DNA of 44,979 bases from Candidatus Kaiserbacteria bacterium (GTDB lineage: Bacteria; Patescibacteriota; Minisyncoccia; Phycocordibacterales; UBA2100), in NCBI GenBank assembly GCA_028286585.1, contig JAQBRI010000002.1:1-44979 (forward strand), written 5' to 3'. Positions 1 through 44,979 of this stretch are shown in pieces. The translations under genes and the position numbers were made by a program. The notes under the pieces were generated by a model. It ran no database searches. It saw nothing but the letters and a program-made list of their open reading frames with translations, and had not been told where the DNA came from. Numbering within the stretch: position 1 is the stretch's first letter; each line of letters begins with the position of its first letter.

Positions 1-2
1 CA

Positions 3-2501
3 GGCGGCAGCTGGTCTGCATCATCCGGCGCAGCCGTTTACACCGCAACGAACGCCGCTATTCTCAACGCCGCATCAGTAAAAATAACTAATGGTGGAAC
101 CGGCTACACAGTCGGCGACGTGCTCACCCTCGCAGCCGGTAGTGGAGACGCAACTATCACTGTCACAACTGTCGTAACAGGCAAGGTCACAGCGTTTACC
201 CTTTCAAACGCCGGCACTGCCTACAACGACACGATGACAGGTACCGCAACTGGCGGCACAGGTTCTGGCTTTACCTACGCAGTCGCCCAGGTAGTCGCTG
301 GCAACACCCTCACACAAACTGCTTCACCTGCAATGATTTCGGGTCAAAGTTACCAACTGACGTTTGTAAAATCAGGCGGTTCTCAAGGCGCGGTAACCAT
401 CACCCTCGGTGGCGCGACCCTCGCAACCGCACAAAAACTCTCTGCTGCTACACAGACCTACACTTTCCAAGCAACCGGCAACACTGCTCTCACTATTACT
501 CCAACAGCCGACTTTAACGGAACGCTCGATACCTTTACCCTCAAACACTTTGAAAACACAGTTTCACCACTCATCACTTTCAATAACGCTGCAGGAACAG
601 CAGCTCTTGAAATGCGCACGTCGGGAACAACCAATACGTTTGTTGGTCTCAATGCCGGAAAGAGAAATACAACAGGAACAAGTAACTCTGCTTTCGGTGT
701 TGGTGCCCTGAGCTTCAACACGACCGGCACCAGCAACAGCGCGTTTGGTATTAACGCCCTCTTCGTTAACAACACGGGCCTCAACAACAGTGCGATGGGT
801 TTCAGCACCCTCTCCTCCAACACCACAGGCACTAACAACAACGCGTTTGGGGTTAGCGCCCTCCAATCCAATACGACCGGCACCAGCAACAACGCGTATG
901 GAGTGAATGCACTTTCTTCCAATACTACTGGCAATAGCAATAACGCATTTGGTGCTAATGCTCTCATATCTAACACCACGGGCCTCAACAACAGTGCGTT
1001 TGGCGCGAGTGCTCTCTTTGCCAATACTACTGGAAGCACCAACAATGCGTTTGGTCTTGGCGCCCTCGGCGCTAATACTACTGGTACTAGCAATAACGCG
1101 TTTGGTGCTAGTACACTCGGCGCTAATACTACAGGCAATTTCAACAGTGCGTTTGGTGGGAACGCTCTTACCTCCAACACGACCGGCACCAGCAACAACG
1201 CATTTGGTATTAACGCCCTCCTCACTAACACCACCGGTTCTAGCAATAACGCATTTGGAAGTGGAGCCCTTCAAGTCAACACCACAGGCACTAACAACAA
1301 CGCGTTTGGATTGAACGCCCTCGCTTCCAACACAACCGGTGCCAATAACATCGCTTTTGGCACAAACGTGCTCCTTTCTAACACCGCATCTGATAATACC
1401 GCAATTGGTTTCACCGCTCTCAGTGCCAATACTACCGGCGCGTCCAATGTCGCGGTCGGTCGCGAGGCATCAACCAAAAACATCTCTGCCACCTCCACTG
1501 TCGCAATCGGCTACCGCTCCGCATACGGTAACAACACCAACTACAGCGCCCAAGGCTACACCATGCTCGGCTACCAAACCGGAAACGTAATTCAGACCGG
1601 TGCCGACTGGAACACCTTCATCGGTTACTCTGCCGGCAACCTGGTCACGACAGGTGCCGACAACATCATCATTGGTGCTGCTTCAACCACCGCGAACTCC
1701 AACCTCACGACAGGTTCCCAAAACATTCTCATTGGTAGCAACATTAGATTCCCCAGTGCCACAGCGTCAGGCCAGCTCAACATTCAAAACATTCTCTTTG
1801 GCACAAACAACACTGCAATTGGCTCAACTGTTTCTTCCGGCTCCATCGGCATCGGCACCAGTAGCCCTACTGCACAATTCCAAACCACCGGCACCGTCAG
1901 ATTCTCAAACTTCGGCGCGGGAACCCTCACCACCGACGCCAGTGGTAACCTCTCAGTCTCATCAGACGAACGTTTGAAAAACATCGACGGACAGTTCACC
2001 CGGGGACTCTCAGACATCATGAAGCTCTCACCAATCTCATACCACTGGAATCAAATCTCTGGACTCGATACACAAAATAGTTATTCTGGCTTCTCTGCGC
2101 AAAACGTACAAACTGCTATCCCAGAAGCAGTTGGTACTACTGGTAACGGCTACCTCACACTCCAAGACCGTCCGATTCTTGCAGCAACAGTGAATGCGAT
2201 TAAGGATATTGGGAGTATTGGTGGAACATTTAGAGCCACACTTATAGCTTGGCTTGGTGCGACGGACAACGGCATAGATAATTCATATGCAAATAATGTT
2301 CATGCTAAGAACGAACTCTGTGTTGGAAATACATGCGTTACCGAAGCGCGATTACAACAATTGTTACAAGCTCAAAGCGGAATTGGGTCAACTCCATCTA
2401 CACCAGCGTCGCCAGTTGATGAATCATCAACCACTCCGCCAGAAAGTTCATCAACTCCAATAGTTATTGATTCAAGCACTTCTACGGATGCTATCCAGTA
2501 A
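3..2501 (+). CDS. Surface fibre/adhesin-like protein with 17-aa head repeats and C-terminal S74 (endosialidase-type) intramolecular chaperone; 5' end outside window
   Basis: Frame 3 is open from base 3 (GGSWSASSGAAVYTATNAAIL...), so the ORF-track start at 120 is probably not the real start. Repeats NNAFGxxALxxNTTG; C-terminus VSSDERLKNIDGQFTRGLSDIMKLSPISYHW...GFSAQNVQTAIPEAV typical of Peptidase_S74. Confidence 0.85.
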   Translation, partial: GGSWSASSGAAVYTATNAAILNAASVKITNGGTGYTVGDVLTLAAGSGDATITVTTVVTGKVTAFTLSNAGTAYNDTMTGTATGGTGSGFTYAVAQVVAGNTLTQTASPAMISGQSYQLTFVKSGGSQGAVTITLGGATLATAQKLSAATQTYTFQATGNTALTITPTADFNGTLDTFTLKHFENTVSPLITFNNAAGTAALEMRTSGTTNTFVGLNAGKRNTTGTSNSAFGVGALSFNTTGTSNSAFGINALFVNNTGLNNSAMGFSTLSSNTTGTNNNAFGVSALQSNTTGTSNNAYGVNALSSNTTGNSNNAFGANALISNTTGLNNSAFGASALFANTTGSTNNAFGLGALGANTTGTSNNAFGASTLGANTTGNFNSAFGGNALTSNTTGTSNNAFGINALLTNTTGSSNNAFGSGALQVNTTGTNNNAFGLNALASNTTGANNIAFGTNVLLSNTASDNTAIGFTALSANTTGASNVAVGREASTKNISATSTVAIGYRSAYGNNTNYSAQGYTMLGYQTGNVIQTGADWNTFIGYSAGNLVTTGADNIIIGAASTTANSNLTTGSQNILIGSNIRFPSATASGQLNIQNILFGTNNTAIGSTVSSGSIGIGTSSPTAQFQTTGTVRFSNFGAGTLTTDASGNLSVSSDERLKNIDGQFTRGLSDIMKLSPISYHWNQISGLDTQNSYSGFSAQNVQTAIPEAVGTTGNGYLTLQDRPILAATVNAIKDIGSIGGTFRATLIAWLGATDNGIDNSYANNVHAKNELCVGNTCVTEARLQQLLQAQSGIGSTPSTPASPVDESSTTPPESSSTPIVIDSSTSTDAIQ
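640..1460 (+). repeat. About 15 tandem 51-bp (17-codon) coding repeats, (A/S)FGxxAL..NTTGxxNN
   Basis: Spacing between successive gcgtttgg(t/c) motifs is 51 nt; translation is a periodic NNAFG..AL..NTTG. Confidence 0.85.
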
Positions 2502-2525
2502 TTCGGATTCTGATATACTGAGTCA

Positions 2526-3002
2526 ATGAAAGCACTACTTAAAACAAATCAGGGCGATATTACCATTGAATTATTGGAAAAAGAGACACCAAATACTGTC
2601 GCAAATTTTACCAAACTTGCGGGTGAGGGATTTTACGATGGAACTAAATTTCATCGCGTCATTGCAGGATTCATGATCCAGGGCGGAGACCCGCTTAGTA
2701 AGGATGATGCGCAGTCTGCATATTGGGGCACCGGCGGACCGGGATATAAATTTGCGGATGAAATTACTCCAACCAACGAGAATAATGTCGGTACCATTGC
2801 TATGGCAAACGCAGGACCAAATACCAATGGCAGTCAGTTTTTTATTAATGTCGCGGACAATAACTTTTTGGATTCAAAACACACTGTGTTTGGCCGTGTT
2901 GTTGAAGGAATGGACATTGTAGAAAGAATTGCTCAAACAAAAGTGGGGCAGTCAGACCGACCAGTAAGCCCGATCGTGCTCGAGAGCGTTGCGATCATCT
3001 AG
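2526..3002 (+). CDS. Peptidyl-prolyl cis-trans isomerase, cyclophilin type
   Basis: FHRVIAGFMIQGGDP, NTNGSQFFI, HTVFGRVVEGMDIVERI motifs. Confidence 0.95.
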   Translation: MKALLKTNQGDITIELLEKETPNTVANFTKLAGEGFYDGTKFHRVIAGFMIQGGDPLSKDDAQSAYWGTGGPGYKFADEITPTNENNVGTIAMANAGPNTNGSQFFINVADNNFLDSKHTVFGRVVEGMDIVERIAQTKVGQSDRPVSPIVLESVAII

Positions 3003-3015
3003 GGTTACATCCACA

Positions 3016-3825
3016 ATGGAGCTACTTCCCAAATACGTAGTTTTGGAAAAGCAGGTGAGCGAGACGCCTTTGCAGTGTCTTTTGCGCTACAAAGAAAGTC
3101 ATCCCGAGCTGAGAGAGATACCAATGACTTATGCTGGCAGACTTGATCCGATGGCTAGTGGCAAACTACTCGTTCTAATAGGCGAAACATGCAAAGAGCG
3201 ATCTCGCTATGACAAACTTGATAAGGAATATGAATTTGAAGTACTTCTTGGAATGTCGAGCGACACCGGGGATATATTAGGAATGCTAGAGCGTAGCGGC
3301 ACCGCAACACCGTCGCTTGATGGACTAAACAAAATTTTACAGTCGCTCATTGGTGAACACACGTTTCCGTACCCGGCATACTCGTCAAAAACAGTAAAAG
3401 GCATACCGCTGTTTCAATATGCGTCACAAAACCGGCTTGAAACCATTACTATTCCTACACAAAAAATTCGCATCTATTCGATTTCCTTACTCAGTCAAAA
3501 AAGACTTCCCTTTAATACTATTGCTACCCGATCCATTGATCTAATCACGCGGTTTAATCCAGTCCAAAATCCTAGAAACTCGAATGCGGATTTTAGAAAA
3601 CCAGCTGTACTTGCCGGGTGGCATGAGTATCAAAATGATACATCTAATGCACAGATTCTTACGTTTCGTGCGACGGTAAATAGTGGTACCTATGTGCGGA
3701 CGATTGCAGAATATATAGGAAAAGAACTGGGAACTACCGCAATGACGCTCTCAATTCATAGAAGTAGAATCGGAAAATATCAGCCGATTTATAAGAAATT
3801 AGGGTTTTGGACTATGCAGTCCTAA
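3016..3825 (+). CDS. truB: tRNA pseudouridine synthase B-like (TruB)
   Basis: TYAGRLDPMASGKLLVLIGETCK catalytic-Asp motif; C-terminal NSGTYVRTIAEYIGKELG. Start 3016 (MELLPKY) preferred to 2989. Confidence 0.85.
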   Translation: MELLPKYVVLEKQVSETPLQCLLRYKESHPELREIPMTYAGRLDPMASGKLLVLIGETCKERSRYDKLDKEYEFEVLLGMSSDTGDILGMLERSGTATPSLDGLNKILQSLIGEHTFPYPAYSSKTVKGIPLFQYASQNRLETITIPTQKIRIYSISLLSQKRLPFNTIATRSIDLITRFNPVQNPRNSNADFRKPAVLAGWHEYQNDTSNAQILTFRATVNSGTYVRTIAEYIGKELGTTAMTLSIHRSRIGKYQPIYKKLGFWTMQS

Positions 3826-3895
3826 TCTGGACAATACAACTACAAAAATGCAAGTTCTCAAATAGTAAGAGAATATGCCTATGAACTATCGGACA

Positions 3896-3924
3896 AAATA
3901 AAGGACATGTTTTGTCCTTTATTT
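3896..3924. terminator. Perfect 12-bp hairpin AAATAAAGGACA-tgttt-TGTCCTTTATTT
   Basis: Perfect inverted repeat directly read; downstream of truB. Confidence 0.5.
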
Positions 3925-4027
3925 GAGCCATTTTTGCTTGCGTGACATTTACGGGCAGGTATATAGTTACTTTACACCGCGTGCGCAAACGTGCGTGTGC
4001 TTACGAATTATTCATCTTTTTATATAT

Positions 4028-5092
4028 ATGGAAACGATTACGTCTCGCAAATCGTTCTTGGGGCTAGCTATTATATCTCTCGGTATTCTTTTTGTACCAT
4101 TGTTTTCTTTTGGTGCTACAACAGTAATTCCACGATTGGAAAATTGTGCACCCTATGCAACGCAGTACACTACCTACGGTTCTCGAGGATTTGAAGTCGA
4201 AAAGCTACAGATGTTTTTAAACGCATACGAGGGAAGTAATCTGCCTATCACCGGATATTTTGGGCCATTGACCAAAGCTGCCCTACAGTCATTTCAGGGT
4301 AAGTACGGTATTGCGGCAACTGGTAACCAATACGTTGAAACGTCAAATATGATCAATGCATTGTATTGCCGACCGGCATACAATCAAACGACTCAGTATG
4401 TCTCCTTGGTTCCCATTTCCGATTCCAATACTATTCCACAAACGAGCCCTACTGTTGTTGTCCCCGCATCGAATGTGTCACCCTCGGGATCAGTAGCAAC
4501 TGGACATAATCCAGGTAAAACAACGCCGGGGCAGAGTCCGAACAATACATCCCCAATTAATTCCGATGCATACAATCAGACGATGGTAGATTCATATAGT
4601 TGGCTTACTCCTCATAGCCTTATTCCATGGCTGATGCTTTTGGCGGCATTGCTCTTGGCATTTCTCGCATGGCGCACCTATCGTTCGAGTTTTGAAGACG
4701 AGGTGCCTGTCGAACAAAGAATGCTTGCAGCAGCTCCATCGAGCGCTCCTATGATCGTGAGTCCAATCAAAAATGCAGTCCCTCTTGTAATTACGCGCAG
4801 TCCGTCGAACACCCCTATTGCAACCTCAGTCAAATCGTCGGACGATCTCATCAAAATAGACGGTATTGGCCCAGCAGCAAACAAAATCTTGCGTGAAGCA
4901 GGCATTACAAGCTATGCACAACTGGCGGCTATGAGTGTGGATGATATTCAGGCAATATTTCAGAAAGCGTGGCCGCACTTCAATGAACCAACTATTACGA
5001 CCTGGGCAGAACAAGCAGCACTTGCTCGCGATGGAAAGTGGAATGAATTCGCAAAATTGTCTCGGGATTTGCACAAAGGTGTACGAGGATAA
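4028..5092 (+). CDS. Membrane protein with N-terminal peptidoglycan-binding domain, one TM helix and C-terminal helix-hairpin-helix-like domain
   Basis: YGSRGFEVEKLQMFLNAYEGSNLPITGYFGPLTKAALQSFQ (PG_binding_1-like); TM LIPWLMLLAALLLAFLAW; DDLIKIDGIGPAANKILREAGITSYAQLAAMS (HhH/DUF4332-like). Confidence 0.75.
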   Translation: METITSRKSFLGLAIISLGILFVPLFSFGATTVIPRLENCAPYATQYTTYGSRGFEVEKLQMFLNAYEGSNLPITGYFGPLTKAALQSFQGKYGIAATGNQYVETSNMINALYCRPAYNQTTQYVSLVPISDSNTIPQTSPTVVVPASNVSPSGSVATGHNPGKTTPGQSPNNTSPINSDAYNQTMVDSYSWLTPHSLIPWLMLLAALLLAFLAWRTYRSSFEDEVPVEQRMLAAAPSSAPMIVSPIKNAVPLVITRSPSNTPIATSVKSSDDLIKIDGIGPAANKILREAGITSYAQLAAMSVDDIQAIFQKAWPHFNEPTITTWAEQAALARDGKWNEFAKLSRDLHKGVRG

Positions 5093-5137
5093 AACAAAAG
5101 GCTTGACCGAGGTCGCTACTTGTAGTATCATAGGACT

Positions 5138-6466
5138 ATGTTAGATCATCCTCGTCAGTCATCAGGCCCTCGCGGCCAGAGTTCAGGTGCGCCAGCGCGC
5201 CGGTTTTCTCGTACACCACGGCATAAAGTGCCGGGTTCAAGTCCTGCACCTCGTCATGAAGGTGGGGGATCGCACTACAGTAGTGGGCGATCATTCCAAA
5301 ATTCTGGCCGACGCTCAAGTGGCGGAGGCGGATCTCGTAGTGGAGGCGGACGGTTTAATAAGCGAGCCGACATGTCACGATTCATCAATACCGGAAAAGA
5401 AAATTCTGCTCCAGCGGCACCTGTCGTTATCACAAATAAATTTGAAGACTTTTTGATTGAGCCACAGCTTAAGGCTGCAATTCTTGCAAAAGGTTTTAAT
5501 ACTCCAACGGCTATCCAAGACCAGTCAATTCCACATTCACTTTTAGGACACGACGTGGTAGGTATTGCCGACACTGGAAGTGGCAAAACTGGTGCTTTTC
5601 TCATTCCTCTCATCAACAAGGCACTCCTTGATCACTCACAGCATGTTTTGATCATGGTACCAACACGAGAACTTGCACAGCAAATTCAAGAAGAATTTCG
5701 ATCTCTCACAAAAAAAACCGATCTCGAAAGTGTCGTATGTGTTGGCGGTATGCCAATTTACCGACAGATCACACAGCTGAGACACGGTCCAGCATTTGTG
5801 ATTGGTACACCAGGCAGACTCAAGGATCTTATCGAACGCGGAGTACTCAAGTTGAGTAAGTGCCAAAACGTGGTTCTTGACGAAGCAGACCGCATGCTCG
5901 ATATGGGATTCATCAACGACATGCGTGTTGTTCTTGCGCTCTTGCCACCAACTCGGCAAACCCTCTTTTTCTCGGCAACTATGTCACGAGAAGTTGAAAA
6001 GCTTGTTGGAGAATTTCTAAACAACCCAATTCGTGTATCAGTGAAAACTGGTGACACATCAAAGGATATTACTCAGGATGTTGTTCGCGTTCCACCCGGC
6101 AAAACAAAGCTCGAAGTACTGCATGATTTGCTCGTACAGCCTGCATTTAATAAAGTACTCATTTTTGGCCGGACCAAGCATGGCGTTGAACGGCTTGCTG
6201 ATATGTTGGTAGATAAAGGCTTTAAGGCAGAATCAATTCACGGTAACAAGACGCAAGGCAAGCGACAGCGAGCACTCGACCTTTTCCGAAAGGATCATGT
6301 GCAAATTCTCGTAGCGACAGACGTGGCTGCTCGAGGACTCGACATTACGGGAGTATCGCACGTAATTAACTACGAGCTTCCTGGATCTGACGAAGACTAC
6401 ATTCACCGCATTGGCCGAACCGGCCGCGCTGGCAAGAAAGGCATCGCTCTCACATTTGTTGATTAA
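5138..6466 (+). CDS. DEAD-box RNA helicase with N-terminal R/G/S-rich disordered extension
   Basis: ADTGSGKTGAF, PTRELAQQ, TPGRL, VLDEADRMLD, SAT, RGLDITGVSHVINYELP, HRIGRTGRAG. Confidence 0.95.
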   Translation: MLDHPRQSSGPRGQSSGAPARRFSRTPRHKVPGSSPAPRHEGGGSHYSSGRSFQNSGRRSSGGGGSRSGGGRFNKRADMSRFINTGKENSAPAAPVVITNKFEDFLIEPQLKAAILAKGFNTPTAIQDQSIPHSLLGHDVVGIADTGSGKTGAFLIPLINKALLDHSQHVLIMVPTRELAQQIQEEFRSLTKKTDLESVVCVGGMPIYRQITQLRHGPAFVIGTPGRLKDLIERGVLKLSKCQNVVLDEADRMLDMGFINDMRVVLALLPPTRQTLFFSATMSREVEKLVGEFLNNPIRVSVKTGDTSKDITQDVVRVPPGKTKLEVLHDLLVQPAFNKVLIFGRTKHGVERLADMLVDKGFKAESIHGNKTQGKRQRALDLFRKDHVQILVATDVAARGLDITGVSHVINYELPGSDEDYIHRIGRTGRAGKKGIALTFVD

Positions 6467-6475
6467 ATAACAAAG

Positions 6476-6515
6476 AAAAACCCCTCGAAATTGTTTACAA
6501 TTTCGAGGGGTTTTT
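6476..6515. terminator. Bidirectional terminator between convergent helicase and nitroreductase genes
   Basis: AAAAACCCCTCGAAATTG-ttta-CAATTTCGAGGGGTTTTT perfect hairpin with A/T tracts. Confidence 0.9.
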
Positions 6516-6532
6516 CGTAGTAACGTTTCTTA

Positions 6533-7165
6533 CTACACGATCACGATCAATTCTTCACGCGGATATCGTACTTTGGTAAGGGTTGAGTAGGCATCGTCTT
6601 CTGCTCGAAAACCTGCCGCCACCATTACAACTGATTTCATATTCAGCTCTTTGAGGCCGAGTATTTCGTCAAATTGTGCAGGATCAAATCCTTCCATTGG
6701 AGAACAATCAATCCCTTCGACAGCAGCAGCTGTGATAAGTACACCAAGCGCTAGATATGCCTGTCGGGTTGCCCATTCCGCTCGGGTTTCCACAGGTTTA
6801 CTGGTTATGGCGCCGGTTACCATTGCCTCAAGTCCTCCTAGTGTATCGCGGGGAACATCTCGAACCTGTGCTACCACATCAATATAATGTGCAGCCAGAC
6901 TTTCGGTAAGGTTAGTGGGAACTGCAAAAACAAAGAAGTGTGACGCGTCGGTAATCTGTGCCTGGTTGTAGCCGGCTGCCCGGAGTTTTTGTCGGATCTC
7001 CGGCTTGTCGACAACAAACATGATATATGGCTGCAATCCAGCCGAAGATGGTGCGAGACGCACACTCTCCAAAAGCATGTCTAGTTGTTCTGGGGAAAGT
7101 TTTTTTGAGGTGTCGTAGGATTTAACGGCGGCTCGCCAATGCATTGCATCGAGTATGTTTTTCAT
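6533..7165 (-). CDS. Nitroreductase family protein
   Basis: MHWRAAVKSYD..., LLESVRLAPSSAGLQPY, EGIDCSPMEGFDP motifs. Confidence 0.85.
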   Translation of the reverse strand: MKNILDAMHWRAAVKSYDTSKKLSPEQLDMLLESVRLAPSSAGLQPYIMFVVDKPEIRQKLRAAGYNQAQITDASHFFVFAVPTNLTESLAAHYIDVVAQVRDVPRDTLGGLEAMVTGAITSKPVETRAEWATRQAYLALGVLITAAAVEGIDCSPMEGFDPAQFDEILGLKELNMKSVVMVAAGFRAEDDAYSTLTKVRYPREELIVIV

Positions 7166-7399
7166 AAAATAAATAAGTTACTAATATATTTGTATGGTAT
7201 TCCTTATACTCATTTTTGTAAAGGTTAATAACTTTTTTGCGTTACAGGCATAGTTTTTGCGGTTCTCATTTCGTGGTATTTGGGCAATTTTCGCGGTATT
7301 ATTAGGGTATGGCACCTCTCTCGATCTTTTTGCCTACTCACAACCACTCGAAACAAAACCGTGTCTGTATGACTATTACGGTATAGAGTGTTCTTCGTT

Positions 7400-7963
7400 A
7401 TGGAACCACTTGAAACTATTACAGATGAAGTAATCGCAAGCCGTATACAAAACGGTGAGAGTGCTCTTTTTGGTGTAATTATAGAGCGGTATGAGCAAAA
7501 ACTTACCCGATACGGTCGAAAGTTTTTGCCCCGCGATGAGCAAATCGAGGATATTGTGCAAGATGTATTTATCAAGACGTATCAATACATCAAAGGCTTT
7601 GATACGACTCGAAAATTTTCATCGTGGATATACCGCATTGCACATAACGCGTTTATTAATGAGATCAAGAAAAGTCATCGACTTCCGCAGCTCATGCCCG
7701 ATTTTGATATTTTGGTATCACATACCGTATACGAGGACCCTGCGGCAGAAAAACGCGAAATAGCTGACATTCGAGCACAGCTCGAACAAAGTCTCGATAA
7801 GATCTCTCCCAATTATAAGGAAATACTCTTGCTCCGTTATTTTGAAGATATGGAATATAAGGACATTGCAGAAATTTTACAGATACCATTAGGTACGGTC
7901 AGTGTGCGCATCCAGCGAGCAAAACAAGCATTGAAAGATGCATACCTCAAATTACATCCATGA
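7400..7963 (+). CDS. RNA polymerase sigma factor, sigma-70/ECF type
   Basis: Region 2 EDIVQDVFIKTYQYIKGFDTTRKFSSWIYRIAHNAFINEIKK; region 4 YKEILLLRYFEDMEYKDIAEILQIPLGTVSVRIQRAKQALK. Confidence 0.9.
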   Translation: MEPLETITDEVIASRIQNGESALFGVIIERYEQKLTRYGRKFLPRDEQIEDIVQDVFIKTYQYIKGFDTTRKFSSWIYRIAHNAFINEIKKSHRLPQLMPDFDILVSHTVYEDPAAEKREIADIRAQLEQSLDKISPNYKEILLLRYFEDMEYKDIAEILQIPLGTVSVRIQRAKQALKDAYLKLHP

Positions 7964-8715
7964 CAACTGACCCACTAACAACTATGCAGCAGCGCGTGCT
8001 TGCTGAAATTGAGTCGCACCAAGTATCAATGCGGCCCAAGTTTTATTTTGTATTGCACACTATTACGCTGGTAATACTCGCAACCATTATTCTTTTGTTG
8101 TCGATATCATTCTCGACCTATATTTTGTTTAGTATTCGCGCCAGCCATCACACACCCTTGTTGTTTATGGGTGGCAGGGGATTACTCCTCTTTTTTACCT
8201 TTTTCCCATGGGGAGTGCTCTTCTTTGACATGGTGTGTATTGTTGCCTTTCAGCATATTCTCCAAAAGTTTCGCTTGGGATATAAAAATCCGCTGTTATA
8301 CACACTTGCTATCGTGCTCGTGTGCATGCTTGGGCTTGTGTTTGTTATTGATCATGTCCGTATCGAGGATCAAATATTGCGTCATGGTCATCAGACAAAT
8401 ATGCCGCTTTTGTTTGGTGCATACGAGGGTGCTCACGCGCCAACCAATCCCGATTATGGAGTGTGTCCGTGCATAGTAAAGGCAATCACCCCAGACTTTG
8501 TAATAATGGTTCAACATATGCCCTATGGTCGTCCGCGGGATATATCGGTATTATTGCCACCTGGCATTGCAACCTCCACAATACATGTGGGCGACAAGCT
8601 CTTTGTTGTGGGAAAATTTAGAAATGGGGTCCTCTATGCAAATGATCAGCAAGCATGGGATCCAGAGAGTGACGGAGACACGGATTCAACGGCAGGGACT
8701 TCAACGACTCCATAA
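7960..8715 (+). CDS. Multi-pass membrane protein translationally coupled to the sigma factor; candidate sigma regulator
   Basis: ATG overlaps sigma stop codon (ccATGA); about three to four hydrophobic helices then a soluble C-terminal domain. Confidence 0.6.
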   Translation: MTTDPLTTMQQRVLAEIESHQVSMRPKFYFVLHTITLVILATIILLLSISFSTYILFSIRASHHTPLLFMGGRGLLLFFTFFPWGVLFFDMVCIVAFQHILQKFRLGYKNPLLYTLAIVLVCMLGLVFVIDHVRIEDQILRHGHQTNMPLLFGAYEGAHAPTNPDYGVCPCIVKAITPDFVIMVQHMPYGRPRDISVLLPPGIATSTIHVGDKLFVVGKFRNGVLYANDQQAWDPESDGDTDSTAGTSTTP

Positions 8716-8736
8716 TAGCAAGGAATAGGAAGGGGC

Positions 8737-8764
8737 TTGTAAAATATAAAAATTGATGTATAAT
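8737..8764 (+). promoter_or_regulatory. Putative promoter TTGTAA-16-TATAAT
   Basis: -35 TTGTAA at 8737-8742, -10 TATAAT at 8759-8764; about 80-nt leader to ATG 8853. Confidence 0.5.
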
Positions 8765-8852
8765 AGTACCCAGATGCGCGTCTATTTTAGGTCGCACAGG
8801 GATTCACTTATTATCAAGGTTTTTCAATTATAAGGCTTTAAAACAACATATT

Positions 8853-10337
8853 ATGAACAAAATAGTCTCGGTTCTAGCTTTGGGCGTACTTTCTCTTTTG
8901 GGAACAAGTGTCGCTTTTGCTCAAACATACTCCTCGGGAACCTGTGTCAGTTTGTCACGCACCATGAGTTATGGCTCACGTGGTACTGACGTAACACAAT
9001 TGCAGCGATTTTTGGTTGCGCAAAATTATCCGGGCGGGGGATCATGGATGATCACAGGTAACTTTGGTCCTGCAACACAAACTGCAGTACGAAACTTTCA
9101 ACAGCAACGTGGTTTGAATATGACGGGAGCAGTTGATTCAATTACTCTTAACGCGATCAATCAAAACTGTTACGGTAATTCATCTTCGTACACAAACAAT
9201 GTAGTACCGTCATATAATTCTTCGTACCAATACACAAATACAAATTATACCAATCCGTTTTACACGACTCCGACATATCAGTATCCAAACACTAATTGTT
9301 CTTACAACAGTGGATACAATTCGCAGTACGCGTACAACAATAATGGGTATAACTGTGGTAACACGAATACACAAAACAACTACAACACCGATTACAGCAG
9401 TAGCTACTACACGCAGCCAAACATTTACTCAGTCTCTCCAAACAGTGGGGCAATTGGCGCAACGGTAACAGTAAACGGTAATGGTTTTACTCCAACTGGA
9501 AACACAGTTCGAATTGGTAGTCTTGTTGTTAATAACCTCACTTCTGTCGATGGCCGAACATTGTCGTTTATTGTGCCAAATAACTACGACGGATACTCAG
9601 GTGCATACATGTACTATGGATACAACGCTCAGCAGATTCAGCTCGGTACATACAGTCTTACTGTAACTAATGCTGCAGGCCACACAAGTAATGCTATCAG
9701 CTTTACGATTACTGGATATGCTCAGACAACAAGTCCAACAATCACGAGTGTAAATGGTCCTTCGACTATTGGTATCGGACAGGTAGGAACCTGGACGGTT
9801 GTCATCAATAATCCAAGTACTAACTACGCGACCGTATCTGTAAACTGGGGTGATGTATCTACGTATGCTCAGGCTTCACAACAGCAGTCATACTCACAAG
9901 GTGTTCAGACAATCACCTTTACGCATGCCTATAATGCGCAGGGTACATTCATTCCAACATTTACAGTTACTAATGGAAACGGCCCATCTGCAAATAGTTC
10001 GCTGAGTGTGTCAGTCATTGGATCAACTTCTTACGGATCAAATCCAACGATCACATCAATCAACCCTTCGTACGCATCGGTTGGTACAAACATTGTTATC
10101 TACGGAACAAACTTTACCGGAGCAAACACAATCATGTTTAACTCTGGCGCACTTAACAATGTCTATACAACTTCGGGCACTAGCCTTTCGTTTGTATTGC
10201 CATCATCGGTTGGACCTTATTGTCCACAAGGACAAGCATGTCCTGCTTACGCACAACTTTTGACTCCAGGTACTTACAACGTTTCGGTAATCAACCAAAA
10301 CGGAACAAGTAATGCAGTTACTTTTGTGATCCAATAA
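8853..10337 (+). CDS. Secreted protein: signal peptide, peptidoglycan-binding domain, Tyr/Asn-rich linker, IPT/TIG-like and PKD-like Ig domains
   Basis: YGSRGTDVTQLQRFLVAQNY...ITGNFGPATQTAVRNFQQQRGL; SVSPNSGAIGATVTVNGNGFTPTGNTVRIG; SINPSYASVGTNIVIYGTNFTG. Confidence 0.8.
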   Translation: MNKIVSVLALGVLSLLGTSVAFAQTYSSGTCVSLSRTMSYGSRGTDVTQLQRFLVAQNYPGGGSWMITGNFGPATQTAVRNFQQQRGLNMTGAVDSITLNAINQNCYGNSSSYTNNVVPSYNSSYQYTNTNYTNPFYTTPTYQYPNTNCSYNSGYNSQYAYNNNGYNCGNTNTQNNYNTDYSSSYYTQPNIYSVSPNSGAIGATVTVNGNGFTPTGNTVRIGSLVVNNLTSVDGRTLSFIVPNNYDGYSGAYMYYGYNAQQIQLGTYSLTVTNAAGHTSNAISFTITGYAQTTSPTITSVNGPSTIGIGQVGTWTVVINNPSTNYATVSVNWGDVSTYAQASQQQSYSQGVQTITFTHAYNAQGTFIPTFTVTNGNGPSANSSLSVSVIGSTSYGSNPTITSINPSYASVGTNIVIYGTNFTGANTIMFNSGALNNVYTTSGTSLSFVLPSSVGPYCPQGQACPAYAQLLTPGTYNVSVINQNGTSNAVTFVIQ

Positions 10338-10358
10338 TTATAGAAAAATAATTTCTTT

Positions 10359-10390
10359 CAACACCGCCCGCAAGGCGGTGTTGTTTGTTT
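10359..10390 (+). terminator. Rho-independent terminator
   Basis: CAACACCGCC-cgcaa-GGCGGTGTTG followed by TTTGTTT. Confidence 0.85.
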
Positions 10391-10409
10391 ATGGAATTTT
10401 AAATCTCGG

Positions 10410-10510
10410 CGAAGGATAGTGTTGACAAAGCCTCTCGCAGCGCGGCGGCGCGAGAGGGAACTGATTTTTCAGCAGAAAAATACAGTGTGCTTTGGAAACA
10501 GTATCCTGAG
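10410..10510 (+). repeat. Structured intergenic element (SIE) copy 1, forward orientation
   Basis: Outer arms AGGATAGTGTTGACAAAG (10413-10430) / CTTTGGAAACAGTATCCT (10490-10507); P2 10431-10457; P3 CTGATTTTTC-AGCA-GAAAAATACAG from 10461. Confidence 0.85.
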
Positions 10511-10525
10511 TAAGAGTTTAAATCA

Positions 10526-11209
10526 CTATCGCATACTCTCAATCCTATACTTATTGACCGTATTATGAGCAAGGCGTGTTGGTTCGGGTAAGCGATGTAT
10601 AATTACGCATGCCTCGATAATCTCCAGCGATTCTTCGAGCGTGATCATGTGGCCGGGGGATATGAATATGGGTTTTACATTAAGCTTGCTACGGTACGCT
10701 GCTCCGATAACCTCACCCGTAAGTTTGTCTCGCAGGTATGAAATGGAACCGGGCACGTTGTCCGGCTCGGTATACACACCCGTTAAAACACTTTTGGCAC
10801 AGCCAATTGTAGGGATGCCAAGAATAAGTCCAAGGTGCGTAGCAATGCCAAGTCTTCGCGGATGCGCAATACCTACGCCGTCGACAACAATTACATCTGG
10901 TTTTTGAACTAGCGTATCCCATGCTTTGAGTAGCATAGGGATTTCACGAAAAGATAAAAGTCCAGGAATATAGGGAAATCCGATTTTGTCGCGCACGACA
11001 CTATGATCGATCATGTGCAGTGTTTTATAATCCAGCGTAACGAATCCAGCAAATCCATGGGTCGAGAACAAATTCATACTGACATCTGCGCCACCCACCA
11101 GTTTTACAGGGTGTTTGAGCGGCTCAATTTTTATTTTATCGCGCAGCTCCTTCTGAATCTGTATTGCCTCTTTTGGCGTTATTTTTTCTTTTGGAAATGA
11201 ATGATCCAT
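10526..11209 (-). CDS. nfi: Endonuclease V
   Basis: YIPGLLSFREIPMLLKAW, VVDGVGIAHPRRLGIATHLGLILGIPTIGCAKS. Confidence 0.92.
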   Translation of the reverse strand: MDHSFPKEKITPKEAIQIQKELRDKIKIEPLKHPVKLVGGADVSMNLFSTHGFAGFVTLDYKTLHMIDHSVVRDKIGFPYIPGLLSFREIPMLLKAWDTLVQKPDVIVVDGVGIAHPRRLGIATHLGLILGIPTIGCAKSVLTGVYTEPDNVPGSISYLRDKLTGEVIGAAYRSKLNVKPIFISPGHMITLEESLEIIEACVIIHRLPEPTRLAHNTVNKYRIESMR

Positions 11210-11214
11210 ACCTA

Positions 11215-12384
11215 TTAGTCGGAATGAGTGCCCTCATCTTTCCAATACTTAGTACCGCGTAATTTTTCAGGCAAAAGATCCTCGTTTGTATATTTTTCAT
11301 AGTCCTTTCCGTAGCCTATATCTTTCATTAATTGCGTCGGTGCATTTCGAATATTGAGGGGGATAGGAAGATTGCCATGTTTTTTTGCATCCGCTTGCGC
11401 GGCAAGGTATGCATAATACGCCGCCTTGCTTTTAGGCGCGAGTGACAAATACACAACGCCATGCGAAAGATTGATACCGCATTCGGGATAACCAATTGTT
11501 TCTACTGCGCGAAACACAGCATTTGCTACAACCAATGCTTGTGAATCCTGCATTCCAATATCTTCTGAAGCAAAAATCACCATTCTTCGTGCTATAAATT
11601 TTGGGTCTTCTCCGGATTCGATCATGCGGCTCACATAATACAGTGCTGCGTCGGGCTGGCTTGCGCGCATACTTTTTATAAATGCAGAAATGGTATTGTA
11701 GTGCTCGTCTCCTTTTTTGTCGTAGCGTAAAAACTTGGATTGAAGGGTTTGCTTGAGTGTTTCGATCGTAATTTCTTTGTACAGTGACTGCGTATTTTCG
11801 ATCATGGCTATCATTTGCCGAGCGTCTCCAGCGCTCATATCAATGAGCCACTGCGCAGCATCCTCGGCAATTGGAATATTGGTACGTGCAATGATTTTGT
11901 GCAAGTCATCGGGAGAAAGTTCATTCATGACAAACACACGGCAGCGCGAAAGCAGAGCAGGAATAACTTCAAATGATGGGTTTTCGGTTGTTGCTCCAAT
12001 GAGTGTAAGTTTGCCGGATTCGACTGCGGGCAAAAGATAATCTTGCTGCGCTTTGTTAAAGCGATGAATTTCGTCGAGAAATAAAATGCGCGGACCGAAC
12101 AATGTTCCGCCCTTTTCGACTATTTGACGAATATCATCCTTGCCGGCAGAAACTGCCGAAAGTTCAAAATATTCTGCATTCAATGCCTTGGCATAAATTC
12201 GGGCGAGTGTTGTTTTACCCACGCCGGGCGGACCCCATAATATAAATGAAAAGAGATGTTTATTTTCGATTGCTACACGAAGGGGACCGGCCTTGGTGCC
12301 GTCGTTATCTAAACCTACCAAATGTTCCTGCCCAATAAATTCGTCGAGGCTTTGGGGTCTTATTTTTGAGGCAAGCGGTTCCAT
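11215..12384 (-). CDS. rarA: AAA ATPase RarA/MgsA (replication-associated recombination protein A)
   Basis: [74 protein letters not shown]. Confidence 0.95.
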
Positions 12385-12495
12385 ACAATTCCACGGGATA
12401 GGTGATCCCTATATCTCAATTTTACCATATTGAGCTTGTTTTATGACTTTATTGAAGAGGAAATAGTCGTTGAGATAAGTCGAAAATAATAATAC

Positions 12496-12523
12496 TTGAC
12501 AATATTCGATAAAGTGATACAAT
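12496..12523 (+). promoter_or_regulatory. Sigma70-like promoter TTGACA-16-TACAAT
   Basis: TTGACA 12496-12501, TACAAT 12518-12523; ggagg at 12541 before ATG 12552. Confidence 0.65.
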
Positions 12524-12551
12524 AATCCACGGTAAATAACGGAGGTCTGAA

Positions 12552-13013
12552 ATGAATACGATTAGCATTCAGCGCTACATCTTCACGCCGGTTCTCGCCG
12601 TTCTGCTCTGGCCCCTAATGTTGGGGCTGATCGGTGACAGTGCGCTCTTCAACACCTTGCTTGCGCTCCCCATGTTCGCGGCGATTATGTTCGCCAACAT
12701 CTTGTGCGGAACGTTTGCGGGCGTGTTCGTATTCGACGGGCTGACCTCATGGAGCTCGGGCGAAACGGAGCTTGTCAGCCTCAGGGCGACCGCGTCGAGA
12801 GTCGGAATTGGGATTATTGCAAGCATCGTCTTTTCGATTCACTTTGCATCAATGACATATACGAACTTTCTCGATGTGTTTCTGGACAGAGGACTTCTTA
12901 CTGTCGTCCCCGCCGCCTGGATCGCAGCGTCGATCGTCGACCTTCTGGTGCGCAAATACGCGCCGAAGGAAACGTCGAAACCTCCAGCGAATCAGTTGCG
13001 GAATCGCCGCTAA
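12552..13013 (+). CDS. Small membrane protein of unknown function
   Basis: Good SD (GGAGG), several hydrophobic segments, GC-rich codons, terminators downstream. Confidence 0.75.
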   Translation: MNTISIQRYIFTPVLAVLLWPLMLGLIGDSALFNTLLALPMFAAIMFANILCGTFAGVFVFDGLTSWSSGETELVSLRATASRVGIGIIASIVFSIHFASMTYTNFLDVFLDRGLLTVVPAAWIAASIVDLLVRKYAPKETSKPPANQLRNRR

Positions 13014-13073
13014 CTCAACCCACCAAGTCGGAAAACCCGCTTCGGTGGGTTTTTCTATTTATATTATATTATC

Positions 13074-13103
13074 AAAAAACCTGCCGTGGGTGGCAGGTTT
13101 TTT
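13074..13103. terminator. Bidirectional terminator between convergent genes
   Basis: AAAAAACCTGCC-gtgggt-GGCAGGTTTTTT. Confidence 0.85.
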
Positions 13104-13124
13104 GTTGGTAATAAGAAGGAGAGG

Positions 13125-16109
13125 TTACGCTCCGGTTACGTAGTAGTTGATTCCTTTTGAATCAAAACTATGAGCTCCGGTAACCGTGATAAGAAGAGGG
13201 CCGCCGGTGTACGACATTGGGATTATGTAGCCACTGTTGTTGAACGATCCGCTCGCGTCTGCGTTGAATGTGTAAACGACTGTTGTGCCTGATCGATCGG
13301 TTGTGATGTTGATTGGCTCGTTAGGAAGGTAACCAGATCCAACGAATGTTACCGCATCCCCCGGTGCTCCCGCATATGAACCGAGTGAGAGCGATGTATA
13401 AACCGGAGCGATCGTGATCGTTGCAGCTGCAATTGCTCCGCTGTTTGCTCCGAGGGCAACGATACCGTGATTACCCGCTGGAGCAAATGGTACCGTGCCA
13501 ACAGAGGTGAATATTCCGGAGCCGTTTGCGGTCGTTGATGCAAACACGGTACCCCCAACTGTACTTAGTTGCACTGGCTCGTTTGGCGCAAACCCGCTAC
13601 CCGTAATGGTGAGCGGCGTGCCACCTTGAGCATAATAGTTTGAGAGTGTGATGAATGCTGTGAGGGGAGCGAGAGAGACGGTAAGTGTTTGAGGACTGTT
13701 GGTTATATTTCCAGTAAATACAAACTGTGCCGAGTTAAGCGAATACGATGTTGTGTAACTGTAGGTAATTGTTCCAGTTGCCGAAGCGACTGTTGGAAGC
13801 GCTGCCTGACCGTTGACCGTGACTGCTACGCTCTCGTTTGGCGCAAATCCCGTCCCTATGAATGTGAGTGGAGTTCCTGCCGAAGTGTAGTACGTGCTAG
13901 GAGTTACCTGCGGAGCAAACGGAGAAAGTCCAACACTGACTGATCCTTGTGCTACGCTTGAGACACCTGTTGCAGTAATCGTTACAGTATTACTGCTGTT
14001 GAAGGGAAGTACGACAGGTGCACTTATATTGCCCTGTGCAGTTGCAGCTACGGTTGTAGAAGCATTTCCGGTTGAGATTATGACATTTTCATTCGAGGCA
14101 AATCCTGAGCCGCTCAATACTACCGTTGCACCAGGATGAGCATAGTAATTATCAACAGTGACATTCACGTTGAAGTTTTGCAATCCGATATCAAGTGATG
14201 CAGAAGCGTTGGTCGAGTTACCGGTAAACACAACATGAAGATTAGACGCTCCGTAGGGAGTTGGAATGGCAACTGCTGATGTATTTCCTGCGCTGTCGGT
14301 CGTCACATCGGCGCTAAATGGTCCGGCGGTTACATGTACTGTTTCGTTTGCACCAAATCGAGTACCTGTCACATGGACGGTTGATCCTTGTGATGCTGAA
14401 TAGGTATCCGAACTTAAAAATGGTGATACAGAACCTACACCAACGGTTGCGTCAGCAGTGGCGCCGCTTAGAGCACCAATGAAATGTGCATTGATCATTC
14501 CGTTGAGATTAAACGGTACGGTTGTCGTCGCACTAACGAATCCTCCAAAGGAATTGGTTGTAATTGTACTCGTTGCCGCGCCACTCGATGTTATTGTGAC
14601 GTTTTCATTTGGAGCGAATCCTGCGCCCGTGAAGGTGAGTGAATCACCTGGATAGAGGTAGTAGCTGCTTGGAACAATCGAGGGGAAAAATGTTGCGAGT
14701 GTGACACCAACCTGGGCAGTCGCGTTACTTTGGGAACCTGTCGCGAGAATGGTAGCACCAGCTCCGCCAAACGGAATGATGATTGGCGCGCTGAATGTGC
14801 CTAAAGCATCAGTTGTTGTGGTTGTGGTTGCACTTCCTGCTGACAAAGAAACTGTTTCGTTCGGCGCAAATCCGCTACCGGTAATTGTGACACTCGCGTT
14901 TGGGATGACGTAGTAACTTGACGGCGTGATCGAAGGATAGAAATTTCCGACGGCAGTCGTGACCGAAGCACTCGCACTGCTTGAGACGCCTGAAAGCGTA
15001 TATGAGATTGTGCCACCTGCTGCACTATAGGGAATAGTCACAGAACCGGCATTGGTAAACGTTCCATCGTTTGCGGTTGTAAATGTTGTGACAGGCGTTG
15101 TGTTGCCAGTTTGGAAAACAGTTACGCTTTCATTACCGGCAAATCCGCCGCCCGAGAAGGCGAGTGATGATCCAGGAGTTAGATAGTACGAAGAAGGTGA
15201 AGCGTAGGCGTAAAAATCACCCACGGTCATGCCAACATTTGTTGAGACATGACTTTGTGCACCAGTCAGGGTAAAGCTTTTTGTTGCGCCATGGAATGCT
15301 GCAGGCAACGCAAATCCGCCAGCGTTCGTAAACGAGCCTGACGCATCAGCTGTAAAAGTCGAAAGGACGTTAGATGTACCTGTTTCTGTTACATTAATTG
15401 TCTCACCCGCAGCAAATCCTGAACCGTTGAAAGAGAGTGTTGCTCCCGGCATAAGGTAGTACGAAGAAGGAGCTGCGCTTGGATAAAATCCATCGATCCA
15501 GAAATAATTAAGATAATTTGGAATTGTTGCACCGCTTCCGTTACCCGTTACATTAATGTGATACAAACCAGATGTCACCTGAGGCACCGTAATACTGCCC
15601 GAAAAAGTACCAGAGCTATCCGCCGTTGTACTTCCTGTAGCACCAGCAAGTTCAAATGTTATTTGTTCTCCGGGTGCAAAACCTGACCCAGCTATTGCAA
15701 CGTTAGCAAACGGCGCATGAGAGGCCGCGGTAAATGTAGCCGATGGTGTGAGTGGAATCACATAGAACGAATTATTCGCATGAACATGGCTTACAGAATC
15801 CTCAACATCGAACGTGAATGGACCCTGGGAAGCGTTTGCGGGAACTTGTACGCTAGTAGAAAAATTTGCACTCGAATCCGTTGTTATCGTGCTGTTTGGG
15901 GAAGTCGCTCCGTTAAAGAATATATTTAACAGAGTCGATGCATTCCATCCGCCACCAGAAAGTGTGAGAGTTGTTCCCGGTGTACCGCTAAAACTGTTCA
16001 GTGTTACGTATTCTGCTGCGAATGCATGTGAGAAAGGAATAGATGCAAAAAAAGTAACGGCTGCTAAGACTAAAAACACGGGATGCATTCGAACGGCGTT
16101 TGTTTTCAT
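13125..16109 (-). CDS. Large secreted repeat protein, about 11 Ig/TIG-like repeats
   Basis: Signal peptide MKTNAVRMHPVFLVLAAVTFFASIPFSHAFA; recurring PSSYYxxPGxxLxxxGSGFAPNExVxV units. Confidence 0.8.
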   Translation of the reverse strand: MKTNAVRMHPVFLVLAAVTFFASIPFSHAFAAEYVTLNSFSGTPGTTLTLSGGGWNASTLLNIFFNGATSPNSTITTDSSANFSTSVQVPANASQGPFTFDVEDSVSHVHANNSFYVIPLTPSATFTAASHAPFANVAIAGSGFAPGEQITFELAGATGSTTADSSGTFSGSITVPQVTSGLYHINVTGNGSGATIPNYLNYFWIDGFYPSAAPSSYYLMPGATLSFNGSGFAAGETINVTETGTSNVLSTFTADASGSFTNAGGFALPAAFHGATKSFTLTGAQSHVSTNVGMTVGDFYAYASPSSYYLTPGSSLAFSGGGFAGNESVTVFQTGNTTPVTTFTTANDGTFTNAGSVTIPYSAAGGTISYTLSGVSSSASASVTTAVGNFYPSITPSSYYVIPNASVTITGSGFAPNETVSLSAGSATTTTTTDALGTFSAPIIIPFGGAGATILATGSQSNATAQVGVTLATFFPSIVPSSYYLYPGDSLTFTGAGFAPNENVTITSSGAATSTITTNSFGGFVSATTTVPFNLNGMINAHFIGALSGATADATVGVGSVSPFLSSDTYSASQGSTVHVTGTRFGANETVHVTAGPFSADVTTDSAGNTSAVAIPTPYGASNLHVVFTGNSTNASASLDIGLQNFNVNVTVDNYYAHPGATVVLSGSGFASNENVIISTGNASTTVAATAQGNISAPVVLPFNSSNTVTITATGVSSVAQGSVSVGLSPFAPQVTPSTYYTSAGTPLTFIGTGFAPNESVAVTVNGQAALPTVASATGTITYSYTTSYSLNSAQFVFTGNITNSPQTLTVSLAPLTAFITLSNYYAQGGTPLTITGSGFAPNEPVQLSTVGGTVFASTTANGSGIFTSVGTVPFAPAGNHGIVALGANSGAIAAATITIAPVYTSLSLGSYAGAPGDAVTFVGSGYLPNEPINITTDRSGTTVVYTFNADASGSFNNSGYIIPMSYTGGPLLITVTGAHSFDSKGINYYVTGA

Positions 16110-16242
16110 AAAAAATATGAATTAATGTAAATTACTAAAACCCCAAGCTAATAAATGCTGCGTGGTCATTATGTAACTGAACTATTTGCAATATGCCCTG
16201 ATAACACAGGTATTTTAATATGACGCGCCATAGAGCTTTTCC

Positions 16243-16881
16243 TTACACTGCTTTGGTATAGACAACGAGTCGATCAGAATAATTGTGTTCATTTGGTATC
16301 CAACTACCGCTGCAAGTAATCAAATTTAGTTCGCGTTGTCCATTCTCACCTAAAAATATTTGATTAAGCGGCGCCGCGTCATAGGCATACGTCTCGAGTT
16401 TTGTAACAACAAACGAATGTTCAATATTATCGGCATCTTGCACAACGATTCGATCATTTGGTTTCAAATCTTTTAGATGTGCAAATACTGCATCAAGTCC
16501 GAGGCCGTTATCCAAATGCCCAATAATAACTGCCGCGCCAATTTGTCCGGGAACTGTGCCCTTGTTGTACCAGGCAACGGTCTGATATGTCGAAGGCACT
16601 TTCATGTTGCCATTTTTATTTATCCCGACAGATTCTATTGTTGTATCAATTCCGAGCGAAGGAATGCGTAATCTTTGCGGTAGCGCATGCGAAGATGTTG
16701 CCTCTGAGGTTGTGGGAGGCATGATTTCCGCGCCTATTGTGTCGACGCTGAAAGGCAAAAAATAGTGCGCTACCAGATAGCAAAAAAACAACGTTGCGAT
16801 TACACCAACGCACCAGAGCGCGACTTTTGCAGTCGCGCTCTGTGGCATCTTATTTTCTTCATTTTTTTGCGGTGTACGCAT
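16243..16881 (-). CDS. Sortase
   Basis: N-terminal TM; LRIPSLGIDTTIESVGI; GHLDNG (catalytic His) and LITCSGSW...DRLVVYT (catalytic Cys/Arg). Confidence 0.9.
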   Translation of the reverse strand: MRTPQKNEENKMPQSATAKVALWCVGVIATLFFCYLVAHYFLPFSVDTIGAEIMPPTTSEATSSHALPQRLRIPSLGIDTTIESVGINKNGNMKVPSTYQTVAWYNKGTVPGQIGAAVIIGHLDNGLGLDAVFAHLKDLKPNDRIVVQDADNIEHSFVVTKLETYAYDAAPLNQIFLGENGQRELNLITCSGSWIPNEHNYSDRLVVYTKAV

Positions 16882-16887
16882 ATCTTT

Positions 16888-18282
16888 TTATTGCTTTTTG
16901 AACGTGAGTATCGAGAATGCACCCAATGCAATTGCGAATGTCGCCGCTAGTTCCACGATATTGTAGAGCGTGTCACCGTTTCCTGTGTATGGCATTCCGG
17001 GCACTGTTGTCGTAGCATCACCAAGTACCTGACCAGTTGGAATACCTCCTCCACCGCCTACACCAAATCCGCCATCCGGTTGTGTCGTACCAGTTGTACT
17101 ACCTCCGGTAGTTGTTGGTGGATTGGTAGTGGTAACACCTCCACCCCCGCCTGATGAGGACCCACCGCCTCCCTGAATGATAATTGGATTTCCTCCAACA
17201 CCTCCACCGCCTCCGCCACCGGCAACAACAGGGATTGGATCAGTATTTGTAATCGTACAAATATTAGTAGCACCGCCTAATAGGATGCCTGAGCAGCCCG
17301 CGCTTAGTACTTTGGAGTATGTTCCAGGATTTACTTCATCGACCGAGTATGCTCCTGCTACGAGAGTAAACGTGGTGCCGAGCGCACTGCCTGGAAATGT
17401 AATTGATGTAGCAGATGTTGTGGCAGTCGTTGTTGATATGCCAGTTCCATTTGCTGTAATCGTAAAATCAGACGAAGTTCCCGTGCCGCCATTATTGTTT
17501 ACTACAAGTTTGATGACTGTTAGTGTTGATGTTGCTGGAGTTATAATAACAGGACCACCACCTCCTCCTCCACCACCCGCGCCCGAGGCACAGACAAGGC
17601 TTACTTTATCGACAAACATACCGAGTGCGTTTGGGTGTCCCGCATCAACGAACTCAACGCGCGTGGTGCTCGCGGTCGCTGTAACCGTGTATGTATGCGG
17701 TGTCCATGTGGTATGTGCTGGATTTACGACTGCAGTCGTAATGGTATCGATGTTTCCACCATTCCAGAGAATGTTTGCAGCACTGTCGCTCGTATCCGGA
17801 TCATCCGATCGTGGTGACGTTGCAAACGTTAGTGTGTACGTGGCACCTGGCACTGTGTCTATGTCTTGATACATATCTATGGATGCAGGAAATGGCTGCG
17901 ATGGAAAATTTGGCCCTTTCCAATCTGTGTCGAGCTCAGCGTATTGTTCACCGTCATAAGGAATACCCCAGCTATCATGTCCGCTTCTCTGAAATTCTAG
18001 ATAAGGAACTGCGGGAATGGTTTCTCCATTGAATGTTGATGCATCACTTGGCAACCAAATCGCATTCCAGCCTGTGCCACCCGTGCCCGATGGAAAGATA
18101 TCCCATGTCGCAGGATGGGTAACAACCGGCGTCTCAAACGAACCGTTTACTACGAGTTCTGTTGCTGGGTCGCACACTGCCGCAGCATGGACGTTTTTCG
18201 CTGGCAGGAATAATGCGCCAACAGAAAGAATGCATATCGAACTAATAATTGAACCTGCTATATTTCGCGTTAATAAATTCAT
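16888..18282 (-). CDS. Secreted surface protein with N-terminal NGSFE (DUF642/CBM-like) domain, prealbumin-like domain, Gly-rich stalk and C-terminal MPYTG sorting-signal-like tail
   Basis: LVVNGSFETPVV...; TLTVIKLVVNNNGGT...AGAYSVDEV; C-terminus VPGMPYTGNGDTLYNIVELAATFAIALGAFSILTFKKQ. Confidence 0.8.
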   Translation of the reverse strand: MNLLTRNIAGSIISSICILSVGALFLPAKNVHAAAVCDPATELVVNGSFETPVVTHPATWDIFPSGTGGTGWNAIWLPSDASTFNGETIPAVPYLEFQRSGHDSWGIPYDGEQYAELDTDWKGPNFPSQPFPASIDMYQDIDTVPGATYTLTFATSPRSDDPDTSDSAANILWNGGNIDTITTAVVNPAHTTWTPHTYTVTATASTTRVEFVDAGHPNALGMFVDKVSLVCASGAGGGGGGGGPVIITPATSTLTVIKLVVNNNGGTGTSSDFTITANGTGISTTTATTSATSITFPGSALGTTFTLVAGAYSVDEVNPGTYSKVLSAGCSGILLGGATNICTITNTDPIPVVAGGGGGGGVGGNPIIIQGGGGSSSGGGGGVTTTNPPTTTGGSTTGTTQPDGGFGVGGGGGIPTGQVLGDATTTVPGMPYTGNGDTLYNIVELAATFAIALGAFSILTFKKQ

Positions 18283-18309
18283 ATTCTATATAGTTACCTA
18301 ATAATTAAC

Positions 18310-19812
18310 TTACTGCGCTCTGTCTTTATATACAGAGTCGGCAGTGTCATAGCGGAGCTGATACAAGGCGAGTGTCATTCCGGGCGAAATCGTGATCAGT
18401 TCGAGGCGACGGTAGTGATTGTCGAAATAGTCGCGAATCGTTTTTTCGTAGCCCTGGTCGTAGCTCAATAAGAGCCATGCACGCTGATGGCTTCCGGTAA
18501 CAGTTTTAACTTCATTAGGAAAAGTATCTGGATTAAATGGAGGAATAGGACCAGTTACATGTTGGTTCCACAGAGGTAGTGTCGAAATTGACACCGGTCC
18601 TTGATAATAATATTCAATCGGATAAATCGTAAATGGCGCGGAGACTATGATTACGTCTTGAGGATTTGCGTATGTATCGAGATACGTTGCCACTGTCGCA
18701 TAGTTTTCTTTGGTAGGTGTATTAGGATTCAAACTGACAACTAAAATTGACACAATCAGCGAGACAAACAAAATCGTAGTAAGTATACTGCGCGCAATTC
18801 CTTCGGCAGAATTTATGAGAGCACTCAAAAGTAATGCACAGGCCGGAAGTACGAAGATAAGGTATCGTGCTTCAAATATGGGCCGTACAAAGATGCTTAC
18901 CACAAATCCGACTCCAACAGGGATAACAATTGAAGTAAGCAGATACCTATTGTCTATGGTTTCTGAGCCGGCATATTTTTTTATTGCAAACAGCCATACC
19001 AGCATGACGATCGGCCACAATGCAACGATAAATGTATTGATCGGAACACTTTGAATGCCAAATATAAATTGTACATATGTATTAAATATATCAATCAAAC
19101 CTGGCGCGTGCAGAAGCGGTTCAGAATTGCTTATTTTGCCCAGATATCGAACATAGAGAAGCCATGGCGCGAGCGAAAGTAATACTGCAGCTGCAGCGAT
19201 TACAAATTTTCTAAAACTGCGCTCCGGAAAGTCAGATCGATGGAACAGATAAAACATGCCTTGTGTTATAAGGACCAGTCCAAAATAATAATGCGTATAA
19301 GCACCAAGAATGGCAGTTATACCGTATGCAATCCAATATTGTGTCTGTCCGGTTTTGCGAATTCGCACAAAGAGATATTGATTTAAGACCGTGAGAAACA
19401 CCAATAGACTGTACATGCGTGCCTCATTTCCATACCAGATCATAAAAGGTGAGAGTGCAAATATTGCAGCTCCGGTGCCGCTTATAAGGCGCGATTCGTA
19501 CACTTCATCACCCAGGCGTATGACAAGCGGAATGGTGAGTACGAAAAAAAGAAGAGAAAAGAGTCGGACAAATTCAATATTGACTCCAAATATAAGCTGC
19601 CAAAAATAAATCATCATGTGATAGAGCGGTACATGCACATCTTGCGCTACAACATATAAGATGCCGCCGGGATAGCGGCCGGTCTGCCACAGGGTCTGTG
19701 CTTCATCCAATCGGATACTTTGGCCCAGAAAAAGGAAGTACGAAATTATGCACACCCCAGTCATCAACCCCAGTGTAAGAAAATACGTTCGGTATAGTGT
19801 AAATTGAGTCAT
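18310..19812 (-). CDS. GT-C fold glycosyltransferase (GT39/ArnT/PMT-like), multi-pass membrane protein
   Basis: Early luminal acidic RLDEAQTLW motif; many TM segments; RIRKTGQTQYWIAYGITAILGAYTHYYFG. Confidence 0.75.
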   Translation of the reverse strand: MTQFTLYRTYFLTLGLMTGVCIISYFLFLGQSIRLDEAQTLWQTGRYPGGILYVVAQDVHVPLYHMMIYFWQLIFGVNIEFVRLFSLLFFVLTIPLVIRLGDEVYESRLISGTGAAIFALSPFMIWYGNEARMYSLLVFLTVLNQYLFVRIRKTGQTQYWIAYGITAILGAYTHYYFGLVLITQGMFYLFHRSDFPERSFRKFVIAAAAVLLSLAPWLLYVRYLGKISNSEPLLHAPGLIDIFNTYVQFIFGIQSVPINTFIVALWPIVMLVWLFAIKKYAGSETIDNRYLLTSIVIPVGVGFVVSIFVRPIFEARYLIFVLPACALLLSALINSAEGIARSILTTILFVSLIVSILVVSLNPNTPTKENYATVATYLDTYANPQDVIIVSAPFTIYPIEYYYQGPVSISTLPLWNQHVTGPIPPFNPDTFPNEVKTVTGSHQRAWLLLSYDQGYEKTIRDYFDNHYRRLELITISPGMTLALYQLRYDTADSVYKDRAQ

Positions 19813-19816
19813 ATGT

Positions 19817-21388
19817 TTATGTTGTATCGGTCCTCAGTGCTTGTTCGCGGCGAACCGTCAGATGCCGCACGGTTTGCGAATTATCTTCTGAATGATTTGA
19901 CTCGGTGGCAAAAGAGAATGTTTGTCGAGGGAGTGCTGCAAATATAAACGGAATAAATACACAGCTGCTTATTGCGGCCCATGCGATGTTATTGGCTACT
20001 GCCGGAGTAAGACCTTCACGCATAATACCGAACGCTCCTGCACAAACTGCAAGCGAAACATAGGCAATATGCCCGATAACCAAGTACCAAAAATTGCCCG
20101 AGAGTGCGCGTTTTGATGTGATTGCAAAACTCGACTTTTGTCGTGTTGCCGCACTTATGAGTGCGGAAAGATGAATTCCAAATCCACCCATCGAAAACGC
20201 AAGCGATCGAAATGTAAACGTGTTATCACTTGATCGGCGCAAAATAGTAAGTACCACAAACATGTATGGCAAAAATACCGAAGCCAGAGACATGGTGGTA
20301 ACGGTAAAAGGTTGTATGCCAAACAGTAAAAATAGAATCGGGAAGAAAGCGTTCGTAATAACAACTATTCCTGACAAAAAGTGTGATGCGGATGCGAGAT
20401 ATTGAATACGCTGGCTCAAGGACAGACCTGATCGGAAAAATACATTGTATCTAAAAATGACATCAAGAGCTCCGCGTGCCCAGCGCAGCTGCTGCTTGTA
20501 ATACGAAAGAAAATCTTCTGGCGCAAGACCTTCTGCCAACACCTTCGGGACATAAATGGAGTTCCAGTTGTTGGCATGCATCAAGAGCCCGGTGACAAAA
20601 TCTTCAGCAATACTTTCTTCGCACATGCCTCCAACTTCGACAATTGCTTCACGACGAATAACCATATTAGTGCCGCACATGGTCGCAGCATTGTAATTAT
20701 TTTTACCCTTACATATTGGTCCAAAGAACAATTCCTGCTGATCCCATGCACCTCGGGTTATGAGATTCAAGTTCTGGTTCTTGTAAAATTGAGGCGTTTG
20801 TACAAAGCCGAGACGCTTGTCTATAAAATAGGGAACCGTTTCCTTAAGAAAATCCTCGTGCGGTACATGATCGGCATCAAAGATACAGACAAGCGGATTT
20901 GTAGTAAGTCGCAGTGCATTGTTTATGTTACCTGCTTTAGCGCCGCCTGGTATGGTGCGCGTAATGCAGCCAATGTTGAGTCGAGACGCGAGTGCTTCGA
21001 CATCTTTCCAATTATCTTTTTTTGCGACAAAGCCGTCGTTCAAAATGTAGACAGCAAAATTTGGATAGTCCATATTTTTTATCGCAACTACAGTTTCTTC
21101 GATAATATCGATCGGTTCACCGGCAACAGTAATAAAAACATCCACAACCGGCGTATAAGAAATATCTTTGGCGAATGTTCGCTCGGTGTTCCAGACGGTA
21201 AAAATGTACGTACAAATCTGCCAAATCAAAAACACCTGTCCAATCAAGAGTATGCGAAAGAGAATGATATTGCTTGGGGCAAACCAAAATCCAATTACAT
21301 ACAAATAAAATAACGCGAATATAAATCCAAGAATGAGAATTGGTCGCGGTACCTGTGTTTGCGTAAATATGTTTTTATCTGGTTTCAT
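19817..21388 (-). CDS. Family 2 glycosyltransferase, cellulose-synthase (BcsA)-like
   Basis: DVFITVAGEP, ILNDGF, CIFDADHVPHEDFL, ESIAEDFVTGL, QQLRWARGALD (QxxRW), C-terminal TM helices. Confidence 0.88.
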   Translation of the reverse strand: MKPDKNIFTQTQVPRPILILGFIFALFYLYVIGFWFAPSNIILFRILLIGQVFLIWQICTYIFTVWNTERTFAKDISYTPVVDVFITVAGEPIDIIEETVVAIKNMDYPNFAVYILNDGFVAKKDNWKDVEALASRLNIGCITRTIPGGAKAGNINNALRLTTNPLVCIFDADHVPHEDFLKETVPYFIDKRLGFVQTPQFYKNQNLNLITRGAWDQQELFFGPICKGKNNYNAATMCGTNMVIRREAIVEVGGMCEESIAEDFVTGLLMHANNWNSIYVPKVLAEGLAPEDFLSYYKQQLRWARGALDVIFRYNVFFRSGLSLSQRIQYLASASHFLSGIVVITNAFFPILFLLFGIQPFTVTTMSLASVFLPYMFVVLTILRRSSDNTFTFRSLAFSMGGFGIHLSALISAATRQKSSFAITSKRALSGNFWYLVIGHIAYVSLAVCAGAFGIMREGLTPAVANNIAWAAISSCVFIPFIFAALPRQTFSFATESNHSEDNSQTVRHLTVRREQALRTDTT

Positions 21389-21399
21389 ACGTCTGTGTT

Positions 21400-22806
21400 T
21401 TACGGATTGAGTGTGGGAATATTTTTTGATAGGTCTGGCAGCTGATTGTTATAGAGCGCCATACCGAACCACACCCAGTTGTCGTCGTAATAGCTCAGTG
21501 TTTCTTTCCATGTGTTATTGTCTGGATCAAACAAAATCAAAAGTTTTTGATCGTATATTGCTTGTGCGTCCGCAGGATCGCTCACGATAAAATATCCAAT
21601 TGTTCCACCATATATTGCCGGTGCTTCGAAATCATTGGGTGCCGCGCCATTGTGTGCGTAATCGGCAAAGATTTTGCCTTTTTGATGCCAAAAATCTTTC
21701 AAAAAAGTCATATAGTCAAGGGTGGATTTGGCCCGGGGTTCCTTATTCCACTCCCAGTCAAGTGCAATGCGCCATGGAGCGCGCATTGCGTCATAGCTAT
21801 AATGTGTTGTCAATGTAGAAGAGGATATTGCTGAAATTGATCCGTCGCGGGTATTTATTTGTATCCAATCCGGTACCAGGTTTGCACTCGTGCCCGAATC
21901 GAGATGTCCGGTCATCGATGTTTGAAGCACGCTGTAAGAAGTATCAACAAGACTCAGCCACGGATGTGTCTTATCGATCTTGGCAAAGATCCGGTAACTG
22001 TATGGAGCAAAATAGGAAGGATTCACAACAATATATCCCTTACCAGAATTCTTTTCGAGATTGTTTGCTGCAAGGTACGGCTTGCCCTGTATCGTCACGA
22101 CTTCCAATCGCCAGATATCGGAAATAATACTGCGTGCTGAATTTAAATATTGTGGGTCCTGCCACCTGGCATAAGCAAAGACCAATGAAAGAGCAATATC
22201 TGAGTCGGCATCAGAGGCGGTATTGTTGCCTCCGCTTTCCGTTAGTACTCCGTACGTTCCGTTCTCGTGAGGACCGTATTGCCACGAAAATAAAGTATCG
22301 TTTGGACGCTTTAAGTTTGACTGTGTCCACTGCCATGCTTTGTCGAACGTAGTTTTGTCATCAAGCCATACCGCGCGTAGCATCGTATAACTTTCGCCTT
22401 CGGACGTGGTGATGTTATTACGGCTCGGGTCGACAGTACGAAATGTATTGTGTTCGACGTATTCAGATTTATATGCTTCCCACGCCGAGGCTGACATTGC
22501 TCCGGATGAGAACGAAAGTGGAATGCGTGCATAATCACTTCCAAAATAAAATCCCAATCCCAGCAAAACAATACCAACCGCGGTACAGATGCCTGCGAAA
22601 TACGGAAGTAAAGACTCTTTGTTTATTTTTTTGCCGCGTACTATTTTGTACACCAATGGAATAGCTATGCATACTCCTACCAAAAGAAGCACCTCTCCAA
22701 AAATAGAAAAATAAAAATCAGTACCGGAGTTCGGTAAAAAATCATTATAGATATTGTGAACCGTGCTGGTGGATGTCAATGTCGTCGTCGCGGTCGAGGT
22801 TGCCAT
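21400..22806 (-). CDS. Glycoside hydrolase family 8-like (BcsZ-like endoglucanase), N-terminally membrane anchored
   Basis: TSEGESYTMLRAVWLDDKTTFDKAWQWTQSNL, ASDADSDIALSLVFA, NPSYFAPYSYRIFA. Confidence 0.88.
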   Translation of the reverse strand: MATSTATTTLTSTSTVHNIYNDFLPNSGTDFYFSIFGEVLLLVGVCIAIPLVYKIVRGKKINKESLLPYFAGICTAVGIVLLGLGFYFGSDYARIPLSFSSGAMSASAWEAYKSEYVEHNTFRTVDPSRNNITTSEGESYTMLRAVWLDDKTTFDKAWQWTQSNLKRPNDTLFSWQYGPHENGTYGVLTESGGNNTASDADSDIALSLVFAYARWQDPQYLNSARSIISDIWRLEVVTIQGKPYLAANNLEKNSGKGYIVVNPSYFAPYSYRIFAKIDKTHPWLSLVDTSYSVLQTSMTGHLDSGTSANLVPDWIQINTRDGSISAISSSTLTTHYSYDAMRAPWRIALDWEWNKEPRAKSTLDYMTFLKDFWHQKGKIFADYAHNGAAPNDFEAPAIYGGTIGYFIVSDPADAQAIYDQKLLILFDPDNNTWKETLSYYDDNWVWFGMALYNNQLPDLSKNIPTLNP

Positions 22807-22915
22807 ATTGTGATTTATCTAATGTATTAAAGGCGTACCGTAATTGTGATAGCTGTAATGTTATTGACGTACATTCGTCACTAATATTACGAGTCACATA
22901 GGTGACCAAAATAAT

Positions 22916-23359
22916 ATGACCAAGAAAACCGCAGGACAGTTAGGAAAATTTCTCGTGATAGGAGTCGGCAACACTGCCGTCGATTTTATTGTGTTAAATA
23001 TTTTATTGCTGGTGATGCCGCTTCATATTTCTGCTTTATTTGGAGTTTTCAAAGCAATATCATTTGGAATTGCATCTCTTAACAGTTACATCTGGAATAA
23101 GTACTGGGCGTTTAGAAACGACAGGCCATATCTTTCGAAATCGAAGGAGCGAAATAGTTTTATTCTCGTCAGCTTGGGAGGACTTTGTATTAATACCGCA
23201 GCTTCATCATTTGTGTTTGCACTCTTAGTACAGGCAAATCCGATGATCTCACATATTTTTGCTGGAAACATCGGCGGACTCTTTGGTACGGCATTTGGTC
23301 TTGTTTGGAATTTTATTGCCTACAAATATTTCGTCTTTCGAAGCACACAAACCGCATGA
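22916..23359 (+). CDS. GtrA family membrane protein
   Basis: KFLVIGVGNTAVDFIVLNILL, four TM segments, NSYIWNKYWAFRN, GLVWNFIAYKYFVF. Confidence 0.9.
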   Translation: MTKKTAGQLGKFLVIGVGNTAVDFIVLNILLLVMPLHISALFGVFKAISFGIASLNSYIWNKYWAFRNDRPYLSKSKERNSFILVSLGGLCINTAASSFVFALLVQANPMISHIFAGNIGGLFGTAFGLVWNFIAYKYFVFRSTQTA

Positions 23360-23380
23360 TTATTAAGTATAAAAAACTAT

Positions 23381-24124
23381 ATGGCAAAAGAACAAACATA
23401 TTTATCCGTTATTATCCCAGCGTACAACGAGTCGTCGCGCATTGTAGAAACGTTGCATGAGGTGCAGACTTTTTTGGATGCACAAAAATATAACAGTGAA
23501 GTTATTGTTGTCGATGATGGATCGACCGACAAGCTTTATGATGTGGTACTGAAGCATGCAAAAAACATGTCATATCTAAAATGTATCCGCTATCGAAAAA
23601 ACCGGGGTAAAGGATATGCTGTGCGCGAAGGAATGTTACAGGCAGAAGGAATATATCGGCTTTTTATGGATGCAGATAACTCAGTAACAATCGATCATGT
23701 GACCAAATTTATTTCAGAAGCGCAGCAGGGGAATGATATTGTAATCGGCTCGATCTTAATTCCAAACAAGCAAAATGCCGTCGAGAAAAATGGCTTGCAT
23801 AGAAAAATCTTACGAGTGTGCACCCGGCTTGTCCGCTCACTTTTTGTACGACTCAACGTAACAGTGTATGACACGCAGCGCGGCTTTAAGTTGTTTACCA
23901 ATCAGGCAGCGCGAAGAATTTTTGCTCTTCAAAAAATCGAGCGATTTGGCTTCGATGTAGAATTATTGGTATTGGGCGACAAGATGCAGTTCAAAATCAA
24001 GGAAGTAAGTGTGCGTTGGATAAATCCAGAAGGATCGAAAGTTACACTTATGTCATATCCGCAATCACTTTTTGAGCTTCTAGTTATTCAATGGAATATC
24101 ATGACTCATAGGTATAAATTTTAA
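23381..24124 (+). CDS. Polyprenyl/dolichyl-phosphate glycosyltransferase-like GT2 (GtrB/DPM1/ALG5-like)
   Basis: LSVIIPAYNESSRIVETL, VIVVDDGSTDK, YRKNRGKGYAVREGML, MDADNSV. Confidence 0.9.
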   Translation: MAKEQTYLSVIIPAYNESSRIVETLHEVQTFLDAQKYNSEVIVVDDGSTDKLYDVVLKHAKNMSYLKCIRYRKNRGKGYAVREGMLQAEGIYRLFMDADNSVTIDHVTKFISEAQQGNDIVIGSILIPNKQNAVEKNGLHRKILRVCTRLVRSLFVRLNVTVYDTQRGFKLFTNQAARRIFALQKIERFGFDVELLVLGDKMQFKIKEVSVRWINPEGSKVTLMSYPQSLFELLVIQWNIMTHRYKF

Positions 24125-24181
24125 AAAGTTATACAAGCGAGTGCCTAGCCAATCTATGGGGTGTATCGCATACTAAAGTAC

Positions 24182-24817
24182 ATGTCTTTCAAAAGAATCA
24201 TGCGGATAGCCATAGTGCTCGTTATGATTCTGGGAATCGTGGTATTTATTCTCCCGGATATTCTTCGCGCGGTAGAGTGGAAATATATGTATGAAAACGT
24301 GGATGATGTTCCGCACTCTGATATTGGCATTATTTTAGGAGCTTCTATTGTACGAGGTAAGCCGTCGCCAATTCTCGAAGCTCGTGCAGACGCGGCCATA
24401 GCGCTGTATCACAAGGCGAAGATTACCAAAATTCTCATTTCGGGGGATGGTGAGTCGACGTATTATAACGAAATTGATCCAGTACTATCCTATATCGAAA
24501 ATGCCGGTATACCGGAAGGTGATATTTTGCTGGATTACCATGGGCTTGATACGTATACGAGCATGCTCCGCGCTGCAAATGAATATCATATTATGCGCGC
24601 GATTATTGTCACGCAGGACTTTCATTTACCGCGCGCGCTGTACTTGGCGCATGCAGCGGGAATGACTGCATATGGATTGCCGGCCGATAATAGTGAAAGC
24701 AGTATTTATAATTACATTCGTGAGATTCCCGCATGCATAAAAGCAGTAGGACAAATTTGGATGCTTGATGCCTACAAAACGTATCACTATTATCGCCTCA
24801 CTTTTGCGAGTTCTTAA
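24182..24817 (+). CDS. SanA/YdcF/DUF218-like membrane protein
   Basis: HSDIGIILGASIVRGKPSPILEARADAAIALY...KILISGDG, ALYLAHAAGM. Start 24182 preferred (CATACT -10 ends 7 nt upstream). Confidence 0.8.
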   Translation: MSFKRIMRIAIVLVMILGIVVFILPDILRAVEWKYMYENVDDVPHSDIGIILGASIVRGKPSPILEARADAAIALYHKAKITKILISGDGESTYYNEIDPVLSYIENAGIPEGDILLDYHGLDTYTSMLRAANEYHIMRAIIVTQDFHLPRALYLAHAAGMTAYGLPADNSESSIYNYIREIPACIKAVGQIWMLDAYKTYHYYRLTFASS

Positions 24818-24868
24818 CGCTCGATACACAAGTTAGCGTTTTCTTTTAAATGTTGTAGCATGAGGGGT

Positions 24869-25165
24869 ATGCAATTTTCAATTCCACACAAAGATTCCAA
24901 AATATCAGCAATAACAAAGGTTAAAAAAGCTTTACAGCAATCACGTTCGCAGCTTGCAGGACATGTAACCGACATGCAAGAAGAATGGAAGGATAACGTT
25001 TTGCATTTTTCGTTTACATTACAAAAAAGCCATATAGCGGGCACACTTACAATCACTGAAAAGGAATACGAAATTTACGCCAAGCTTCCGCTCGTGTGGC
25101 GTCTTTTCGAAGGAAGAATTGAATCAGAAATCAAACAGCAAATAAGCGCAATCCTACCGCAATAA
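24869..25165 (+). CDS. Small protein resembling polyhydroxyalkanoic acid system (PHA_gran_rgn) family
   Basis: MQFSIPHKDSKISAITKVKKALQQ...WKDNVLHFSFTLQKSHIAGTLTITEKEYEIYAKLPLVWRLFEGRIESEI. Confidence 0.55.
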   Translation: MQFSIPHKDSKISAITKVKKALQQSRSQLAGHVTDMQEEWKDNVLHFSFTLQKSHIAGTLTITEKEYEIYAKLPLVWRLFEGRIESEIKQQISAILPQ

Positions 25166-25212
25166 AGCGTAGTTGTATAGAAAAAACGAAGACAATTTGT
25201 TTCTGGTATTAA

Positions 25213-25246
25213 AAAACCCTTGCGTATCGCTACGCAAGGGTTTTGG
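25213..25246. terminator. Bidirectional terminator
   Basis: AAAACCCTTGCGTA-tcgc-TACGCAAGGGTTTT. Confidence 0.88.
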
Positions 25247-25266
25247 ATTTGCTTTGAGGAAATTCC

Positions 25267-28200
25267 CTAAGCTCGATGTTCCATGCACCATGTTCTGGCG
25301 TTCTGAAACATGCGGAGCCACGGGGAAGCCTCGAGGCCTTTCCATGAGTCTGGCATCCAAGGCCACTGCCACAAACGAAAACAACGTTCTGGGTGAGGCA
25401 TCATCGCAAGATGACGTCCATCCGGAGAGCAGAGTGCGGTGTATCCACCTGGTGAACCACTCGGATTATGTGGATATGCTTCTGTTGGGTTCCCGTAGGG
25501 ATCAAGAAGCACCAAGGGAGACAGATTGAGTCGAAGAACCTCTTTCTCAATCTCTTGATCCGGAAAGAATCTTCGTCCTTCTCCGTTTGCATTCCACACG
25601 CCGAGTTTTGTTCCCTCCATGCCGAAAAGCAAGATCGACGGATTAGGCAGAATTTCAACCTGCACCCATCGAGATTCAAACCGACCCGAAGTGTTGTGAA
25701 CGAATCTCGGCTGTTTTTCACCCGCGATCCCTTTCCATGGAACCCATCCGAGTAGCGCCATCAGCTGGCAGCCGTTGCAAACACCGAGCGAGAACGTATC
25801 CTCGCGGGCGTAGAAACGGTCGAACATTTCTCTCAACTTTTCATTGAAAAGAATTGTTCCTGCCCAGCCTTTCGCGCTATCGAACACGTCCATGTAGGAG
25901 AAGCCACCGGCAAAGATCAGTCCCTGGAACTGGTCCAGGTCGATCTTGCCGAGAAGGAGATCACTCATCGTGACATCCCATGGTTCAAGACCGGCAGCAA
26001 AGCATGCCGCCTGCATTTCTCTGTCGCCGTTTGTACCTTCCTCTCGCAATATTGCAACGCGAGGTTTGTTGTACGCTCCCAAAATTTGCGGAGTCGTTGA
26101 GACTGGAGTAAATGAAAGGTGATAAGATGGTGCTTCATTGAGTCCTGGAAGAATTTCCAAATGACCCAGGTGTTCTTCTCGGGCACATTCGACAGTGCTC
26201 TGCTCCTCTTCGAGACGTGAACTCGTCGATTCCCACAAGTGACGTAGATAGCCTATGTTCATTTGAAACAAGATTTCTTCTTCGTGGGAGCCGGCACTAC
26301 TATTGATCACCCCGCAAAGGGGGTCCTCTCTAGTTATGCCAACAAACGAGCACGGAACGTTGAAAGTATTACAGATCCTGAACAATCGATGTTCATCATC
26401 TGACGATATTTCGAGCACAAAGCCAAGTTCTTCGGCAAACATCTCCGTGATAACAGTCTCCGCACTTTTTGCGTAGAGAATGAACCCGCATCGACTTGCC
26501 ATGCACATCTCGGCAACTGCGGTTATGAGGCCGCCGTCGCTTCGATCATGGAGAGACAAAATCACCCCTTCATCGATCATCTGCTGCACCGCAAGAAACG
26601 AATTTCTCAGGAGCTTGGGATTTTCAACATCTGGCGATTCACACCCTAGTTGGTTAAAAGCTTGAGCCAAGGCAGAACCGCCGAGGCGATTTTTACCTTC
26701 TCCTAAGTCAATCAAGTATAGGCTGCTTTCTCCTGGGCGCTTAATGTCCGGGGTGACCTTTTTGGTAATATCGGGCACAGATGCGTATCCGAGTATCACC
26801 AAACTCCCGGGAGCCTTTACAGGCTCTCTTAAACTTGGAATCGCCGCCGCCATCGAGAGGCTATCCTTTCCACCATCAACTGCGATGCCAAGTGCGATCA
26901 TAAGATCGGACATAGCAACCGCAGCGTCATAGAGGAGGGCGCCTTCGTAAGGTAGCTTCGCAGGCCACATCCAGTTTGCACGACACCGTATATTTATAAT
27001 GTCGCTGATCCGTGCGCCAGCCATATTGGTCAGCATTTCTCCTACTGCCATTCGGGCCCCCGCTTTGGGATCGATGAGCATCTTGATCGGCTGTTCACCG
27101 AGTGAAGATGCGCTTCCAGTAAGAGCAAAGTGGCTTTGCGCATTAACACTGACATCCGCAATCGGAATCTGAGCGATCCCGCAGCATTGCTGCTGCGCTA
27201 CAAGCCCGCCGACGCTTCGATCGACTTTATGAACTAGAAATCCTTTCGAGCCCACAGAAAGCAAGGCGAACACTGCTTTGATGGCAATGCCCACAGTGAT
27301 ATCGGGAAGGTTCAGAGGCTTGAGGTCTTTGGTCCGCCGTTTTGATTCAAACGTTTTCTGCGGCATGTTCGTAAGAATTTGCTCCAGGTTTAGTTCGACG
27401 GGTGTTGTTCCGTTCAGGGTGTCTTCGAGGCAGACGTTTCCGCTGCCATCAATAACACCCAAGACTTCGCAGTTCACACGTTCGCGTGCGCAGATCGACG
27501 TGAAGAGATCAATCTGCTCCTGCCTGATCAAGAGTCCGTATCCTTCTTGGAATTCGGCACTCCAGATTTTGAGCACGGACATTGTCTTGTCGCCAAGCAC
27601 GATGCCGCGAATGTTGATCTTGCCACCCAGGGGTTCGAGAAGTTCAGTGAGAACATTCGATGGCCCTCCGGCACCTTGATCGTGAATGCTCGAGATGGGA
27701 TTTTTGTCTCCCATTTCGACGCAGGCTCGAATGACCCGATTCGCACGATTCTCCATCTCTGCGTTACCACGTTGAACGGAGCTGAAATCGAGTGATTCGG
27801 AATTCTCGCCTTGCATCATGCTTGAGGCTGAGCTGCCGCCGACCCCAATGGGGTAGGCAGGACCGCCAATGCGCACGATGAGCATTCCAACTTCGGCCGT
27901 CTCCTTTGTGATGTGGCCATCAAACAAATGCCCCACACCACCACTGTAAAGGATAGGCTTACGTGGCTCGCGCCATTCGTTGTCGACCATCTGACCAAAA
28001 GTTCGAGTAAAGCCCAGTGTGAGGGGCTCACCAAACTGATTGCCATAACTTGATACGCCGTTGCTACCCTCGATGAGAATCGAAAGTGGCGAAGCGTATT
28101 TAGATGGCTTGTCATGGCCAACTTCCTCTCCCGAAATTTGATATCCGGGAATGAAGAGGTTTCCGACAAAGTAACCTGCGGCGCCAACGCCGACGATGCC

Positions 28201-29118
28201 TCCGCGTCCAACTGCTGAGTTGTCGCGAATACGCCCTCCCGCGCCTGTTTGGGCACCGGGGAAGGGCGCAACCGATGTCGGGTGATTATGCGTCTCTGCG
28301 GTGCAGGTGATGTGAACCACATGCTCGAAGATTTGCATGGACGAAGGCTTGCCCGGAGTGACTGGCAGGATCAAGCGTGTGCAAAATCCTTTGATCACAC
28401 CGGCATTGTCTCTGAACGCAACGAGGCTGGCGTTTGAATGCCCGAGATTTTTCAGCGGTCGCTGAACAATATCAAACAGTGTGTCCTGCACCGGTATTCC
28501 ATCGATGACGATCTGACCTTTGAAGTACCAGTGCCGACCGTGCTCGCTGTTCGCGTTGCCTAGTTGGAACAGTTCCACATCGGTCGGATTCCTGCGAAGG
28601 ATTTCCACAAAGAGATGTAGATAGTATTCAATGTCCCGGGCATCCATGCCAAGGCCAAGGCTACTGTTTATCTCCTCGAGAGCCGCCTTTCCACGACCCA
28701 TGAGGTCGATTACTCGGACATCTTCCGGCATGGCGCCGGTGTCAAAGCTTACGATCCCATCTGCATAGTGTTGCTCAGTCATACGATCGAGATGAGTCTT
28801 GAAGATGTCGTCCAACTCGCCGTCACCGGCAAGGTAGCGGCAGGTGCGTTCAATACGCGTGATTTGCGGAAGCCCCATGGCGTGACAAATTGATACAGCA
28901 TTCGACGAGAACGGAGTCTCGATACTAAGTCGTGGTCCAATTTCTACAGCATTTTTTGCTGCGATGTGAGGTTCGATCCCGGTTAGCCCAGGTTCGAACG
29001 TTTCTGCAATAAGCCATTGCAGCTGTTTGAATTCCGGCTCGGACAGGGGGGCTGTGGTTTCGATGTAAAAACCAAGGTCTAGCTCGCTGTTGATCTGGCG
29101 ATATATCGAATAGATCAT
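25267..29118 (-). CDS. purL: Phosphoribosylformylglycinamidine synthase, large single-chain form
   Basis: LGNANSEHGRHWYFKG, ETHNHPT, GARISD, C-terminal glutaminase LGVCNGCQLMALLGW and MMPHPERCF. Confidence 0.95.
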   Translation of the reverse strand: MIYSIYRQINSELDLGFYIETTAPLSEPEFKQLQWLIAETFEPGLTGIEPHIAAKNAVEIGPRLSIETPFSSNAVSICHAMGLPQITRIERTCRYLAGDGELDDIFKTHLDRMTEQHYADGIVSFDTGAMPEDVRVIDLMGRGKAALEEINSSLGLGMDARDIEYYLHLFVEILRRNPTDVELFQLGNANSEHGRHWYFKGQIVIDGIPVQDTLFDIVQRPLKNLGHSNASLVAFRDNAGVIKGFCTRLILPVTPGKPSSMQIFEHVVHITCTAETHNHPTSVAPFPGAQTGAGGRIRDNSAVGRGGIVGVGAAGYFVGNLFIPGYQISGEEVGHDKPSKYASPLSILIEGSNGVSSYGNQFGEPLTLGFTRTFGQMVDNEWREPRKPILYSGGVGHLFDGHITKETAEVGMLIVRIGGPAYPIGVGGSSASSMMQGENSESLDFSSVQRGNAEMENRANRVIRACVEMGDKNPISSIHDQGAGGPSNVLTELLEPLGGKINIRGIVLGDKTMSVLKIWSAEFQEGYGLLIRQEQIDLFTSICARERVNCEVLGVIDGSGNVCLEDTLNGTTPVELNLEQILTNMPQKTFESKRRTKDLKPLNLPDITVGIAIKAVFALLSVGSKGFLVHKVDRSVGGLVAQQQCCGIAQIPIADVSVNAQSHFALTGSASSLGEQPIKMLIDPKAGARMAVGEMLTNMAGARISDIINIRCRANWMWPAKLPYEGALLYDAAVAMSDLMIALGIAVDGGKDSLSMAAAIPSLREPVKAPGSLVILGYASVPDITKKVTPDIKRPGESSLYLIDLGEGKNRLGGSALAQAFNQLGCESPDVENPKLLRNSFLAVQQMIDEGVILSLHDRSDGGLITAVAEMCMASRCGFILYAKSAETVITEMFAEELGFVLEISSDDEHRLFRICNTFNVPCSFVGITREDPLCGVINSSAGSHEEEILFQMNIGYLRHLWESTSSRLEEEQSTVECAREEHLGHLEILPGLNEAPSYHLSFTPVSTTPQILGAYNKPRVAILREEGTNGDREMQAACFAAGLEPWDVTMSDLLLGKIDLDQFQGLIFAGGFSYMDVFDSAKGWAGTILFNEKLREMFDRFYAREDTFSLGVCNGCQLMALLGWVPWKGIAGEKQPRFVHNTSGRFESRWVQVEILPNPSILLFGMEGTKLGVWNANGEGRRFFPDQEIEKEVLRLNLSPLVLLDPYGNPTEAYPHNPSGSPGGYTALCSPDGRHLAMMPHPERCFRLWQWPWMPDSWKGLEASPWLRMFQNARTWCMEHRA

Positions 29119-29304
29119 GTCTTATCCTTTCTGTTGTTGAACGTTTGTGGTGTCAAAAAACAATGCACCTTATATAGGGTGTGTTCCGCTCGTGATAGTA
29201 CGTAAAAATGACTTAAAAGCAAGAATTTACATTTGCCTTTTGTTGGGTTTTCAGTACTATGCAGCTCAGGACATGTAGACATTAGAAACCAAAAGGAGTG
29301 ACGT

Positions 29305-30411
29305 ATGAGCATGACCTACGCAGGCACCGGTGTCAATTATGACGCTATGGACCCTTTCAAACTGATGGCACAGCGTGCTGCACGAGAAACCGCCGGAAAC
29401 ATTACGGAACTCGCCGGCGGCGAGTTCCGGGAATTCGAACCAAGTCGAGGTGAAAGTGTTTACCTGATCGAAACTGCCAGAAGCTACTTCGCTCATGTGG
29501 AGGAAGGGCTCGGCACCAAGAACTTGGTCGCGGACGCAATGTACATACTTACGGGCAAGTCGTACTACGACCAAATCGCACAATGCGCTGTCGCCATGAT
29601 CGTCAACGACATGGTTACACTCGGTGCGTTGCCTCTATCGGTTGCTATGCATCTCGCTGTCGGCACTTCTGATTGGTTCAAGGATGAGAATCGTGCTCGC
29701 GACCTGGTCAACGGCTGGAAAAACGCATGCGATCTGGCACGATGCACGTGGGGTGGGGGCGAGACGCCAACTCTCAAGGGCATAGTTGTTCCGGAAACTG
29801 TCGTTCTTTCTGGTTCGGCGATAGGCATCATCAAACCGAAAGAATGTTTGATTGCTGGTCCGATTCAGTATGGCGATGCAATCGTCATGGTCGAAAGTTC
29901 CGGCATTCATGCGAACGGACTTACATTGGCGCGAGAGATCGCTGGCAAGCTGTCGGAAGGGTATCTCACAAAACTCTCCGATGGCCGGACTTACGGCGAG
30001 ACGCTTCTCGACCCCACGTACGTCTATGTTGGACTCGTCGAAGATTGTCTTGCACGTCGTGGTATCGACATTCACTATGCGGTCAATATCACAGGCCATG
30101 GGTGGCGCAAGCTCATGCGGGCAACACAGCCGTTCACCTACATGATTGATACGCTTCCAACACAGCTTCCGATTTTCGACTTCCTGCAACAGCACGGACC
30201 GGTCGATGACAGGGAAGCATACGGGAACTTCAACATGGGCGCCGGTTTTGCGCTCTACGTGACCGAAGCCTCAACGGCCGAAGTGATTCACGTCGCCAAA
30301 GCACTCGGCTTACGTGCGTTTGTTGCTGGACACATCGAAAATGGCGACAAAAAAGTCGTTATCAAACCAAAGAATCTCGAATACGCCGGCGAGACGCTCG
30401 CAGTTCGTTAA
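29305..30411 (+). CDS. purM: Phosphoribosylformylglycinamidine cyclo-ligase-like (PurM)
   Basis: MTYAGTGVNYDAMDPFKLMAQ, VAMIVNDMVTLGALPL, GDAIVMVESSGIHANGLTLAR, NITGHGWRKLMR; SD aaaggag. Confidence 0.88.
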   Translation: MSMTYAGTGVNYDAMDPFKLMAQRAARETAGNITELAGGEFREFEPSRGESVYLIETARSYFAHVEEGLGTKNLVADAMYILTGKSYYDQIAQCAVAMIVNDMVTLGALPLSVAMHLAVGTSDWFKDENRARDLVNGWKNACDLARCTWGGGETPTLKGIVVPETVVLSGSAIGIIKPKECLIAGPIQYGDAIVMVESSGIHANGLTLAREIAGKLSEGYLTKLSDGRTYGETLLDPTYVYVGLVEDCLARRGIDIHYAVNITGHGWRKLMRATQPFTYMIDTLPTQLPIFDFLQQHGPVDDREAYGNFNMGAGFALYVTEASTAEVIHVAKALGLRAFVAGHIENGDKKVVIKPKNLEYAGETLAVR

Positions 30412-30433
30412 CGGACATGAACCGAACATAAGC

Positions 30434-30464
30434 AAACCCCGCCGAGACATCGGCGGGTTTTTTT
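30434..30464 (+). terminator. Rho-independent terminator after purM
   Basis: CCCGCCGA-gaca-TCGGCGGG followed by T7. Confidence 0.88.
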
Positions 30465-30576
30465 AATTCCTATTTTTTTGCAACAAAGATCTGTAATAAA
30501 ATGGGTCGTGATACGTGTACCATACATACACCTAGCTGTTTTGTGTATGTCATTTAAAATTGTATACTGAATATAT

Positions 30577-31776
30577 ATGAATACACGTACCTTATTTTCA
30601 ATTGTAATCACAGGGGCATTACTAATCACACCGGTCATTACTTCTGCTGCGACAAGCAAATTTGAAGTAACAGGCTGGATGCCTTATTGGAGAGGTGCGA
30701 CTTCGACCAACGACGTACTACCGCATATCACTGCGATGACCGAGGTAAATCCGTTTGTCTACACGATCAAAAGCAACGGTACGCTTCTCGACAACGGAAA
30801 TCTTTCTGCTGAACCGTGGGCTTCATTTATCGCAACAGCAAAGGCCGACAAGGTACGAGTAATTCCAACCATCATGACAAGTGATGGAACCTTATTGCAT
30901 ACGCTCATCAATACAAAGGCTCACCGAGACTCATTTGCCGCAAATATTGTTCAAGCGGTCAAGGCTGGCGGCTTTGACGGTATTGATATCGACTTCGAAG
31001 GTAAACACGCTGAAGACAAGGATAACTTTTCACTTTTCTTGCAGAATCTCTATCAGCGTATGGGTCCAAAATGGGTCATGTGTACAATAGAAGCGCGTAC
31101 ACCACTCCAAGACAGGTATGCGGGTACAGATATTCCACCTGATGCATCAATTTATTCTAATGACTTTGCAAAGATCAACCAATACTGCGACCGGGTGCGC
31201 ATCATGACCTATGACCAGCAGGGCGTTGACCTTACGCTTGCAAATCAAGCGGCATCTTCGTCACTCATATACGCGCCCGTTGCCGATCCGGCATGGGTAG
31301 AAAAGGTTGTAAATCTTACTGCGCAGCAGGTTGCTCGTAATAAGATCCTTATTGGTGTACCAACGTACGGATATGAATACGACGTAACTGCGTATGCTAA
31401 CAATCAATACATATACGATATTTTGTGGACGTTTAATCCTGGGTACGCTACACAGATTGCACTGCAATATGGTGTAACTCCAACTCGAAACTCGGCCGGT
31501 GAAATGAACTTTACCTATGTTTCGAATGACAACGCTCCACCTGCAACATCAGTTACTCCAAATTCTGCAATGCTCGCATCTGCTGCAGCAAGTTTGTATG
31601 CGACACAATACAATTCTCATCTCAATTTCCGATTGATCGATTGGCCAGACGCTCAGACGGTGCAAGATAAGATCAACTTGGCAAAAAAACTTGGTATCCG
31701 TGGTATCTCAATATTCAAGCTTGATGGAGGAGAGGATCAAGGTATGTGGACAGTGCTCGAAAATAACAAAAAATAA
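30577..31776 (+). CDS. Secreted glycoside hydrolase family 18 protein
   Basis: Signal peptide; FEVTGWMPYWRG; GGFDGIDIDFEGK (DxxDxDxE). Confidence 0.9.
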   Translation: MNTRTLFSIVITGALLITPVITSAATSKFEVTGWMPYWRGATSTNDVLPHITAMTEVNPFVYTIKSNGTLLDNGNLSAEPWASFIATAKADKVRVIPTIMTSDGTLLHTLINTKAHRDSFAANIVQAVKAGGFDGIDIDFEGKHAEDKDNFSLFLQNLYQRMGPKWVMCTIEARTPLQDRYAGTDIPPDASIYSNDFAKINQYCDRVRIMTYDQQGVDLTLANQAASSSLIYAPVADPAWVEKVVNLTAQQVARNKILIGVPTYGYEYDVTAYANNQYIYDILWTFNPGYATQIALQYGVTPTRNSAGEMNFTYVSNDNAPPATSVTPNSAMLASAAASLYATQYNSHLNFRLIDWPDAQTVQDKINLAKKLGIRGISIFKLDGGEDQGMWTVLENNKK

Positions 31777-31792
31777 TCGTATACTACGACTC

Positions 31793-32611
31793 ATGGAACC
31801 AACAACACAAACGAATCAAATTATTACGCATCAAAAAAACCGGGCAGCATTTGCAATTCCTCTCGCCATTATTATCGCTGGACTTTTTGTGGGAGTAGGA
31901 CTCTTCTTTGGCTTGCGAGGTGCCGGGAATGCACAATTAGCACAAAACGGTGCTCAGCAACAGGCGGCCGGAGCAACCAACACGACAAAAGATCAGATCC
32001 AAGCTGCAATTAGTCCTGTGGAATCCGCATATCTCGATACAAGTCTTACAGGCAAATATCCGATCACGCTTGGTCACGCTGATGCACCTGTCACCATGGA
32101 TTATTGGTACGACTATCAGTGTCCATACTGTAAGGCTGTCGATGTAGGTCACCCGCAAATTCCTATTAAGCCCTCAATGGCAATGATTGTTAAAGATTAT
32201 GTCGATACTGGCAAGGTAAAACTCGTTTTTAAGAGTTTCCCATTTCTCGGGCAAGATTCTATTACCGCTGCTGAATATGCCCACGCAATATGGATGCTGT
32301 ACCCAGACAAATTCTACGAATGGCACACACACATGATGCAGGCACAGGATGCCGAAGGGGACACGGGCTTTGGAAATGCGGCAACGATCGACATTCTCAT
32401 TGGTCTTATTCCTGGTCTTGATGACAATAAAATCAAACAATATATCGCAGACAACAAGGCTGCACTCGATAAGCAGATCACTGCTGAGCAAAAAGACGGC
32501 TCAGATCACGGTGTCGCAGGTACGCCTGGATTTGAAATTGGATCCCAGTCACTCGATGGTGCGCATGCTCCTGAGGATTTTATAAGCGCAATTGACTCTC
32601 AGCTGAAATAG
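31793..32611 (+). CDS. DsbA-family thioredoxin-fold protein, membrane anchored
   Basis: TM near N-terminus; PVTMDYWYDYQCPYCKAVD (CPYC); GVAGTPGFEIG. Confidence 0.9.
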   Translation: MEPTTQTNQIITHQKNRAAFAIPLAIIIAGLFVGVGLFFGLRGAGNAQLAQNGAQQQAAGATNTTKDQIQAAISPVESAYLDTSLTGKYPITLGHADAPVTMDYWYDYQCPYCKAVDVGHPQIPIKPSMAMIVKDYVDTGKVKLVFKSFPFLGQDSITAAEYAHAIWMLYPDKFYEWHTHMMQAQDAEGDTGFGNAATIDILIGLIPGLDDNKIKQYIADNKAALDKQITAEQKDGSDHGVAGTPGFEIGSQSLDGAHAPEDFISAIDSQLK

Positions 32612-32642
32612 TACGGTTGACCTGATTTCAATTTCACTGTAC

Positions 32643-32683
32643 AATGCCTCCGTGATGCCTCGTGCGCGCGGAGGCATTTTGCT
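32643..32683 (+). terminator. Probable terminator after DsbA-like gene
   Basis: AATGCCTCCG ... CGGAGGCATT followed by TTGCTTTTG. Confidence 0.7.
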
Positions 32684-32806
32684 TTTGTCCTCAAAAGCAC
32701 CCTGAAAAGTCTTGCTTTGCTCCGCCGTAGACTTGGCGAAGGAGAGGCGAAGTAGGGTCAGGATAACCCTGCTTACAAACAGTTATTAATCATTTTTTAC
32801 AATTTT

Positions 32807-34603
32807 ATGGATATTCGAAACATCGCAATCATCGCTCACGTTGACCACGGCAAGACAACGCTCACGGATGCAATCTTGCGCCAAACAGGTGCAGCGGTTG
32901 AAGGTGTCTCGATGGACAGTAACGCGCTTGAACTTGAGCGCGGTATTACTATTTATTCCAAAAACGCCTCAATCAACTATAAGGACACAAAAATCAACAT
33001 TGTTGATACACCGGGTCACGCCGATTTTGGTTCAGAAGTAGAGCGCGTATTGCGCAGTATCGACTCCGTTTTGCTTATCGTTGATGCACAAGAAGGCCCA
33101 ATGCCTCAGACACGTTTCGTACTCAAAAAATCATTGGAGCTTGGTCTAAAGCCGATCGTTGTAATCAACAAGGTAGACAAGCCTGCGGCTGATGCCAAGC
33201 GTGCAGAAGAACAGGTACTTGAGCTTTTCCTTGAACTTGGTGCAACTGACGCTCAGGCAGATTTTCCAGTTGTGTATGCCATCGGCAAACTTGGAATCGC
33301 AAAACGCTCAATGACTGAATTCACGAATCCTCCTACTGGAGATTTGATGCCGCTTTTGGATTGTATTCTTGAATATGTGCCCGTTGCTTCAGTCCCAAAT
33401 CCAGAGACTAAGCCAGCTCGAATTCAGGCGTTTAACCTTGCATACGACAACTTTTTGGGTCGTCTTGCTATCGCACGCGTCTACGATGGTGTGCTTAAAA
33501 CAGCTAGTTCTGTAACGGTCATAAGCCCGACTGGTGAAAAACGCAACGGCAAAATCACCAAAATATTTACATTCAAAGGATTGCAGCGAGTCGAGGCGGA
33601 ATCAGTTTCTGCCGGTGACATTGTTATGCTCGCGGGACTTCCAGACATCTTTATTGGAGAAACAATCACGACCGATGAGAACGTCGAGCCGCTTCCAGCA
33701 ATTGCGATCGATGAGCCAACAATCACACTCAATTTCCTCGTTAATAATTCTCCTTTCGCAGGAAAGGAAGGTAAGTTTGTAACGACTCGTCAGATTCGTG
33801 AACGACTCGAACGTGAACTCGAAGTGAACGTCGGACTCAAAGTCGACTTTTCGGGAGGTGACACTTACAAAGTTTCTGGACGCGGTGAACTCCATGTTGC
33901 CATCTTGCTCGAAAACATGCGTCGTGAAGGTTACGAACTTCAGGTCTCACAGCCACAGGTAATTATGCGAGAAGAAAACGGCGTCAAACTCGAACCGTTT
34001 GAGGAAGTTACTGTTGATACACCAAGTGAATACCAAGGCCCGATTATCGAACGACTCGGGGTGCGTAAATTTGTCATGAAAGACATGAAGGTTAACGACA
34101 ACCAGGTACGCCTTATCTTTGAAGGACCAACACGAGGACTCTTGGGATATAGAAACCAATTTGTACTCGATACCAAGGGTGAGGGAATTCTTTCTTCACG
34201 AGTACTCGGATTTAGTAAGTCTGTAGGAGAAATCAAGCGTAAGCAGGTTGGCTCGATGATCTCGATGGCGTCAGGTAAGTCACTCGGATTCTCATTGTGG
34301 ACACTCCAGGAGCGCGGAGTTCTGTATATCAGTCCAGCAACTGAAGTGTACGAGGGTATGGTTATTGGTAACACCAGTAAGGGCGAGGAAATGACCGTCA
34401 ATCCAACCAAGGGTAAACAGCTTACCAACATGCGTGCATCAGGATCTGACGAAGCTATCAACTTGGTGCCACCATTTACACTTTCTATCGAACGCGGACT
34501 CGAAGTCATCTCTGAAGACGAGTACCTCGAAATCACTCCGCTTTCAGTTCGTTTGCGCAAGCAATACTTGAGCGATACCGAACGGGCAAAGGCAAAACGG
34601 TAA
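32807..34603 (+). CDS. typA: Translational GTPase TypA/BipA
   Basis: IAHVDHGKTTLTDAIL, ERGITIYSKNASI, DTPGHADFGSEVERVL, NKVDKP; full-length BipA C-terminus. Confidence 0.96.
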   Translation: MDIRNIAIIAHVDHGKTTLTDAILRQTGAAVEGVSMDSNALELERGITIYSKNASINYKDTKINIVDTPGHADFGSEVERVLRSIDSVLLIVDAQEGPMPQTRFVLKKSLELGLKPIVVINKVDKPAADAKRAEEQVLELFLELGATDAQADFPVVYAIGKLGIAKRSMTEFTNPPTGDLMPLLDCILEYVPVASVPNPETKPARIQAFNLAYDNFLGRLAIARVYDGVLKTASSVTVISPTGEKRNGKITKIFTFKGLQRVEAESVSAGDIVMLAGLPDIFIGETITTDENVEPLPAIAIDEPTITLNFLVNNSPFAGKEGKFVTTRQIRERLERELEVNVGLKVDFSGGDTYKVSGRGELHVAILLENMRREGYELQVSQPQVIMREENGVKLEPFEEVTVDTPSEYQGPIIERLGVRKFVMKDMKVNDNQVRLIFEGPTRGLLGYRNQFVLDTKGEGILSSRVLGFSKSVGEIKRKQVGSMISMASGKSLGFSLWTLQERGVLYISPATEVYEGMVIGNTSKGEEMTVNPTKGKQLTNMRASGSDEAINLVPPFTLSIERGLEVISEDEYLEITPLSVRLRKQYLSDTERAKAKR

Positions 34604-34617
34604 ATCCGAACATACAT

Positions 34618-34648
34618 AAAAACTCAGGACAAAATCCTGAGTTTTTTT
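34618..34648 (+). terminator. Rho-independent terminator after typA
   Basis: AAAAACTCAGGA-caaaa-TCCTGAGTTTTTTT. Confidence 0.88.
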
Positions 34649-34673
34649 GTTGTGCATGGTATTATTTTCCAAT

Positions 34674-35279
34674 ATGTCTCTGCAGTACACTATTGGTATC
34701 GATGAGGCAGGACGTGGCCCACTTGCCGGACCGGTGTCAGTGGGAATTGTCGTTATTCCCCAAGGGTTTGATTGGACGCAAATCGAAAATGTTCGTGATT
34801 CAAAGAAGTTGAGTGAAAAGAAGCGTGACGCAGTATTTGCACAAGTCAAAGAGATGGCTGCAAACAAACTGCTTATGTACTCGGTTGGATTTTCATCTGC
34901 CGAAATGATAGACGCACATGGAATAGTGCGTGCTATACAATCTGCGATGGCTCGCGCACTTAAAAATCTGCCTGTTGATCCGGCAGATTGTGAGGTACTG
35001 CTTGATGGTTCACTTGTCGCTCCCGCTCATTTTACAAACCAACGTACCATCATTGGTGGAGACGATTCTGAACCTTCGATATCGCTCGCATCGATATGCG
35101 CAAAAGTTTCAAGGGACGCACTTGTGGTCCGTGAATCCTCTAATTATCCTCAATATGGCCTGGATATCCACAAAGGATATGGAACCAAGATGCATCTTGA
35201 AAACATTAAAAAACATGGTCTTTCTCCATTCCATCGTCGTAGTTTTTGCAAAAATATAATGGTAAATCAGGAGGTGTAA
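34674..35279 (+). CDS. rnhB: Ribonuclease HII
   Basis: IGIDEAGRGPLAGPV, VRDSKKLSEKKR, VLLDGSLVAP, SISLASICAKVSRD. Confidence 0.95.
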   Translation: MSLQYTIGIDEAGRGPLAGPVSVGIVVIPQGFDWTQIENVRDSKKLSEKKRDAVFAQVKEMAANKLLMYSVGFSSAEMIDAHGIVRAIQSAMARALKNLPVDPADCEVLLDGSLVAPAHFTNQRTIIGGDDSEPSISLASICAKVSRDALVVRESSNYPQYGLDIHKGYGTKMHLENIKKHGLSPFHRRSFCKNIMVNQEV

Positions 35280-35382
35280 GCGAGGAATATTGTTCTCAAA
35301 AGCCCCTCGCAGCACGGCGGTGCGAGAGGAGCAATTCGCGACCACGCGAATATGCGTGTTTTTGTGAATAATGTTCCGAGCG
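35280..35382 (+). repeat. Structured intergenic element copy 4, forward orientation (variant P3)
   Basis: Outer arms GGAATATTGTTCTCAAAAGC (35284-35303) / GTTTTTGTGAATAATGTTCC (35358-35377); P2 35303-35329; P3 GCA-ATTCGCG-ACCA-CGCGAAT-A-TGC. Confidence 0.82.
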
Positions 35383-35412
35383 CAACACTTTACCTATCCG
35401 CACCCATATTTG

Positions 35413-35441
35413 TTGCCAAAAAGAACATTCTAGTCTATACT
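35413..35441 (+). promoter_or_regulatory. Promoter TTGCCA-17-TATACT, near-leaderless for rpmF
   Basis: -35 35413-35418; -10 35436-35441; ATG at 35451. Confidence 0.65.
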
Positions 35442-35450
35442 CCTCAGCAT

Positions 35451-35696
35451 ATGGTAGTACGAATGCGACGTAACAGATCCCAGACGGCAAAGCGCCGTTC
35501 TCATCACGCTATTTCAGGCGTGCGTGTTTCCACTTGTAGTTGTGGGGCACTAAGACAGCCACATCATGCATGTCCTTCATGCGGTAAGTATCGAGGACGG
35601 GTAGTCATCGATGTAGTTGCCCGAGCAAAGCGAGCCGATAACAGAACTGCTCGAAAAACCAAAAATTTAGAAGCTTCTGGTAAAATGAAAACTTAA
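35451..35696 (+). CDS. rpmF: 50S ribosomal protein L32
   Basis: MRRNRSQTAKRRSHHA, CSCGALRQPHHACPSCGKYRGRVV. Confidence 0.85.
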   Translation: MVVRMRRNRSQTAKRRSHHAISGVRVSTCSCGALRQPHHACPSCGKYRGRVVIDVVARAKRADNRTARKTKNLEASGKMKT

Positions 35697-35725
35697 ACAA
35701 ACAACCGTTCCCCCTTGATCTTTTT

Positions 35726-36649
35726 ATGGCAAATAGACACCTCGCTCGTTCAGTCGTCCTCCAAGTTCTCTTTGAGCGTGATACATCAGGATCCAACATG
35801 ACAACCGACCAATGCCTTGGCCGGCTTGCTGACTATGGGCAGGAATTTGGCGCACGCGACAGTGACGGACCGTTCATGCGCAATTTGCTGCAGCTTACTA
35901 TTTCCAAACAAAAAGAAATCGACGAAGTGATCACTCGCGCAGCACCAGAATGGCCGCTTGATAAAATTGCATCAATTGATCGCAATATATTGCGGCTGGG
36001 TCTTGCTGAACTCTTGTTTGCCGACCGCACACAGGTGCCAGCCAAAGTTGCCATCAACGAAGCCATTGAACTAGCCAAAAATTTTGGCGGCAGCTCATCA
36101 AGTAAATTCGTTAACGGCGTACTTGGAGCTGTATATATCGAGCTTGGAGAGCCAGGCAAGGCTGATGGCGGAACACGTACAAACAAAACCAAAACAGCAA
36201 AAGAAGATATGAAGATGGAATTACTCGCAGGAGCAGTCGTGTTTGCCCGTTCTGCCGACGAAGTGTATCTCGCCTTTGTACATGACATATTTGGACACTG
36301 GACGATATCAAAAGGAAAGGTAGAAGCTGGCGAGGACGTACAGCAGGGTGCAATTCGCGAAATAAAAGAAGAAATGAATCTTGATATCAAAATTATCGAA
36401 GAACTTGGAACCAACGAATATCTTGCAAATGACTCTCAGGCACCCGGAGGAAAAAAGATCAAAAGAGTAACGTACTTTTTGGCAGAATCTCCGTTTGTTG
36501 ATATTACGCTCGGCTCTTCGGGTGGACTTGATGACGCGCAATGGTTTCCATTGGGTTCGGTAGGCGATCTCAATTTTTATGATGACGCATTGACCAAGAT
36601 CATCATTCCCGCTATCAAGGCTCTCTCTCGCATTACACAAAAAAATTAA
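35726..36649 (+). CDS. NusB-domain protein fused to C-terminal NUDIX hydrolase domain
   Basis: N-term NRHLARSVVLQVLFE...SIDRNILRLGLAELLF...INEAIELAKNFGGSSSSKFVNGVLG (NusB); C-term GHWTISKGKVEAGEDVQQGAIREIKEEMNL (Nudix box). Confidence 0.88.
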   Translation: MANRHLARSVVLQVLFERDTSGSNMTTDQCLGRLADYGQEFGARDSDGPFMRNLLQLTISKQKEIDEVITRAAPEWPLDKIASIDRNILRLGLAELLFADRTQVPAKVAINEAIELAKNFGGSSSSKFVNGVLGAVYIELGEPGKADGGTRTNKTKTAKEDMKMELLAGAVVFARSADEVYLAFVHDIFGHWTISKGKVEAGEDVQQGAIREIKEEMNLDIKIIEELGTNEYLANDSQAPGGKKIKRVTYFLAESPFVDITLGSSGGLDDAQWFPLGSVGDLNFYDDALTKIIIPAIKALSRITQKN

Positions 36650-36656
36650 CTTACAT

Positions 36657-37343
36657 ATGGATCTCGCCGTTTTTGAAAAAAAGATTGGTTATACGTTCCA
36701 AAACAAAAAACTTCTAGAAACGGTCTTTACCCACCGATCTTATTTGAATGAAAACCGCGGTCCGGGAATGGAGCATAATGAACGCCTCGAATTTTTGGGG
36801 GATGCTGTACTCGAACTCGTTTCGACAGAATACTTGTACAAAAAATATCCCGACAAAGCAGAAGGGGACCTAACCGCATTTCGTGCGGCACTCGTCAACA
36901 CCGTTTCTATTGCGGAGGCGGCAGCACGATTGGAAATGAACGACTTTTTGCGTCTTAGTCGCGGCGAAAGCAGAGACGTTGGCCGTGCTCGTAATATTAT
37001 TCTTGCCAATTCCTTCGAGGCGTTGTTGGGAGCATATTATCTTGATGCAGGATACGAAAAAGTTTCTGGTTTTATTGCGGAGCAGATTCTTTTCAAAACC
37101 GAATCGATCATTCGTGATCGCACATGGCAGGATGCAAAAAGTAAATTTCAGGAACTCTCTCAAGAGCACACGGGCACAACACCTTCCTATATCGTAGTTG
37201 ATCAAACTGGACCTGATCACGAACGGCGATTTGTGATTGCAGCATGCATAGGTTCGGAGCGTGTTGCGATAGGTGACGGGCATTCGAAACAAGAGGCTGA
37301 ACAATCTGCAGCACAAAAGGCGATTCTCGTTAAAGGATGGTAA
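36657..37343 (+). CDS. rnc: Ribonuclease III
   Basis: NERLEFLGDAVLEL, LANSFEALLGAYYLDAGY, C-terminal dsRBD. Confidence 0.96.
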   Translation: MDLAVFEKKIGYTFQNKKLLETVFTHRSYLNENRGPGMEHNERLEFLGDAVLELVSTEYLYKKYPDKAEGDLTAFRAALVNTVSIAEAAARLEMNDFLRLSRGESRDVGRARNIILANSFEALLGAYYLDAGYEKVSGFIAEQILFKTESIIRDRTWQDAKSKFQELSQEHTGTTPSYIVVDQTGPDHERRFVIAACIGSERVAIGDGHSKQEAEQSAAQKAILVKGW

Positions 37344-37397
37344 GTGTTATTAAGAGTGGTAGTATGACTGCATTATCAACAACTCACGATTTTTAGT

Positions 37398-37778
37398 ATG
37401 ACAGGATTCAAAAATTTTATATTACGGGGCAATGTCGTTGATCTTGCTGTGGGCGTTGTTATTGGAGCTTCGTTTGGAAGTGTTGTAACTGCACTTGTGA
37501 AGGATTTTTTGACACCGCTTATTGGAGCTATTGCCAAGGTGCCCGATTTTTCAAAAATGCAGCTTACTGTGAACGGCAGCGTTTTTATGTATGGTGATTT
37601 AATTAACGCAGTCATTTCGTTTTTGTTGGTTGCTGCTGCCGTTTACTTTTTTGTGGTGCTCCCAATGAATAAACTTATTGCGCTCTCGAAGCGAAATAAA
37701 GAAGTTGCTCCTGAGGCTACGCCTGAGGATGTGCAACTTTTGCGTGAAATCCGCGATGCGCTGGTGCGCCGTCAGTAA
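37398..37778 (+). CDS. mscL: Large-conductance mechanosensitive channel
   Basis: FILRGNVVDLAVGVVIGASFGSVVTALVKDFLTPLIG. Confidence 0.95.
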   Translation: MTGFKNFILRGNVVDLAVGVVIGASFGSVVTALVKDFLTPLIGAIAKVPDFSKMQLTVNGSVFMYGDLINAVISFLLVAAAVYFFVVLPMNKLIALSKRNKEVAPEATPEDVQLLREIRDALVRRQ

Positions 37779-37782
37779 AAGT

Positions 37783-37883
37783 CGCTCGGATGTCCTTTTT
37801 AAAAACACGCATATTTGCTTGCTAGCAAATTGTTCCTCTCGCGCCGCCGCGCTGCGAGGGGCTTTTAAAAAAGACATCCTCGC
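37783..37883 (-). repeat. Structured intergenic element copy 5, reverse orientation (variant P3)
   Basis: On the minus strand: GGATGTCTTTTTTAAAAGC / GTTTTTAAAAAGGACATCC outer stem; CCCCTCGCAGCGCGGCGGCGCGAGAGG P2; ACA-ATTTGCT-AGCA-AGCAAAT-A-TGC P3. Confidence 0.82.
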
Positions 37884-37891
37884 TTTTGTAA

Positions 37892-37995
37892 GAAGCACGG
37901 AATATGTTTTAGAGCCTCTCGGAAGGCGACGGCCTGAGAGGGACTGATTTTTCAGCAGAAAAATACAGTGTTTTCTAAAACATATTCCATGCTTC
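37892..37995 (+). repeat. Structured intergenic element copy 2, forward orientation
   Basis: Outer arms GAAGCACGGAATATGTTTTAGA (37892-37913) / TCTAAAACATATTCCATGCTTC (37974-37995); P2 37915-37941; P3 CTGATTTTTC-AGCA-GAAAAATACAG from 37944. Confidence 0.85.
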
Positions 37996-38054
37996 GGGGC
38001 TACTAAAACCCGACTCCAAAACACTTCGTGTCCCGGAGTGTTATACTAATTGCC

Positions 38055-40265
38055 ATGTCTAATGATATGACGCTCAAATCGATTGAGATCAACGGCTTTA
38101 AGTCGTTTGGCAAAAAGAGCGAACTTATTTTTAACTCCGCGATCACTAGTATCGTAGGACCAAACGGTAGTGGCAAAAGTAACGTCGCCGAAGCATTTCG
38201 ATTTGTACTTGGAGAGCAATCGATGAAATCGATGCGTTCAAAGAGGGGCGAAGACCTTATTTGGGGTGGTTCTCCGCAACTTGTCCGCGGTAATCGCGCT
38301 GGTGTAAAAGTTGTTTTTGATAATACGAGACGCCTGATCGATTTGGATTTTACCGAAGTAGTTATCGAACGCATTGTCTATCGCGACGGTCAAAACGAAT
38401 ATCTGCTCAATGGTTCTGTAGTGCGGCTCAAGGATGTCATTCGCTTGCTTGCAGGGGCAAATATTGGTGGATCGGGCTACCAAATCATTTCGCAGGGCGA
38501 GGCAGACCGCATATTAAATGCGAGTCCTCGTGAGCGACGCGAAATGGTAGAAGATGCGCTTGGGCTCAAGTTGTACCAGCACAAAAAGCTTGAGAGTGAA
38601 CGTAAGCTCGAAGAAACAAAACAAAACGTCGACAAGACCAAGTCATTGCGCCGTGAACTTGCGCCACACATTAACTTTCTTCGTCTCCAGGTAGAAAAGA
38701 TAGAAAAGGCACGTGAGTTGCGCGATGAACTCAGTGTGCGTCTTAATGACTATCTTGCGCGAGAGCACGCATACATTACCCAAGAGGATGCGCGGCTTGC
38801 TCAAGAAGAAGCACATGTAAAATCTCAGGTTGCTCATACTGACACGCAGATACAAACACTTACTCAAAATGTCACCGGAATTCAAGAACCGCATCATCAA
38901 GATCAATTACAGGCATTTGAGAGAGATGTGCAAACAGCACGGGCCGACGTTGCTCGGCTTGAACGAGAGCTTGGACGCGCTGAGGGAGCGCTACAGGTAA
39001 CACGAGTGACCGTCGAGCAGTCGGTTGGTGCACCAGTTGTGCGCACCTTTGCGCGAGAAGTGGATAGCACAATCGAAGAGGCCGAACGAAGCAATACGAT
39101 AGAAGAAGTACGAACTGTTTTAGGGCGCGCACGCAATCATATTAGTCACTTTTTAAGCGGACTATCAGGCGCGGCACCAGAAACAAGTCATGAGTCACAA
39201 CAGCAAGTCGACGCATTGCTACACTCGCTCTCAGGAGCACAAGAACGTGAGCGTATTGCGCACGAAGCGCTTGAAATGGAGCGAAGCAGGCACGTAACCA
39301 TTCGCGAATCTGTGAACGAGTCTGAGCGGGCTCGCATAACGCTTGAATCGGAATTGAGAACTCTACGTGGCTCACTTGCTTCTATTGTGCAGGCGAGAGT
39401 CTATATGGCAACGCTGCGATCGCGGTTTGAAGATGAGGTACGAGAAGGCATTGCGCTCATTGGCGCCAATATTCATGCATGGGATCAAATCGAAATTCCA
39501 GATGGAGCACTTTCAGAAGATCGAACCGTGCAGGACAAGCGTCGCCGCGATATGGAACGACTTAAAATTAAGATTGAAGAAGCGGGAATTGGAAATAGCG
39601 ATGAAATCATTCGTGAATTCAAACAAACAAAAGAGCGTGATGAATTTTTGGCACGTGAACTTATTGATTTAGAGTCATCGATCGAATCCCTTTTGAAAAT
39701 CATTGCCGATCTTGAGGCAACAATTGATGAAAAATTCACCGAAGGCCTGACACATATCAATACAGCGTTGCATATGTTTTTTACACAGCTCTTTAGTGGT
39801 GGAAGCGCTTCGATGACAATTGAAAAGCCGCGTCGGCGTCACGTCGAACGCGACTTGGATGCGGATGAAGTTGATACTGATACGGATAGTGTGGAAGAAG
39901 AAGAGGTGCAGCCCGGCCTCGCGATCTCGGTATCGTTACCGCGCAAAAAAGTCTCTGGCCTCGAGATTCTTTCGGGAGGGGAGCGAGCGCTTACTTCGAT
40001 AGCGCTTATCTTTGCAATGTCGCAGGTTAATCCGCCACCGTTTATCATACTCGATGAAACTGATGCCGCACTGGATGAGGCCAATAGTAAGCGATATGCC
40101 GATATGATTCGTGAATTGGGTAAGCGATCCCAGCTCATTGTGATAACGCACAATCGTGCAACCATGGCTGCAGCTAACGAATTATATGGCGTAACCATGA
40201 GCCAGGATGGGGTATCAAAGCTTTTGTCGGTCAAGCTCGAAGAGGCTACCAAGGTCGCAAAATAG
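38055..40265 (+). CDS. smc: SMC-like chromosome segregation ATPase, short (about 736 aa)
   Basis: GFKSFGKKSELIFNSAITSIVGPNGSGKSNVAEAFRFVLGEQS; C-term EILSGGERALTSIALIFAMSQVNPPPFIILDETDAALDEAN. Confidence 0.92.
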   Translation: MSNDMTLKSIEINGFKSFGKKSELIFNSAITSIVGPNGSGKSNVAEAFRFVLGEQSMKSMRSKRGEDLIWGGSPQLVRGNRAGVKVVFDNTRRLIDLDFTEVVIERIVYRDGQNEYLLNGSVVRLKDVIRLLAGANIGGSGYQIISQGEADRILNASPRERREMVEDALGLKLYQHKKLESERKLEETKQNVDKTKSLRRELAPHINFLRLQVEKIEKARELRDELSVRLNDYLAREHAYITQEDARLAQEEAHVKSQVAHTDTQIQTLTQNVTGIQEPHHQDQLQAFERDVQTARADVARLERELGRAEGALQVTRVTVEQSVGAPVVRTFAREVDSTIEEAERSNTIEEVRTVLGRARNHISHFLSGLSGAAPETSHESQQQVDALLHSLSGAQERERIAHEALEMERSRHVTIRESVNESERARITLESELRTLRGSLASIVQARVYMATLRSRFEDEVREGIALIGANIHAWDQIEIPDGALSEDRTVQDKRRRDMERLKIKIEEAGIGNSDEIIREFKQTKERDEFLARELIDLESSIESLLKIIADLEATIDEKFTEGLTHINTALHMFFTQLFSGGSASMTIEKPRRRHVERDLDADEVDTDTDSVEEEEVQPGLAISVSLPRKKVSGLEILSGGERALTSIALIFAMSQVNPPPFIILDETDAALDEANSKRYADMIRELGKRSQLIVITHNRATMAAANELYGVTMSQDGVSKLLSVKLEEATKVAK

Positions 40266-40283
40266 TCATAGACAAGCCCTGGG

Positions 40284-40312
40284 TTGATTTTTTGGAACTT
40301 ACTTGCTACAAT
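40284..40312 (+). promoter_or_regulatory. Promoter TTGATT-17-TACAAT (extended -10), near-leaderless for rpsP
   Basis: -35 40284-40289; -10 40307-40312 preceded by TTGC; ATG at 40322. Confidence 0.7.
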
Positions 40313-40321
40313 GCCCGCACT

Positions 40322-40783
40322 ATGTTGAAAATACGAATGCAGAGAACCGGCCGCATCAAGATACCTACGTATCGTATTGTGGTTGCCGAGCACACCAGCT
40401 CTCCAAAGGCAGGTACTAACGTTGAGGTTGTTGGTACATACAATCCAAAGATAAAGGTTCCTGTTTTGAACGCTGATCGCATCAAATACTGGATTTCAGT
40501 AGGCGCTAAGCCATCTGACACAGTGCATAACATGCTTGTCTCACAAAACGTCATTCCAGGTACCAAGATCAACGTCCTTCCAAAAATGAAGAATCGAGCT
40601 GCTCCTGTCGTTGAAGAGGCTCCAGTAGAAGCACCTGTCGAGGCACCAGCTCCAACCCCAGCTCCCGAAGAAGTTCCAGCAGTAGAAGAGACTCCAGTTC
40701 CTGAAGAAGTAACTGCTCCAGAAGAAACTCCAGCACCAGAAGAAGTACCAGCTGAGACTCCAACAGAAGAGGCTGCCGCGTAG
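40322..40783 (+). CDS. rpsP: 30S ribosomal protein S16 with acidic Pro/Glu/Ala-rich C-terminal extension
   Basis: MLKIRMQRTGRIKIPTYRIVVAEHTSSPKAGTNVEVVGTYNPK; tail APVEAPAPTPAPEEVPAVEETPVPEEV... Confidence 0.93.
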   Translation: MLKIRMQRTGRIKIPTYRIVVAEHTSSPKAGTNVEVVGTYNPKIKVPVLNADRIKYWISVGAKPSDTVHNMLVSQNVIPGTKINVLPKMKNRAAPVVEEAPVEAPVEAPAPTPAPEEVPAVEETPVPEEVTAPEETPAPEEVPAETPTEEAAA

Positions 40784-40836
40784 CGGTGGTATACTGTTAG
40801 GGTACATTTTACCAACACGGCTAAACATACATTGAT

Positions 40837-41211
40837 ATGGAATACGATCAGCAATTTCTAGAGCACGTAGTAAAGGCACTCGCCGATCACCCAGAAGACG
40901 TCAAAATTAACCGAACTGTCGATGAGATGGGCGTATTACTCACACTTGTTGTTCACCGAGATGATATGGGCAAAATCATCGGACGTTCAGGCGCAACTGC
41001 AAAGGCAATCCGCACAATTCTCCGAGTCGTTGGAATGAAAAACGACGCACGAGTTAATCTTAAAATCGAAGAGCCAGAGGGAGGCACTCGTACTCCAGGA
41101 AACCAGCCGCAAGATGATGATATGGGCACAGTTGATGATATTGGTCCGCGCGAACCGCATGTTAAGCAGGAGAGAAGTCTTGATGATATGCTTGACTCGA
41201 TAAAGGTGTAG
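40837..41211 (+). CDS. KH-domain RNA-binding protein (KhpA-like) with C-terminal extension
   Basis: FLEHVVKALADHPEDVKINRTVDEMGVLLTLVVHRDDMGKIIGRSGATAKAIRTIL. Confidence 0.9.
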   Translation: MEYDQQFLEHVVKALADHPEDVKINRTVDEMGVLLTLVVHRDDMGKIIGRSGATAKAIRTILRVVGMKNDARVNLKIEEPEGGTRTPGNQPQDDDMGTVDDIGPREPHVKQERSLDDMLDSIKV

Positions 41212-41213
41212 TC

Positions 41214-41335
41214 TAGGCTTAGAAAATAGGCGCATTTCTTTGTCACACTTCAAAAAATATTTTTCACCATAGAAGTACTATGGCTCAAATTATTTTTCTC
41301 GCGTTCCTCGAACTGCATCCTATTTTCTAAGCCCA
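41214..41335. repeat. Inverted-repeat element: 15-bp perfect terminal inverted repeats, 88-nt interior with its own hairpin
   Basis: GGCTTAGAAAATAGG (41216-41230) / CCTATTTTCTAAGCC (41319-41333); interior CCATAG-aagta-CTATGG. Confidence 0.8.
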
Positions 41336-41365
41336 AAGTTTTTGCAAAGTCCGATTTTACTTAGA

Positions 41366-41468
41366 GTGAGGATACTGGTTTAAAGAGACTCTCGGAGCGT
41401 GGCGGCGCGAGAGGGAACTGATTTTTCAGCAGAAAAATACAGTGTTCTCTTTAAATTAGTGTCCGAAC
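41366..41468 (+). repeat. Structured intergenic element copy 3, forward orientation
   Basis: Outer arms GGATACTGGTTTAAAGAGA / TCTCTTTAAATTAGTGTCC; P2 CTCTCGGAGCGTGGCGGCGCGAGAG; P3 CTGATTTTTC-AGCA-GAAAAATACAG from 41418. Confidence 0.85.
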
Positions 41469-41474
41469 GTACTT

Positions 41475-42191
41475 ATGATTCACTTTCATATCGTTACATT
41501 ATTTCCTGAATCCATTGATGCGTATTTCAAAGCATCGATTATTAAACGTGCGGTAGAGGGAAAGATGATCAAGATCGATTTTTATAATCCAAGAGATTTT
41601 ACCGCCGAGAAAGATGCCCGAGTTGATCGCCGCCCTTATGGCGGAGGCCCTGGGATGGTGCTTGAGGCAGAGTCTGTATTACTAGCTGTCACAAAGGCGA
41701 TTGGCAAAAATAAGGCGGAGGTGCTTTTCTTTGCAACCGACGGAGAACTATTTGATGAAAATATGGCTCGTGAGCTCGCTCACGAGCCGCGTTTGACGCG
41801 GATGGGAAAAACATCGCGTCAAACGCGATCGAAAAACATTGTAATGATCTGCGGACATTATGAGGGAATCGATGAACGGGTAGTAGAAATACTCAAGGCC
41901 AAAAAGGTTTCGATGGGAAACTATGTTCTCACTGGCGGAGAATTGCCCGCGGCGATTATCGTTGATGCTGTTTCGCGTTTTGTACCGGGAGTACTGGGCA
42001 ACAGTAATTCACTCGAAAATCTTCGAATCACCAAACACAAAAAAGAAGCCGAAAGTATGGCAACAAGTGCCAAGGTCTATACTCGTCCAGAAATTCTAGT
42101 TTGGAAGCGCAAAAAATACCCGGTTCCACCGGTTTTGCTCTCTGGCAATCATGCCGAGATTGAGAAGTGGAAAAAGCAAAAAGATACGTAA
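41475..42191 (+). CDS. trmD: tRNA (guanine-N1)-methyltransferase
   Basis: FHIVTLFPESIDAYFKASIIKRA, DARVDRRPYGGGPGMVLEAE, ICGHYEGIDERV, GNYVLTGGELPAAIIVDAVSRFVPGVLG. Confidence 0.95.
   Translation: MIHFHIVTLFPESIDAYFKASIIKRAVEGKMIKIDFYNPRDFTAEKDARVDRRPYGGGPGMVLEAESVLLAVTKAIGKNKAEVLFFATDGELFDENMARELAHEPRLTRMGKTSRQTRSKNIVMICGHYEGIDERVVEILKAKKVSMGNYVLTGGELPAAIIVDAVSRFVPGVLGNSNSLENLRITKHKKEAESMATSAKVYTRPEILVWKRKKYPVPPVLLSGNHAEIEKWKKQKDT
41765..41827. repeat. Two consecutive palindromes inside trmD (10-bp and 13-bp stems)
   Basis: GGCTCGTGAG-ctcg-CTCACGAGCC (41765-41788); CGCGTTTGACGCG (41788-41800) / CGCGTCAAACGCG (41815-41827). Confidence 0.9.
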
Positions 42192-42262
42192 ATTTTTATC
42201 CCCAGACGTTCATAAAAATAAGGTAAATGTGGCCTTTTACAATGCTACAATTACTCCAAACT

Positions 42263-44806
42263 ATGAAGTCTCTCTACATATCCAAAAGAGTAAATTTCCT
42301 CGGCACAATTTCCGTACTTCTTCTCTTGTTTCCAACCCTCACCTTCGCTATCTCCTACACCCCCGGTCAAACACTTGATCCAAGCTGTTCACCAAGTGAT
42401 CCCACCTGTTTGGTTATCAATACCAATGTCGTTGCCGACAATTTTACTGCAACTTCAACTACTGCAACCTCAAGCTTTGCTGGCGGATTCAATGTTGCAA
42501 ACGGAGGACTCTTGTATGATCGTTCAACAGGAAATGTGGGAATAGGCACGAGCTCCCCGCTCTATGCACTTTCTGTCAGAGGTGATGGGCTTTTTTCGGG
42601 TGCACTCCATTTTGCTACAACAAGTACAATTGTGTATCAGGGAACATCAACGGTATTTAGCACGTATGCCGATCCAACAGCAAGTGGGTTGAACACGTTC
42701 GTGGGATTAAATGCCGGTAATCTTACGTTGGGGCCTGCGAGCGGTCCAAGTTATTTGGGATCCCTTAATACGGCGCTGGGAGCATATGCTCTGAATGCTG
42801 CAACAACCGTGTGCTGTAGTGTTGCGATCGGAGGGAGTGCGCTGAACGCTGATACGACAGGCAGTAATAATACGGCGCTTGGATACGCCGCGCTTGCTTT
42901 AAATACCACTGGTGGAAACAACACTGCAGTTGGAATTCAATCGCTATATAACAATGCAACGGGTACTGAAAATACAGCCATAGGGTTGTATTCGCTTCTT
43001 GCAAACTTAAACGGAAATCAAAATACGGCTGTCGGATTTTCATTGATTGGCAATACGAGCGGAAGTGGAAATTCTGGTTTAGGGTATAGGTCGCTGTATT
43101 CAAACACCACAGGTGCAGGCAACACAGCCGTTGGTTATTTTGGTCTTACTTCTAATACGACGGGTAACAACAACACTGCAATAGGATTCAATGCAAATGT
43201 CGGGGCTACTAATCTGACTAATGCAACGGCTATCGGATATTCAGCGACAGTCAGCGCTTCTAGTAGTCTTGTTCTTGGTGGCACGGGCGCAAATGCTGTC
43301 AAAGTCGGCATCGGTACTACTTCTCCATGGGGACTGCTTTCTGTTGTTGCTGCTGCAAACTCTTCAGCACCTCAATTTGTTGTCGCGTCGACAACCGCGG
43401 TGAGTTTTATGGTTGATCAGTCGGGCAATGTGGGTATTGGTACATCATCGCCAATATCACGCCTTACAGTTTCTGGCTCCAACCCGACGAACACATATTT
43501 TGTAAACGGATCAGGTGCTGCTTTCGCTCCCTTGTCTCTTGATGCTGCAAACTTCTCGGTTGCACCGTCGTCAGGTATTTATGCGACACATGTGTACGAC
43601 ACTCAGCTCACGTACACTTCAAATACGGGAAGTTTTAACTACGGCATATATAATAATGTGAGTGATCCGACCACCGTTACTGCAAATGTCCCCAGCATGA
43701 TAGGGGTAGGCAATTTTGTTAAGCATTCGGGTACAGGCATCGTTGCAAACAATCTGCAAGCGGCTCAAAACCAAGCAGTAAACTCCTCTCCCACGACAGT
43801 GGCGGTTGTTGTTGGTTCAAACAACATTGCTCAAAACGGCACAACTGCTGGCGCTACCACCACAACTCTTGCAGGCTCGTATAATTCAGTGACTGCCAAC
43901 TCTCCATTTGGTCTTGTAAGTAGTGCTTACGGTGCACGTGTACTCCTAGCAAATAGTAATGCAAATTCGACCATAACCAACCTATACGGCTTTGCCGCCG
44001 ACAGTCTTAGTAACACCGGAACGATCGGCAGCACCTACGGCGTCTACGTCGGCAACGTCACCGCCGGCACACAAACCAATCATCCATACAGCTTCTATGC
44101 ATTAGACACATCTGCATGGAATTATTTCGGCGGCGCGGTCGGCATCGGCACCTCCACCCCCACCGCCCAACTCTCAACCACTGGCACCGTCAGATTCTCC
44201 AATTTCGGTGCAGGAACTCTCACCACCGACGCAAGTGGAAACCTCTCAGTCTCGTCAGACGAAAGACTCAAAAACATCGACGGATCATTCACCCGAGGAC
44301 TCTCAGACATCATGAAGCTCTCTCCAATTAGCTACCATTGGAATCAAATCTCTGGACTCGATACCACCACCTCCTACTCTGGATTCTCTGCTCAAAACGT
44401 ACAAACTGCAATTCCAGAAGCAGTTGGCACAAGCGGCAATGGTTACCTCACGCTCCAGGACCGTCCGATTCTTGCTGCTACCGTGAATGCGATTAAGGAT
44501 ATTGGGAGTATTGGCGGAACATACAAAGACAACCTAACAGCCTTTCTACAAGGATGGCTCGGTAGCAGTAATAATAATCTTTCTACAGTTAGTGCTCATA
44601 CAATTCAAGCCGATCAAGTTTGTATCAAAACATCTTCGGGTAATCCGGTATGTTTGACAGGTGATCAACTACAACAGATTATTCAAAACCAAAACGGTGT
44701 TGGTGGTTCTGCACCAATAAATACCGACACCACGTACATAGTGCCCAACTCAACTTCAACTCCGCCTGCAGATATACTTCCAATCGATGCAACTTCTACT
44801 CCATAG
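42263..44806 (+). CDS. Secreted surface fibre protein with YadA-head-like repeats and C-terminal S74 chaperone
   Basis: Signal peptide MKSLYISKRVNFLGTISVLLLLFPTLTFA; YTPGQTLDPSCSPSDPTCLVINTN; repeats NTALGYAALALNTTGGNNTAVG; S74 motif SSDERLKNIDGSFTRGL. Confidence 0.87.
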   Translation: MKSLYISKRVNFLGTISVLLLLFPTLTFAISYTPGQTLDPSCSPSDPTCLVINTNVVADNFTATSTTATSSFAGGFNVANGGLLYDRSTGNVGIGTSSPLYALSVRGDGLFSGALHFATTSTIVYQGTSTVFSTYADPTASGLNTFVGLNAGNLTLGPASGPSYLGSLNTALGAYALNAATTVCCSVAIGGSALNADTTGSNNTALGYAALALNTTGGNNTAVGIQSLYNNATGTENTAIGLYSLLANLNGNQNTAVGFSLIGNTSGSGNSGLGYRSLYSNTTGAGNTAVGYFGLTSNTTGNNNTAIGFNANVGATNLTNATAIGYSATVSASSSLVLGGTGANAVKVGIGTTSPWGLLSVVAAANSSAPQFVVASTTAVSFMVDQSGNVGIGTSSPISRLTVSGSNPTNTYFVNGSGAAFAPLSLDAANFSVAPSSGIYATHVYDTQLTYTSNTGSFNYGIYNNVSDPTTVTANVPSMIGVGNFVKHSGTGIVANNLQAAQNQAVNSSPTTVAVVVGSNNIAQNGTTAGATTTTLAGSYNSVTANSPFGLVSSAYGARVLLANSNANSTITNLYGFAADSLSNTGTIGSTYGVYVGNVTAGTQTNHPYSFYALDTSAWNYFGGAVGIGTSTPTAQLSTTGTVRFSNFGAGTLTTDASGNLSVSSDERLKNIDGSFTRGLSDIMKLSPISYHWNQISGLDTTTSYSGFSAQNVQTAIPEAVGTSGNGYLTLQDRPILAATVNAIKDIGSIGGTYKDNLTAFLQGWLGSSNNNLSTVSAHTIQADQVCIKTSSGNPVCLTGDQLQQIIQNQNGVGGSAPINTDTTYIVPNSTSTPPADILPIDATSTP

Positions 44807-44807
44807 T

Positions 44808-44979
44808 ATGAAAATTTCTTTTATTAAAAGAGGAATTTTTATTGCAGTTTTACTTTCCCCATCCCTCACCTTCGCAGTTTCCTACACCCCCGGCCAAACG
44901 CTTGACCCCGCCTGTCTTCCTACCGACTCCACCTGTCAGGTCATCAACACCAACGTCGTAGCTGCGAACTTCACCGCAA
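44808..44979 (+). CDS. N-terminus of a further paralogue of the S74 surface fibre family (3' truncated by window)
   Basis: MKISFIKRGIFIAVLLSPSLTFAVSYTPGQTLDPACLPTDSTCQVINTNVVAANFTA matches the N-terminus of the 42263 CDS. Confidence 0.85.
   Translation, partial: MKISFIKRGIFIAVLLSPSLTFAVSYTPGQTLDPACLPTDSTCQVINTNVVAANFTA

Follow-up and report, generated by a model that had tools for sequence, protein, structure and literature searches.

Introduction

In the model established for REPs, a Y1 transposase has single-stranded hairpins as its substrate and acts on them during replication (PMC3116915, PMC6006769). REPs have been described mostly between genes, and the intragenic REPs and Rickettsia palindromic elements (RPEs) on record are known from a restricted number of genomes (PMC3733652). 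Among them are intragenic REP dimers that encode 20–30 amino acids, tRNA-modification genes being included in their hosts (PMC3116915, PMC3733652). Of the RPEs, the intragenic RPE-4 and RPE-6 count as CGTC-type REPs; RPE-1 is a longer element (PMC3733652). In the literature searched, no paper was found that connects RAYTs (REP-associated tyrosine transposases) with Patescibacteria.

The window analysed here is a stretch of 44,979 nucleotides from a Candidatus Kaiserbacteria bacterium; it is contig 13 of an 885-kb genome (G000) that is 94% complete and from which stretches amounting to ~314 kb, the window included, were sampled. Its trmD gene contains the arm pair CGCGTTTGACGCG...CGCGTCAAACGCG, a real, lineage-specific palindromic insertion that is in frame, occupies a repeatedly used site and is like an intragenic REP/REPIN rather than an RPE.

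Results

The open reading frame that harbours the insertion encodes TrmD, as judged from both a curated model and the fold. It scored 211 bits against TIGR00088 (cut-off 195), and the top PDB match of its AlphaFold model is a TrmD (E 7e-17), yet with a TM-score of only ~0.6. Upstream of the gene lie rpsP and a KhpA/B-type KH-domain gene. The nearest named TrmD records, from a contig scan that may omit near relatives, share at most 48% identity with the window protein and belong mostly to Parcubacteria/Paceibacterota lineages. The features of the locus are the following.

41475–42191, + strand: trmD, tRNA (guanine37-N1)-methyltransferase, 238 aa (TIGR00088, structure alignment, PDB match)
41765–41788, no strand: palindrome 1, GGCTCGTGAG-CTCG-CTCACGAGCC; the left arm is conserved MAREL helix codons, the right arm is insert
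41783–41830, + strand: approximate in-frame insert HEPRLTRMGKTSRQTR; net +15 aa relative to the 21-aa loop of relatives; AlphaFold coil
41788–41800, + strand: left arm of palindrome 2, itself a mini-hairpin with a 3-nt loop, CCGCGT-ttg-ACGCGG
41801–41814, + strand: 14-nt spacer GATGGGAAAAACAT separating the arms of palindrome 2
41806–41814, + strand: GAAAAACAT, direct copy of the right host flank within the insert (p ~0.03 under back-translation)
41815–41827, − strand: right arm of palindrome 2, inverted copy, ATCGCGT-caa-ACGCGAT
41831–41839, + strand: GAAAAACAT, host copy, codons of S-K-N-I

Palindrome 1 has a 10-bp stem closed by a CTCG loop; its left arm, which encodes ARE, is host sequence, and its right arm is an inverted copy thereof. 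The 13-bp arms of palindrome 2 are perfect and 14 nt apart, and the stem reaches ~16 pairs with a 7-nt loop if one bulged G is allowed. Each of the two 13-mers folds as a small hairpin with a 3-nt loop. The insert therefore looks like two inverted copies of a small hairpin of the REP/REPIN kind, that is, the inverted doublet of short hairpins by which such elements are recognized, and resembles a REPIN. Fold energies of the region were better than those of 200/200 dinucleotide shuffles (z −6.6 for DNA, −6.5 for RNA). When the insert peptide was back-translated 20,000 times with the codon usage of the genome, a 13-bp stem never occurred (0/20,000), and a stem of at least 10 bp was obtained in 0.33% of the draws. 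The peptide sequence alone does not force these palindromes.

In the TrmD fold, the segment is a ~45-nt lineage-specific in-frame insertion in the loop that connects the helix MARELA to the strand IVMICGHYEG. The stretch from the helix to ICGHYEG comprises 36 aa in the window protein versus 21 aa in most of the genus and family, and the alignment to solved TrmD structures shows a gap at this position. AlphaFold predicts residues 103–119 as coil, between a helix (95–102) and a strand (120–125), with a pLDDT below 50 at residues 112–116; in the model, the segment is a low-confidence coil joining helix and strand. TrmD with the insert presumably remains active. These results agree with the initial annotation, which had described two in-frame palindromes within trmD at 41765–41827 (sequence, coordinates and frame are as given there), a segment ~15 residues longer than in the E. 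coli protein, its placement in a surface loop and a perfect 13-bp repeat unlikely to arise from protein constraint alone. A second insert in the same protein, TKHKKEAESMA (~11 aa; 42030–42062, residues ~186–196), is non-palindromic and absent from every aligned relative.

Among 59 TrmDs of the genus and family, the loop is 21 aa long in most and 27–37 aa long in about ten, and the longer loops of the relatives have unrelated sequences. Perfect palindromes occupy the site in three of these relatives (genomes and loci are designated by G and L numbers): AAAATACAGCAGT-cag-ACTGCTGTATTTT in G012, AATCCTAGAGG-cgaca-CCTCTAGGATT in G039, which has a 5-nt loop and a near-copy in G042, and ACCCACAAGT-ctg-ACTTGTGGGT in G038. 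Other trmD loops contain further palindromes, examples being an 18-bp perfect stem in G017 and PVRG...SNGA in G048. In a TrmD phylogeny computed with the loops removed, in which many inner branches are open, the long-loop label changes 11 times, and at least six of these changes are forced by starred branches. The exact place of the window TrmD on this tree is unsure, as its branch is unusually long. We conclude that, across the genus, insertions have landed again and again in the helix-strand loop of TrmD, which has been lengthened repeatedly and independently. The close homologues thus do not share the segment in non-palindromic form: most are devoid of it, and the long loops carry different inserts. 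In trmD loop A of L011, L029, L030, L033 and L064, KALRRAQGK or close variants (cccttcgacgagctcaggg) stand in frame in place of KAIGKKK.

Further genomic copies of the arm pair, which the initial annotation had proposed to search for, were not found: as a pair, the arms are unique in the genome and belong to no repeat family there, dispersed copies being a hallmark of REPs and REPINs. The sole other copy of the 13-mer in the genome lies in a leader, 102 nt upstream of the 23S gene, where 16 bp match (E 0.06). Palindrome 1 has no second copy in the genus, even with up to two mismatches allowed. We also considered CGCGTTTGACGCG as a dispersed genus repeat, with ~30 genus matches versus 4 in reversed controls, but rejected it because the matches are mostly ordinary AFDA/ASNA codons and CGCGTnnnACGCG is not enriched in the window genome (3 versus 3 in the control). 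A matching RAYT was likewise rejected for this 94% complete genome, whose single Y1_Tnp gene is not flanked by window-type hairpins and sits among TGGGGTCAGCCACGATTTA repeats instead. These repeats surround the transposase at L183, positions 1580–2600 (contig 8). Hairpins with the GCGT apex are absent at the RAYT loci of G026, G034, G001, G036, G037 and G010. The foot of the window stem has no GTAG/GTGG or CGTC tetranucleotide, and the apex does not have the RAGG/AAGT pattern found beside most RAYTs of the genus. The trmD of G038 contains its palindromes although Y1_Tnp was not found in that genome; thus, being an orphan does not by itself rule out a REP origin.

Of the 52 genus genomes, 45, including that of the window, encode Y1_Tnp (IS200-like) proteins, a large number of them ~220–260 aa long. 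Seven transposases were scanned; all exceed the Pfam cut-off for Y1_Tnp, and their only NCBIfam match is NF047646 (REP_Tyr_transpos), at 31–57 bits and thus below its cut-off of 80. A palindrome with a 3-nt loop was present at an end of 29/41 RAYT-like genes versus 47/475 control ORFs (Fisher p 8e-18); flanks were examined over 120 nt for the controls and the first 22 RAYT genes, and over 150 nt for the remaining 19. The first 22 genes alone gave 16/22 (p 3e-11). A GTAG, GTGG or CGTC tag is missing from 21 of 25 RAYT-flanking palindromes.

The clearest link between a transposase and trmD is found in G012. Its trmD insert is identical in 29/29 bases to the palindrome upstream of a G012 RAYT, ACAGCAGT, on the other strand (L195). 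This palindrome occurs on both sides of the RAYT, one copy being identical and the other deviating at its outer bases. The core is present four times in G012, five times in G033 and not at all in the other genus genomes searched. Palindromes of the AATCCTAGAGG type flank a RAYT of G017 and are multi-copy and scattered in G017 and G042. On this sequence evidence, RAYT linkage is established for the G012 trmD insert, and we infer it for the window insert. At L200 of G008 (1079–2403), trmD is overlapped at its 3′ end by a RAYT-like gene, and its stop codon TAA forms the loop of an 8-bp palindrome.

Palindromes are not confined to trmD. In the sampled DNA, cores of RAYT flanks lie within 12 ORFs of at least 150 codons. 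In-gene palindromes with a 3-nt loop numbered 26, versus 1.5 in synonymous shuffles; two order-level outgroups showed no clear excess of such palindromes over synonymous shuffles. Transposase action may have moved these palindromes. In-gene and RAYT-flank palindromes of G039 and G017 (L193, L191, L096, L100, L113) share the apex TT-acg-AA, with arms that differ yet pair perfectly. The window itself has a perfect palindrome with a 3-nt loop, CGGAACTCGCC-ggc-GGCGAGTTCCG, at 29405–29429 within an AIR-synthase-related ORF and a perfect 12-bp palindrome at 16814–16842 close to the start of a sortase-domain ORF.

Discussion

The initial annotation had likened the insert to an RPE. An in-frame palindromic insertion into a housekeeping ORF is indeed present, but the RPEs are the wrong family, and sibling copies are missing. 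REP/REPIN elements are the better comparison because what relatives carry at the trmD site are short hairpins, mostly with 3-nt loops, tied to RAYT-like Y1 transposases. The window insert shares with the REP/REPIN–RAYT system its short hairpins, whose inverted doublet forms a longer hairpin, and the link, seen in relatives, to RAYT-like Y1 genes. The genus palindromes differ from it in their 3-nt loops, mostly untagged stems, low-copy families and frequent location in coding DNA, and the window copy differs in having no family in its own genome.

The reading that we favour, with belief and doubt in equal measure, is that the insert is an orphan REP/REPIN-like hairpin pair that arrived by the REP/RAYT route and is tolerated in the loop. 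Its family would then have been lost or would reside in the ~6% of the genome that is missing. Hairpins would be placed in many genes of the genus, and in trmD repeatedly, by RAYT-like Y1 transposases that have 3-nt-loop palindromes of their own; at the transposition step, the Y1 transposase would work on hairpins in single-stranded form as the DNA replicates. An insertion would be lost if it broke the frame, introduced a stop or disturbed the folding of an essential enzyme; in-frame insertions in the flexible helix-strand loop of TrmD would survive selection as extra residues. The TrmD alignments bear out the persistence of loop insertions; the transposition step is inferred. Since different hairpins occupy one trmD site in relatives, and one of them equals transposase-adjacent DNA, mobile hairpins probably rewrite trmD repeatedly. 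The perfect arms point to a recent event, and no active source was seen, which counts against the REP/RAYT reading.

A serious rival, albeit on balance a rather unlikely one, is local template switching, in which the nascent strand folds back and switches strands during replication, leaving inverted copies of neighbouring DNA without any transposase. Quasi-palindrome and template-switch mutations give perfect inverted copies of adjacent sequence, and the window insert has both perfect inverted copies and a direct flank copy. The rival is serious because both host flanks are copied in parts of the insert: conserved host codons make up the left arm of palindrome 1 and are copied in inverted form in its right arm, and the spacer contains the 9-bp direct copy of the right flank. 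Inverted and direct copies of at least 8 bp together occurred in 0.8% of back-translations. The single occurrence of the arm pair in the genome fits this explanation as well. However, the flank-copy statistics are modest when taken individually, and the origin of the 13-mer itself is not accounted for. Neither are the repeated palindromes in the same loop across the genus and the at least one exact RAYT-linked element among them; strand switching gives no reason to expect repeated insertion into one loop, nor copies in relatives that match a transposase-linked element exactly.

We consider it improbable that the insert is a functional RNA hairpin which slows or tunes translation of the trmD message. 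The predicted RNA fold is strong (−46 kcal/mol, with the z-score given above), but it is conserved neither in sequence nor in structure; a hairpin is missing at this position from most relatives, and those of the others are unrelated, so that any such function must be lineage-specific. An RPE or a direct relative of one is scarcely credible. Like RPE-1, RPE-4 and RPE-6, the insert is palindromic, in frame and tolerated by the product of a housekeeping gene; however, RPEs form repeat families, whereas the insert is single-copy, its stem feet have neither a GTAG nor a CGTC tag, and its host belongs to a different phylum. Equally implausible is an ordinary protein loop with palindromy by codon coincidence: the genus does show TrmD loops of varying length, and a second, non-palindromic 11-aa insert exists in the window protein, but the back-translation test refutes coincidence for palindrome 2.

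Returning to the REP/RAYT route, we suggest, tentatively and with somewhat more reserve than conviction, that in this lineage of Patescibacteria, whose genomes are streamlined and gene-dense, tolerant protein loops are inhabited by numerous small RAYT families whose 3-nt-loop palindromes are untagged, that mobile hairpins thereby rewrite essential genes such as trmD in frame time and again, and that the window insert is one such event, later reshaped by strand switching. Different palindromes have entered one loop of an essential enzyme many times, and at least one of them matches an identifiable transposase-linked source. Occupied and empty sites at the trmD loop thereby form a natural series for testing the insertion of hairpin elements, a series that bears on how frame and fold filter hairpins and on how proteins acquire new peptide segments.
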